Origin: Candidatus Accumulibacter aalborgensis
Lineage (GTDB): Bacteria > Pseudomonadota > Gammaproteobacteria > Burkholderiales > Rhodocyclaceae
Direction: 5' to 3'
DNA length: 53,086 nt
Assembly: GCF_900089955.1 (NCBI RefSeq)
Contig: NZ_FLQX01000096.1
Location: 1-53,086 of the forward strand
The translations under genes were made by a program, and so were the position numbers. Of this stretch, positions 1-53,086 are shown in pieces. Position 1 is the stretch's first letter. Every line of letters begins with the position of its first letter. The notes under the pieces were generated by a model, which saw only the letters and a list, made by a program, of their open reading frames with translations, was not told the origin of the DNA and did not search any database.

Positions 1-1
1 G

Positions 2-1684
2 ATCAGCCGCCGCGCGGCTGAGGCCCGCGCGACCGGGGTTTCGCAGCGTTGCCGAAAGGACACGGTGATGCTGGGCGATTTCCTGCAGTTGCGAGCGATG
101 GGCCAGACCAGCCAGGCGATTCAGCAATTGCTGAAGCTCGCACCCAACCTGGCCTGGCGTTTGCGCGACGACGGTACCGAGGAACAGGTTGCGCTGCAAA
201 CGGTTGCCGTCGGCAACAGGCTGCGAGTCAAGCCGGGCGAGAAGGTGCCCGTGGACGGCACGGTAATCGAGGGCACGAGTCGCATAGACGAATCCATGAT
301 CACCGGCGAGCCCGTGCCAGTGGCCAAAGCGGCCGGCGACAAAGTGACCGGCGCAACGGTGAACGGCAATGGCTCGTTGCTTGTCCTCGCCGAACGCGTC
401 GGTGCGGACACGCTGCTGGCACGTATCGTTCACATGGTCGGTGAAGCGCAGCGCACGCGAGCCCCGATCCAGCGGCTTGCCGATATCATCGCTGCCTGGT
501 TCGTCCAGATTGTCGTGGCGATTGCCGTCGTAACGGCACTCACGTGGTGGTTTTTTGGTCCGGAGCCGAGACTTGCATACGCTTTTGTAAACGCCGTTGC
601 CGTGTTGATCATCGCCTGCCCGTGTGCTGTCGGCCTCGCCACACCGATCTCGATGACCGTCGCCATGGGGCAAGGCGCGCGCGCCGGCATTCTGTTCCGC
701 AACGCCGAGGCGATCGAGCGGATGCGCGACATCGACACTCTGGTGGTGGACAAGACCGGTACGCTGACGCTCGGCCGTCCGTCGCTGACTGACTTCGTTG
801 CCGAGGGCATTGCAGAAGATGAAGCGCTGGCGCTCATCGCAGGTGTCGAACAACTTTCCGAGCATCCGATCGGGTTGGCGATCGTCGAGGGCGCCAAGTC
901 GCGTGGCCTGACACCAGGAGCGGCAGGCGCATTCGATGCCGTCAACGGTCTTGGCGTGCAAGCGGAGATCGATGGCCAGGCTGTGCTGGTCGGTAGCCGC
1001 AGCTTTCTCACGCAGCGCGGCGTCGACACCCAGCAGTGGGAAGGCAGGGCGGAAGCCTGGCGCGCCGAAGCCAAGACGGTGGTGTTCTTTGCCATTGACG
1101 GTGCGGCAGCGGGAATGGCGGCCGTCGCCGATCCGATCAAGGAAAGCACCCAGGAAGCGATTACGGCGCTCAAGAGTGCGGGCGTGCGCATCGTGATGCT
1201 CACTGGCGATTCGCGCAGCACCGCCGAAGCGGTCGCCCGTAGACTCGGCATCGACGAAGCGCTCGCCGAAGTGCTGCCCGAAGACAAGGCAGGTCACGTG
1301 AAGCGCCTGCAGGCCGAAGGGCGCAAGGTCGCGATGGCCGGCGACGGCATCAACGACGCGCCGGCGCTGGCGCAGGCCGACGTCGGCATCGCCATGGGCA
1401 CCGGCACCGACGTGGCCATGGAAAGCGCCGGCGTGACGCTGGTGAAAGGCGACCTGCGCGGCATTACGCGCGCCGCCGTTCTGTCACGCGCCACGATGCG
1501 CAACATCCGCCAGAACCTCGCTTTCGCCTTCGGCTACAACGCGCTCGGCATCCCGATTGCCGCCGGCGTGCTCTACCCGGCTTTCGGCCTGCTCCTGTCG
1601 CCGGTCTTCGCCGGCGCTGCCATGGCGCTCAGTTCGGTATCCGTGGTGACTAACGCCCTGCGTCTGAATCGCGTCAAGCTATGA
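2..1684 (+). CDS. copA: Copper-translocating P-type ATPase, 5' end cut by the window
   Basis: Inner-membrane P1B-type ATPase that exports Cu(I) from the cytoplasm. Counting from the GTG at 65, the order is the actuator TGEP near residue 80, the ion-binding CPC at 185-187, the phosphorylated DKTGT at 229, the SEHP motif of the N domain, and GDGIND near 426. The last two helices carry YN and MALSS motifs, which point to copper rather than zinc. The reading frame is open back to base 2, so the metal-binding domain and first helices lie outside the window. The residues before about 22 are arginine-rich and do not look like the membrane helix expected there, so the extreme left end may be poor sequence or a rearrangement. 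Function is sure; the true start is unknown. Confidence 0.93.
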
Positions 1685-1870
1685 ATGAGGCGAAGCGCTA
1701 ATGGAGAATTTGGCCAGTCCACCCCGTTTCAAGCGTTGCAAGAGGCACTCCCGGCCGACGAAATGACGCCGGCAGCCGTTCTCCTGCTGGAACTTTGTCA
1801 CTGGCAGCGGGAACAGTTCCTTGAAGCGATCACAGTATTTGTCGAGACGACCACAAGCATCGTAGAATAG
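1685..1870 (+). CDS. Small hypothetical protein directly after copA
   Basis: A 61-residue frame begins at the ATG immediately after the copA stop, which would allow translational coupling. The C-terminal half is predicted helical, with a Leu-rich stretch followed by HWQREQF. I do not recognise a family. The last codons overlap the putative tRNA-Gly promoter. It may be a real small gene of the copper unit or a chance frame; the position is the main support. Confidence 0.4.
   Translation: MRRSANGEFGQSTPFQALQEALPADEMTPAAVLLLELCHWQREQFLEAITVFVETTTSIVE
1839..1868 (+). promoter_or_regulatory. Putative sigma-70 promoter of tRNA-Gly
   Basis: TTGTCG (1839-1844) and TAGAAT (1863-1868) are separated by 18 bases, and the mature tRNA begins 10 bases after the -10 box. 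The site overlaps the end of the small frame upstream. Confidence 0.45.
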
Positions 1871-1878
1871 CGTTCTTC

Positions 1879-1952
1879 GCGGGCGTCGTATAATGGTAAT
1901 ACCCTAGCTTCCCAAGCTAGAGCCGAGGGTTCGATTCCCTTCGCCCGCTCCA
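1879..1952 (+). tRNA. tRNA-Gly (anticodon CCC)
   Basis: A 74-base cloverleaf with encoded CCA. The acceptor arms GCGGGCG (1879-1885) and CGCCCGC (1942-1948) pair fully. The anticodon stem CTAGC/GCTAG encloses the loop TTCCCAA, giving anticodon CCC, which reads GGG. The T arm contains GGTTCGATTCC. It stands alone, with no other tRNA nearby. Confidence 0.96.
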
Positions 1953-2062
1953 CTTCCCGCTCATCACGCTGATTTGATGTAATTGGCGTGTGATCGGAAG
2001 TCCGTTTGGATGAGGAACGAAGCTCGGCGCCCCAGGGTGGAGATTGTGCTGGGGTTCCTGCG

Positions 2063-2947
2063 TCACCTCAACCTACGGAACTGTGGCGAAACTCGCCCAA
2101 CCCCTGCATTGGCACTCGCTGGCGAGAAGCGGGTCGCCGCTAGCCCCGAGACGACGATCAGCCCAATTGCCAGCCACGACCATCCGTCGTGGGCATCGTT
2201 CCACAGGATCACGCCGAACAGGCTGGCAAAGACCACCGTGCTGTAAGCCAGGGCTGCCGCCATCAGCGTTCTGGTGCCGGCGTAGGCACGGGTCATGGCC
2301 AGTTGCGCGCCGGTGGCAAAAATGGCGACACCGAGCAGCAGCGACCCGCTGCGCAGGTCGACCGGATGCGTTTCGGAAAGCAGCAGCCAGGTGCTCGCGC
2401 AGATCGACGAGACGAGCGAGAAGTAGAAGACGGTGCGCGTTTCCGGCTCGCCACGCGAACCGAGTTCGCGGAGGCTGAAATAGGCCATGCCGGCCAGCAC
2501 GCCCGAGCCCAGACCGATCAGTCCGCCGACCCATTGCCCGGAGTCCAGCGTCGGTCTGAGCAGCAGGCCGACGCCGGCCAGTCCCAGGAGCAGCGCGCCG
2601 AGAATTCCCACCGTCAGGCGCATGCCGGACAGCGCCAGGTAGAGTGCCAGGAAGATCGCCGAAGTGTAGTTGAGCGTCACTGCCGTGGCCAATGGCAGCA
2701 GGGTGATCGCCCAGAAGAAGGCGCACAGCGCCGAGAAGCCGACGGCGCCCCGGCTCACCTGCCAGCGCCAGTGGGGCGTTTTCAACGGCACGCGGCGCAG
2801 GCGGACTAGGGCGAACATGAGGATCAGCGAGAGGAAGCTGCGGTAGAAAACGATTTCCAACGCCGAGTGGGTAGCGGCAGCCAGCTTGACGCACACCCCC
2901 ATACAGGCGAACAGGAGGCTGGCGAGGATCATCCACAGGGATTGCAT
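2063..2947 (-). CDS. EamA/DMT-family transporter
   Basis: An inner-membrane protein of 294 residues with about ten hydrophobic helices arranged as two EamA repeats. The second half has the typical stretch GAQLAMTRAY followed by a helix rich in small residues. Members export or import small metabolites and the substrate cannot be told here. A TTG codon precedes the ATG at 2947; I chose the ATG. It is transcribed away from marC, so both probably use promoters in 2948-3072. No operon partner is seen. Confidence 0.88.
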   Translation of the reverse strand: MQSLWMILASLLFACMGVCVKLAAATHSALEIVFYRSFLSLILMFALVRLRRVPLKTPHWRWQVSRGAVGFSALCAFFWAITLLPLATAVTLNYTSAIFLALYLALSGMRLTVGILGALLLGLAGVGLLLRPTLDSGQWVGGLIGLGSGVLAGMAYFSLRELGSRGEPETRTVFYFSLVSSICASTWLLLSETHPVDLRSGSLLLGVAIFATGAQLAMTRAYAGTRTLMAAALAYSTVVFASLFGVILWNDAHDGWSWLAIGLIVVSGLAATRFSPASANAGVGRVSPQFRRLR

Positions 2948-3072
2948 CAAGGCGCTTTGCGGGAAGAGAAGCGCCGGATCTTACTCCCGTGCACCTCACT
3001 GAGGGCTGTGAGACTGCTAGACTACGTTATTGCCAACCCTTGCCTGGCCAACTGTGGGCGTGTCTATAGACC

Positions 3073-3705
3073 ATGGATTTTCCGATCAAACCGCTGATCA
3101 CGCTGCTGGCAATTGTCAACCCGATCGGCGTAATCCCGTTCTTCATCCACTTCACGCGCAACCTGAGTCTCTCGCAACGAGCGCAGACAGCCCGCGTCGC
3201 CGCGTTCTCCGTCTTTGTCGTGCTCGCCACCAGCGCCCTGGCGGGCCTCAAAGTGCTTGAGTTCTTCGGTATCTCGCTGGCCTCGTTTCAGGTCGGCGGC
3301 GGCATGCTGCTGCTGATCAGCTCGATGAACATGCTCAACGCACAGCCGGCCGAGTCGAGCGGACAGGACGTCGACGACGGCGCCAGTCGGGCGGACTCCG
3401 GCGCCAGCATTGCCGTCGTGCCGCTGACCATTCCACTGCTCACCGGTCCGGCATCGATCTCGACGGTAGTCATCTACGCCGAGAAAGCCAAGCATTTCTG
3501 GGAACTCGGCGTGCTCGTCGTCTATGGCCTGGCAATCGGCCTGGCCACCTGGCTGGCGCTGTCGGCCGCTGGGCGCATCGGCAAGTTCATGGGCCAGACC
3601 GGCATCAATGTGATGACCCGGCTGATGGGACTGATCCTCGCCGCGATCGCCGTCGAGGTCATGGCCGACGGATTGATCAAGCTCTTTCCGGTACTCGGAC
3701 GTTGA
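3073..3705 (+). CDS. MarC family integral membrane protein
   Basis: A 210-residue membrane protein with six predicted helices and the N-terminal signature IVNPIGVIPFF, typical of the MarC/NAAT family. Between helices 3 and 4 is a polar stretch (ESSGQDVDDGASRADSG) before the conserved AVVPLTIPLLTGPASI segment. Family function is poorly defined; some archaeal relatives carry neutral amino acids. It is a single gene, ending ahead of the bidirectional hairpin at 3768. Confidence 0.9.
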   Translation: MDFPIKPLITLLAIVNPIGVIPFFIHFTRNLSLSQRAQTARVAAFSVFVVLATSALAGLKVLEFFGISLASFQVGGGMLLLISSMNMLNAQPAESSGQDVDDGASRADSGASIAVVPLTIPLLTGPASISTVVIYAEKAKHFWELGVLVVYGLAIGLATWLALSAAGRIGKFMGQTGINVMTRLMGLILAAIAVEVMADGLIKLFPVLGR

Positions 3706-3767
3706 GCTCCGACGACGATGTACTGGGCAGCAGCAGCGCTCAGCGCGCAAACGACAAAACAAAGCAC

Positions 3768-3801
3768 AAAAAAGCGCGGAACCTGAAGTTCCGCGCTTTT
3801 T
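3768..3801. terminator. Bidirectional intrinsic terminator between marC and 6S RNA
   Basis: A perfect 9-bp stem, GCGCGGAAC (3774-3782) with GTTCCGCGC (3788-3796), has a 5-base loop, an A-run before it and a T-run after it. It can therefore end marC transcripts from the left and the zapA/6S transcript from the right. Confidence 0.88.
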
Positions 3802-3804
3802 GAA

Positions 3805-3997
3805 TGGCTGTCCCCGCGAGTGCCGTCAGGCCGGCATCCTGAACCTGGATTCAGATAGGCCGCCTTCCTTCCGCATCAGGTATGCCCGACATGAGGGGCA
3901 CACACAACAGCGGTTTCTATGGTCAGCGACCGATGCCAATTAGCATTGGTCCAAGGAATATATGACCTTAACAAACACCGCAGGGAACTCTCTCGGA
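3805..3997 (-). ncRNA. ssrS: 6S RNA
   Basis: About 190 bases directly downstream of zapA, the usual place of ssrS in proteobacteria, and ended by the terminator at 3768-3801. On the minus strand the 5' segment GTTCCCTGCGGTG (3988-3976) pairs with the 3' segment CACTCGCGGGGAC (3822-3810) with two single-base bulges. This gives the long closing stem of 6S RNA around an interior that can fold into an extended hairpin. 6S RNA binds sigma-70 RNA polymerase and down-regulates transcription in stationary phase. The call rests on position, size and closing stem; exact ends are estimates. Confidence 0.72.
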
Positions 3998-4034
3998 GGC
4001 TGATGTGGTCGTAAAAACCGTGCCAATCGACCCT

Positions 4035-4367
4035 CTATTGCGGCTTTAGCACCGCGTCAAGCTCTGCCTCCATGAAAGAAATTCTACGCCTAACGGCGTC
4101 GATGTCCACTCCTATTTCGGATTCAATTTTTTTATTTTGCTCCGGGCTGGCGTGAATCTGGCACAGGTGCTCGTGGGCGATGTTCAGGGCGGTCATGACT
4201 GCGATTCTCTCGGCGAGATTGCTCTTGGTCTTCTCGGCGATCTCGCGCATCTTGCCGTCGACGTAGGCCGCGGTATTGAGTAGTGCGGCACGTTCATCCG
4301 GCGGGCAGGCCACACGGTATCCCTTGCCAAGCAGGGTGATGTCGATAAAACTGGCTTCGTTGGGCAT
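4035..4367 (-). CDS. zapA: Cell division protein ZapA
   Basis: A 110-residue FtsZ-ring stabiliser. The N-terminal domain begins with IDITLLGKGYRVACPPDE and is followed by a long C-terminal helix (EQNKKIESEIGVDIDAVRRRI) that dimerises. In frame an upstream Met exists at 4574, but the 69 residues it would add are low-complexity and overlap the neighbouring gene, so I took the ATG at 4367. It lies 13 bases downstream of the ZapB-like gene, so the two are probably co-transcribed together with the 6S RNA. Confidence 0.93.
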   Translation of the reverse strand: MPNEASFIDITLLGKGYRVACPPDERAALLNTAAYVDGKMREIAEKTKSNLAERIAVMTALNIAHEHLCQIHASPEQNKKIESEIGVDIDAVRRRISFMEAELDAVLKPQ

Positions 4368-4380
4368 CGGATCAGAAGGT

Positions 4381-4581
4381 TCAGGCCTTGGCTGCGGGCA
4401 GTTGCTGGGCAAGGTGTTCGAGCCGGGCGCAGGCAGCTCCCATGCGCTCGGCCAGGCGCTCCTTGTCGGTGTCGGCGGCGGCGAGTTGTTCCCGAAGCCC
4501 ATCGTTCTCTGCGCGCAGGGTGCGGCAGAGGGATACGACCTGGGCAATCCGGCCTTCGAGCGCATTGAGTTCATTGAGCAT
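4381..4581 (-). CDS. ZapB-like / TIGR02449 coiled-coil protein
   Basis: A 66-residue, almost entirely coiled-coil protein (LNELNALEGRIAQVV onward, heptads to the end), of the small family encoded just upstream of zapA in many proteobacteria and thought to act in cell division. Position and size fit this family. The proposed promoter at 4589-4618 leaves almost no 5' untranslated region, so the mRNA may be leaderless. Confidence 0.8.
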   Translation of the reverse strand: MLNELNALEGRIAQVVSLCRTLRAENDGLREQLAAADTDKERLAERMGAACARLEHLAQQLPAAKA

Positions 4582-4588
4582 GGGCGAG

Positions 4589-4618
4589 ACTATAGATTCA
4601 AAATCCGTGTTCGGTCAA
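4589..4618 (-). promoter_or_regulatory. Putative sigma-70 promoter of the ZapB-like/zapA/6S unit
   Basis: Read on the minus strand, TTGACC (4618-4613) and TATAGT (4594-4589) are 18 bases apart. The first base of the downstream ATG is only 8 bases from the -10 box, so transcription would start at or next to the start codon. Confidence 0.5.
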
Positions 4619-4701
4619 GGCGTAAGGAACGACTCTCAAGGTAGTTTGTGGCACACCGGCCTCCTGCGGCAATCCGGGGTCGCTGGATGTCGACCGCACT
4701 G

Positions 4702-4736
4702 TATAATCCGTGCCTCCGCCGACATCAAGTGGCGGA
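4702..4736 (+). promoter_or_regulatory. Putative btuB -10 element and 5' leader hairpin
   Basis: A perfect TATAAT lies at 4702-4707, preceded by a TG, with no convincing -35 box. A TCCGCC/GGCGGA inverted repeat (4715-4720 and 4731-4736) would form at the very 5' end of the transcript, just before the riboswitch. Confidence 0.45.
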
Positions 4737-4743
4737 AGCTATC

Positions 4744-4929
4744 GTGCAAGGTGCCGCAACGCAGATTTGCTGCCGCGGTTAAACGGGAAACAGGTGCGTG
4801 TAGGTGAAACGCCATGCCTGTGCTGTCCCCGCAACGGTAAGCGAGTGTGGGTGTGTCGATAGGCCACTGGGTGAAATCCTGGGAAGGCGACATGTCAAGA
4901 CTCGTGAGCCCGGATACCGGCCTTCGCAC
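4744..4929 (+). promoter_or_regulatory. Cobalamin riboswitch (B12 element)
   Basis: The conserved blocks appear in order: GGTGCC, GGTTAAACGGGAA, GGTG, the core CCCCGCAACGGTAAGCG, GCCACTGGGTGAAATCCTGG with GGAAGGC, and GCCCGGATACCGGCC. GTGC (4744-4747) can pair with GCAC (4926-4929) to close the element. It lies about 150 bases ahead of btuB in the same direction, so adenosylcobalamin should repress the uptake operon. The stretch 4930-5075 between riboswitch and start codon holds the expression platform and an SD (GGGAG); no separate gene is convincing there. Confidence 0.95.
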
Positions 4930-5075
4930 ACGTGAACGGAAGTGCCGCGGGGATGCGGACACAAAACGCTCGGCGCTGGCGCCTGCTGGTGCGTCGTTGT
5001 CGCTCTCCCCTGTGCAATTCCGTATTTTGCTCGCCGGCTTGCGGGGACGCTTGTCGGCAAAAGGGAGAACCCATC

Positions 5076-6959
5076 ATGCCGCCGAATAAAGTGCACGCAG
5101 CTTGTGCCGCGAGACTTGCCAGTTTTGCCACCCTTGTCGTGGCTTTCGTGGTTTTCGTAGCCTTATTCCCCGCGGCAGGCTATGCCGACGATCTTCAAGT
5201 CGATCCAATTGTCGTCACCGCGACTCGACAGGCCACGCGTACCAGCGAGTTGACCAGCGATGTGTCGGTCATCACGCGCGACGAGATCGATCAGGCGGGC
5301 GAATCGACTCTTGCCAAATTGCTGGCCCGGCAACCGGGGATCCAGTACGTCGAAAACGGCGGCGCGGGGACCAACAGCGGCATTTTCATCCGCGGCGCCA
5401 ACACCAATCAATCGATCGTGCTGATCGATGGGCAACGCATCGGCTCGGCAACCAGCGGTAGCCCGGCGCTGTCGCGCATTCCTCTGGACCAGATCGAACG
5501 TATCGAAATCCTGCGCGGTCCGGCGTCATCGCTGTATGGTGCCGATGCCATCGGTGGGGTGATCCAGATCTTCACTCGCCGTGGCGAGGGGCCGACCCGG
5601 GTGAACGCGACTACCGGCTATGGCAGTTACGGCACGACCGATACCACCATCGGCGTCTCTGGTGGGTCGGATCTGATTTCCTACAGCGTACAGGCGGGTT
5701 ATCTGGATACCTCTGGCTTCAGCGCGATTAACAACCGGCGGAGCGTGTATTTCAACCCGGACCGGGATGGTTATTACAACAAGAACCTCAGTGCCAACCT
5801 GGCCGTACGTCCGGCAGCTGGCCAGGAAATCGGTGTCAATCTACTGGCCAGCCAGGGAACAAACCAGTACGACTCGAATGACTTCAGCCCTGCCGGCGCG
5901 GCGCAGAACTTCAACAGCGACCAGACCATCGGCTCGTTCTCGATGTACTCACGCAACCGCCTCAATCAAGCGTGGACCAGCACCTTGCGTGTCGGCCGCA
6001 GTACAGACGACACCACCGATTACGCCGGCAATATCAAGAGCAGTCGCTTCCGTACCGATATGGACCTGGCTTCCTGGCAGAACGACATCAAGCTTCCGGT
6101 CGGCGAAGCGCTGTTGGCTGCCGAGTACCTCAAGCAAAAAGTGTCCGGAACGACCGACTATGAGGTCAACGAGCGCATCATCCGCTCCGTGCTTGCCGGC
6201 TGGAACGGGCGCCTCGACGAACACCGACTGCAATTGAACGTGCGCCGCGATGACAACTCACAGTTTGGCGCGGAAACCACGGGTTCCGCTTCGTATGGCT
6301 ATCAATTCACGCCCGAATGGCGCGCGCACGTTTCCTATGGCACGGCATTTCATGCCCCGACCTTCAATGACCTTTACTATCCTGGTTTTGGCAATCCCGA
6401 TCTGAAGCCCGAAACGGCGAAGAATTCCGAGGTGGGTGTCAACTGGGAACGCGGCAGTCATCGTTTTTCTGCGGTTCTGTTCAACAACGATCTCACCAAC
6501 CTGATCCAGCTTCGTCCACCGACCTACGCACCAGTCAATGTCAGCCAGGCGCTTCTGCGCGGCGCCACGCTGACCTACGACGGACGTTTCTCGCCGTGGG
6601 CGCTGGGCGTCGTGCTTGACTTCCTCGATCCGCGCAACGAGGAACAAGGAGCCAATAACGGCAATCGGCTTCCTCGCCGCGCCGAGCAACAGATGAGCAG
6701 CTACGTGACGCGAACGCTTGGTCAGTGGGAATTGCGCGCGGAGTGGCAACTGGTCGGCAATCGCTATGAGGACCCTGCCAATCTCAAGCGTCTGGGTGGC
6801 TACGGTCTGGTCAACGTCTACGCAGATTACCGTTTGCAACGCGACTGGGCGTTCTTTGTCCGGGCCAACAACATCTTCGACAAGGCGTACGAAACCGCCG
6901 CCGACTTCGCTACTGCGGGTGCAAACATTTTCGTCGGCGTCCGTTACGCGCCGAAATAG
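5076..6959 (+). CDS. btuB: TonB-dependent vitamin B12 receptor
   Basis: An outer-membrane receptor of 627 residues that imports cobalamin with energy from TonB. It has a signal peptide (hydrophobic residues 15-35 ending AGYA), the TonB box DPIVVTATR, a plug domain (IFIRGANTNQSIVLIDGQRIG, LRGPASSLYGADAIGGVI) and a beta-barrel ending in the aromatic-rich strand IFVGVRYAPK. The ATG at 5076 has the SD GGGAG and puts the signal peptide at the N-terminus; an upstream in-frame Met at 4932 falls at the riboswitch edge. The cobalamin riboswitch and the following btuC-btuD make B12 the likely substrate. Confidence 0.94.
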   Translation: MPPNKVHAACAARLASFATLVVAFVVFVALFPAAGYADDLQVDPIVVTATRQATRTSELTSDVSVITRDEIDQAGESTLAKLLARQPGIQYVENGGAGTNSGIFIRGANTNQSIVLIDGQRIGSATSGSPALSRIPLDQIERIEILRGPASSLYGADAIGGVIQIFTRRGEGPTRVNATTGYGSYGTTDTTIGVSGGSDLISYSVQAGYLDTSGFSAINNRRSVYFNPDRDGYYNKNLSANLAVRPAAGQEIGVNLLASQGTNQYDSNDFSPAGAAQNFNSDQTIGSFSMYSRNRLNQAWTSTLRVGRSTDDTTDYAGNIKSSRFRTDMDLASWQNDIKLPVGEALLAAEYLKQKVSGTTDYEVNERIIRSVLAGWNGRLDEHRLQLNVRRDDNSQFGAETTGSASYGYQFTPEWRAHVSYGTAFHAPTFNDLYYPGFGNPDLKPETAKNSEVGVNWERGSHRFSAVLFNNDLTNLIQLRPPTYAPVNVSQALLRGATLTYDGRFSPWALGVVLDFLDPRNEEQGANNGNRLPRRAEQQMSSYVTRTLGQWELRAEWQLVGNRYEDPANLKRLGGYGLVNVYADYRLQRDWAFFVRANNIFDKAYETAADFATAGANIFVGVRYAPK

Positions 6960-6967
6960 ATCTCTCC

Positions 6968-7957
6968 ATGCCCACTCGCCGCCGGGCCTTGCTGATTCTC
7001 GCCGCTCTCGCCGGGCTGGCGCTGGGCTGCATCGCACTGGCGCTGATGGTCGGCAGCATGCCGATCAGCCCGGTCGAGGTCCTGTCGGCGCTCATCGACC
7101 AGGGCGCTGGCGTTGCCGGCGAAGTGGTCCGCAACCTGCGCCTGCCGCGGGCGCTGACAGGCTTCGCCTGTGGCGGTTTGCTGGCCCTCGCCGGTGCGCT
7201 GCTGCAGGTCTTGCTGCGCAACCCGCTGGCCGATCCTTACGTACTCGGGATTTCGGGCGGCGCCGGCATTGGCGCACTGCTGGCGATCGTTGGCGGCCTT
7301 GGGGTGGCGGGAATCAATGGTCTGGCTTTCGCTGGTGCGCTTGGCTCGATGCTGCTGGTTTTTGGCCTCGCGCACGGCGATGGTGGCTGGACCCAGTCGC
7401 GGCTGCTGCTCACCGGTGTGATCGTTGCCGCCGGCTGCGGCGCAGTCGTCACGCTGATGCTGGCGGTCGCTCCCGAGGACAGGCTGCGCGGCATGCTCTT
7501 CTGGCTGATGGGCGACCTGTCGCAGACGGGCGACCCGCAGCTTGCCCTGATCGTCCTCGCCGGGGTGCTGCTCCTGGCGCTGCCATTTGCGCGTGAACTC
7601 AACCTGCTGGCACGCGGGGCCGACGTCGCGCAAGCGCTCGGTGTGGCCGTGCGCCCATTGCGCAGAGGGGTCTACTTCGTCGCCTCGCTGGCCACTGCCG
7701 TCGCCGTCACGCATGCTGGTGCGATCGGCTTCATTGGCTTGATCGTGCCGCACGTGGTGCGTCTGGCGGCAGGCAACGATCAGCGCTTGCTGCTCCCCGC
7801 CTCGGTACTTGCCGGTGGCAGCCTGCTGGTGATCGCCGACACCCTGGCGCGGACGATGCTTGCACCGCAACAATTACCCGTCGGCGTGCTGACCGCTCTG
7901 ATTGGTGTCCCGGTCTTTCTCTTCCTGCTCACCCGCGCTTCACCTGGCCGACGCTGA
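6968..7957 (+). CDS. btuC: Vitamin B12 ABC transporter permease
   Basis: A FecCD-type permease of 329 residues with about ten helices. Family signatures are LRLPRALTGFACGGLLALAG, RNPLADPYVLGISGGA and the C-terminal GAIGFIGLIVPHVVR contact helix for the ATPase. It starts 8 bases after btuB and ends next to btuD, so it belongs to the riboswitch-controlled operon. The family also carries iron siderophores; the riboswitch context decides for cobalamin. It acts in the inner membrane with BtuD and a periplasmic BtuF that is not encoded here. Confidence 0.92.
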   Translation: MPTRRRALLILAALAGLALGCIALALMVGSMPISPVEVLSALIDQGAGVAGEVVRNLRLPRALTGFACGGLLALAGALLQVLLRNPLADPYVLGISGGAGIGALLAIVGGLGVAGINGLAFAGALGSMLLVFGLAHGDGGWTQSRLLLTGVIVAAGCGAVVTLMLAVAPEDRLRGMLFWLMGDLSQTGDPQLALIVLAGVLLLALPFARELNLLARGADVAQALGVAVRPLRRGVYFVASLATAVAVTHAGAIGFIGLIVPHVVRLAAGNDQRLLLPASVLAGGSLLVIADTLARTMLAPQQLPVGVLTALIGVPVFLFLLTRASPGRR

Positions 7958-7958
7958 G

Positions 7959-8738
7959 ATGAGTCACGCGCTGCCCTTGCTGAGCACCCATGGCCTGGCC
8001 GTGGGCATTGCTGGCCAGCTTTTCTGCCACGATCTGGCTCTCGCTGTGGGCGCGGGCGAGTGCGTGGCCATCCTCGGCCGCAACGGCGCCGGCAAGTCGA
8101 CCCTGCTATCGGTGCTGGCGGGCCTGCGCGAGCCCGATGCGGGTCAGGTGCTGGTCGCCGGTGCGACCTACGCCACTCTTGGCGCACGCGCGAGTGCCCG
8201 CATTCGCGGCTGGCTGCCGCAAAGCCGCAGCGAAAGCTTTTCATCGACGGTGCTGGAAACCGCGCTGGTCGGCCGTCATCCGCACCTCGGACGCTGGGAC
8301 TGGGAGTCCGAGAATGACGCCCGCCTCAGCCGTCGGGCGCTGGCGGCCGTCGGCTTGAGCGAACTGGCCCAGCGAGATGTACTGACGCTCTCCGGCGGCG
8401 AGCGCCAGCGACTGGCGATCGCCACCTTGCTGTCCCAGGCACCGCAACTGTACCTGCTCGATGAGCCGCTGACCCACCTCGATCTGAGTCACCAGATGGC
8501 CACGCTCGAACTCTTTGCTGCTCTGGCCCGCCAGGAGCAGGCGGCCTGTGTGATGGTCCTCCACGAACCTGGCCTGGCGGCGCGTTTCTGTACGCGTGCG
8601 CTGCTGCTCTTCGGCAACGGCGCGACCGAACAGGGCGCTTGCGACGAAGTCATCACTGGCGACTCGCTGACTCGACTTTACGGCTATCCGCTGCGTGAAG
8701 TCGCTGATGGCCAGCGGCGCTGGTTCATGCCAGCGTAG
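7959..8738 (+). CDS. btuD: Vitamin B12 ABC transporter ATP-binding protein
   Basis: A 259-residue ATPase that powers the BtuC permease. It has Walker A GRNGAGKST, the Q-loop region WLPQSRSES, signature LSGGERQRLAIA, Walker B YLLDEPLTHLD and the switch histidine in VLHEPG. The ATG at 7959 follows the btuC stop by one base; an upstream in-frame GTG would overlap btuC and was rejected. Operon btuB-btuC-btuD. A haem or siderophore ATPase would look similar, but the regulatory element argues for B12. Confidence 0.92.
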   Translation: MSHALPLLSTHGLAVGIAGQLFCHDLALAVGAGECVAILGRNGAGKSTLLSVLAGLREPDAGQVLVAGATYATLGARASARIRGWLPQSRSESFSSTVLETALVGRHPHLGRWDWESENDARLSRRALAAVGLSELAQRDVLTLSGGERQRLAIATLLSQAPQLYLLDEPLTHLDLSHQMATLELFAALARQEQAACVMVLHEPGLAARFCTRALLLFGNGATEQGACDEVITGDSLTRLYGYPLREVADGQRRWFMPA

Positions 8739-8786
8739 CAACAGACGATCGGTTTGCTGCTCGCCAGCCGAGAGCCCCGACGACGC

Positions 8787-10541
8787 CTACTCGGCCGAGG
8801 GTGTCCGACGCTCCGCCGCAGACTGCCTGGCGTGCTTGCGCCGATACATGTCGGCATCGGCGTGTTGAACCAGGGACTCGACATCCTGCCCTTCCTCCGG
8901 GTAAATCGCCAGGCCGACCGAAGCGCCCGCCTGTGCCCCCGCCGCTGGCGGATCAAGCGACAGCAGCGGCGCGCCCAGGAGTTGCTCGAGTTTGCTGCGC
9001 GCACTCTCGGCGTCCTGATGGTTGTGGATGGCATCGAGCATGACGACGAATTCGTCACCGGCGTAGCGCGCCACGAGATCCCTGCTGCGCAGACCGGTGA
9101 TCATCCGCTGGGCCATCTCCTGCAGGACCTTGTCGCCCGCATCGTGGCCGAAACGGTCATTGATGTGCTTGAAATCGTTGAGGTCGATGAACAGGATGGC
9201 GAAGGGGCGCGGCTCAGGCAGTGCGCGCTGCTGGGCCAGGCGATCGTCAACTCGTCGCAGGAAGGCTTCGCGGTTGGCCAGACCGGTCAGCCGATCGCTG
9301 AGCAGTCTGTGTTGCATCGCCCGGAAGCTCTTGGCCAGGTCGCCGATCTCATCGCTGCGCGCGACATCCAGCGGCGTGTTGAGGTCACCGTTGCCGATGT
9401 TGCGCGCCGCCACTGCCAGTTGTTTGAGGTCGCCAGCGACCACTGAAAGGACCAATGAGCCGATGAACACGGTGAGCAACGACGCCAGCAGGGCGAGCAG
9501 CACGGTCGTCTTGAAGTTTTCCGTCACGCCGAACAGGAAGTCGCTGCGTGGCACGGCGACGACGATGGTCCAGTCAAGACCTGCCGCATCCTGGAGACGG
9601 GCATAAGCGGCCTCTACTGCTTGCTGGTCAGCGGTCTTGAATACGGCGGCGCGTGGCTGCGATGTGTCGACAGAATCGACCAGTAGCTTGCGGATTTCCC
9701 GGTAGCTGGCCACCACCAGTGGATCGTCGCTGGCTTCAACATTGAGCCGGACGTTCCCCCCGGCAGCATCCTTGCGCAGGTGCGGGCCGCGCGAGGTGCC
9801 AATCAGGTTGCCGTCGGGCTCGACGACGTAGGCGACGGCGTTCGCCGTCAGTCGCAAGGAACGCAGGAACTGGTTGACCTGTTTCAGCGACAGGTCGGTA
9901 GCGACGACGCCCTGGAATTCCCCCTGCGCGTTGCTGACCTGTCGTGCGCGTGTGGCAACCAGTTCCTCGCTTCGGAAATCGATGTAGACCGAGGTCCATG
10001 TGGGCAGGGGCGAACTCTGACCCGCTTTGAACCACGGGCGCTCGCGCGGTTCGAAGACGCGCGTTTCGCGCACCGGGTCGGTCAGTTGGCCAGCGATTCC
10101 CGTAAAACGATAGATCGTTCGTGAGCCGCTGCCGCTGGTGCGCAAGCGCAACTCGGCCAGCGACTCCGAATGGCGCCAGAGTCCGAAAAACTGGCCGTTT
10201 CGGTCGCCGTAGTAGGCATAGTGATTCGGATCCCGATGGACCGACGTTGCCAGCCAGAAGCGCGTGCGCAGATTGCCCAGATCGTCCTCGATGCGCGCTG
10301 GCGCGGCCACGCCGTCGGGAAAGGCGGTCTCGAGCACTGCACTGGCACCAAATACATGCCGCTCGGCAGCCTGGGCAATCCGGTACACCATCTCCGACAG
10401 CAACTGGTGCGAAAGCGTGTCGACAGCCACTCGGCCGGCCGAATAGGAAAGGCCGCCAATGGCGCTGGCCAGCAGCAGAACGAGGAGCACGTACGGCAGC
10501 GTGAGCATCTGCCGCAGTGAAAGGAACTGAAACCACTTCAA
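8787..10541 (-). CDS. Membrane diguanylate cyclase with periplasmic Cache-type sensor, HAMP and GGDEF domains
   Basis: A 584-residue enzyme that makes c-di-GMP. TM1 (about 13-33) is followed by a periplasmic double-Cache-like sensor (about 40-340, with the ERPWF segment typical of dCache), TM2 (346-368), HAMP (369-415) and a GGDEF domain. The active-site loop is AGDEF (494-498), an accepted variant, and the inhibitory I-site RSRD (485-488) is five residues ahead, so product inhibition is likely. Translation starts at a TTG that overlaps the stop of the bacteriohemerythrin gene (TTGA), which suggests coupled synthesis; an ATG at 10508 is an alternative start. No EAL domain is present. Confidence 0.92.
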   Translation of the reverse strand: MKWFQFLSLRQMLTLPYVLLVLLLASAIGGLSYSAGRVAVDTLSHQLLSEMVYRIAQAAERHVFGASAVLETAFPDGVAAPARIEDDLGNLRTRFWLATSVHRDPNHYAYYGDRNGQFFGLWRHSESLAELRLRTSGSGSRTIYRFTGIAGQLTDPVRETRVFEPRERPWFKAGQSSPLPTWTSVYIDFRSEELVATRARQVSNAQGEFQGVVATDLSLKQVNQFLRSLRLTANAVAYVVEPDGNLIGTSRGPHLRKDAAGGNVRLNVEASDDPLVVASYREIRKLLVDSVDTSQPRAAVFKTADQQAVEAAYARLQDAAGLDWTIVVAVPRSDFLFGVTENFKTTVLLALLASLLTVFIGSLVLSVVAGDLKQLAVAARNIGNGDLNTPLDVARSDEIGDLAKSFRAMQHRLLSDRLTGLANREAFLRRVDDRLAQQRALPEPRPFAILFIDLNDFKHINDRFGHDAGDKVLQEMAQRMITGLRSRDLVARYAGDEFVVMLDAIHNHQDAESARSKLEQLLGAPLLSLDPPAAGAQAGASVGLAIYPEEGQDVESLVQHADADMYRRKHARQSAAERRTPSAE

Positions 10542-10963
10542 TCCGGTACGGGTACCGGTGCCCGGCAGGAAGCCGCCTTGACGCTGGGTACGTAATCGAA
10601 ATCAGCGACCAGGATGTGGTTGTAAAACCAACCGTTGATCAGGAACTTGACTTCCTCTGCGATCTGATCGAGGGTCATTTGCTTGGCGTTCTCGAGCAGA
10701 TCGAAGAGCATCCGGCGGAATTCAGCGTGCAGTCGCCGATGCGCCGCCAGGCCGGGGTAGTGGCAAGCGGCCATCATCTCCTCCTCTTCGCGCAAATGGA
10801 CCTTGACGTACTCGGTCAGCATGGCCAGCGACTTCAGCACCCTGATCTGGTCACCATCGCCGCCGAAGGTGGCGGCAAGCTCGAACAACTGCCGGTGCTG
10901 CGCATCGATATTTGGCAGGCCGACCAGTATCTTCGGGGACCACTCCACCAACTCAAATTCCAT
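10538..10963 (-). CDS. Bacteriohemerythrin
   Basis: A 141-residue di-iron oxygen-binding protein. All seven ligands are visible: H23 (IDAQH), H56 and E60 (HLREEE), H75 and H79 (HRRLH), H116 and D121 (HILVAD). I took the internal ATG that gives MEFELVEW, the usual N-terminus; an upstream start would add seven residues. The stop overlaps the TTG start of the downstream diguanylate cyclase. It may store or deliver oxygen, or sense it for c-di-GMP signalling; the coupling favours a shared role but does not prove it. Confidence 0.92.
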   Translation of the reverse strand: MEFELVEWSPKILVGLPNIDAQHRQLFELAATFGGDGDQIRVLKSLAMLTEYVKVHLREEEEMMAACHYPGLAAHRRLHAEFRRMLFDLLENAKQMTLDQIAEEVKFLINGWFYNHILVADFDYVPSVKAASCRAPVPVPD

Positions 10964-11002
10964 TGCTTGCTCCCTGTATCCCATTCGGGCGGTTGGACCG
11001 TC

Positions 11003-12955
11003 TCACGACGCGATCCGCCGCAATGCTGCGTCGATCTGATCGGCGAGTGCCAGCCAACGGTCTTCCAGATTGACCAGTTCCTCGGCGATCTGGTTCAGTC
11101 GTCTGCCTACGTCACCGCGCTCCTGTGGCGGCACAGACGCTGACAAGCGTGCTTCGAGAGAGTGCTGTTCTGCCTGGAGGACGAGCAGACGCTGTTCGAC
11201 GCTCCCTTGGTCGCGCTGGAGTGTCTTCAGGTTCCCGTGCGGCAATTTCTTTTCCGCGCTGCTTGCCGGAGAGCCCCGCCTGAGCGGATTTTTCGCGTTC
11301 TTTGCTGACTCCCGCAGGCTGTCTCGATTCCTCCGCGCTTCGTCGAGCAGGTAGCGCTGGTAATCGTCCAGATCGCCGGCGAAATCTTGCACGCCGCCGC
11401 GGGCGATCAGCCAGAACTCGTCACAGACCGAGCGCAGCAGCGAGCGGTCGTGGCTGACCAGCATGACCGTTCCCTCGAATTCGTTGAGAGCCATTGACAG
11501 CGCCTCGCGAGTGGCGAGGTCGAGGTGGTTGGTGGGTTCATCGAGCAGCAAGAGATTGGGACGCTGCCAGACGAGCATGCACAGCACCAGGCGTGCCTTC
11601 TCGCCACCGCTCATCGTGCCTACGGTTTGTCTGACCATGTCGCCGCCGAAGTTGAAGGTGCCAAGGAAGGTGCGCAGATCCTGCTCGCGGTCGCTTTGCC
11701 CGGTTGACACGCTTTCTCTCGCCAATCGGACGAGGTGTTGCAGAGGGCTTTCGCCCGGACGCAGGACATCGAGTTCCTGCTGGGCAAAGTAACCGATGTT
11801 GAGGCCTTTTCCTTCGCTGATGGTGCCACTGGTGCACGCCAGGACGCGCGTGATGGTCTTGACCAGGGTGGACTTGCCCTGACCGTTGGCGCCCAGGATG
11901 CCGATCCGCTGGCCGGCCAGCACCGATCGGTTGACCTGGCGCACGATCACCGTCGGCGGCGTACCGGCAAGCGCTTCTCCCGGTGGTGGGTAGCCGAAGC
12001 AGGCGTTTTCCATGACCAGCATCGGGTTCGGCAGGTTGGCTGGTTCCTTGAACTCGAAACTGAAGTCAGCGCTGGTCAGGATGGGAGCCAGTCGTTCGAT
12101 TCTTTCGAGCGCCTTGACCCGGCTTTGCGCCTGTCTGGCCTTGGTTGCCTTGGCCTTGAAGCGGGCGATGAAGCTCTGCAAATGGGCAATCTTGTCCTGC
12201 TGCTTGTGGTAAGCGTTCTGCTGCAGTTCCAGTTGCTGAGCGCGCAGTTCTTCGAAAGCGCTGTAGTTGCCTCCGTAGCGCGTTAACTTGCCATTATCGA
12301 GGTGCACCGTCACGGTGCTGACGGCATCGAGAAACTCCCGATCATGGCTGATTACCAGCATGGTCCCTTCGTAGCGTTTGAGCCAGGACTCCAGCCACAC
12401 GAGAGCATCGAGATCGAGGTGGTTGGTCGGTTCGTCGAGCAGCAACAGGTCGGAGGGGCACATCAGCGCACGCGCCAGTTGCAGACGCATCCGCCAGCCA
12501 CCCGAGAAGCTGTCAACGGGATGATTGAGTTCGGTCGGCTTGAAGCCCAGGCCGAGGATCAGCGCCTGGGCGCGCGCCTGGGCATCGTGTGCGCCGGCGT
12601 CGTGCAGGATCATGTAGGCGTGTGCCAGACGTTCTCCATCGCCGTCGTCCTCGGCCAGGCGTACTTCCTCCTGGGCGGCCAGCAATGCCGTGTCGCCTTC
12701 GATCACGAAGTCGGTCGCGCTTTGGCCGGTCGACGGCATTTCCTGTACGACCTGCGCCAGGCGCCACTGCGCTGGTCGCGAGAACTCGCCGGCATCTTCG
12801 TGCAGGCTGCCATCGAGCAGCGCGAACAAGGTGGTCTTGCCGGCGCCATTGCGACCGACGAGGCCGACTCTCTCGCCGGGATTTACCGTCACTGAAGCGC
12901 TGTCGAGCAACGCCTTGGCGCCGCGGCGCAGGGTGACGTCATTGAGGGTGATCAT
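11003..12955 (-). CDS. ABC-F family ATPase, YheS-like
   Basis: A 650-residue cytoplasmic protein with two ABC domains and no membrane segment. The first has GRNGAGKTT, SGGWRMRLQLARAL and [13 protein letters not shown]; the second has GANGQGKST, SGGEKARLVL and [14 protein letters not shown] charged inter-domain linker (about 240-290, KATKARQAQSRVKALERIE) is the ribosome-contacting arm of ABC-F proteins. A C-terminal coiled-coil extension (about 540-650) matches YheS/Uup types. Likely role: translation factor acting at the ribosomal E site. The 39-base gap to the bacteriohemerythrin gene allows co-transcription. Confidence 0.92.
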   Translation of the reverse strand: MITLNDVTLRRGAKALLDSASVTVNPGERVGLVGRNGAGKTTLFALLDGSLHEDAGEFSRPAQWRLAQVVQEMPSTGQSATDFVIEGDTALLAAQEEVRLAEDDGDGERLAHAYMILHDAGAHDAQARAQALILGLGFKPTELNHPVDSFSGGWRMRLQLARALMCPSDLLLLDEPTNHLDLDALVWLESWLKRYEGTMLVISHDREFLDAVSTVTVHLDNGKLTRYGGNYSAFEELRAQQLELQQNAYHKQQDKIAHLQSFIARFKAKATKARQAQSRVKALERIERLAPILTSADFSFEFKEPANLPNPMLVMENACFGYPPPGEALAGTPPTVIVRQVNRSVLAGQRIGILGANGQGKSTLVKTITRVLACTSGTISEGKGLNIGYFAQQELDVLRPGESPLQHLVRLARESVSTGQSDREQDLRTFLGTFNFGGDMVRQTVGTMSGGEKARLVLCMLVWQRPNLLLLDEPTNHLDLATREALSMALNEFEGTVMLVSHDRSLLRSVCDEFWLIARGGVQDFAGDLDDYQRYLLDEARRNRDSLRESAKNAKNPLRRGSPASSAEKKLPHGNLKTLQRDQGSVEQRLLVLQAEQHSLEARLSASVPPQERGDVGRRLNQIAEELVNLEDRWLALADQIDAALRRIAS

Positions 12956-13024
12956 GCAGGTGCGAACTCCAGCCGATTGTCCGGCATCGTTACTCTGAAA
13001 GTCGCGTCAGCGACTCGCGAACCT

Positions 13025-13052
13025 CCCCTCTCCCGCGTGCGTGTTAGAGGGG
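13025..13052. repeat. Inverted repeat between purU and yheS
   Basis: CCCCTCT (13025-13031) and AGAGGGG (13046-13052) flank 14 GC-rich bases. There is no T-run, so a factor-independent terminator is doubtful. It may be a REP-like palindrome or a weak terminator for the thrH-purU unit. Confidence 0.35.
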
Positions 13053-13073
13053 GCGGGGCCCGTGCCGCCGGGA

Positions 13074-13946
13074 CTAGCGGAAAACGACGGTCTTGTTGGC
13101 GTGCACCAGTACCCGGTCTTCCAGATGGTAACGCAGTCCGCGCGCGAGTACGGCTTTCTCTATATCCTTGCCGTAGCGCACCATGTCTTCGACCGAATCG
13201 GAGTGGTCGATGCGGATCACATCCTGCTCGATGATCGGCCCCTGATCGAGATCCCTGGTGACGTAGTGGCAGGTGGCGCCGATCAGCTTGACGCCGCGCT
13301 GGTAGGCCTGGTGGTAAGGTCGGGCGCCGACAAAGCTGGGCAGAAAGGAGTGGTGAATGTTGATCACCTGTCCAGGGTAGCGTTCACAAAGCTCCGGCGG
13401 CAGGATCTGCATGTAGCGCGCAAGGACCATCGTATCCCCCTTGACCTCGTCGTAGAGGCGAGCGATTTCGTCGTAGGCCGCCTGCTTGTGGTCAGGCTTG
13501 ACCGGGACGTGGTGGAAGGGAATGCCGTGCCACTCGACAAAGGCCTTGAAGGCGTCATGATTGGAGATCACACAGGGAATCTCGATGTCGAGTTCCCTCG
13601 ATTGCCAGCGTGACAGCAGGTCGTAAAGGCAGTGCTCCTGCTTGCTGACCATGATCACCACGCGTCGTTTCACCGCCGAATCGCTGATCTTCCAGTTCAT
13701 CGACAAATCTTCTGCAAGTGGGCGGAAGCGCTCGCGGAATTCGGCGAGGTGAAAAGGCAGGGAATCGGCCTTCACTTCCATACGCATGAAATAGCGGGCG
13801 TCATCATCTCCGCTACCGTCATCCGCGTGGTAGCTGGATTCGAGAATCCAGCCCTCATGCTCGGCAATGAAGCCGGCGACACGGGCGATGATGCCAACCT
13901 GATCAGGGCAGGATCCAGAGAGGGTGTAGAATCGTTTGGAATACAT
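13074..13946 (-). CDS. purU: Formyltetrahydrofolate deformylase
   Basis: A 290-residue enzyme that hydrolyses 10-formyl-tetrahydrofolate to formate and tetrahydrofolate, balancing one-carbon pools. It has an N-terminal ACT domain (about 6-85, beginning YTLSGSCPDQVGIIARVAGFIAE in two parts) and a formyltransferase-fold domain. The catalytic region is INIHHSFLPSF, with GATCHYVTRDLDQGPII containing the active-site Asp. Length is normal. It begins 12 bases after thrH, so the two are probably one operon. Confidence 0.95.
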   Translation of the reverse strand: MYSKRFYTLSGSCPDQVGIIARVAGFIAEHEGWILESSYHADDGSGDDDARYFMRMEVKADSLPFHLAEFRERFRPLAEDLSMNWKISDSAVKRRVVIMVSKQEHCLYDLLSRWQSRELDIEIPCVISNHDAFKAFVEWHGIPFHHVPVKPDHKQAAYDEIARLYDEVKGDTMVLARYMQILPPELCERYPGQVINIHHSFLPSFVGARPYHQAYQRGVKLIGATCHYVTRDLDQGPIIEQDVIRIDHSDSVEDMVRYGKDIEKAVLARGLRYHLEDRVLVHANKTVVFR

Positions 13947-13958
13947 CGCGCGACCAAC

Positions 13959-14579
13959 CTAAGCGGATAATGCGTGAGCGACAAAGGCCTTGTCGAGTTC
14001 GCTGCGCAAGTCAGCGTAGGAGTAAGTCACGGGAAACTGCGGGAATTCGCGGATCACATTGTCTGGCGGATGAAACAGGATTCCGGCGTGCGCTTCAGCC
14101 AGCATCGCCGTGTCGTTGTACGAATCACCCGCGGCGACAACGGTGAACCGGAGTTCCTTCAAACGGCGCACGGCTTCGCGTTTCTGATCGGGCATGCGCA
14201 GGTGGTAGTTCACCACCCTCCCCGCAGCGTCGGCCTCAAGACTGTGGCAGAACAGGGTTGGCCAGCCCAACTGGCGCATCAGCGGGTGTGCGAACTCGTA
14301 GAAAGTGTCCGACAGGATGATCAACTGATAATCGGCGCGCAGCCCATCGACGAAGGCGCGGGCACCGGCGAGCGGGCCCATCTCGGCGATGACTTTCTGG
14401 ATGTCGGGGAGCCCAAGCTTGTTCGCGGCCAGGATGGCCAGGCGATAGGCCATCAGTTTGTCATAGTCTGGTTCGTCGCGCGTGGTCAGGCGAAGCTCGG
14501 GAATACCGGTGCGCGCGGCGAACTCGATCCAGATTTCGGGGACCAGTACGCCTTCAAGGTCGAGGCAGACGATTTGCAC
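13959..14579 (-). CDS. thrH: Bifunctional phosphoserine phosphatase / homoserine phosphotransferase ThrH
   Basis: A HAD-superfamily enzyme of 206 residues. The N-terminus has VCLDLEGVLVPEIW, with the nucleophile Asp in DLEG, motif II is ILSDTFYEF and motif III/IV is AAGDSYNDTAML. ThrH dephosphorylates phosphoserine and can move the phosphate to homoserine. I chose the GTG at 14579 because a GGGAG SD sits 7 bases upstream and the product starts where the family starts; a longer frame to 14621 adds 14 unrelated residues. Operon with purU. Confidence 0.9.
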   Translation of the reverse strand: MQIVCLDLEGVLVPEIWIEFAARTGIPELRLTTRDEPDYDKLMAYRLAILAANKLGLPDIQKVIAEMGPLAGARAFVDGLRADYQLIILSDTFYEFAHPLMRQLGWPTLFCHSLEADAAGRVVNYHLRMPDQKREAVRRLKELRFTVVAAGDSYNDTAMLAEAHAGILFHPPDNVIREFPQFPVTYSYADLRSELDKAFVAHALSA

Positions 14580-14804
14580 GGCGAGCTCCCAGGGGATGAG
14601 GTTTGGACGGAAGCCGGTCATTCTACCAAATCCGCCCTGTCAAATCCGCAGACCGCTGATCGCCGGGTCGGGGCGCGCCGCCAGCGATCCATGCCATCAT
14701 CCTGTTTCGATCATGGTGCGCCAGGGTGTGGGACAATAGTGCCTGCGCGTGCTGGGCGCAAAGTCATCAGGGCGACTGCCTGGCTGTTGCCGAAGGAGGA
14801 TTCA

Positions 14805-15395
14805 ATGCGTCGTGGCAGTGTGCTGGCTGTTTTGATGTACCTGAGTGCTGCGGCCTGGGCTGAGGCACCTTTGCCGCCGCCGGACGTTCCGCAAACGCTA
14901 GAGCAGGCTGCTGCGCAGCGGCAACGGGCCAGCGCGATGCGCGCCGAGGCAGAGCGTCGCCACCTGGCGGACCAGGACCGGTGCTACACCAAGTTCCTGG
15001 TCAATGATTGTCTCGCCGCGGCCAAGAAGCGCTATACCGAGGCTATCGTGGGTGCGCGCCGGCTTGAGCAACCGGCCCGAGAGTTCGAGCGCGAGGCCAA
15101 GAGGCAGGAACTGGAGACCAAGGAAGTGCAACGCGCGGCTGATTCTCCCCGGCGCGAGGCCGAACTCAAGGAACGTGCCGAAACCCACCGCGCCGAGGAG
15201 GCCGCGAAGCTTGCCGAACGTGAGGAGAAGCTGTCCGAAAAAACCAGGAAGGCTGAGGAGGGGCGCCGAAAAATCGCTGCCGAACAGGCCAAACGGCACG
15301 CAAAGCTGGAGAAACGAGCCCGGCAGGATGCCGAGCGGGCGGCGAAAAAAGCGGCCAAGGAAGTCAGCAAGGATGGGGCGCTGCCGGCCAACTGA
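14805..15395 (+). CDS. Exported coiled-coil protein of unknown function
   Basis: A 196-residue protein with a good SD (AGGAGG) before the ATG and a signal peptide (MRRGSVLAVLMYLSAAAWAEA). The mature part is a charged, alanine- and lysine-rich helix to the C-terminus; near residue 50 two Cys lie in DRCYTKFLVNDCLAAAK. I do not recognise a named family; similar small periplasmic proteins are frequent in betaproteobacteria. It stands alone, divergent from thrH, and the longer frame upstream is only the antisense of thrH. Confidence 0.72.
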   Translation: MRRGSVLAVLMYLSAAAWAEAPLPPPDVPQTLEQAAAQRQRASAMRAEAERRHLADQDRCYTKFLVNDCLAAAKKRYTEAIVGARRLEQPAREFEREAKRQELETKEVQRAADSPRREAELKERAETHRAEEAAKLAEREEKLSEKTRKAEEGRRKIAAEQAKRHAKLEKRARQDAERAAKKAAKEVSKDGALPAN

Positions 15396-15411
15396 TACGC
15401 AACTCTCCGCG

Positions 15412-15434
15412 CTGTCGACCATGGTTCTCGACAG
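15412..15434. repeat. Hairpin between convergent genes
   Basis: CTGTCGA (15412-15418) and TCGACAG (15428-15434) can form a 7-bp stem with a 9-base loop in the gap between the coiled-coil gene and the ankyrin gene. No T-run follows, so it is at best a weak terminator. Confidence 0.3.
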
Positions 15435-15467
15435 ACCTGCCGGTGCCGGCGATCGCCGCTTGTCGTT

Positions 15468-16148
15468 TCAGCCCCAGTTCACTAGGCTCGATGCTTTTCG
15501 TGCGTCGCTTCTCGTGCACCCTGTGACGGTTGACCTGTGGCGTAATTCGGACATCGATAGTGCCCCACGCTGGCGCAACAGTAGCAGATGATCGGGCCTC
15601 CGTTTGCCGTACTTTACGGCAAGGCGGTCCAGGTAGTGAAGCCAGGCGTCCCGGTTCGTCCCGGCGGCGGCAATGGCCCCATCGGGCAACTTGTTGCTCC
15701 AGACCTCGTATCGGTAAGCGAATTCAGCCCATTCGTACAGCGATTCTTCCATCGAGTCAATGCCGACCCCAGCGGGATCAGTGCCGGGGCCCAGCAAGAT
15801 GCGCAGCAGCTCATTCGGATCGGCCCCTGCGTCGAGCAAAATGCGCATCATCTCGGTGTCCATATTGAGAATAGCCGTGAACAGGGGGCTTGAACCATCC
15901 TCGCCGAGACCCTGTGGATCAGCTCCCAGGCGCAGCATTTCCCGGATCACGTCATACTTGCGCGTGGCCGGGCAGAACTCCAGTTCGCTGATCACCTGCT
16001 CGAGAATCGTATCCCCGAGCCGATCCGTAGCATTCAAGTCGAACCCCGCCGCGACCTGAGCCCGGATCGCGGCGGTGTCGCCCGTACACGCGGTCGCCAC
16101 GAAGGCGGCGATCGGGTCTTGCGCTTCAGTGCGCTTCTGGTTGATCAT
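15468..16148 (-). CDS. Ankyrin-repeat protein
   Basis: A 226-residue protein without signal peptide. Residues about 10-115 form degenerate ankyrin repeats (AAFVATACTGDTAAIRAQVAAGFDLNATDRLGDT, and later SSPLFTAILNMDTEMMRILLDAGADPNE). The C-terminal half (about 135-226) has no family I recognise and ends in a basic tail. Ankyrin repeats bind other proteins; the partner is unknown. It may be co-transcribed with the upstream TPR gene, which lies about 60 bases away on the same strand. Confidence 0.8.
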   Translation of the reverse strand: MINQKRTEAQDPIAAFVATACTGDTAAIRAQVAAGFDLNATDRLGDTILEQVISELEFCPATRKYDVIREMLRLGADPQGLGEDGSSPLFTAILNMDTEMMRILLDAGADPNELLRILLGPGTDPAGVGIDSMEESLYEWAEFAYRYEVWSNKLPDGAIAAAGTNRDAWLHYLDRLAVKYGKRRPDHLLLLRQRGALSMSELRHRSTVTGCTRSDARKASSLVNWG

Positions 16149-16189
16149 CCGAACACTCCTTCCGCAACATTTTGCCGGTTAGACATCGC

Positions 16190-16828
16190 TCAAGCGAGGC
16201 CTTCTGCTGCCGCTATTTGAGGCGAGCGCCTTCGATGAGCGTGGCCAGGCTGATCTCCTGCACGCTCTGTAGCGTGTTCTTCCCGCACGGAAAGCTGGCC
16301 AGCGCTTCGGCCATGGGCCGTGAGAGGATGGCCTGCCAAGCGCGCTCTTGCCGGAGGGCAAGCATTAAGGTTGACCACGTGGGGTCTTTGCGTACCTGAA
16401 AACTCCGTAAGGCTCTTGATCGCCTGCTGTGCCGCCGGAAGATCCGGCCGCGCGGAAACCGCCGCCTGCAGTGCGTTCATAGCTTGCCGATAACGTCCCA
16501 GTCGGAGCAGCAGAAACCCGAGGTCATACCACGCGCCGGCCAGTGACGATCCCTGGCCGCTTGCCGCGCGCAGGCATTGCGCCGAAGCCTGCAGGCTTCG
16601 ATCGACGCCGAAAGCAGTGCTGCTATCGTGCGCCGGGCCATCAGCGCTGTCGAATGCCTGTATGGCCTCGCTGCGGCGTCCGGTCAGGCAGTAAACCAGA
16701 CCAAGCAACTGCAAGGAGACGATATCATCGGGAATCGTGTGCAGGATGCTGCGGGCGATTGACTCGGCGCGCCGGAGCTCGCCCCGCTGATAAAAGGTGC
16801 CGAAAAGGTCGAACAGTGCGTCGATCAC
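16190..16828 (-). CDS. TPR-repeat protein with an apparent 1-base frameshift
   Basis: The N-terminal 140 residues hold tetratricopeptide-like helices (FYQRGELRRAESIARSIL, LGLVYCLTGRRSEAIQAF, AWYDLGFLLLRLGRYRQAMNALQAAV). After about residue 142 the frame turns arginine- and proline-rich and unnatural. If one base of the AAAA run at 16399-16402 is dropped, the frame continues into a sensible helical tail containing LMLALRQERAWQAILSRPM and LATLIEGARLK, ending at a TAG at 16213-16215 for a product of about 204 residues. So this is either a sequencing error, a decayed gene or a slippage site. Start is a GTG; function unknown. Confidence 0.7.
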   Translation of the reverse strand: MIDALFDLFGTFYQRGELRRAESIARSILHTIPDDIVSLQLLGLVYCLTGRRSEAIQAFDSADGPAHDSSTAFGVDRSLQASAQCLRAASGQGSSLAGAWYDLGFLLLRLGRYRQAMNALQAAVSARPDLPAAQQAIKSLTEFSGTQRPHVVNLNACPPARARLAGHPLTAHGRSAGQLSVREEHATERAGDQPGHAHRRRSPQIAAAEGLA

Positions 16829-17024
16829 CGCACGCCCCGATCCGCGGCAAGCCGGTCACCGCGCGGCGAGGATGACAGCCGCAGCCGCTTCTGCTTCAAC
16901 ATGACGGTCTGGCAGCACTCCTGGCTGGCTCGACCGACTGCTTGTGGCGCGTCGTTGCGCATATCACTTGACCCGTAAAATCCCAGTCCTGACATTCTCT
17001 CGTGCCGCCGAGGCCGTGAATAGT

Positions 17025-17061
17025 GGAAAATCTCCCGTTATAGGCGGGAAAATTTCCCGCC
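17025..17061. promoter_or_regulatory. Palindromic operator-like site upstream of the histidine kinase
   Basis: GGCGGGAAAATTTCCCGCC (17043-17061) is a perfect palindrome with one central base. A second, imperfect copy, GGAAAATCTCCCG, lies 18 bases upstream (17025-17037). Two phased copies ahead of a gene suggest a dimeric regulator. The rest of the 311-base gap (16829-17139) holds no convincing gene; a 23-codon frame at 17081-17151 overlaps the kinase start. Confidence 0.5.
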
Positions 17062-17139
17062 CTTTCGGTAATAATAGGTCATGCTCGCCACCATCACCCT
17101 CGTCGGCTACCTGTTGCCTCACCTCGCTGGCGGAACTGC

Positions 17140-18951
17140 ATGCAGACCGTGATCGCCTCCCTGTGCGATGCGATCGCCATCCTTGACGAGCGGGGCGTGA
17201 TCATCAGCGTTAACCGGGTCTGGCGGACTTTTGCCGCAACCCATGGCGGTAGTGCCGCGCTGGCGGCCGGGGTCGGCATCGACTACCTGGCGGTGGTGCG
17301 GCGGTCGGCAGCCAACGATGCGCTTGCCGCGCTGGCCTTGCGCGGGCTCGAAGATGTCCTGGCGGGGCGGGAGACGCTGTTTACACTGGAGTACCCCTGC
17401 CATTCCCCGGATGGCGGACGCTGGTTCGTGTTTTTCGCCACGCCACTAGAAGGATCGATCCAGGGGGTGGCTGTCTGTCATCGTGACATCACCGCGCGCC
17501 AGTCGGCCCAGCGCGCTCTCGATGAGCATGCCGCCGAGTTGCGTCAGCACGCGCGCGACCTGAAAGCGCTGTTGAACGGCGTGTCGTCAATGATCGGCTA
17601 CTGGGACCGTCACCTGGACAACCGCTTCGCCAACCACGCCTATAGCGACTGGTTCGGCGTCGATCCGGCGACGATCGCGGGCCAGCATATCCGCGAGGTG
17701 ATCGGTGAGGAACTCTACCGTCTCAACCTGCCGCATATCGAGGCCGCCTTGCGCGGTCACGCCCAGCAGTTCGAGCGTGGCATCCCGTCGCCCGATGGCC
17801 GCTCTGTGCGCCATGCGCTGATTCGTTACACACCCGATATCGTCGATGGCGAGGTGCAAGGCTTCTTCGTCGAGGTCACGGATGTTACCTCGATCAAGGC
17901 CAGCGAGCAGGCCTTGCAGCGTGCCCAGGAGGTCGGTCGGCTGGGCATTTACACGACCGACCTGTCCTCGGGAGTGTGGGTGGGCAGCCCGATGCTCAAC
18001 CGGATTTTCGGCATTGGCCCGGAATGCCAACATACCGCCGAGGGCTGGCGGCGGCTGCTGCATCCCGACGACCGTCAGCCAGTTCTCGATCGCTTGCGGC
18101 AGGTGGTTGCTAATGGCAGCGCTTTCGACATGGAGTACCGGATCGTGCGGGCCAACGATGGTGCGGTGCGCTGGATGCATGGCCTCGGTCAGTTCGAGCG
18201 CTCGACGGACGGAACGGCGTTGCGCCTGCTGGGTACCGTGCAGGACGTCACCGAGCGCAAGGAGGCTGAACTCGCCACGCAGGTCCTGCTCGACGAGAAC
18301 ACGCGCCTGGTGCGGCAGATGATCACCCTGCAGGAGAATGAGCGTGCGGCGCTGGCCCGCGAACTGCACGATGAACTCTCGCAGCACCTGACCGCGATCC
18401 GTGCCTTCGCCGGGGCCATCCAGCGTCATGAGGCGCCCGATCGCCGCGAACGAAGTCAGGTCTTTGCGCGGGCGATCGACGACTCTGCGCGCGATATCTA
18501 CGCCGTGTCGCACCGGCTGATGGAAGGTCTGCGTCCGAGTGTCCTCGACTCGGCCGGCATCGTCGAGGCGCTTGCCAGCCTCCTTGACGGATGGGGTGAA
18601 CAGCATCCCGAGATCGAATGGCGGGCATCGCTGGATGCGAACCTGGTTTGCCACGGGGCGCAGTTGCGGGTCGCCATCTATCGCATCGTGCAGGAGTGCC
18701 TGAGCAATGTCGCCCGGCACGCGAGCGCCCAGCGCGTGCGGATCGTCCTCGCCGGCCGCCAGTGGCCGAACGGGGAGATGTTGCGCCTGGTCATTCGCGA
18801 CGACGGCGTCGGCATGGACGTCCATAAGCCACACCGCGGTTTCGGCCTGCTGGGGATGCGTGAACGCGTGCTGACCCTCGGCGGCTGGTTCCAGATCACC
18901 AGCGAGCCAGCCGGCGGCACCCGCGTGCGGGTGATTCTGCCTAACGCCTGA
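17140..18951 (+). CDS. PAS-domain sensor histidine kinase, NarX/UhpB type
   Basis: A 603-residue kinase without clear membrane helices, so probably cytoplasmic. Three PAS-like domains (about 1-118, 140-250 and 262-372; the second and third end in the typical DVTSIKASE and DVTERKEAE) precede a HisKA_3 dimerisation domain with H410 in ARELHDELSQHLTAI. The HATPase domain (about 505-602) has NVARHA, DDGVGM and GFGLLGMRERV. It is convergent with the NarL-type regulator at 18985, its likely partner. A short hydrophobic frame (17081-17151) overlaps the start and could couple translation. Confidence 0.92.
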   Translation: MQTVIASLCDAIAILDERGVIISVNRVWRTFAATHGGSAALAAGVGIDYLAVVRRSAANDALAALALRGLEDVLAGRETLFTLEYPCHSPDGGRWFVFFATPLEGSIQGVAVCHRDITARQSAQRALDEHAAELRQHARDLKALLNGVSSMIGYWDRHLDNRFANHAYSDWFGVDPATIAGQHIREVIGEELYRLNLPHIEAALRGHAQQFERGIPSPDGRSVRHALIRYTPDIVDGEVQGFFVEVTDVTSIKASEQALQRAQEVGRLGIYTTDLSSGVWVGSPMLNRIFGIGPECQHTAEGWRRLLHPDDRQPVLDRLRQVVANGSAFDMEYRIVRANDGAVRWMHGLGQFERSTDGTALRLLGTVQDVTERKEAELATQVLLDENTRLVRQMITLQENERAALARELHDELSQHLTAIRAFAGAIQRHEAPDRRERSQVFARAIDDSARDIYAVSHRLMEGLRPSVLDSAGIVEALASLLDGWGEQHPEIEWRASLDANLVCHGAQLRVAIYRIVQECLSNVARHASAQRVRIVLAGRQWPNGEMLRLVIRDDGVGMDVHKPHRGFGLLGMRERVLTLGGWFQITSEPAGGTRVRVILPNA

Positions 18952-18984
18952 TCGGCTTTCGGGCAGTGCCCTCAGGAGCTGCCG

Positions 18985-19635
18985 TCAGGGTTCGACGAGG
19001 CCCTGGCGAATCGCCATACGCGCCATCTCGGCGGGGCTGGAAACGCCCAGCTTGGCTCTGATCTGGGTGAAATGGTTGCTGACGGTCTTGCTGCTCAGGT
19101 GCAGGATGCTCGCGCACTGGGGCAGCGTGTGGCCCTCGCTGAGCAGCTTGAAGACCTGGAACTCGCGCTGGGTCAGGCGCTTGAACTGGCTGGCGCCCGA
19201 CGGGAGGTGGCGGTCCAGCAGGGCCGGCAACATGTCCGGGCTGACGAAGGATTCCCCGCCCGCCACTTTCCTGATCCCTTGCAGCAAGGTATCGGCGTTG
19301 CTGCTCTTGGTGACGAAGCCAAGAGCACCGGCCTCCAGCGCCCGCTCGAGCAGTACCTGTGAATTATGCACGGTATAGACCAGGATGGCCGCTCGCGGGT
19401 CCAGCTCGCGGATGCGCCGGATGGCTTCGATGCCGCCGAACCCTTCCATGCTTAGATCCATGACCACCGCGTCCGGGCGGATAGGGCGGTACACGGCGTA
19501 CGCCGCCTCACCACTGGCGACTTCCAGCAGCACGCGCAGCCCGGCATCGGAATCGATCAGGCTGCGCAGGCCGGCGCGCAGTGCCGGGTGGTCGTCGACC
19601 ACCATGACCGTCACGGGTTGGGCTGCAGGATTCAC
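18985..19635 (-). CDS. NarL/LuxR-type response regulator
   Basis: A 216-residue regulator. The receiver domain has the acidic pair in VVDDHP, the phospho-acceptor D60 (VVMDLSMEG) and K110 (GFVTKSS). The C-terminal LuxR helix-turn-helix runs from LTQREFQVFKLLSEGHTL to SSKTVSNHFTQIRAKLGV. This class pairs with HisKA_3 kinases such as the convergent one at 17140. It starts 8 bases after ybiT on the same strand, so it may be transcribed from the ybiT promoter. Confidence 0.92.
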   Translation of the reverse strand: MNPAAQPVTVMVVDDHPALRAGLRSLIDSDAGLRVLLEVASGEAAYAVYRPIRPDAVVMDLSMEGFGGIEAIRRIRELDPRAAILVYTVHNSQVLLERALEAGALGFVTKSSNADTLLQGIRKVAGGESFVSPDMLPALLDRHLPSGASQFKRLTQREFQVFKLLSEGHTLPQCASILHLSSKTVSNHFTQIRAKLGVSSPAEMARMAIRQGLVEP

Positions 19636-19643
19636 GAATTCAC

Positions 19644-21266
19644 TCAGGCGATGCCCTGGCTGGCGAGGTATTCTTCGTAATTGCCCAGGTAGTTGACCAC
19701 CTTGCCGTCGAGGCGGATTTCGAGGATGCGCGTGGCGAGCGACGAGACGAACTCGCGGTCGTGCGAGACGAAGATTAGCGTTCCCTTGAACTTTTCGAGC
19801 GCGGTATTGAGCGACTCGATCGATTCCATGTCGAGGTGGTTGGTCGGCTCATCCATCACCAGCACGTTCGGCCGGGTCAGCATCAGCTTGCCGAAGATCA
19901 TGCGCCCCTGCTCGCCTCCCGAGATCACCTTCACGGCCTTGCGGACTTCGTTGCCCGAGAAGAGGAGGCGCCCAAGCGTACCGCGGATCAGGGTCTCGAG
20001 GTCGTCGCCATCGGCGGCGTTGGCGCGCGCGTAGCCGGCGATCCAGTCGGTCAGGTTGGTATCGCTGGCAAAATCCTGCGCGTGGTCCTGTGCGTAGTAA
20101 CCCAGACGCGCTTTCTCTGCCCACTTGACGCTGCCTCGTTGGGGCTGTAGCTCGCCCATCAACAGCTTCAGCAGAGTGGTTTTGCCGACGCCGTTCTCAC
20201 CAATGATCGCCAGGCGATCACCGCCGTTGATGGTCAGGTCCAGCTTGTTCACAACTTTACGCGCGTTCGTCTGGTAAGCGAAAGTCAGGTTTTCGATCTC
20301 GACCGCCTGGCGGTGGAGCTTTTCCTTGTCTTCGAACTCGAAACGGATCCACGGATATTGGCGCGAAGAAGGCTTGACGTCCTCCGGTTTCAGTTTGTCG
20401 ATCAGTTTCACTCGCGACGTGGCCTGCTTGGCCTTGGAGGCGTTGGCCGAGAAACGGCGAACGAAGCTTTGCAGTTCGGCGATCCGTTCCCTGGCTTTGG
20501 CGTTGGCATTCTGTTGCCGCTCGCGGGCCATCGCCGACGCTTCCATGAAGTCGTCATAGGTGCCGGGATAGACCGTGATCTTGCCGTAGTCCAGGTCAGC
20601 CATGTGCGTGCACACCTGGTTGAGAAAGTGTCGATCGTGGGAAATGATGATCATCGTGCTGTTGCGCTCGTTGATCACGTTTTCCAGCCAGCGGATGGTG
20701 GCAATGTCGAGGTTGTTGGTCGGCTCGTCGAGCAGCAGGATGTCCGGGTTGGCAAAAAGTGCCTGAATCAAAAGTACCCGCAGTTTCCAGCCCGGTGCAA
20801 CATCGCTCATCGGGCCAAAGTGCTGTTCGGCCGGGATGCCAACGCCGAGCAGCAGTTCGCCCGCACGCGACTCGGCAGTGTAGCCGCCGTACTCGGCAAA
20901 GCGGGCTTCCAGCTCTGCGGCGTGCAGATAGTCCTCCTCGGTGGCTTCCAGGTTGGCGTAGATCGCATCCTTCTCGAGCATGCAGGCCCACATGTCCTCA
21001 TGGCCCATCATCACCACGTCGATCACGCGTTGCTGCTCGAAAGCGAACTGATCCTGACGCAGGTAGGCCATACGTTCGTGCTGTTCCTTGGCGACGTTGC
21101 CAGCAGTGGGTTCGAGTTCGCCGTCGAGAATCTTCATGAAGGTTGATTTGCCGGAGCCGTTGGCGCCGATCAGCCCGTAGCGATAGCCCTCGCCGAACTT
21201 GACCGAGACGTTTTCAAAAAGGGGTTTGGCCCCGAACTGCATGGTGATGTTGTTGGCGACGAGCAC
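19644..21266 (-). CDS. ybiT: ABC-F family ATPase, YbiT-like
   Basis: A 540-residue cytoplasmic translation-factor-type ATPase. Domain 1 has GANGSGKST and [11 protein letters not shown]; its signature is the variant [14 protein letters not shown]. Domain 2 has [18 protein letters not shown] and [14 protein letters not shown]. The linker arm (about 240-290, [16 protein letters not shown]) and the NNLD box are typical of the YbiT branch. ABC-F proteins act on the ribosome. This is the second ABC-F gene in 10 kb, of a different subfamily from the YheS-like one. Confidence 0.92.
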
Positions 21267-21332
21267 GAAGAAACCTCGGTAAAATCATCAAGTTGCGAAA
21301 GGGCGATATTGTACCTCAGGGGCTGGTTTTTT

Positions 21333-21845
21333 TCAGAAACCGTCGGTGGATGGAGGCTGCGTGGCCAGCAGGGCATCGAGTTCGACCCACAGTGGCTCGC
21401 AGAGCCCCTCGCGGTAAGCCGCTTGCCGGAAGGCAGGATGCTCGCGGCGATAGACCTCGTGCAGGCCGCTTCGGTCGTCGATGACACAGGCCCTGACGTT
21501 TGCCAGGCGGTCGGCGACCTTCACCACCAGAGCCAGTTCGCTGGGGCCGACTACCGTCGCGAGCCTGGCGTAGGTCCGCGCCTTGCGCTCGGCGCGGCTG
21601 ACGCCGGGCGCATCGGTCAGCAAGCGGACGCACTCGGCAATCCGCGGTCCGAAGTGCTGCCGGATGTCGCTTTCGGTCACCGCGGTGTCTTCGACGACGT
21701 CATGGAGGTAGCCGATGATCTGAGCTTCGCTCCCGTAAGGGGACAGCAAGCCGACGACCGCGTCAAGATGGAACGAATAAGGCCGGGCGCCATACATCTG
21801 GCTGCCGTGAGCAGCCAGGGCAAAGGAGCGAACTTGATCGAGCAC
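21333..21845 (-). CDS. HD-domain protein resembling small alarmone hydrolases
   Basis: A protein of 170 residues from a GTG with an AGGGA-type SD, 8 bases after the sterol-desaturase-like gene. It keeps the metal-site motifs of the SpoT/MESH1 hydrolase fold: H26 (RPYSFHL), H48-D49 with E52-D53 (LHDVVEDT) and KVADRLANVRA. No synthetase, TGS or ACT domain is present. Predicted activity is hydrolysis of (p)ppGpp or a related nucleotide, inferred from motifs only. It is last in the long leftward run. Confidence 0.8.
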   Translation of the reverse strand: MLDQVRSFALAAHGSQMYGARPYSFHLDAVVGLLSPYGSEAQIIGYLHDVVEDTAVTESDIRQHFGPRIAECVRLLTDAPGVSRAERKARTYARLATVVGPSELALVVKVADRLANVRACVIDDRSGLHEVYRREHPAFRQAAYREGLCEPLWVELDALLATQPPSTDGF

Positions 21846-21853
21846 GCCTGTCC

Positions 21854-22825
21854 CTAGCGCCCGCGGGTATGCGGCCGGAAAGTGGCTGCCAGGGCGACCA
21901 GTCCTTCCCACTGCTGGCGCCAGAAGCCGCTCTCCGCGGCGGACTCGGGCAGCGGTCCGTGGCTGAGACCTGAGGAGGGCATCGCCTGGCCACGATACTG
22001 GGTACCGAAGAGTTGATCCCAGACTGGAAAGAGGATCGCAAAATTGCAGCCAAAGCGATATCGCCGACCGGCGGGAAGATCGAGCGCATGGTGCCAGCGA
22101 TGGTAACGCGGGCTGACCAGCAGCAGTTCGCCAAGGTGTCCGAACGACAAGCGAGCATTGACGTGCGACAGGTTTTCGACGATTCGCACGGCCATCAGCA
22201 GGCCGATGAATTGGCCCGGTGGGACGCCGATCAGCAGCGCAATGACGGCGAACCAGAAGCCGCTGGAGAGGTCATCGAGCAGATGGTTGCGGCTATCCGT
22301 CCACAGCGTCATCTTGCGCTGACTGTGGTGGACCGCGTGCAGCGCCCACCACCAGCGCAGCGTGTGCGAGAGGCGGTGGCGCCAGTACTCGGCGAAGTCC
22401 AGGATGATGAGATAGGTCGCGAAACTGAGCAGCGGTTGCTGTTCCAGTACGGGAAACAGGTCCTCCAGTTGCGCCGGAAGGATGTCGTGGAAGCGTAGCC
22501 AGCTATCCACCTCGACGAAAAGCGGCGCCAGCAATGCGAAGACGAGTAGCGGAATGATTCCCAGTCGGTCGAGCAGGGAATAGAGGACATCCACGCGCAC
22601 CGCTTTGCGGTCCCGCCACACCTCGATCGGCAGCAGCGCCTCAAGCGGTCGCAGCAGCACGTAGGCGGTGGCAAGCTGCAGGATTCCCCAGAGAAAGAAC
22701 TCAAGGCCATCGAAAGCCATTTCCAGATAACTGCCCAGGCCCAAGGTCAGCAGCACGGGCTGCACGACGCGATCGAGCAGCCAGCCCTGCAATTGGACAA
22801 ATCCGTCGGTGAATGCGCCTATCAT
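21854..22825 (-). CDS. Sterol desaturase / fatty acid hydroxylase family protein
   Basis: A 323-residue membrane protein with four to five hydrophobic segments and the eight-histidine di-iron signature of the family: HRLSH, HAVHH and HRWHH. Such enzymes hydroxylate or desaturate lipids at the inner membrane; the substrate is unknown. Its start overlaps the stop of the polysaccharide deacetylase gene by 4 bases (ATGA), so translation is probably coupled. Confidence 0.88.
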   Translation of the reverse strand: MIGAFTDGFVQLQGWLLDRVVQPVLLTLGLGSYLEMAFDGLEFFLWGILQLATAYVLLRPLEALLPIEVWRDRKAVRVDVLYSLLDRLGIIPLLVFALLAPLFVEVDSWLRFHDILPAQLEDLFPVLEQQPLLSFATYLIILDFAEYWRHRLSHTLRWWWALHAVHHSQRKMTLWTDSRNHLLDDLSSGFWFAVIALLIGVPPGQFIGLLMAVRIVENLSHVNARLSFGHLGELLLVSPRYHRWHHALDLPAGRRYRFGCNFAILFPVWDQLFGTQYRGQAMPSSGLSHGPLPESAAESGFWRQQWEGLVALAATFRPHTRGR

Positions 22826-23586
22826 GGCTGTGTCCGCCGCGTCGCGAAACAGAAGCCTTTTCCCTTCAGGCCGCTGATCAGGGAGTCGAGCATCGGCGCG
22901 AAGGGATCCTTGCGCGACCAGATGCCGAGATGGGCCATCACGATGTCGCCATCCTTGAGGCGATCGAGAGCACGCTGCAGCAGGAACTCATTGGGGTAGG
23001 TCTGCGAAGGCAGTTCGTCACCGAGAAAACCGGCCGGCGCCCAGCCGACATGCCGGTAACCACAGGCCTGCGCCGCCGCCAACGCGTTCGGCGTCGTGCG
23101 GCCGCCGGGTGCACGCCAGAGCGGATCGAGTCGACGGCCGGTCAGTTCCTGGAAGCGGGTATCGGGGCCTTTCAGTTCGTCGCAGACGGCGCGCGCGTCC
23201 AGGGTTTCGCTGCGGCCATCCATCAGTCGGTAGCGGACCTGCGCGCCGGTGTCCTCGCGAAAACTCCCGTGACGCCAGGTGTGGCTGCCGAAAGCGTGGC
23301 CTTCCGCGACGCGCGCTTGCCAATAGGGCGCCCAACTGGCATCGAGCGCATGGTCGCCACGCAGGGTCTTTTCCTGCGCCAGAAAAAAAGTCGCCTTGAC
23401 CGCGTGCCTGGCGAGCGTGTCGGCGATCAACTCGGCGTGGCGCATGTTGCCGGTGTCAAAGGTCAGGTAGAGCGTGCCCTTGCAGGGTCCGGCGGCGGGT
23501 GCGGCAGGCGTCGCCGAGATCGCCACGCTGGTGGTCGCCAGCGCCAACGCCAGCGCCAATGCAAGTGGGGCCGGGAGAGCCATCAT
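22822..23586 (-). CDS. Polysaccharide deacetylase family protein (NodB fold)
   Basis: A 254-residue exported protein with a hydrophobic signal (residues 3-25). NodB motif 1 is TFDTGN (42-47): the catalytic-base Asp44 is kept, but the second Asp, usually a metal ligand, is Thr. Motif 2 is SHTWRH (101-106) with both metal His. The R-A-P-G-G motif 3 and a late IVMAHLG follow. Variation at the second Asp is known in PdaA-type peptidoglycan deacetylases. It overlaps by 4 bases with the genes on both sides. Substrate could be peptidoglycan or an exopolysaccharide. Confidence 0.88.
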   Translation of the reverse strand: MMALPAPLALALALALATTSVAISATPAAPAAGPCKGTLYLTFDTGNMRHAELIADTLARHAVKATFFLAQEKTLRGDHALDASWAPYWQARVAEGHAFGSHTWRHGSFREDTGAQVRYRLMDGRSETLDARAVCDELKGPDTRFQELTGRRLDPLWRAPGGRTTPNALAAAQACGYRHVGWAPAGFLGDELPSQTYPNEFLLQRALDRLKDGDIVMAHLGIWSRKDPFAPMLDSLISGLKGKGFCFATRRTQP

Positions 23587-24569
23587 CTGAGCCCCGCGTG
23601 GTTGAGGAAGAAAACGCCGTGTGGCGAACTGCCGACCGGGATCGACACCTTGAGCGTCTTGCTATCGAGGTCGAGGACCTGTACCTTGCGGGCAAAACGG
23701 GCTGTTGCCCAGAGTTCCTTGCCGTCGGCACGCACGAGCATGTCGTCCGGTCCGCCGGGCACATCGTATTTTTCAACAACCGTCATGGTCCTCGTGTCGA
23801 AGAGCGAAATACTGCCATTGACCGAACGGTTCGATACGAAGAAATGGCGCCGGTCGCCCTTCGGCTGGAAATTGTGGGTCGCGGTGTCGGTCGCCACCTT
23901 CTTGACGCTCTTCTGGAAGCGCCATTCGATGACCTCGACGACGCCTTCACCCATGCTCGCCACCAGGAGGTAACGGTTGTCCGGCGACATGACAATGCCG
24001 GCCGGCGTCCGGCCCACGGGCATCACCCAGGCAATCTTCTGTGTACCGAGGTGGATGGCCATCACTTCGTTTGAGTCCTGAAGAGTCACGAAGACGAACT
24101 CGCTGGCGTGGTCGAAAGCGATGTGCGATGGCGCTCGCGGCGCCGGCAGGCGGCCCTTGAGGGTGAAGTCGGTGGGGTCATAGAGATCGACCCGGTCAAG
24201 ACGCAGTGAGGTGGCGACGAACCATTTGCGATCCGGCGAGTAGCCCAACTGATAGGGATCCGAGATGTTGCGGACGCGTTTCTGCTCCCGACCAGTGCTT
24301 GGGTCGAAGAAGACCAATTGGTTGGCAGCGGCACAGGCGACGATGATCGACTTCTCGTCGGGAGTCGGAATCAGGTGGTGAGGCTCCTTGCAGACGGTTA
24401 CCTTGTCGGTGACGGTGTAGGTTTCGGTGTCGATCAGGCTGATCGTTCCATCAGCCGAATTGAGGGCAATCGCCAGTCCGGCATCTGCGGTGCCGTTGAC
24501 ACAGAGGAGCAGGAGAAGCAGCAGGGATGCGGCAAGGCGGCGGAAGGAAGTGGAAAGACAGTCGATCAT
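23583..24569 (-). CDS. Exported YVTN-type beta-propeller protein
   Basis: 328 residues from the ATG at 24569 that gives a clean signal peptide (LAASLLLLLLLCVNGTADA). The mature part is a run of about seven blades with the repeating pattern of a strand, DNRYLLVAS-like or DRKWFVATS-like turn and a V-G-P/D-P segment, typical of 40-residue YVTN repeats. No catalytic motif is seen; a binding or scaffold role in the periplasm is likely. The stop overlaps the deacetylase start, suggesting a common function at the cell surface. Confidence 0.85.
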   Translation of the reverse strand: MIDCLSTSFRRLAASLLLLLLLCVNGTADAGLAIALNSADGTISLIDTETYTVTDKVTVCKEPHHLIPTPDEKSIIVACAAANQLVFFDPSTGREQKRVRNISDPYQLGYSPDRKWFVATSLRLDRVDLYDPTDFTLKGRLPAPRAPSHIAFDHASEFVFVTLQDSNEVMAIHLGTQKIAWVMPVGRTPAGIVMSPDNRYLLVASMGEGVVEVIEWRFQKSVKKVATDTATHNFQPKGDRRHFFVSNRSVNGSISLFDTRTMTVVEKYDVPGGPDDMLVRADGKELWATARFARKVQVLDLDSKTLKVSIPVGSSPHGVFFLNHAGLR

Positions 24570-24610
24570 CACGGCGGGGAGTGGCAGAAGGGGATGCCCT
24601 AGTATAAAGG

Positions 24611-25621
24611 TCATATCATTCGCCGGCTGGTGAGTTCGTCCTTCAGCCAGGCATAACAGATCGGCGCCGCCACCAGGCCGGCCAGGCCAAAGGTGCTCTC
24701 CATGATCAGCATGGCGATCAGCAGCTCCCAGGCCTTGGCACGTATCTGGGCACCGACGATGTGCGCGTTGAGGAAATATTCGAGCTTGTGGATGACGACC
24801 AGGAAGGCAAGCGAGGAGGCGGCCACAGCCGGCGAGTGAGCCAGGCTGACGACGAAAATCACCGTGTTCGAGACCAGGTTGCCGACCACCGGTAGCAGGC
24901 TGGCGATGAAGGTGACGACGATCATCGTCTTGGTGAGGGGTAGATGGACACCGAACAAGGGCAGCACGACGGCCAGATAGAGCGCGCTGAACAAGGTGTT
25001 CAGCGCCGCGATACGCACCTGGGCAAAGACGACCCGGCGAAAGGCTTCGCCCAGGCGAAAGACTCTTTCGGCCAGTGCTCGGGCCAACGGGCCAACGTTC
25101 TCGGCGTGACCGGCTGCACGCAGTGATACTATTCCGCCGATCAGCATGCCGATCAGCACGTGCGCCAGCATGCGCCCGGTTTCCTTGCCGATCAGTTGCA
25201 GTTCAGCCGAATGTTCGCGCAGCCAGTGGCTGGCGCCTTCGCGCATTGCCTCGCCGTCTCTCGGCAGAAAATCGACCAGCCACGCTGGCAAGGTCGAACG
25301 TGAGGTCTCGATGATCTCGGCCATCTTGGCCAGCAACGCGGCGAAGCTGCCCCCCTCGCTGGTCATGAAGGCGATCAATCCGAGAACGGCTGCAGTCACG
25401 GCGCCGACGACCAGAGCCACCACCAGACCGACAGCCAGCCCTTTGGCGCGCGTGTTTGACAGGCGTCCAAAGCAAGGTGTCAGTAAGTGGACCAGTTCAT
25501 AGACCAGCAGCCCGGCAATGAGCGCCGGCAACAGGTGGACCTCGAGGATCAACACCATAGCCATCAGGGCCATGATCCAGGCGGCGTATTCGGGGGTGCT
25601 GGCTCGTTGATGAGTATTCAT
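24611..25621 (-). CDS. AI-2E family transporter (PF01594)
   Basis: A 336-residue inner-membrane protein with about eight helices and the long amphipathic central region of the family (FLPRDGEAMREGASHWL). The C-terminal half has VTFIASLLPVVGNLVSNTVIF and a VIHKLEYFLNAHIVG motif typical of this family. Members include TqsA-like exporters and Na+/H+ antiporters, so the substrate is open. The ATG at 25621 overlaps the stop of the flavoprotein gene by 4 bases. Confidence 0.87.
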   Translation of the reverse strand: MNTHQRASTPEYAAWIMALMAMVLILEVHLLPALIAGLLVYELVHLLTPCFGRLSNTRAKGLAVGLVVALVVGAVTAAVLGLIAFMTSEGGSFAALLAKMAEIIETSRSTLPAWLVDFLPRDGEAMREGASHWLREHSAELQLIGKETGRMLAHVLIGMLIGGIVSLRAAGHAENVGPLARALAERVFRLGEAFRRVVFAQVRIAALNTLFSALYLAVVLPLFGVHLPLTKTMIVVTFIASLLPVVGNLVSNTVIFVVSLAHSPAVAASSLAFLVVIHKLEYFLNAHIVGAQIRAKAWELLIAMLIMESTFGLAGLVAAPICYAWLKDELTSRRMI

Positions 25622-26955
25622 GTGGCCAATGATGGTCTGAGGGCGTGCGGCTGGCCGGCAGGTGGTTCGGTGGGAGAGTCGGTGGGTGCAGCGCTGCGCC
25701 GGCATGAATCGTTCAGCCATGCCAGCGTGCCGAGGCCCGCGGCGCGTCCACTGGCCAGACACGCGGTGAGTAGATAACCGCCGGTCGGCGCTTCCCAGTC
25801 GAGCATTTCGCCGGCGCAGAAAACGCCGGGAAGATCAATGAGCATCAGGTGCTCGTCGAGCGCTTCAAAGCGTACGCCGCCGGCGGTGCTGATCGCCTCG
25901 TCGAGCGGACGTGGCGCGATTAGGCGTAGCGGCAAGCACTTGATGGCTGCGGCGAGACGCTCGGGGTCGTCAAACACCTCGGCCGATACGCATTCGCGCA
26001 GCAATGCGACTTTGGCGCCCTTGAGCCGCAAGCGGCTTTGCAAATGGCTGGCCAGCGAACGTGCGCCACGCGGCCGCGCAAGCTCCCTGACGACGTCAGT
26101 CAGTTCGTGCGTGGGCAACAGGTCGAGTTTCAGTGTTGCCGACCCACCGGCCTCGATCTCGTCGCGCAAGGAGGCAGACAGCGCATAGATCAGGCTACCT
26201 TCAACGCCACTGGCGGTGAGCACGAATTCGCCCTGGCGCTGCTGCTGAAACCCTGCCGAGTTGACAAAGGAGGCGCCAACGGGCTTGATCGGCTGGCCGG
26301 CAAAGCGCTCGCCAAGGTGCCGGCTCCAGCCAACGTCAAAGCCGCAGTTGGCCGGGCGCAGCGGCGCCAGCGCAACCCCGGCTTGTGCCAGGTGTGCAAA
26401 CCAGCGCCCGTCCGAACCGAGCCTCGCCCAACTGCCTCCGCCGAGCGCCAGCACCACTGCTTCGGCGGCGCAGTGTCGCATGCCTGCCGGCGTCGAGTAA
26501 TCCAGTCTCGTGCCGCCTTCCTTGCTGTGCGTCCAGCCACACCAGCGGTGGCGCATATGGAAGCGCACGCCAGCGGTTCGCAATCGCTTGAGCCAGGCGC
26601 GCAGGAGTGGGGCGGCTTTCATTTCGGTTGGAAACACCCGCCCGGAGCTGCCAATGAAGGTGTCGACGCCAAGGCCACGTGCCCACTCGCGCACGGCCGT
26701 GGGTCCGAAAGCGTCGAGCAGGGGTCTGAGGTCGTCCTGGCGCGCGCCATAACGCGTACAGAATGCTGCCGCCGGCTCGGAGTGGGTGATGTTCAGCCCT
26801 CCCTTTCCGGCCATCAGGAACTTGCGGCCGACCGACGGCATGGCCTCATAGACGTCGACGCTGACCCCACGGCCGACGAGCGTTTCGGCCGCCATCAGGC
26901 CGGCTGGCCCACCGCCGATGATGGCTACGACAAGAGGCGCTGGCGTGCTGCTCAT
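25618..26955 (-). CDS. HI0933/YhiN-type flavoprotein (TIGR03862 family)
   Basis: A 445-residue NAD(P)/FAD-dependent oxidoreductase. The N-terminal dinucleotide fold is IIGGGPAGLMAAE, followed by VGRKFLMAGKGGLNITHS, the hallmark of this family. Near the C-terminus FCAGEMLDWEAPTGGYLLTACLASGR contacts FAD (shown here for its motif order). The physiological substrate is unknown. The ATG at 26955 follows the murI stop by 2 bases; a longer upstream frame is only the shadow of murI. Confidence 0.88.
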   Translation of the reverse strand: MSSTPAPLVVAIIGGGPAGLMAAETLVGRGVSVDVYEAMPSVGRKFLMAGKGGLNITHSEPAAAFCTRYGARQDDLRPLLDAFGPTAVREWARGLGVDTFIGSSGRVFPTEMKAAPLLRAWLKRLRTAGVRFHMRHRWCGWTHSKEGGTRLDYSTPAGMRHCAAEAVVLALGGGSWARLGSDGRWFAHLAQAGVALAPLRPANCGFDVGWSRHLGERFAGQPIKPVGASFVNSAGFQQQRQGEFVLTASGVEGSLIYALSASLRDEIEAGGSATLKLDLLPTHELTDVVRELARPRGARSLASHLQSRLRLKGAKVALLRECVSAEVFDDPERLAAAIKCLPLRLIAPRPLDEAISTAGGVRFEALDEHLMLIDLPGVFCAGEMLDWEAPTGGYLLTACLASGRAAGLGTLAWLNDSCRRSAAPTDSPTEPPAGQPHALRPSLAT

Positions 26956-26957
26956 GC

Positions 26958-27743
26958 TCAGGCGAGGACCTGTCGCGCGGCGCCGGTCAGGCGCTTGTCC
27001 AGCCAGGTCAGACCGAGTGCTGGCAAGGCGGCGTGCAGTCGTTCCGGCTGCGCGCTGGACAACAGCGTCAGCCGGCCCTGGCCGAGTGCGGCTGTGCCGG
27101 CGAGGCGGACGCATTGGCGAGCGACGGCGTCGGCGACTTCGACCAGCACGGCCTGGTTGGCGACAATCGGCTCGAGCACGGGGCAGAGAAAGGCGTAGTG
27201 AGTACAACCGAGGACGATCTGGTCGACGCCAGCGGCGAGCAAGGGGGCCAGGTGTCGACGCGCGTCCTCGACAAAGGTCGGATCATCGAGGTGCAGTGTT
27301 TCGACTCGGCTTGCCCAGCCGGGACAGGGCTCGACGTCGACCTGTACCGCGCCGGCATGTTGCTGGATGAGGCTTGCCAGACGCTGGCTGCGTGCCGTCG
27401 AGGGGGTTGCCAGGACGGCGATCCGGCCGCTACGCGAAGCGGCTGCTGCCGGCTTGATGCCGGGCTCGACGCCGACCACAGGAAGGTGGGGGAAAGTTTC
27501 GCGAAACGCGGCTACGGCTGCCGCGGTGGCCGTATTGCAGGCGACGACGACAACTGCGCAGCCACGATCGACCAGGTGGGTGCCGATCCTCATCACGCGA
27601 CTGCGGATGAAGGCGTCGTCCTTGTCCCCGTAGGGCAGGTGAGCCGTGTCGGCAAGGTAGACCAGATCGGCGCGCGGCAGCGCACGGGCAATTGCTGCCA
27701 GTACCGAGAGTCCGCCGAGGCCACTGTCGAAGACGCCGATCAT
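26958..27743 (-). CDS. murI: Glutamate racemase
   Basis: A 261-residue enzyme that makes D-glutamate for peptidoglycan. The N-terminus is MIGVFDSGLGGLSV, and the two catalytic cysteines are C69 (VACNTATA) and C180 (LGCTHYAFL). The start at 27743 gives the canonical N-terminus; upstream Mets add unrelated residues overlapping ridA. It lies 16 bases after the ridA stop, inside the leftward run. Confidence 0.94.
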   Translation of the reverse strand: MIGVFDSGLGGLSVLAAIARALPRADLVYLADTAHLPYGDKDDAFIRSRVMRIGTHLVDRGCAVVVVACNTATAAAVAAFRETFPHLPVVGVEPGIKPAAAASRSGRIAVLATPSTARSQRLASLIQQHAGAVQVDVEPCPGWASRVETLHLDDPTFVEDARRHLAPLLAAGVDQIVLGCTHYAFLCPVLEPIVANQAVLVEVADAVARQCVRLAGTAALGQGRLTLLSSAQPERLHAALPALGLTWLDKRLTGAARQVLA

Positions 27744-27759
27744 CCGGTCGCGGGCGCCT

Positions 27760-28104
27760 CTAGCGAGCAGCAATGATCGCGACTTCAACGAGGAAGTCGT
27801 GGTGGGACAGTTTCGCTTCGACGCAGACCCGGGCCGGGGCCGTCCCGCGTGGTACCCAGCGGTCCCAGACGGCGTTCACCGCCACCAGGTCTTCGATATC
27901 TCGCAGGTAGATGGTGACCATCAGCAGGCGCGTCTTGTCGCTGCCTGCCTGGTCGAGCAGTTTCTCGACTCCGGCGAGCACTTCGCGTGTCTGTGTCGCG
28001 ACGTTGGCATCCAGTGTCTGCGGCGTTTCGACGAGATAGATGGTGTTACCGTACGCGCAAGTGTCAGAATACCGTTGTGTCGTACCGTGCCGCTCTATGG
28101 CCAT
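27760..28104 (-). CDS. RidA family protein
   Basis: A 114-residue YjgF/RidA-fold protein. The conserved Arg that binds the substrate carboxylate lies in GTAPARVCVEAKL, and the fold ends EVAIIAAR. The N-terminus (MAIERHGTTQRYSD) is that of the shorter Rid subfamilies, so it may deaminate reactive imines or act on another imine. It sits between fumarase and murI. Confidence 0.88.
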   Translation of the reverse strand: MAIERHGTTQRYSDTCAYGNTIYLVETPQTLDANVATQTREVLAGVEKLLDQAGSDKTRLLMVTIYLRDIEDLVAVNAVWDRWVPRGTAPARVCVEAKLSHHDFLVEVAIIAAR

Positions 28105-28119
28105 GCGTCTTCTCCAACA

Positions 28120-28143
28120 GAAGCCGGCACAGCGGCCGGCTTC
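28120..28143 (-). repeat. GC-rich hairpin in the leader of ridA
   Basis: GAAGCCGGC (28120-28128) and GCCGGCTTC (28135-28143) form a perfect 9-bp stem with a 6-base loop, 15 bases before the ridA start. No clear T-run follows on either strand. It may end fumarase transcripts weakly or shape the ridA leader. Confidence 0.4.
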
Positions 28144-28232
28144 CTGCCCGTGAATGTGAAACGTGGAACAATCTCGTGAAACATTCCATCATCGGGGGTG
28201 GCGCCATCCGCCATGACCGTCAGCAGGGGAAC

Positions 28233-29753
28233 TCAGGCGATGGCGACCGGGATCTTGCCGATCCTGGACTGCCACTCCTTGGGGCCCGTGTTGTGCACCG
28301 ATGTGCCGCTTGAATCGACCGCCACCGTGACCGGCATGTCCGTGACGTCGAACTCGTAGATCGCTTCCATTCCGAGATCGGCGAAACCGACAACCCGCGC
28401 CGTTCTGATGGCTTTCGCGACCAGATAAGCGGCCCCACCCACGGCCATCAGATACGCCGAGTGGTGTTTTCTGATCGCCTCGATGGCGGTCGGGCCACGT
28501 TCGGCCTTGCCGACCATCGAGATGAGCCCGGTCTGGGCGAGCATCATCTCGGTAAACTTGTCCATCCGCGTCGCGGTCGTCGGACCGGCCGGACCAACGG
28601 CCTCATCGCGAACGGGGTCAACCGGGCCGACGTAGTAGATGACCCGGTTGGTGAAGTCCACCGGCAGATTCTCGCCTTTGGCGAGCATGTCCCGGATGCG
28701 CTGGTGAGCAGCGTCGCGGCCGGTAAGCATCTTGCCGTTGAGCAGCAGCGTTTGGCCTGGTTTCCAGGCGGCGACCTCCGCTGCAGTCAGCGTGTCGAGG
28801 TTCACGCGTGTCGACGTCTCGGTGTTTGGCGTCCAGTTTACTTTGGGCCATTCGCCGAGGTCGGGCGGGGTCAGGACCGCCGGCCCGGAACCATCAAGAT
28901 GGAAGTGCGCGTGGCGCGTCGCGGCACAGTTCGGGATCATCGCCACCGGCAGGCTTGCCGCATGCGTCGGGTAGTCGAGGATCTTGACGTCGAGGACGGT
29001 GGTCAGTCCACCGAGGCCCTGCGCGCCGATGCCCAGCGCGTTGACCTTTTCGTAGAGCTCGAGGCGCAGTTCCTCGACGCGATTGCTTGGGCCACGAGTG
29101 AGTAGTTCATGGATATCGACCGGTGCCATCAGCGATTCCTTGGCCAGCAGCATCGCTTTCTCGGGAGTGCCGCCGATACCGATGCCAAGGATGCCGGGTG
29201 GACACCAGCCCGCGCCCATCGTCGGGACCGTCTTCAACACCCATTCGACGATCGAGTCGGATGGGTTGAGCGCGTAAAACTTCGACTTGTTTTCCGACCC
29301 CCCTCCCTTGGCGGCGCAGATGACTTCGACATGGTCGCCGGGAACGATCTCGTAGTGGACGACGGCCGGAGTGTTGTCGCGCGAGTTCTTGCGCGCGCCT
29401 GCCGGGTCGAGCAGCACCGAGGCGCGCAGCTTGTTGTCCGGGTCGTTGTAGGCGCGGCGCACGCCCTCGTCACACATCTCCTGCACCGACAGGTTCGCCT
29501 CCCAGCGCACGTCCATGCCGACCTTGAGGAAGATCACCGCGATACCCGTGTCCTGGCAGATGGGGCGGTGGCCTTCCGCACACATGCGGCTGTTGGTGAG
29601 AATCTGGGCGATGGCGTCCTTCGCCGCAGGACTCTGCTCGCGCTCGTAAGCGGCGCCGAGCGCCTTGATGTAGTCGAGCGGGTGGTAGTAGCTGATGTAC
29701 TGGAATGCATCGGCAACGCTCTGGATAAAGTCTTCCTGCTTGATAGGGGTCAT
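28233..29753 (-). CDS. Class I (iron-sulfur) fumarate hydratase
   Basis: A 506-residue single-chain fumarase of the FumA/FumB type that interconverts fumarate and malate in the TCA cycle. Three [4Fe-4S] cysteines are visible: C66 (RPICQDTG), C184 (AGWCPPG) and C276 (IPNCAATRH). Alpha and beta parts, separate in archaeal and tartrate enzymes, are fused here. It is oxygen-sensitive by family. It follows the yqhA-type gene by 49 bases. Confidence 0.95.
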   Translation of the reverse strand: MTPIKQEDFIQSVADAFQYISYYHPLDYIKALGAAYEREQSPAAKDAIAQILTNSRMCAEGHRPICQDTGIAVIFLKVGMDVRWEANLSVQEMCDEGVRRAYNDPDNKLRASVLLDPAGARKNSRDNTPAVVHYEIVPGDHVEVICAAKGGGSENKSKFYALNPSDSIVEWVLKTVPTMGAGWCPPGILGIGIGGTPEKAMLLAKESLMAPVDIHELLTRGPSNRVEELRLELYEKVNALGIGAQGLGGLTTVLDVKILDYPTHAASLPVAMIPNCAATRHAHFHLDGSGPAVLTPPDLGEWPKVNWTPNTETSTRVNLDTLTAAEVAAWKPGQTLLLNGKMLTGRDAAHQRIRDMLAKGENLPVDFTNRVIYYVGPVDPVRDEAVGPAGPTTATRMDKFTEMMLAQTGLISMVGKAERGPTAIEAIRKHHSAYLMAVGGAAYLVAKAIRTARVVGFADLGMEAIYEFDVTDMPVTVAVDSSGTSVHNTGPKEWQSRIGKIPVAIA

Positions 29754-29802
29754 TTCAGGCTCTCTTGGGTGGGTGGCGGGGAAGCCCGCTGCGGGGTCTC
29801 TG

Positions 29803-30360
29803 TCAGTGCGGCACGCCGTGCTGCGCCCGGCCGAGCACGAGCGTTTGGGTCATCACTCGGTCGACCCAGACCATCGCCAGGGCCGAGAGCAGAAAGATCG
29901 CGTGGATGATGACCTGCCACATGATCGTGTGCTCATTCGTGTTCTCCGCATTGATGAAGGTTTTCAGGAGGTGGATCGAGGAAATGCCGATGATCGCCGT
30001 CGATAGCTTGATCTTGAGTACGCCGGCATTGACATGCGAGAGCCACTCGGGCTGGTCTGGGTGGCCTTCGAGATCGAGTCGCGAGACAAAGGTCTCGTAG
30101 CCACCGATGATGACCATGATCAGCAGGTTAGCGATCATGACGACGTCGATCAGACCGAGCACAATGAGCATGACCTCGGTTTCGCCGATGCGGGTGCTAC
30201 TGAAGAACAGGTTGTGAATGAGGTGCCACAACTCGCCCATGAACAAATAAACATAGACGCCCTGGGCAATGATCAGGCCGAGATAAAGCGGTGCCTGCAG
30301 CCAGCGGCTCCAGAAGATGACCATCTCGAGTCGGTCGATGGTGGGTTTCAGGGATGTCAT
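29803..30360 (-). CDS. UPF0114 / YqhA family membrane protein
   Basis: A 185-residue inner-membrane protein with four helices. The N-terminus has [20 protein letters not shown] and a conserved cytoplasmic stretch [11 protein letters not shown], the family pattern (TIGR00645). Function is unknown. It is the first gene of the leftward run, divergent from acs. Confidence 0.9.
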
Positions 30361-30455
30361 TTGTTTTCAGCGACGAAGGTTGCGGAAGACGGATTCTAGC
30401 ATCAATGAAACGCTGCTTTCCGCTGTGCTGGCAGAGCATGGCGTAAGTGGTGTGT

Positions 30456-30477
30456 AAGATTGGCAGCGTTTAATCTT
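30456..30477. promoter_or_regulatory. Inverted repeat in the yqhA-type gene/acs intergenic region
   Basis: AAGATT (30456-30461) and AATCTT (30472-30477) are separated by 10 bases in the 261-base divergent gap (30361-30621). A TAATAT lies further toward acs at about 30511. The repeat could bind a regulator of acs; no known consensus is claimed, and nothing else stands out in the gap. Confidence 0.35.
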
Positions 30478-30621
30478 GCCCAGTTGGCGTGACACAAGGC
30501 GGCACTCGAAGGGTAATATCTGTCTGCCGCTCGGCGGTGGTTGCAAACAATTGCTCCTTTTTGCTGCTTGCTGCATCGAATTCTTGAATCCTCTACCAAA
30601 ATACTGCACAGGAGATGGAAC

Positions 30622-32586
30622 ATGTCACTGAACGAGGCCGTAAATTTTGTTGAACCTTCCGCCGAATTTGTCAAACAGGCCACGATTTCCGGCATGGATG
30701 CCTACCGGGCCCTGTGCGCCGAGGCGACCACGGATTACACCGGATTCTGGGCGCGCCTGGCGCGCGAACATGTCTCGTGGAAGCAGCCGTTCACGCAGGT
30801 TCTTGACGAGTCGGATGCCCCGTTCTTCAAATGGTTTGCCGATGGCACACTGAATGCCTCGTACAACTGCCTGGACCGCAACGTCGAAGCCGGGCTCGGC
30901 GACAAGGTGGCAATTGTTTTCGAAGCCGATGACGGCGAAGTCACTCGGATCACCTACAACGATCTCCTGTTGCGCGTCAGCCGCTTCGCCAATGGCTTGC
31001 GGGCGCGTGGCATCAAGAAGGGCGACCGGGTGGTCATCTACATGTCGATGGGCATCGAGGGGATCGTGGCCATGCAGGCCTGTGCGCGTATCGGCGCAAT
31101 TCACTCGGTCGTCTTCGGTGGCTTTTCCGCGCAGTCGGTGCGTGATCGGATCAACGATGCCGGGGCCGTGGCGGTGATTACCGCCGACGAGCAGTGCCGC
31201 GGCGGCAAGAAGATCCCGCTCAAGCCAGCCGTCGACGAGGGTATCGCTCTCGGTGGCTGCGAGTCGATCAAGGACGTGATCGTTTTCCAGCGCACGGGCG
31301 GGACGTGCAATATGGTTGCCGGTCGTGACATCTGGTGGCACGACGTGATCGATGGTCAATCCGACGTTTGCGAGCCCGAGTGGGTTGGCGCCGAGCACCC
31401 ATTGTTCCTGCTGTACACCTCGGGTTCGACGGGCAAGCCGAAGGGGGTGCAGCACTCGACAGGTGGTTATCTGCTGCACGCCATCGTGACCATGAAGTGG
31501 ACCTTCGACCTGAAGCCGGATGACCTTTTCTGGTGCACGGCGGACATCGGCTGGGTGACCGGCCACACCTACATCACCTATGGGCCGCTCGCCTGCGGCG
31601 GTACCGAGATCGTTTTCGAGGGTATTCCGACTTATCCGGATGCCGGTCGTTTCTGGAAGATGATTCAGGATCACAAGGTCAACATCTTCTACACGGCGCC
31701 GACCGCAATTCGTTCGCTGATCAAGGCCGCCGACACGAATCCAGCGGTTGCGCCCACCCAGTACGACCTGTCGTCACTGCGTCTGCTGGGGACCGTCGGC
31801 GAGCCGATCAATCCGGCTGCCTGGCAGTGGTATTACGACAGTGTCGGCGGCGGTCGTTGCCCGATCGTCGACACCTTCTGGCAAACCGAGACCGGCGGTC
31901 ACATGATCACGCCGCTACCCGGAGTGACGCCTCTGGTGCCGGGTTCGTGCACGCTTCCCTTCCCGGGAATCGAGGCGGCCGTTGTCGATGAAACAGGTAC
32001 CGAACTCGACTGGGGCAAGGGTGGCCTGCTGGTGGTCAAGAAGCCCTGGCCGGCGATGATCCGCAATATCTGGAATGACCCCGAGCGTTTCCGGAAGTCC
32101 TACTACCCGGATGATTTCAATGGCCAACTGTACTTGGCCGGCGATGGCTCGATACGCGATGTCAATACCGGCTATTTCACGATCACCGGTCGTATCGACG
32201 ATGTGCTCAACGTCTCCGGTCACCGCATGGGGACCATGGAAATCGAGTCGGCGCTGGTTTCCCACCCGATGGTGGCTGAAGCTGCAGTGGTCGGCCGTCC
32301 GGATGATCTGACCGGCGAGGCGATTTGCGCCTTCGTGGTTCTCAAGGGCCCGCGGCCCACAGGCGAGGCGGCCAAGAAGATGATCAAGGAGCTGCAGGAC
32401 CACGTCGGGCGTGAAATCGGTCCGATTGCGAAGCCGAAGGATCTGCGCTTTGGTGAGAACCTGCCAAAGACACGTTCTGGCAAGATCATGCGCCGTCTGC
32501 TGCGTTCCCTGGCCAAGGGGGAAACCGTAGCGCAGGATGTGTCGACGCTCGAGAACCCGGCCATTCTGGACCAACTGCGCGGCTGA
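30622..32586 (+). CDS. acs: Acetyl-CoA synthetase
   Basis: A 654-residue AMP-forming enzyme that activates acetate to acetyl-CoA. It has the ACS N-terminal domain, the P-loop-like [12 protein letters not shown] motif, the adenylation core ([12 protein letters not shown]) and the C-terminal [11 protein letters not shown] with the lysine that is acetylated for control in relatives. The ATG at 30622 has an AGGAGA SD; upstream in-frame codons encode unrelated residues. It heads a rightward set with a signalling protein and a sodium:solute symporter, suggesting acetate uptake and use. Confidence 0.96.
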
Positions 32587-32774
32587 TCCTGCGGGACGGG
32601 CTGTCGCTCGGTTATTGTGGCCGCGCCGGGCGGCAGGCAAAGCCAGGTCGCCCGCGGATCTGCAGCGTACTCGGCCGTGCTCGTACTGCGGCAGGTGGCC
32701 ACTGCGGCTGAGCAGGGACTGGCTTCCAGGCCGGCGACGGCCGGCTTGTTCAAGGGCATCGATCGGGAGCAGGG

Positions 32775-34682
32775 ATGAGCAACAGCGCGACGGAGATGCT
32801 GGTATCGGCATGCATCCAGTTTCTCCAGGGTTTTTCGCCTTTTGATCGGATGGAGGCCCAGGCGCTGCGCTTTCTCGCCGAGCATGTCAAACTCGCGCAT
32901 TTCCCCAAAGGCGCCCGGATCCTGGCCAGTGAGATGGGCATCGCCCGGGCGCTCTACATTGTTCAGGGCGGTAAGGTCCGGGCCCGACCGAGCGGCGGCA
33001 ACAGCCATGTCGAGTACTCGGCGGTGCTGGGTCCTGGCCAGTGTTTTTCGATAGGGGCCCTGATGGCGCAACGCCCATCGTCGAGTGCCTACGTGGCACG
33101 CGACGATGTCTTCTGCTACGAGTTGCCAGCCGATTGCTTCTTCAGCCTGACCCAGAAGAGCACGGCATTCAATCTTTTCTGCACGCAGACCATCGCCGGC
33201 CTGCTCAATCAGTCGCAACAGCAGTTGCAGCTCCAGTTCGCGCAGCGCGCGGCCGAGCAGAAGACCATGAATTCGCCGCTGGCGACGATTGTCAAGCGCG
33301 AGCCGGTGGCGGTGGCACCCGAAACGTCGATTCGAGAGGTCGTTGAACTGATGGCCGCGAACCATCTTGGTTCGATGGTGGTCACCGATCCCTTACAACA
33401 GCCAATCGGTATCTTTACCCTCTCGGACGTCCTCAAGCGGATCGTTCTCCCTGGACTGTCGCTTGAGCAGCCGATTTCCTCGGTGATGTCGACGTCGCCG
33501 CTGACCTTGCCGCTCGCCGCCAATGCGCACGATGCGGCGCTAGCCATGGCCATGCATGCCGTCCGGCACGTGCTGGCGGTAGACGAGGGTGGGCGCCTGA
33601 GGGGAGTGGTTTCCGAACGCGATCTGTTCAAACTGCAGGGCGCCGGACTGCGGCAAATCCGCCACTCGATCGACGCGGCGACGAGTGTCGACGTGCTGCG
33701 GCATGCCCGCGAGGATGTCCGTCAGTTGTCGCTGACCATGCTCACCGAGGGCGTCGGCGGGCAGGAGATTACCCAGTTCATCTCGACCCTGAACGATACG
33801 GTGACCCGCCGCGTCATCGATCTCAATCTGGATCGCCATGATCTCTACGGGATCGACTGGGCGTGGCTATCCTTCGGTTCGGAGGGGCGGGACGAGCAGA
33901 CGTTTACCACTGATCAGGACAACGGCATTGTATATCTGTGTACCGACATCATGGACCGCGAACTGACCCAGTTGCGTTTTCTGGAGTTTGCCCGAGATGT
34001 CAATGACGATCTCGACAAGTGCGGTTTCCCGCTGTGCAAGGGCAACATCATGGCCAGTAACCCTGAGTTGTGCCTGACACTCGAAGAGTGGGAGGAAAAA
34101 TTTGCCCTGTGGGTTCGCACACCAGAACCGCTGGCGTTGCTCAACGCAACGATTTTTTTCGATTTTCGGCCGCTATACGGCAGGTTCAATCTGGCGCACC
34201 GGATGCGCCTGTCGCTGTTCAGGCAAACGCAGGGCAACCCGCTCTTCCTGCGCATGCTGGCCCAGAACGCACTCAGTGTTGCTCCGCCGCTGGGCAGGAT
34301 ACGTGACTTCGTGACCGGCGCTGATCCCGATCACCCGGGGACCATCGACCTCAAGAAGTATGGCGTCCGCCTGTTCACCGATGCAGCGCGTGTTTTTGCA
34401 CTGGCCAATCAGGTCGAGGCGACGCACACGGTCACCCGCCTCAAGCGAGCGAGCGCCTTGACCCATCTTCCCCCGGACGATGTCTCGGCCAGTATCGAGG
34501 GCTTCAACTTCATACAACTCCTGCGCTTGCGGCACCAGCACTTCGAGCAGGAGCACGGGCGCGCGGGAGACAATCTCATCCGACCGGACGAACTGAACGA
34601 GATCGAGCGACGTGTGCTCAAAGAGGCCTTCCGACAGGCGCGCAAGCTGCAGGCGCGCTTGAAACTCGATTATCAGCTCTGA
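32775..34682 (+). CDS. Cyclic-nucleotide-binding / CBS / DUF294 nucleotidyltransferase signalling protein
   Basis: A 635-residue cytoplasmic protein. Domains are a cNMP-binding fold (about 14-130), a CBS pair (about 165-295), a nucleotidyltransferase domain with GSEGRDEQ (368-375) and TDQDN (379-383), and a DUF294 C-terminal helical domain (about 475-630). This set is found next to acetate or sodium:solute symporter genes in many proteobacteria. It may uridylylate or adenylylate a partner in response to cAMP and adenine nucleotides; neither activity has been shown here. It follows acs after 188 bases that hold no gene I can see. Confidence 0.9.
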   Translation: MSNSATEMLVSACIQFLQGFSPFDRMEAQALRFLAEHVKLAHFPKGARILASEMGIARALYIVQGGKVRARPSGGNSHVEYSAVLGPGQCFSIGALMAQRPSSSAYVARDDVFCYELPADCFFSLTQKSTAFNLFCTQTIAGLLNQSQQQLQLQFAQRAAEQKTMNSPLATIVKREPVAVAPETSIREVVELMAANHLGSMVVTDPLQQPIGIFTLSDVLKRIVLPGLSLEQPISSVMSTSPLTLPLAANAHDAALAMAMHAVRHVLAVDEGGRLRGVVSERDLFKLQGAGLRQIRHSIDAATSVDVLRHAREDVRQLSLTMLTEGVGGQEITQFISTLNDTVTRRVIDLNLDRHDLYGIDWAWLSFGSEGRDEQTFTTDQDNGIVYLCTDIMDRELTQLRFLEFARDVNDDLDKCGFPLCKGNIMASNPELCLTLEEWEEKFALWVRTPEPLALLNATIFFDFRPLYGRFNLAHRMRLSLFRQTQGNPLFLRMLAQNALSVAPPLGRIRDFVTGADPDHPGTIDLKKYGVRLFTDAARVFALANQVEATHTVTRLKRASALTHLPPDDVSASIEGFNFIQLLRLRHQHFEQEHGRAGDNLIRPDELNEIERRVLKEAFRQARKLQARLKLDYQL

Positions 34683-34684
34683 TC

Positions 34685-35443
34685 ATGGCGGCGTGGTTTT
34701 CCAGACTTTTTACCGGCCAGGAAGGGCGCGATGGCGCCTTGGCCATCAACCAGCAGGCGTTGCTCGCTGGCTGGCGCCAGTTGCCCGAAGTGGACATCAG
34801 CCGTTCGCACTATCGATCTCGCTATGTGCTGGTGGACGTCGAAACGGCGGCTCGGAGTCTGAAGAGTGATCGCTTGGTGTCGATCGCTGCGCTGGCTCTG
34901 GTTGATGGGCTGATCGACTTTCAGGAAGCCTTTCACGTTGTTCTGGCGCACGATGCCCCGGGCGCTGATGCCGCCGCTGGTGAGGCAAGTGAAGCCAATG
35001 CGCCGACTGCACCGAACCCGGCGCTGGTCATCGCCGGGGTACCGCCGGTCGACGCGCTGATCTCCTTCCTCAGCTTTGCCGGCAAAGCGCCACTTGTCGC
35101 CTATCACTCGCCGCTCGTTGGCGCGATGATCGAACGTGCGCTGGTCGAACACCTCGGCATTGTCTCGGCGCAGCCGTGCATCGATCTGGCGTGGGTGCTG
35201 TCCGATCTGTTTCGCGATGTCAGCGATGTCGGCGATCTCAGCGCTACGCAAGGAGGCCTGGACGCCTGGCTGGCGCACTTCGGAATTGCGAGCATCCAGC
35301 GCCACAACGCGGTTTCGGATGCCTATGTCATCGCCAAGTTGTTACAGATAGCCATTGCCCGCGCGGCGCGCAAAGGTTTCGATTCCCCGGGCAGTTTGCT
35401 TGAGCTTGAGAAGGCGCGTCGCCATCTACACCAGAGCGGGTAG
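34685..35443 (+). CDS. DnaQ-like 3'-5' exonuclease domain protein, motif II altered
   Basis: 252 residues with an RNase T/DnaQ fold. Motif I is VDVETA (D51, E53) and motif III is HNAVSD (H207, D212). Where the family has HNAAFD, this protein has HSPLVG (141-146), so the motif II Asp is Gly. Residues 90-115 are a low-complexity alanine-rich insert. The protein starts 2 bases after the signalling gene and 14 bases before the symporter, so it is in the operon. Loss of one acidic ligand should weaken or abolish nuclease activity; it may serve in binding or regulation. Confidence 0.82.
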   Translation: MAAWFSRLFTGQEGRDGALAINQQALLAGWRQLPEVDISRSHYRSRYVLVDVETAARSLKSDRLVSIAALALVDGLIDFQEAFHVVLAHDAPGADAAAGEASEANAPTAPNPALVIAGVPPVDALISFLSFAGKAPLVAYHSPLVGAMIERALVEHLGIVSAQPCIDLAWVLSDLFRDVSDVGDLSATQGGLDAWLAHFGIASIQRHNAVSDAYVIAKLLQIAIARAARKGFDSPGSLLELEKARRHLHQSG

Positions 35444-35457
35444 AGGAGCGAGACACG

Positions 35458-37497
35458 ATGGCCGACTACACTGCCTCGTTGCGCCGCTATTACGTTGCTT
35501 ATACCGCCGGGTTCTTCCTTTTCATCCTGGCGCTGGCAGTGCTCGAACGTTACGGCATGCCGCCGCGCTGGATTGGCTACTCGTTTCTTTTTCTGACCAT
35601 CTTTCTTTACGCAACGATTGGCGTCCTGGCGCGTACCGCCAGCGTTTCAGAGTACTACGTCGCTGGCCGACGCGTGCCGGCGGTATTCAACGGGATGGCT
35701 ACCGGCGCCGACTGGATGAGTTCAGCATCCTTCATGGGCCTGGCCGGGACACTCTACCTGTCGGGCTATCAGGGGCTGGCGTATGTGTTGGGATGGACCG
35801 GCGGCTACGTTCTTGTTGCCTTGCTGCTGGCCCCCTATCTCCGTCGTTTCGGGCAATACACGATCCCTGATTTCCTCGCCGCTCGTTATGGCGGCAACAC
35901 CGCACGGCTGGTCGGTGTCTTTGCCACCGTGCTGGCATCGTTCGTCTATGTCGTTGCGCAGGTTTATGCGGTGGGCTTGATCACCAGCCGCTTTGTCGGC
36001 CTGCAGTTCGAGGTCGGGGTCTTCGTCGGCCTGGCCGGCATCCTGGTGTGCTCCTTCCTCGGTGGCATGCGCGCAGTAACCTGGACGCAGGTAGCCCAAT
36101 ACGTGATCCTGATCGTCGCCTATCTTGTTCCGGTGACCATCCTGTCGTACCAGGTCACCGGGATCCCGGTGCCTCAACTGACCTACGGCCTGGCCTTGGA
36201 GAAGGTGCAGTTGCTTGAGGAGAAGATCTTCCACGACCCCGCCGAGGTCAATGCGCGCCGTCTTTTTCGCGAACGTGCGGATGGCTATTACGAACGCATT
36301 GTGACTCTTCCCGGCTCTCTCGAAGATGAAAGGCAGCGTCTGTCGGTGCTGATCAACACGCTGAAGAGCGACAACGCGCAAATGCGTGAGGTGGCGGCGA
36401 TCGAGCGGCAGCGCCGGGAGTTGCCAACGAGCAGCGAAGCCGCCCGCAGCTATTGGGACACCCTGATGCGCCAGGCCGCCCAGCGGGGGGCAGAACCCGA
36501 GCAGCACGTGACGCCCTATCCGGGGCCGGGCGAGGCGGTGAGCGACACGGCGCGCCTGAATTTCCTCACCCTGGTGTTCTGTCTGATGGTCGGTACAGCG
36601 GCACTGCCACACGTACTGACCCGCTACTACACCACTCCCAGCGTACGAGAGGCGCGCAGTTCCGTCTTCTGGTCGCTACTGTTCATTCTGGCGCTCTATC
36701 TGACGGCTCCGGCCTATGCCGTTTTTGTCAAGTACGAGGTCTACTCAACGCTGGTAGGTTCTTCGCTAGCTGACTTGCCGGTCTGGGTCAGCGCATGGGG
36801 CAAGATCGGTCTGGTGTCGATCGAGGATGTCAATGGCGACGGGATTCTCCAGCTCGCTGAACTGGCGCTCAATCCGGACGTGATTCTGCTCGCCACGCCT
36901 GAAATCGCCGGCCTACCGTACGTCATTTCCGGCCTGGTTGCTGCCGGTGCGCTCGCTGCTGCCCTGTCGACCGCCGACGGGCTGTTGCTGACCATTGCCA
37001 GTGCCTTGTCGCATGACGTCTATTACAAGGTCTACCGTCCTCAAGCGACCACGCAGTGGCGCTTGGTGGTTTCCAAGTCCTTGTTGCTGGTCGTTGCGGT
37101 ACTCGCGGCTACCGTCGCCGCACAGAAGCCGGCGACGATTCTATTCATGGTGGCCTGGGCGTTCTCGCTCGCCGGCTCGGCTTTCTTTCCAGCCCTGTTT
37201 CTGGGTATCTTCTGGAAGAGAGCGAATGCCGCGGGCGCGGTGAGTGGTATGGCGATCGGTCTCTTGGTGACCATCTACTACATGGTCCGGGTCCAGTTTG
37301 ACACTATTCCGTGGCTTGGCATCCACGGCGTTGGCATGGAGCCATGGCTAGGCATTCAATCTACTTCGGCCGGGGTGTGGGGCGTTGCCGCCGGGTTCGT
37401 GACGATCATCGTGGTCAGTCTTCTTGGCCAGCCACCGAGCAAGGAAACGCAGGACTTTGTCGAGAGTGTTCGCTACCCGGAGCTTGACGGCTCGTGA
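35458..37497 (+). CDS. Sodium:solute symporter, VC_2705 subfamily (ActP-like), large subunit
   Basis: A 679-residue inner-membrane symporter with about 13 helices. The first helices have ATGADWMSSASFMGLAGTLY and the substrate region GTAALPHVLTRYYT. A soluble coiled-coil insert (about 240-370, KVQLLEEKIFHDPAEVNARR) and an EF-hand-like loop DVNGDGILQLAE are features of the subfamily. Members carry acetate or other short carboxylates. It overlaps the small subunit gene by 4 bases and lies in the acs set. Confidence 0.92.
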   Translation: MADYTASLRRYYVAYTAGFFLFILALAVLERYGMPPRWIGYSFLFLTIFLYATIGVLARTASVSEYYVAGRRVPAVFNGMATGADWMSSASFMGLAGTLYLSGYQGLAYVLGWTGGYVLVALLLAPYLRRFGQYTIPDFLAARYGGNTARLVGVFATVLASFVYVVAQVYAVGLITSRFVGLQFEVGVFVGLAGILVCSFLGGMRAVTWTQVAQYVILIVAYLVPVTILSYQVTGIPVPQLTYGLALEKVQLLEEKIFHDPAEVNARRLFRERADGYYERIVTLPGSLEDERQRLSVLINTLKSDNAQMREVAAIERQRRELPTSSEAARSYWDTLMRQAAQRGAEPEQHVTPYPGPGEAVSDTARLNFLTLVFCLMVGTAALPHVLTRYYTTPSVREARSSVFWSLLFILALYLTAPAYAVFVKYEVYSTLVGSSLADLPVWVSAWGKIGLVSIEDVNGDGILQLAELALNPDVILLATPEIAGLPYVISGLVAAGALAAALSTADGLLLTIASALSHDVYYKVYRPQATTQWRLVVSKSLLLVVAVLAATVAAQKPATILFMVAWAFSLAGSAFFPALFLGIFWKRANAAGAVSGMAIGLLVTIYYMVRVQFDTIPWLGIHGVGMEPWLGIQSTSAGVWGVAAGFVTIIVVSLLGQPPSKETQDFVESVRYPELDGS

Positions 37498-37751
37498 CGC
37501 CGCAGGACTACTGGCGGCGCAACCTCATGATGACGGCCTTGCTGTTAACCCTCTGGTTTGTGGTTACGTTTATCGTCAGTTACTTTGCCCGAGACCTGGC
37601 CGGTATCTCTGTTCTCGGCTTTCCGCTCGGCTTTTACATGGGCGCCCAGGGGGCACCGCTGATCTATCTGCTGATCATCTGGTGGTACGCGAGGTATATG
37701 AACCATCTCGACCAGGAGTACGGGGTGGACGACAGCGAGAGTGACGATTGA
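37494..37751 (+). CDS. Sodium:solute symporter small subunit (DUF4212)
   Basis: 85 residues with two helices (LLLTLWFVVTFIVSYFA and GAPLIYLLIIWWYARYM) and an acidic tail. GTG start inside the stop of the large subunit (GTGA) indicates translational coupling. This family always accompanies VC_2705-type symporters. Confidence 0.92.
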   Translation: MTPQDYWRRNLMMTALLLTLWFVVTFIVSYFARDLAGISVLGFPLGFYMGAQGAPLIYLLIIWWYARYMNHLDQEYGVDDSESDD

Positions 37752-37815
37752 CGCCTGGGGCGACCCGATCAGCAGTTGGGCTGGTTAGCGTTTGGCGCTC
37801 TGCGGCTCGGTGAAC

Positions 37816-39183
37816 TCAGGACGAGACGGCTTCACGCACGGCAGCGGCCAGTTTCTCGGCGGCTTTGGCGACGGTCGCCGAGTCCTGGCCCTCAACCATC
37901 ACGCGCAGCAGCGGCTCCGTCCCTGAAGCCCGCAGCAGTACTCGACCACTGCCATTGAGTTCGCTTTCCACTTCACGCTGGGCAGAGCCGATCAAGGGAT
38001 GGCCTTGCCACGGAAAGCCCTTGCTCAGGGCCACGTTGATCAGCCGCTGGGGATAAAGCGTCAGATCTCCCAGGAGTTGTTGCAGATCTCCTCCCGCTTC
38101 GCGCAGTGCGGACAGGACCTGCAGGGCGGAGACGATGCCATCGCCGGTCGTGTGCCTGTCGAGGCAAAGAATGTGACCGGAGTTCTCACCGCCATACAAC
38201 CAGCCTTTCTGCCGCAGCATGTCCATCACGTAGCGGTCACCGACGGCGGCACGGACGAAAGGGACTTTGAAGTCGGCGAGCGCGTGCTCAAAGGCGAGAT
38301 TGGTCATCAAGGTGCCGACGACGCCCGCCACCGCGCCTTGTCGAAGACGACTGCGGACGATGGCAAACAGCAGTTGATCGCCATCGTAAATGTTGCCCTG
38401 GGAATCGACCATCATCACCCGGTCAGCGTCGCCATCGAGCGCGATCCCGATGTCGGCGCCCTGCGCCAGGACAGCTTCGCGCAAGGCGCCAGGTGCCGTC
38501 GCACCGACGTCCTGGTTGATGTTCAGTCCGTTGGGATCGGTGCCGATGGTGCTTACTTCAGCGCCCAGTTCGTGGAATACATGCGGCGCGATGTGGTATG
38601 CGGCTCCGTGGGCACAATCGACGACGATCTTCAGCCCACGCAAATCGTGTTCGAATGGAAAAGTGCTTTTGCAGAACTCGATATACCGACCATCGGCGTC
38701 GTCGATTCGCCGCGCGCGGCCGAGACCGGCGGAAGGGACGCAGGTCAGCGGCTCGTCCAGCGAGGCCTCGATCTCGGACTCCAGATCATCGGCCAGCTTG
38801 GTGCCCCGGGCCGAGAAAAATTTGATACCATTGTCGTAGTACGGGTTATGCGACGCAGAAATCACGATTCCCGCCTGCAGGCGCAAGGCACGCGTAAGGT
38901 AAGCGATGGCTGGCGTCGGCATCGGCCCGACCAGGCAGACATCGACTCCTGCTGCCGAAAAACCCGCTTCGAGCGCTGCCTCCAGCATGTAGCCGGAGAT
39001 TCGCGTGTCCTTGCCAATCAGGACGGCTGGACGCTCGCCCGCCTTGACATGGCTGCGTGCCGCTTCACGGGCCGCGAGAACCCTCCCTGTGGCATGACCG
39101 AGACGCATCACAAAATCGGGGGTAATCGGAACTTCCCCCACCCTCCCGCGGATGCCGTCCGTACCAAAATACCTTCTTGTCAC
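37816..39183 (-). CDS. glmM: Phosphoglucosamine mutase
   Basis: A 455-residue enzyme converting glucosamine-6-phosphate to glucosamine-1-phosphate for UDP-GlcNAc. N-terminus [11 protein letters not shown], catalytic phosphoserine loop [17 protein letters not shown], metal-binding DGDADRVMM and phosphate-binding [12 protein letters not shown] are present. The GTG at 39183 follows a GGGGAGAGA SD and gives the family's start. It lies downstream of folP, as in most proteobacteria. Confidence 0.95.
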
Positions 39184-39286
39184 GATTTCTCTCTCCCCTG
39201 AGTCGCAGAGCAATGGATGTCTGTCGAACCCCCGCTATTCTACGCAAACGCCGGCCCCGGCGCAGCCAAGATGCCCTGCAAATCCA

Positions 39287-40108
39287 TCAATCCAGCTCAA
39301 CGGCATTCCGGATGGCCAAGGCATCGCGCGTCTCTGCGACATCGTGCACGCGCACAATACGCGCACCGCGTTGCACGGCGAGCACGGCGGCGGCAAGGCT
39401 GGCGGCAAGTCGCTGGTCGACCGCACGCGAGGTCACGGCGCCGAGCATCGACTTCCTCGACATCCCGGCCAGCAGGGGTAGTCCGGCAACCGAGACTTGT
39501 GCGAGCCGCCGGAGAAGCTCCAGGTTGTGCGCCAGCGTTTTGCCGAAGCCGAAACCTGGATCGAGCACCAAGCGATCGCTGGCTATCCCCGCCGATCTGG
39601 CCATCGCCACTCGGCCACGGAGGAAGGCCTGCACCTCAACGACGACGTCCGCGTAGGTCGGACTGCTCTGCATGCTCAGTGGCTCGCCCTGCATGTGCAT
39701 CAGACAGACCGCACAGTCGCTGTCCGCCACCGCCGCGAGGGCACCAGGAATGCGTAGCGCGTAGATGTCATTGATCATTGAAGCGCCATGGGCCAGCGCC
39801 ACGCGCATCGCTTCGGGCTTGTAGGTATCGACAGAAATGGGTATGCCGCAGTCGCCAAGCCCTTCGAGTACCGGCAGCAGGCGGCGCAGTTCCTCGCTGA
39901 CCGAGGTCGGAGTAGCGCCCGGCCTGGACGACTCGGCGCCGATGTCGAGCAGATCAGCACCCGCGGCGATCTGCCGGTGAGCTTGCCGGATCGCCCTAGC
40001 GGTGTCGCTCGCCAGACCGTCACCCGAGAACGAATCCGGAGTCAGATTGACGACGCCCATGATCAATGGGCGTGAAAGTGAGAGTTGAAACCTCCCGCAA
40101 CGAAGCAT
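39287..40108 (-). CDS. folP: Dihydropteroate synthase
   Basis: A 273-residue TIM-barrel enzyme of folate synthesis. Loop 1 GVVNLTPDSFSGDG, the DIGAESSRPGA signature, VDTYKPEA, LDPGFGFGKT and GMSRKSMLG are all present, in the usual order. It lies between ftsH and glmM, 65 bases after ftsH. Its N-terminus (MLRCGRFQLSL) matches the usual length. Confidence 0.95.
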   Translation of the reverse strand: MLRCGRFQLSLSRPLIMGVVNLTPDSFSGDGLASDTARAIRQAHRQIAAGADLLDIGAESSRPGATPTSVSEELRRLLPVLEGLGDCGIPISVDTYKPEAMRVALAHGASMINDIYALRIPGALAAVADSDCAVCLMHMQGEPLSMQSSPTYADVVVEVQAFLRGRVAMARSAGIASDRLVLDPGFGFGKTLAHNLELLRRLAQVSVAGLPLLAGMSRKSMLGAVTSRAVDQRLAASLAAAVLAVQRGARIVRVHDVAETRDALAIRNAVELD

Positions 40109-40173
40109 CGGCTCAGCGTTACGACCGCCGGACGGGGCCTGCAGCCTACGACCCGACGCTTCTGCGCGTACCG

Positions 40174-42057
40174 TCAGGCCGGCGCCGTGGCACTGGGCGC
40201 CGCATCCGGCCCATTGTTGTCCAGCTTGCTTGAAGACTTCGACTGTGGTTGCTTCGGCGGGCGAGGTGGCTTGCCGTCCATGATGTCGTTGATCTGGTCG
40301 CTGTCGATGGTCTCCAGTTCAAGGAGCGCAGCCGCCATCGCTTCGACCTTGTCGCGATGCTTTTCGAGGAGCGTCCGTGCCAAGCCGTATTGCTCGTCGA
40401 TGATTCGCCGGATTTCGGCGTCAACTTTCTCCATCGTCGCTTCGGACATGTTCTTGTGCGTTGTCACCGAGCGTCCGAGGAAAACCTCGCCCTCGTTTTC
40501 CCCATAAACCATCGGACCGAGCGCATCGGACATGCCGTAGCGGGTGACCATGTCACGCGCCATTTGTGTGGCTCGCTCGAAGTCATTCGACGCGCCAGTG
40601 GTCATCTGGTTCATGAAAAGTTCTTCCGCAATGCGCCCCCCGAACAGGACCGCAATCCGGCTCATCAGATAGATACGATCGTAAGCGTAGCGATCCTCTT
40701 CCGGCAGTTGCATGGTCAGGCCAAGCGCTCGCCCGCGCGGAATGATGGTCACCTTGTGTACCGGATCGGACTTCGGCATCAGCTTGGCGACAACCGCATG
40801 CCCGGACTCGTGGAACGCCGTATTTCGTCTCTCGTCTTCGTTCATGACCATGCTGCGACGCTCGGCACCCATCATGATCTTGTCTTTGGCCTTCTCGAAG
40901 TCTTCCATGTCGACCAGGCGTTTGTTTCCCCGGGCGGCAAACAAAGCTGCCTCGTTAACCAGATTCGCGAGGTCGGCACCCGAAAATCCGGGTGTGCCGC
41001 GAGCAATGATATCGGCCTTGACGTCAGGTGACAGCGGCACCTTGCGCATGTGCACCACCAGAATCTGCTCGCGACCACGGATGTCCGGCAGCGGCACGAC
41101 GACCTGGCGGTCGAAACGGCCCGGACGCATCAGCGCCGGATCGAGCACATCGGGACGGTTGGTCGCTGCGATGACGATGACCCCGACGCTGGCTTCGAAG
41201 CCATCCATCTCGACCAGCATCTGGTTGAGCGTCTGCTCGCGCTCGTCGTTGCCGCCGCCAAGGCCGGCTCCGCGCTGACGACCGACCGCATCCAGCTCAT
41301 CGATGAAAATGATGCATGGTGCATGCTTCTTGGCATTCTCGAACATGTCGCGGACGCGAGCCGCGCCGACGCCGACGAACATCTCGACAAAGTCGGAACC
41401 GGAGATCGAGAAAAAAGGCACCTTGGCCTCGCCGGCAATCGCCTTGGCCAGCAGCGTCTTGCCGGTTCCCGGGTTGCCGACGAGCAGAACGCCTTTCGGG
41501 ATACGGCCACCGAGCTTCTGGAACTTCGACGGATCGCGCAGGAAGTCGACCAGTTCGGAGACTTCTTCCTTGGCCTCATCGCAACCGGCCACATCGGCAA
41601 AGGTGATCGTATTGGTAGATTCGTCGAGCAGTCGTGCCTTGCTCTTGCCGAACGAGAAAGCACCGCCGCGGCCACCTCCCTGCATCTGGCGCATGAAGAA
41701 AACCCAGACGCCGATCAAGAGCAGCATCGGGAACCAGCTTACGAAGATGCTCATTAGAAACGACTGCTCTTCCTCGGGCTTGGCTTCGATCTTCACACCG
41801 TGTTTCAAAAGATCAGAAACCATCCACAGATCAGGGGGTGCGTAGCTGGTCAGCTTGCGCCCGTCGGTGGTCGTTGCTTTGAGCACGCGCCCCTCGATTA
41901 CCACCTTGGCGATTGTTCCCTTGCCCACTTCCTCGATGAATTGCGAGTATTCCATCGACGATTGGGCGACCTGACGCGTATTGAACTGGTTGAAAACGGT
42001 CATCAGGACGAGACCAATAACCAACCAGATGGCCAGATTCTTGAACATATTATTCAA
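40174..42057 (-). CDS. ftsH: ATP-dependent zinc metalloprotease FtsH
   Basis: A 627-residue membrane-anchored protease with two N-terminal helices (about 5-25 and 103-123) around a periplasmic domain, an AAA+ module with GNPGTGKT, the second region of homology ([21 protein letters not shown]), and the zinc motif HESGH. It degrades membrane proteins and short-lived regulators. The C-terminal tail is basic and proline-rich ([14 protein letters not shown]). It follows rlmE, the standard arrangement. Confidence 0.97.
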
Positions 42058-42178
42058 TGCTTTACCTCTTCTACGTTGCCTGGCCCGGGAAGCCTCCAGA
42101 AGCCTTGCTGTTTACCACGAAATCAGCATTCTAAACTGATTCACACTTGCTGAATCAAACACGATGCCACAGATCAGA

Positions 42179-42799
42179 TCAAGTCTTCAAGGTCTTGCCC
42201 AATAAATAGATTTCCGGGCTGCGATCACGCGAGGCATCCGGTTTGCGCGAGGCAACGGTTTTGAAGGTCTTGCGCATTTCCTGCAGAAAATCATTGAAGC
42301 CTTGGCCCTGGAACACTTTGACCAAAAAAGACCCGTCGGGTTTCAACCACTGGCAGGCAAATGCCAGACCCAGCTCGGCGAGATGCATGCACCGGGCCTG
42401 GTCGCAGACCGAGATACCCGACAGGTTGGGCGACATGTCGGAAAGAACAAGCCCTGCCTTTTGGCCGGCAAGCAATGTTTCCAGTTGCAGGAGCACTTCC
42501 GGGTCACGAAAGTCACCTTGCAGGAAGGTCACGCCCCGCAGCGGTTCCATGGCCAGCAGGTCAACGGCAATGACCTCTCCGCGGCCCTGCATTCGCCTGG
42601 CGGCGACCTGCGACCAGCCACCGGGGGTCGCTCCCAGGTCAACGACAACGTCGCCTGCGCGTATCAGATGGTCCCGGTCGTCGATATCCATCAGCTTGTA
42701 CGATGCACGCGAACGATAACCTTCTGCTCTGGCCCGCTGCACATAGGCGTCGTTGACATGCTCCCGCAACCACGCATTGCTCGATCTGCTTCGATTCAT
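42179..42799 (-). CDS. rlmE: 23S rRNA 2'-O-methyltransferase
   Basis: A 206-residue FtsJ-type enzyme that methylates U2552 of 23S rRNA. N-terminus WLREHVNDAYVQRARAEGYRSRASYKL, SAM-binding VDLGATPGGWSQVAA, acidic DMSPN and a catalytic Lys in FLVKVFQG fit the family. Divergent from yhbY, upstream of ftsH. Confidence 0.96.
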   Translation of the reverse strand: MNRSRSSNAWLREHVNDAYVQRARAEGYRSRASYKLMDIDDRDHLIRAGDVVVDLGATPGGWSQVAARRMQGRGEVIAVDLLAMEPLRGVTFLQGDFRDPEVLLQLETLLAGQKAGLVLSDMSPNLSGISVCDQARCMHLAELGLAFACQWLKPDGSFLVKVFQGQGFNDFLQEMRKTFKTVASRKPDASRDRSPEIYLLGKTLKT

Positions 42800-42845
42800 T
42801 GGCTGAAACCCGCTAAAATGCGTTTCTCACGAAAAGGTGCCCTGC

Positions 42846-43208
42846 ATGCTCAATCTTAGCTCCGACGAGCGCCGTACCCTGCGCGCACGTGCCCATTCCC
42901 TGCATCCCGTGGTCTCGATCAGCCAGAGCGGTCTCTCGGAATCGGTCGTCAGGGAGATCAATGCCAACCTCGCCAGCCACGGACTGATCAAGATTCGTGT
43001 ATATGACGACGACCGGCAAGCCCGCGAACAGTACCTTACCTCGCTGTGCGAGCGGCTTGATGCGGCGCCGGTTCAGCATATCGGCAAGCTACTGGTGATC
43101 TGGCGTCCGCAGCCCGATGATCAGGCACAGGGCGCCAGGCACCGCTTTGTGAGACGCGCTGAGCCGCGGCGCAGCAAGCGTAGTTTCCAGGGAGGTTCCG
43201 ATCGCTGA
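42846..43208 (+). CDS. yhbY: CRS1/YhbY-type RNA-binding protein
   Basis: A 120-residue protein with the CRM domain (LSSDERRTLRARAHSLHPVV, GLSESVVREINANLASHGLIKI, IGKLLVIW), linked to 50S ribosome assembly. Residues beyond about 95 are a basic tail (RFVRRAEPRRSKRSF). I took the ATG at 42846 with an AAAAGG SD over the GTG nine bases upstream. Divergent from rlmE, 46 bases apart. Confidence 0.93.
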   Translation: MLNLSSDERRTLRARAHSLHPVVSISQSGLSESVVREINANLASHGLIKIRVYDDDRQAREQYLTSLCERLDAAPVQHIGKLLVIWRPQPDDQAQGARHRFVRRAEPRRSKRSFQGGSDR

Positions 43209-43256
43209 TCACGGCGATGCGCCAACTACCCTCCCCGCTGTTCCCCGTAGGCGGGC

Positions 43257-43721
43257 TTACTTTGTGCCTCGCCCGCGGCCGATCACCAGCACCAAGCCGA
43301 GCAGGCTTTGAACCAGGTAGAGAATACTGGAAACGCCATGCCAGGTGGCGAAGCGGCTGCGCAACACGCTCTCCATCACTTCTCGCGGCAAGGCGTCGGC
43401 TTTCAGTTGGGCTAACAGGGGCTGAATCCCGAACAGACCGACGACGGTGAGCAGCAGCATCAGGACGAGCAGCCAGAAGTTTCGGCGCCGCAGGGCCGCT
43501 GAACCGATGCGCAGCACCACGAAGAGCAACAGATAGGTCGCGCAGGCCAGGCCAACCCAGCCGATCAATTCGAACAACCTGCCGGCAAGAAAGCCAGCCA
43601 ACTGGCGGTCGCTGCTCAGCGCAAGGAACAAGGTCGGCGCGACGAGATAACCGATCGCCCACAAGCCCCCGACCCACAGGGTCAGCGCCACGTCGTAGAG
43701 TGCGTCCGCGAGGCGTTGCAT
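43257..43721 (-). CDS. DUF4149 membrane protein
   Basis: 154 residues with four helices (LWVGGLWAIGYLVAPTLF, WVGLACATYLLLFVVL, LLVLMLLLTVVGL, LVQSLLGLVLVIG) and the intervening AQLKAD segment of this family. Function unknown. It lies between greA and the yhbY gene, the standard betaproteobacterial place. The ATG at 43721 is preferred over a TTG at 43727. Confidence 0.9.
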   Translation of the reverse strand: MQRLADALYDVALTLWVGGLWAIGYLVAPTLFLALSSDRQLAGFLAGRLFELIGWVGLACATYLLLFVVLRIGSAALRRRNFWLLVLMLLLTVVGLFGIQPLLAQLKADALPREVMESVLRSRFATWHGVSSILYLVQSLLGLVLVIGRGRGTK

Positions 43722-43741
43722 GGCCAAGGGGCTTCAGTGTT

Positions 43742-44218
43742 CTATTGGTAGGACACCGCGATCACTTCGTACTCGCGAACGCCGCCGGGGGCCTGAACCT
43801 CGGCGACGTCGCCGGCGAACTTGCCGATCAGGGCGCGAGCGATCGGCGAGTTGATCGAAATCTTGCCCGCCTTGATATCGGCTTCATCTTCGCCAACGAT
43901 CTGGTAGCTCACGCGGGCACCCGTTTCCTGGTCCTCGAGATCCAGCGTAGCCCCGAAAACGCAACGCCCGTCGGCGTCGAGCAGCTTGGGGTCGATGATC
44001 TGGGCATTGGCGAGTTTGCTCTCGACCTCCTTGATGCGTCCTTCGACGAAGCCCTGTCTTTCCTTGGCAGCATCGTACTCGGCGTTCTCCGACAGGTCGC
44101 CGTGTGAGCGCGCTTCGGCAATCGCCGCGATTGTGCGCGGGCGCTCCACGGTCTTCATGTAATGCAGTTCGGCGCGAAGTTTTTCCGCGCCATTGACGGT
44201 CAGAGGTATTTTGCTCAT
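43742..44218 (-). CDS. greA: Transcription elongation factor GreA
   Basis: A 158-residue factor that rescues backtracked RNA polymerase. The N-terminal coiled coil ends in [16 protein letters not shown], with the acidic D and E tip residues, and the C-terminal FKBP-like domain ends EVIAVSYQ. The ATG at 44218 gives the standard length. Downstream of carB. Confidence 0.96.
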
Positions 44219-44292
44219 ATCACTCGTTGCCAACGACCCGCCGCCGCCACCGCCACCAGGTGAGCGGCGAGCGCCGTCGGTTGCATGGTTAA

Positions 44293-47200
44293 CTAACTCA
44301 ATTCGGCGTGCAGGTCCTGTATTGAATACACAACCAACTCGCCGCGGTTCTTGATCCCCGCCGTGGCGGCTTCCGCACCCCAGATCGTGGTGTAGATCGT
44401 TACCCGTGCCGCCAGCCCGGAGGTGCGTATCGAGCGTGAATCGCTGATCGCCTTGCGCTTCTCGTCTACCGTGTTGATGATCAGGACAATCTCGTTATTC
44501 TTGATCATGTCGACCACATGCGGGCGGCCCTCGGTCACTTTGTTGACCGGCGTGACGGCAATTCCCGCCGCCGCAATGGCCGCGGCGGTACCGCGCGTGG
44601 CCAGGATCGAGAAGCCGGCGGCGCGCAGATCGCGGGCGATGGCCACCGCTTTCTGCTTGTCCGATTCCTTGACGCTGATGAACACCTGGCCTGAACTGGG
44701 CAGGCGCACGGTGGCCGCCATCTGGCTCTTGACGAAGGCCTCGGAAAAGCTCAGGCCGATACCCATCACCTCGCCGGTCGATTTCATTTCGGGGCCGAGA
44801 ATGGTATCGACCCCGCGGAACTTGGCGAACGGAAAAACGGCTTCCTTGACCGAAAAATAATGCGGGATGACTTCCCTGGTCACCCCCTGGCTGGCCAGTG
44901 ACTGCCCGACCATGCAGCGAGCGGCAATCTTTGCCAGTTGCAGGCCGGTCGCCTTCGAGACAAAGGGGACCGTACGTGAAGCGCGCGGGTTGACTTCCAG
45001 GACAAAGACGACGCCGTTCTGGATCGCGAACTGGACGTTCATCAACCCGCAGACATTCAAACCCCTGGCCATCAGCCGCGTCTGCCGGCGTAGTTCGTCC
45101 TGCAGTTCGGACGACAGCGAATACGGCGGCAGCGAACACGCCGAGTCCCCCGAATGAACCCCTGCCTGTTCGATGTGCTCCATCACGCCGCCGATGAGCA
45201 CGTCGTTGCCGTCACAAAGGGCATCCACGTCCACTTCAATGGCGTCGTTCAGGAAGCGGTCGAGCAACACCGGCGAGTCGTTGGACACCTTGACCGCCTC
45301 GCGCATGTAGCGCTCGAGGTCGCGCGGGTCATGAACGATCTCCATCGCCCGGCCGCCGAGAACGTACGATGGACGAACGACCAGCGGATAGCCGATTTCG
45401 GCCGCCAGGCGCAAGGCGTCAGGCTCGGTGCGCGCGGTACGGTTCGACGGCTGCTTGAGACCGAGATCCTGCAACAGCTTCTGGAATCGCTCACGGTCCT
45501 CGGCGGCGTCAATCATGTCCGGGCTGGTACCGATGATAGTCACCCCATTGGCTTCGAGGTCGCGCGCCAGCTTTAGCGGCGTCTGGCCGCCGTACTGGAC
45601 GATGACGCCAATCGGTTTCTCGACGGCGACGATTTCCAGCACGTCTTCGAGCGTCAGCGGTTCGAAGTAGAGGCGATCCGAGGTGTCGTAGTCGGTGGAC
45701 ACGGTTTCCGGATTGCAGTTGACCATGATCGTCTCGTAACCGTCTTCGCGCAGCGCCAGTGCCGCATGCACGCAGCAGTAGTCGAACTCGATTCCCTGGC
45801 CGATGCGGTTCGGGCCGCCGCCCAGGACCATGATCTTCCTGCGCTCGCTGGGATTCGCCTCACACTCTTCTTCGTAGGTCGAGTACATGTACGCGGTATC
45901 GGTCGCGAACTCGGCGGCGCAGGTGTCAACACGCTTGTAGACCGGGCGGACTGCCAAAGCGTGGCGACGCTCGCGAACTGCCGTCTGCGTGGTTCTCATC
46001 AGTGTCGCCAGGCGTTTGTCGGAGAAGCCGGCACGCTTCAAGTGCCGGATTTCGTCGCGCGACAGCGAAGCGAGCGGCCGACTCCGGATTCGTTCGGCCT
46101 TCTGGTAGAGGTCCTCGATCTGCGCGAGGAACCAGGGGTCGATCGCCGTCAGGCGCTGAATCTCTTCGAGGTGCAGACCGATACGGAAGGCGTCGGCGAT
46201 GTACCAGATCCGTTCGGGGCGTGCTTCGCTCAAGGCCGTCTCGATTTCCTCGCGGTCAACGCTGATCTCGTCAAAGCCATCAACACCGATTTCCAGGCCG
46301 CGCAGCGCCTTTTGCAAGGACTCCTGGAAGGTCCGCCCGATGGCCATGACTTCGCCTACCGACTTCATCTGCGTGGTCAGTCGCGAATCAGCTTCCGGGA
46401 ACTTCTCGAACGCGAAACGTGGCACCTTGGTGACCACGTAGTCGATCGACGGCTCGAACGAGGCCGGCGTCTTGCCACCGGTAATGTCGTTGGCCAGCTC
46501 ATCCAGCGTATAACCCACCGCCAGCTTGGCGGCCACCTTGGCAATCGGGAAACCGGTCGCTTTCGAGGCCAGCGCTGACGAGCGCGAGACGCGTGGGTTC
46601 ATCTCGATGACGATCATTCGCCCGTCGGTCGGGCAGATCGCGAACTGCACGTTCGAACCGCCGGTATCGACGCCGATCTCGCGCAGCACCGCCACCGAGG
46701 CGTCGCGCATGATCTGGTATTCCTTGTCGGTCAGCGTCTGCGCCGGTGCGACGGTGATCGAGTCGCCGGTATGGACGCCCATCGGATCGAGGTTTTCGAT
46801 CGAGCAAACGATGATGCAGTTGTCGTTCCTGTCGCGAACGACTTCCATCTCGAATTCCTTCCAGCCGATCAGCGACTCCTCGATCAGTAGTTCGCTGGTC
46901 GGGCTGGCCTCCAGGCCGCGCTTGCAGATGTCGACAAACTCTTCCTGGTTGTAGGCGATGCCGCCACCCGAGCCGCCCATGGTGAACGATGGCCGGATGA
47001 TCGACGGATAGCCGATCATCGCTTGCACCTGGAGGGCTTCCTCCATCGAGTGCGCGACCGCCGAACGAGCCGACGCGAGACCGATGGCGGTCATCGCCGT
47101 CTTGAACTTCTCGCGGTCTTCGGCCTTGTCGATGGCTTGCCTGGTGGCGCCGATCATCTCGACGCCAAACTGTTCGAGGACGCCGTGCCTGGCCAGATCG

Positions 47201-47499
47201 AGCGCACAGTTCAGGGCAGTCTGCCCGCCCATGGTTGGCAGCAACGCGTCGGGCCGCTCCCGGCTGATGATCTTTTCGACCACCCGCCAGGTAATCGGCT
47301 CGATGTAGGTCACATCGGCCATTTCCGGATCGGTCATGATCGTCGCCGGATTCGAGTTCACCAGGATCACCCGGTAGCCCTCTTCGCGCAGTGCCTTGCA
47401 GGCTTGCGCACCGGAGTAATCGAACTCGCACGCCTGGCCGATGACGATCGGGCCGGCACCAATAATGAGGATGCTCTTGAGGTCTGTGCGCTTAGGCAT
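44293..47499 (-). CDS. carB: Carbamoyl-phosphate synthase large subunit
   Basis: A 1068-residue subunit that makes carbamoyl phosphate for arginine and pyrimidines. It has the two ATP-grasp halves ([15 protein letters not shown] and [35 protein letters not shown] and [18 protein letters not shown]), an oligomerisation region and the C-terminal MGS-like allosteric domain (about 930-1068). Length is normal. Its start overlaps the carA stop by 8 bases. Confidence 0.97.
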
Positions 47500-48640
47500 G
47501 TGGCGCCTTCTGGTCTTGCATCATCTGGACAAAGCGATCGAACAGGTAGGCGATGTCGTGCGGCCCCGGGCTCGCTTCCGGGTGGCCCTGGAACGAAAAA
47601 GCCGGCACGTCGCGCCGGGCAACGCCCTGCAGTGAGCCGTCGAAGAGCGAAACGTGCGTCGTCAGCAGATTGTCGGGCAAGGTTTCACTGTCCACCGCAA
47701 AGCCGTGGTTCTGGCTGGTGATCAGCACCTGGCCGGTCTGCAGATCCTTGACCGGGTGGTTGGCACCGTGATGGCCGAACTTCATTTTCAGCGTCCGGGC
47801 GCCGGAGGCCAGTGCCAAGAGCTGGTGACCCAGGCAGATGCCGAAGGTCGGCACTCCTTCAGCAAGCAGTTCGCGGATGGCCCTGATGGCGTAGCCGCAA
47901 GGCTCCGGATCGCCGGGGCCGTTCGACAGAAAGACACCGTCCGGGTGCTGCGCGAGGACTTCGGCGGCGCTCGTCTGGGCCGGCACGACGGTCACCTTGC
48001 AGCCGCGCGCCGCCAACATGCGCAGAATGTGGTGTTTGATGCCGAAGTCGTAGGCCACTACATGCCACCGCGCGGCGGGCGCTGCGCGATATCCGCCGAT
48101 GGTCCATTCACCGCCGGTCCAGTCATAGGGTGCAGCGACGCTGACCACCTTGGCCAGATCCATTCCGGTGAGACCGGGGAAGGCACGCGCTTCGGCGACG
48201 GCGCGATGGTCATCGACCTCGACGGCCATCAGGCAACCCGCCTGGGCGCCTTTTTCCCGCAGGATGCGGGTGAGTTTGCGGGTATCGATGCCGGCGATGG
48301 CCACGATGCCATGCTGATGCAGATACTCGGCCAGAGTTTCCTGCCGACGCCAGCTCTCGGCACGAATCGGCAGGTCGCGAATGACCAGGCCGGCGGCATA
48401 ATTGCCGCGCGATTCGAAGTCTTCGGCATTGCAACCGACGTTGCCGATGTGCGGATAGGTGAGAGTGACGATCTGGCGGCAATACGAAGGATCGGTCAGG
48501 ATCTCCTGGTAGCCGGTCATTGCGGTATTGAAAACGACCTCCCCGCTGGTACTGCCTCCAGCGCCGATCGCTTGGCCACGGAAAATCGTGCCATCGGCCA
48601 GGGCGAGAATCGCGGGAGGAAGAGTGGGTAGCAAGGACAC
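47492..48640 (-). CDS. carA: Carbamoyl-phosphate synthase small subunit
   Basis: A 382-residue glutaminase subunit. The N-terminal domain has the family pattern [18 protein letters not shown]. The class I amidotransferase domain has the nucleophile Cys in [13 protein letters not shown] and the His-Glu pair in [13 protein letters not shown] start with an AGGAG SD. A hairpin with a T-run lies between a TATAAT box and this gene (see terminator at 48698). Confidence 0.97.
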
Positions 48641-48697
48641 AAAAAGACTCCTGTGGATGCTGCGGATGAATACTCGCCGGTCAGGGCTTCAGAGACG

Positions 48698-48730
48698 AAA
48701 AAGCGGGACGGGCGCGCAGCCGTCCCGCTT
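48698..48730 (-). terminator. Intrinsic terminator or attenuator upstream of carA
   Basis: On the minus strand AAGCGGGACGG pairs perfectly with CCGTCCCGCTT (48701-48711 and 48720-48730), followed by a T-run. The loop is GCGC-rich. It lies 58 bases before the carA start and about 110 bases after the LuxR-type gene, so it could end that transcript or attenuate carA. Confidence 0.72.
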
Positions 48731-48750
48731 CGATCCATGCAAACCGCGGG

Positions 48751-48756
48751 ATTATA
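48751..48756 (-). promoter_or_regulatory. Putative -10 box ahead of the carA leader
   Basis: A perfect TATAAT on the minus strand, 20 bases before the hairpin at 48730-48698. No strong -35 box is visible at 16-18 bases. If used, the hairpin would be in the carA leader. Confidence 0.4.
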
Positions 48757-48842
48757 CCGGAGCACAGCTCATTTTGGGCTTATTCCACGCACCCACGAAC
48801 CCCTGCACCGTGCTGTAGCCACTAGCCGTATGGCGAGCACTC

Positions 48843-49973
48843 CTATCGGCGTCGCTTGCCCAACTCGGCCGGAATCGCACTTGTCCCCAGCACCTTGGCC
48901 AACAACGCGGGTCGCGTACCGACGCCGATCCGGTGATAGATCTCCTGGAGGTAGTCCTTTACCGTTTGCTCGGCAAGGCAGATGGTGTCGGCAATCTTGT
49001 CGTTGGCCAGGCCGCGCAGCGCCCAGGTCGCGACTTCCAACTGGCGTGGCGATAGCCCGAAAACCTCCAGCCGACGGACGAAATCGGTCCGCTGTTGAAA
49101 CGGCTGCAGGACGACGACCGTCGCTCCCCCCCAGGCCGACCTCTGTCGCATTGCCGCTGACCAGCGCTCGACCGGGCCGGCATCCGCCTGAGGCTGATCG
49201 ACCCCATTCGCCGCTTCCGCCACTGCGAAGCGGCACAGCAGACTGGTCGTTGCCCACGGCACCCGGCTGAGGCGAAAGTATTGCCACGCGAGTTTGATGA
49301 CTGCCGCACCCTGCGTCGGCAGCGCTGCGCATAGCGCTGCCGGCGGCGTCGTGCCCAGAAAGCGCTGGGCTGGGGCATTGAGGTACAGGGCCTGTCCTGC
49401 GCTGCCAAACACCAGTATCCCCGTTTCGGCGCGTCGCGTCGGATCGCTCACCTGGCGACGCAGGTGGATCGCCCGCGCCAGGTGCGGGCCGACGCAGTCG
49501 AGCAGCGCCTGCTCGTCGGCGCTGAAATCGCGCTCGTGTCTTTGCCGGTGTACGCTGAAGACGGCAACGGGTTGTTGTGCCAGGCCGGTGAGTATGCCAA
49601 GCGCGTGATGGTAGGGTACTTGCCGCAAGAACGTACTGAACTCGCTGCGCCCGACATCGCCGGTAGTGATCACGTCCGAGAAGCGCATGGTGCGATTGAG
49701 CAGTGCCGGGCCCGGCTGCTGCTGCACGAAGGGATCCAGTGGCGCATAGTGCGCAAGATAGGTTTCCATGTCCGCGGCACTGCAATCGAAGCACAGCCCC
49801 GGCTGCAGTTCCAGCGTCTCCGGGTTCACCGGCATGAAGACCCCGCTCGCAAACGACATCAATTCGCGCAGCGCCGTGAACACCGAGCGCACCATCTCGC
49901 CGTCGTCGCTCGCCGCGTAGGCCATCTCGATGATCTGCAGCAGCCGCTCGCCTTGACCGTACGATCTGTTCAT
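48843..49973 (-). CDS. LuxR-family transcriptional regulator with an N-terminal sensor region
   Basis: 376 residues. The C-terminal LuxR helix-turn-helix is GLSPRQLEVATWALRGLAND through AEQTVKDYLQEIYHRIGV. The N-terminal 280 residues look like a GAF/PAS-type sensor (TALRELMSFASGVFMPVNPETLEL; the DPFVQQQPG motif is common in this type). It is divergent from the large repeat protein, so it may control it. The ligand is unknown. A GC-rich 455-residue frame on the same strand in another register is not real. Confidence 0.88.
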   Translation of the reverse strand: MNRSYGQGERLLQIIEMAYAASDDGEMVRSVFTALRELMSFASGVFMPVNPETLELQPGLCFDCSAADMETYLAHYAPLDPFVQQQPGPALLNRTMRFSDVITTGDVGRSEFSTFLRQVPYHHALGILTGLAQQPVAVFSVHRQRHERDFSADEQALLDCVGPHLARAIHLRRQVSDPTRRAETGILVFGSAGQALYLNAPAQRFLGTTPPAALCAALPTQGAAVIKLAWQYFRLSRVPWATTSLLCRFAVAEAANGVDQPQADAGPVERWSAAMRQRSAWGGATVVVLQPFQQRTDFVRRLEVFGLSPRQLEVATWALRGLANDKIADTICLAEQTVKDYLQEIYHRIGVGTRPALLAKVLGTSAIPAELGKRRR

Positions 49974-50001
49974 CGCTCTTCCCCCTACAGAGAGTCGCCC
50001 G

Positions 50002-50023
50002 GGCCACTGATATAACGGTGGCC
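50002..50023. promoter_or_regulatory. Inverted repeat between the LuxR-type gene and the repeat-protein gene
   Basis: GGCCAC (50002-50007) and GTGGCC (50018-50023) flank 10 AT-rich bases, 29 bases upstream of the LuxR-type start. Arms and spacing fit a dimeric helix-turn-helix operator. The rest of 49974-50163 holds a plausible SD-free start region of the divergent gene and no other gene. Confidence 0.45.
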
Positions 50024-50163
50024 GTCCGCAAGAACACTACTTTTGTAGGATAGACCATGCTGGTATCTGGGCATAGTATTTTTGCGACCACAAGAATCTT
50101 CAGGCCATGCCGAAATCTGCTGCCTGTTGTTCTCACCGTTCACTTGGAAAATGGGGGCCCGCC

Positions 50164-53070
50164 ATGCTTGACGTATCGGTACAGAAAGCGCTTCAGGAAG
50201 TCTTCATCCTTGCCACTGGCCGGGGTGCAAACAGTAACGAGATGGAGATGCTGGGCGGCTGGTCGGGCTCGAATGGCGACTGGGCGCCGCTGATCGACGT
50301 GGTCAACGCCTACATGACTGATCAGGCTGCTGCACACGGTACGGCCGCGACCTTCCAGACGCTGGCCCTGAACGGCCTCGGCCTGACCTTGAGCGACAGC
50401 GACGCCGCCGGGCTCGCGCCGCTGATTGATTCGGGACAAATGAAGTGGGCGGACGTTTTTGTCATCGTGATGAACTGGACCGATGAGCTCGGCCAAACGC
50501 TCGACAACCGTGCCGAAGCAGCGCATCAATTCCTGGCCGACCTGTCTACCGCAGGAAAGAGCGCCTACTTTACAGGTTCCCCCGTCAATGACGCCGTCCA
50601 CAATCTACTTCAGGGAATCAGCGACAGCGCGCAGAGTCTTGCCACCGGCGAAAAGGGTCTGGAAGCGCTGACTACCCGTCTGTCGGCAAGCGGCATCAAA
50701 ACCTCGGTTGTCGATGGGTACATCGCCGGCGCCACCGTGTTTGTCGATGCCAATGGCGATGGAAAGTTCAGCACTGGCGAGTTTTCCACCACCACCGATG
50801 CGTCCGGCAACTTCCTCCTGCCTGCGACGACTAGTGGCGGCACGCTGATCGCCAATGGCGGCGTCGACATCCTGACCGGCAAGGAATTCCATGGTGCTTT
50901 CACCGCTCCGTCGGGTTCCACCGTGGTGAATCCGCTGACGACCCTAATCGAGAACCTGGTGGCGGGCGGCGCGAGCGTCGCCGGCGCCGCCGCGTCGGTT
51001 CAGCAGGCGCTCGGTTTGCCGGTCGACATCAACCTGCTTTCCTACGACCCCATCGCTGTGCTCGCCGACGCCAACGCCACTACGCAGGACAAGGCAGCCG
51101 CGCTGCTCGTCGAGCGGGCCGCGCTGAAGGTGGCCAACATCATCGCCATCGCCGGCAGCGCGATTAACGCCAGCAGCGCCAACATCGACCTGCTGGCCGC
51201 CACCGGCGCCGTCACCCAGGCGCTTGCCGCTGCGATGACGGGCGGGAAGGCAATCGATCTGGCTGACCATGCACTGCTCACCGACCGGATTCAGGTGGCC
51301 ATTGCCACCGCTGGCGCCAGTAGCCTGATTGACCAGGCGAGCGACATCGCCAGCCTCATCGCCGGCAGCAACCACGCGGCCGAGGGGGCCGCCGACATCC
51401 GGACTCTGGCGCAAAGCGCCGTGATCGCGCAAGGAAACGCACTGGACGCGCTGGTGCAGGCGATCGAAGGTGGCCAGGGCCTGGCGGGCGTGCTCGCCAG
51501 TTTCACCGGCAAGGCGCTGACCGACGCCATCCACACAGCGGAAGTGGGCGAAATCGTTCACGGACAGCAGGTCCCTGGACCGGGACCTGATCCAGTGCCC
51601 GAGCCAGGACCGGGACCTGATCCCGTGCCCGAGCCAGGACCGGGACCTGATCCCGTGCCCGAGCCGGGACCGGGACCTGATCCGGTGCCCGAGCCGGGAC
51701 CTGTGCCTGATCCGGCGCCGACGCTTACAGGGTCCCATCCATCGGACAACGGAACGATGGAGTTCGATCAGGGCCTGTCGCTGGGGTTCTCCGAGAGTAT
51801 CTACGCCGGCACCGGAACCCTCCGGCTGTACCAGGCGAACGGCAGCCTCGTGGAAAGCTTCGATGTCGCTACCGGAATGGGAGGGGCGGGCGGGACGGTC
51901 GCCTTCTGGAACTTCCCTGGGAAAGGCGGGAACATCTATGTGAATCCCGGCGCCGACTTGCTGCCAGGAACCGACTACTACCTTCAGATCGACCCGACTG
52001 CGCTGAAGGACAGTACCGACCACAGCTATGCCGGCATTAGTGACAATACGACCCTGAACTTCAAGGCGGTCGACTCGGTACCAACGCTCTCCGGGTCCGA
52101 CCCGTCAGACAACGGGACCATGGAGTTCGATCGGAACCTGTCGCTGTGGTTCTCCGAGAACATCCACGCGGGTACCGGCACCCTCCGGCTGTACCAAGCC
52201 GACGGCACCCCGGTAGAAAGCTTCGATGTCGCTACCGGTTTGGGAGGGGCAGGCGGTTCGCTCAGCTTCAACGGCTCGTCGGTCGATATTAACCCCAAGG
52301 GCGACCTGCTGCCGGGAACCGACTACTACCTTCAGATCGACCCGACTGCGCTGAAGGACAGTACCGACCACAGCTATGCCGGCATCAGTGACAATACGAC
52401 CCTGAACTTCAAGGCGGTCGACTCGGTGCCAACGCTCTCCTGGTCCGACCCGTCAGACAACGGGACCCTGGAGTTCAATCGGGACATCGGCCTGCATTTC
52501 TCAGAGAACATCCACGCCGGCACCGGCACCATCCGGCTGTACCAGGCGGACGGCACAGTGGTAGAAAGCTTCGATGTCGCGACCGGAATTGGAGGTGCAG
52601 GCGGCTCGGTCATGTTCCAAGGCTTGAGCGTCGCTGTTAATCCCCAAGCCGACCTGCTGCCGGGAACCGACTACTACCTTCAGATCGACCCGACTGCGCT
52701 GAAGGATAGTACCGACCACAGCTATGCCGGCATTAGCGACAATACGACCCTGAACTTCAAGGCTGTCGACTCGGTACCAACGCTCAACGGGTCCAACCCG
52801 TCAGACAACGGGACCATGGAGGTCGATCAGAGCCTGTCATTGTACTTCTCCGAGAACATCCACGCCGGCACCGGCACCATCCGGCTGTACCAGGCCGACG
52901 GGACCGTGGTGGAAAGCTTCAACGTCGCGACCGGAGTGGGGGAGGCAGGCGGTTCGCTCAGCTTCAACGGCAGTAGCGTACTCCTCAACCCCAAAGCCGA
53001 CCTGCTGCCAGGAACCGACTACTACTGCGTATTTCACGCCATCGTGACCGGTGATTTCACCAAAGCGTGA
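50164..53070 (+). CDS. Large repeat-containing, probably exported surface protein, cut by an insertion sequence
   Basis: 968 residues as read, with no classical signal peptide. Residues 1-180 are helical and recall DUF4214-type N-termini. Residues 184-255 look like a carboxypeptidase-regulatory or SdrD-like beta domain with a calcium-type loop DANGDGKFSTGE (195-206). A helical Ala-rich region follows to about 470, then a Pro-Gly-Asp-Glu linker (471-519). Four Ig-like SbsA/Big_5-type units occupy 520-954. The last unit stops after LLPGTDYY, and 14 foreign residues (CVFHAIVTGDFTKA) follow, encoded by the element end at 53026. The original C-terminus, where a type I secretion signal would lie, is lost. 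Function is probably adhesion or surface structure. Confidence 0.82.
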   Translation: MLDVSVQKALQEVFILATGRGANSNEMEMLGGWSGSNGDWAPLIDVVNAYMTDQAAAHGTAATFQTLALNGLGLTLSDSDAAGLAPLIDSGQMKWADVFVIVMNWTDELGQTLDNRAEAAHQFLADLSTAGKSAYFTGSPVNDAVHNLLQGISDSAQSLATGEKGLEALTTRLSASGIKTSVVDGYIAGATVFVDANGDGKFSTGEFSTTTDASGNFLLPATTSGGTLIANGGVDILTGKEFHGAFTAPSGSTVVNPLTTLIENLVAGGASVAGAAASVQQALGLPVDINLLSYDPIAVLADANATTQDKAAALLVERAALKVANIIAIAGSAINASSANIDLLAATGAVTQALAAAMTGGKAIDLADHALLTDRIQVAIATAGASSLIDQASDIASLIAGSNHAAEGAADIRTLAQSAVIAQGNALDALVQAIEGGQGLAGVLASFTGKALTDAIHTAEVGEIVHGQQVPGPGPDPVPEPGPGPDPVPEPGPGPDPVPEPGPGPDPVPEPGPVPDPAPTLTGSHPSDNGTMEFDQGLSLGFSESIYAGTGTLRLYQANGSLVESFDVATGMGGAGGTVAFWNFPGKGGNIYVNPGADLLPGTDYYLQIDPTALKDSTDHSYAGISDNTTLNFKAVDSVPTLSGSDPSDNGTMEFDRNLSLWFSENIHAGTGTLRLYQADGTPVESFDVATGLGGAGGSLSFNGSSVDINPKGDLLPGTDYYLQIDPTALKDSTDHSYAGISDNTTLNFKAVDSVPTLSWSDPSDNGTLEFNRDIGLHFSENIHAGTGTIRLYQADGTVVESFDVATGIGGAGGSVMFQGLSVAVNPQADLLPGTDYYLQIDPTALKDSTDHSYAGISDNTTLNFKAVDSVPTLNGSNPSDNGTMEVDQSLSLYFSENIHAGTGTIRLYQADGTVVESFNVATGVGEAGGSLSFNGSSVLLNPKADLLPGTDYYCVFHAIVTGDFTKA
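51574..51720 (+). repeat. 30-bp minisatellite coding for a Pro-Gly linker
   Basis: Four full copies of a 30-bp unit (51574-51693) and a partial fifth, differing at few bases. The unit encodes PGPGPDPVPE in phase, so changes in copy number keep the frame. Confidence 0.9.
51721..53025 (+). repeat. Tandem Ig-like domain repeats (four units)
   Basis: Units start at 51721 (363 bp), 52084 (348 bp), 52432 (348 bp) and 52780 (246 bp, cut). They share long near-identical stretches, such as TDYYLQIDPTALKDSTDH and YAGISDNTTLNFKAVDSV in full units. Each starts with PTL.G..PSDNGT and has FSENIHAGTGT. Unit 1 has a 5-codon insert before the VNPGADLL segment. Confidence 0.93.
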
Positions 53071-53086
53071 CCGGCGTTTCACGAGA
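53026..53086 (+). mobile_element. Terminus of an insertion sequence, IS21-like
   Basis: From TGCGTATTTCACG on, the sequence stops matching the Ig repeat at a sharp point and consists of tandem, imperfect units built of CGTGACCGG and TTTCAC (about 53043-53086). TG at the tip and several internal repeats near the end are typical of the IS21 family. No transposase is in the window. Family assignment is inference from the end sequence alone. Confidence 0.6.

Follow-up and report, generated by a model that had tools for sequence, protein, structure and literature searches.

In published assays, IS21 insertions were delimited by 5-bp direct repeats, and the element ends hold multiple direct repeats with a marked terminal CA (PMC10122671). 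The window analyzed here, a stretch of 53,086 nucleotides that constitutes all of contig C96 in the genome of Candidatus Accumulibacter aalborgensis (4.71 Mb in 181 contigs), ends in the tip of an element with the same traits: TG...CA ends, multiple direct repeats at both ends, and 5-bp duplications (ACTAC and GATGG). Like the family at large, the element also carries istA followed by istB, both with matches to family models over cut-off, and its duplications measure 5 to 6 bp. We consider it about 95% probable that a multicopy IS21-family element of ~3.25 kb inserted in the fourth of twelve Big_5 units of an immunoglobulin-like (Ig) repeat gene, splitting it into parts of 973 and 960 codons. 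This is an ordinary, well-resolved insertion by an element of known type. Among the matches listed (20 of 591 plasmid records), the nearest named elements were IS408, IS1474, and ISBmu3, at 66 to 67% DNA identity over 65% of the element core, and no plasmid record had one place covering 80% of that core. The element differs from these three in having a third gene (85 codons) and a noncoding stretch that holds a repeat common in the genus. Judged by title and the start of the abstract, none of the papers listed concerned insertion sequences or transposases of Accumulibacter, and by the same measure none of those listed was evidently devoted to such an extra gene in IS21 elements.

The left part of the interrupted gene occupies positions 50107 to 53025 on the forward strand (973 codons, with a second possible ATG at 50164) and is recognized by its open frame, its Big_5 matches, and its continuation on contig C1. 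The 524 residues before the Ig units, counted from the second ATG, gave no Pfam match over cut-off. Proline-rich PGPGPDPVPE linker repeats (51573 to 51717, approximate limits set by eye) lie upstream of unit 1 (51718 to 52080, delimited by eye at the PTL motif), unit 2 (52081 to 52428), and unit 3 (52429 to 52776), the latter two also delimited by eye. Unit 4 (52777 to 53025) is cut by the insertion, and its tail starts at base 63 of C1. With Big_5 (PF13205) matches to four stretches of the window and to eight of C1, the gene has twelve Ig units and in this respect is like known Big_5 Ig-repeat proteins, but it differs from them in coming without a close intact homologue: none that was uninterrupted appeared in searches of 60 relatives. 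Ig units at 32 to 42% identity were present in 4 of these 60, in stop-free frames of 1,076 to 1,333 amino acids (E up to 1e-10), and two more unit matches (38 to 39%) lie elsewhere in the same genome, on C14 and C54. The N-terminal part gave local matches (34 to 41%) in 3 of the 60 relatives; in a scan of the genome_contigs set, 107 stretches matched a pattern and none was confirmed as a relative.

Unit 4 resembles the neighboring units up to position 53025, where it reads ...GGAACCGACTACTAC and ends in ...GACTACTAC; the window then continues as TGCGTATTTCACGCCATCGTGACCGGTGATTTCACCAAAGCGTGACCGGCGTTTCACGAGA, opening exactly at 53026 with TGCGTATTTCACG. A sequence-only reading had placed a change at this base of the fourth unit, and the comparison bears this out precisely, as the other 11 units (three in the window, eight on C1) continue at the equivalent place with CTTCAG, GTTCAG, CTCCAA, or CTTGAG, the tip sequence being found in none of them. 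With up to 3 mismatches allowed, the window has a single occurrence of the first 24 bases of the tip, against an expected mean of 0.00 in 100 shuffles. The left tip (53026 to 53086, forward strand) represents 61 of ~3,250 bp and is cut by the contig end; a complete homologue is found in G009, a single-contig genome of the same genus. The short repeats previously noticed in the tip are real, comprising two full copies (53032 to 53050, TTTCACGCCATCGTGACCG, and 53055 to 53073, TTTCACCAAAGCGTGACCG) and the start of a third (53077 to 53086, TTTCACGAGA), which is cut by the contig end here and complete in the G009 copy. These repeats, also on the forward strand, have the form TTTCAC...CGTGACCG.

Contig C1 starts with 62 element bases followed by ACTACCTTCAGATCGACCCG..., which is the tail of unit 4, then by eight more units and a stop at C1:2950. 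The five bases ACTAC are the last before the element on C96 (53021 to 53025) and the first after it on C1 (63 to 67), so the target duplication that the earlier reading had proposed to look for on the far side is shared by the two flanks. In addition, the frames of the two contigs are in phase, with 973 whole codons at 50107 to 53025 and 960 codons from C1:68. The earlier proposal that the element had removed the rest of the protein must therefore be dropped: the missing part can be named, as C1:68-2950, behind the other element end, and the Ig-repeat gene is split by the insertion rather than lost from the genome. The accompanying idea that a secretion signal went with it cannot be shown, because only Big_5 was recognized at the C1 end and the 524 N-terminal residues are without a Pfam match over cut-off. 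The C1 part ends directly after the last Ig unit, its final 151 residues show only Big_5, and no separate secretion domain was recognized in the remainder on C1. No contig spans the insertion site. We infer that the chromosome runs from C96 through the element into C1 and that the split gene no longer functions. The gene on C96 merits annotation as split by an insertion, and the same element has also hit a FIST-domain gene and a cas1 gene in this genome.

When the last 61 bases were searched against their own genome, as the sequence-only reading had proposed, three more contig ends were retrieved at 98 to 100% identity: the end of C79 (100%), 1 base from the end of C113 (100%), and 5 bases from the start of C35 (98%), with no further place at E up to 0.001. 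The suspicion that the contig stopped at a multicopy element was thus correct, since the tip is common to four contig ends; left ends of the element occur at four sites, which is why the assembly broke at 53086. Each contig tip covers 61 to 66 bases of the element; C101, C151, and C126 have their first 63 bases in common. These lengths point to an assembler word length near 63, in which case the 61-base length of the tip would be technical and not biological. Of the opposite tip (62 bases), one copy stands at the start of C1, one lies 1 base from the end of C97, one, with 57 of the 62 bases, terminates C126, and one lies inside C35 at 4677 to 4738. A 13-base pattern covering both tips had eight matches in the genome, one of which (C94) showed no other resemblance, and none when read in reverse. 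The FIST-domain gene is split between C113 (L011, 4679 to 5106) and C97 (L028, 4845 to 5579), with the duplication GATGG. For the insertions on C79 and in cas1 on C35, no partner was found, the right tip being present only in C1, C97, C126, and, alone, C35. On C35, the element interrupts the cas1 gene (L012, 22 to 1254; Cas_Cas1, 203 bits) close to the 3' end of that gene, and the copy on C79 (L006, 816 to 1502) adjoins a gene that by eye resembles a PIN-type toxin-antitoxin gene. The lone right end on C35 (L012, 4652 to 4738), which has neither core nor left end, is likely a relic.

The core of the element was assembled separately as C126, which in 3,088 bases contains istA (514 amino acids), istB (253 amino acids, starting 17 bp past the istA stop), a third frame, and the right tip minus its last 5 bases. 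IstA matches the IS21 transposase model NF033546 (275 bits versus a cut-off of 160) and Mu-transpos_C_2 (82 bits versus 27); the general rve model, at 29 bits, is below its cut-off of 32.6. IstB matches NF038214 (257 bits versus 200) and is also over the cut-off for IstB_IS21 (PF01695). In G009, a complete element of 3,243 bp, 91% identical and with istA and istB, opens with the TGCGTATTTCACG tip and closes with CGCGAAATACGCA, and CTTGCG stands on both sides of it; at 6 bp, this duplication is one base off the 5 bp given for IS21 in PMC10122671. Left tip, istA, istB, and right tip are therefore found as one unit in G009 and are spread over C96, C126, and C1 in the genome under study. The istA and istB genes sought beyond the edge are present on C126, and the same tip opens an istA/istB element in G009; together with the model scores, the 5-bp duplications, the TG...CA ends, and the multiple repeats, this upholds the assignment of the tip to an IS21-type element. 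Comparison with G009 shows a gap of ~88 bp, unassembled here, from the longest left tip (66 bases, on C35) to the start of C126, and for this reason it is G009 that links the left tip to istA. The copy in G009 may itself be dead, because its istA appears by eye to have an in-frame stop near the start.

The insertion can be pictured as follows. An IS21-family element of ~3.25 kb would have entered unit 4 at ACTAC with a 5-bp staggered cut; by the transposition chemistry presumed for the family, the TTTCAC(G)...CGTGACCG repeats at the two ends would be the binding sites of IstA, and IstB would assist in target capture. The assembler would then have stopped 61 to 66 bases into each of the four left ends, leaving the core as C126. 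The tip, both element ends, istA/istB, the duplications at two sites in the genome, and the continuation of the gene are all observed.

Gene order was examined with carA (47492 to 48640, reverse strand) as the synteny anchor in the window and dapB on C1 as its counterpart. The genus search covered 27 relatives, and both genes were identified in 25 of them, carA at E up to 1e-100 and dapB at E up to 1e-60. Fifteen of these 25 have the pair on the same strand of a single contig, separated by 0.2 to 2.9 kb and in the order implied here; nine have them on different contigs, and in the single-contig G009 the distance between them is ~491 kb. This order supports the link between C96 and C1 without proving it. 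The genome under study has LuxR, Ig-repeat, and TPR-GNAT genes between dapB and carA. Since none of these three had a match in 18 carA/dapB loci from 13 relatives, this genome alone, among those examined, has them at this place. The gap between dapB and carA has variable gene content, being ~0.2 kb in some relatives and ~2.8 kb in six (L080 to L085). An Ig gene in these wide gaps was considered and rejected, as the six that were opened hold other frames: 848 to 871 amino acids in three, 670 to 686 in two, and 447 plus 216 in one. By eye, we take these frames to be kinase-like (histidine kinase), with a conserved FLANMSHEIRTPMNGIIGM motif where it was shown.

Several other explanations of the break were weighed against an insertion. 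Misjoins are common at contig ends, where this change lies, and no contig bridges the site; the 61 bases could accordingly be an assembly chimera in which an element end was fused to a repeat gene that is intact in the organism. C1, however, presents the opposite element end and then the same gene, with matching phase and a matching 5-bp duplication that a misjoin is not expected to create, and the pattern is repeated at the C113/C97 site, all of which makes a chimera very improbable. A gene end with a diverged last repeat, that is, normal variation of the gene, might be suggested by the frame, which stays open for 14 codons past the break before a stop at 53068 to 53070 (element-read extension, 53026 to 53070, forward strand), so that the truncated product would have 987 amino acids. 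The same 61 bases nevertheless end three other contigs, in the FIST gene, in the cas1 gene, and beside the PIN-type-like gene, and we regard the chance of such variation as negligible.

It is also conceivable that C96 and C1 record two different insertions, or a site rearranged by recombination between element copies or by loss of Ig units between insertions. Most Ig units share the GACTACTAC target, so that the C1 flank could stem from another unit, and the distance between dapB and carA in G009 would fit a rearrangement. Against this, no left tip besides that on C96 and no right tip besides that on C1 was found in the gene, the duplications next to these two tips match, and carA and dapB flank the site as they do in 15 of 25 relatives. 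Two insertions or a rearranged site thus appear improbable, and a single insertion into unit 4 is preferred.

To a specialist, the locus holds no surprise, except perhaps the third gene of the element. It lies on the minus strand of C126 (L027, 495 to 749) and encodes 136 amino acids from the first ATG or 85 codons from a later one, the latter start having been picked to fit the G009 copy. No match was obtained in Pfam (up to E = 1) or NCBIfam (up to 0.001). Its relatives amount to 25 matches in 13 of 61 genomes (own genome included), all within the genus. Seventeen of the 25 loci have istA or istB nearby (two of these loci are pieces of one broken copy, and one depends on a 35-residue istB match); at the other eight (two of them pieces of one copy), neither was found, usually within 1.5 kb on each side. 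Leaving aside G009 and the 35-residue match, the IstB proteins of elements with the third gene are 27 to 55% identical to ours. In each of three other groups, the copies cease to match ~155 to 250 bases past the third gene, which places the gene inside the mobile unit there as well. The third gene, for which there is no family model, is thus contained in four diverged lineages of IS21 in the genus. Among plasmids, relatives occur in four records; in two of the three that were opened they adjoin an IS66 transposase, and the third is 2,653 bases long with no annotated transposase. Tentatively, and on sequence comparison, this conserved gene, which also adjoins IS66 in Burkholderia and Cupriavidus plasmids, might encode a small DNA-binding protein, pass between IS21 lineages of Accumulibacter that have diverged, and act as a shared accessory or regulator of transposition, although we think this rather doubtful. 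Near the right end of the element, at ~166 to 340 of L027 (C126), a stretch of ~175 bp is found again, at about 78 to 88% identity, in many genomes of the genus; it is partly self-complementary and resembles a small interspersed repeat that sits within the element.
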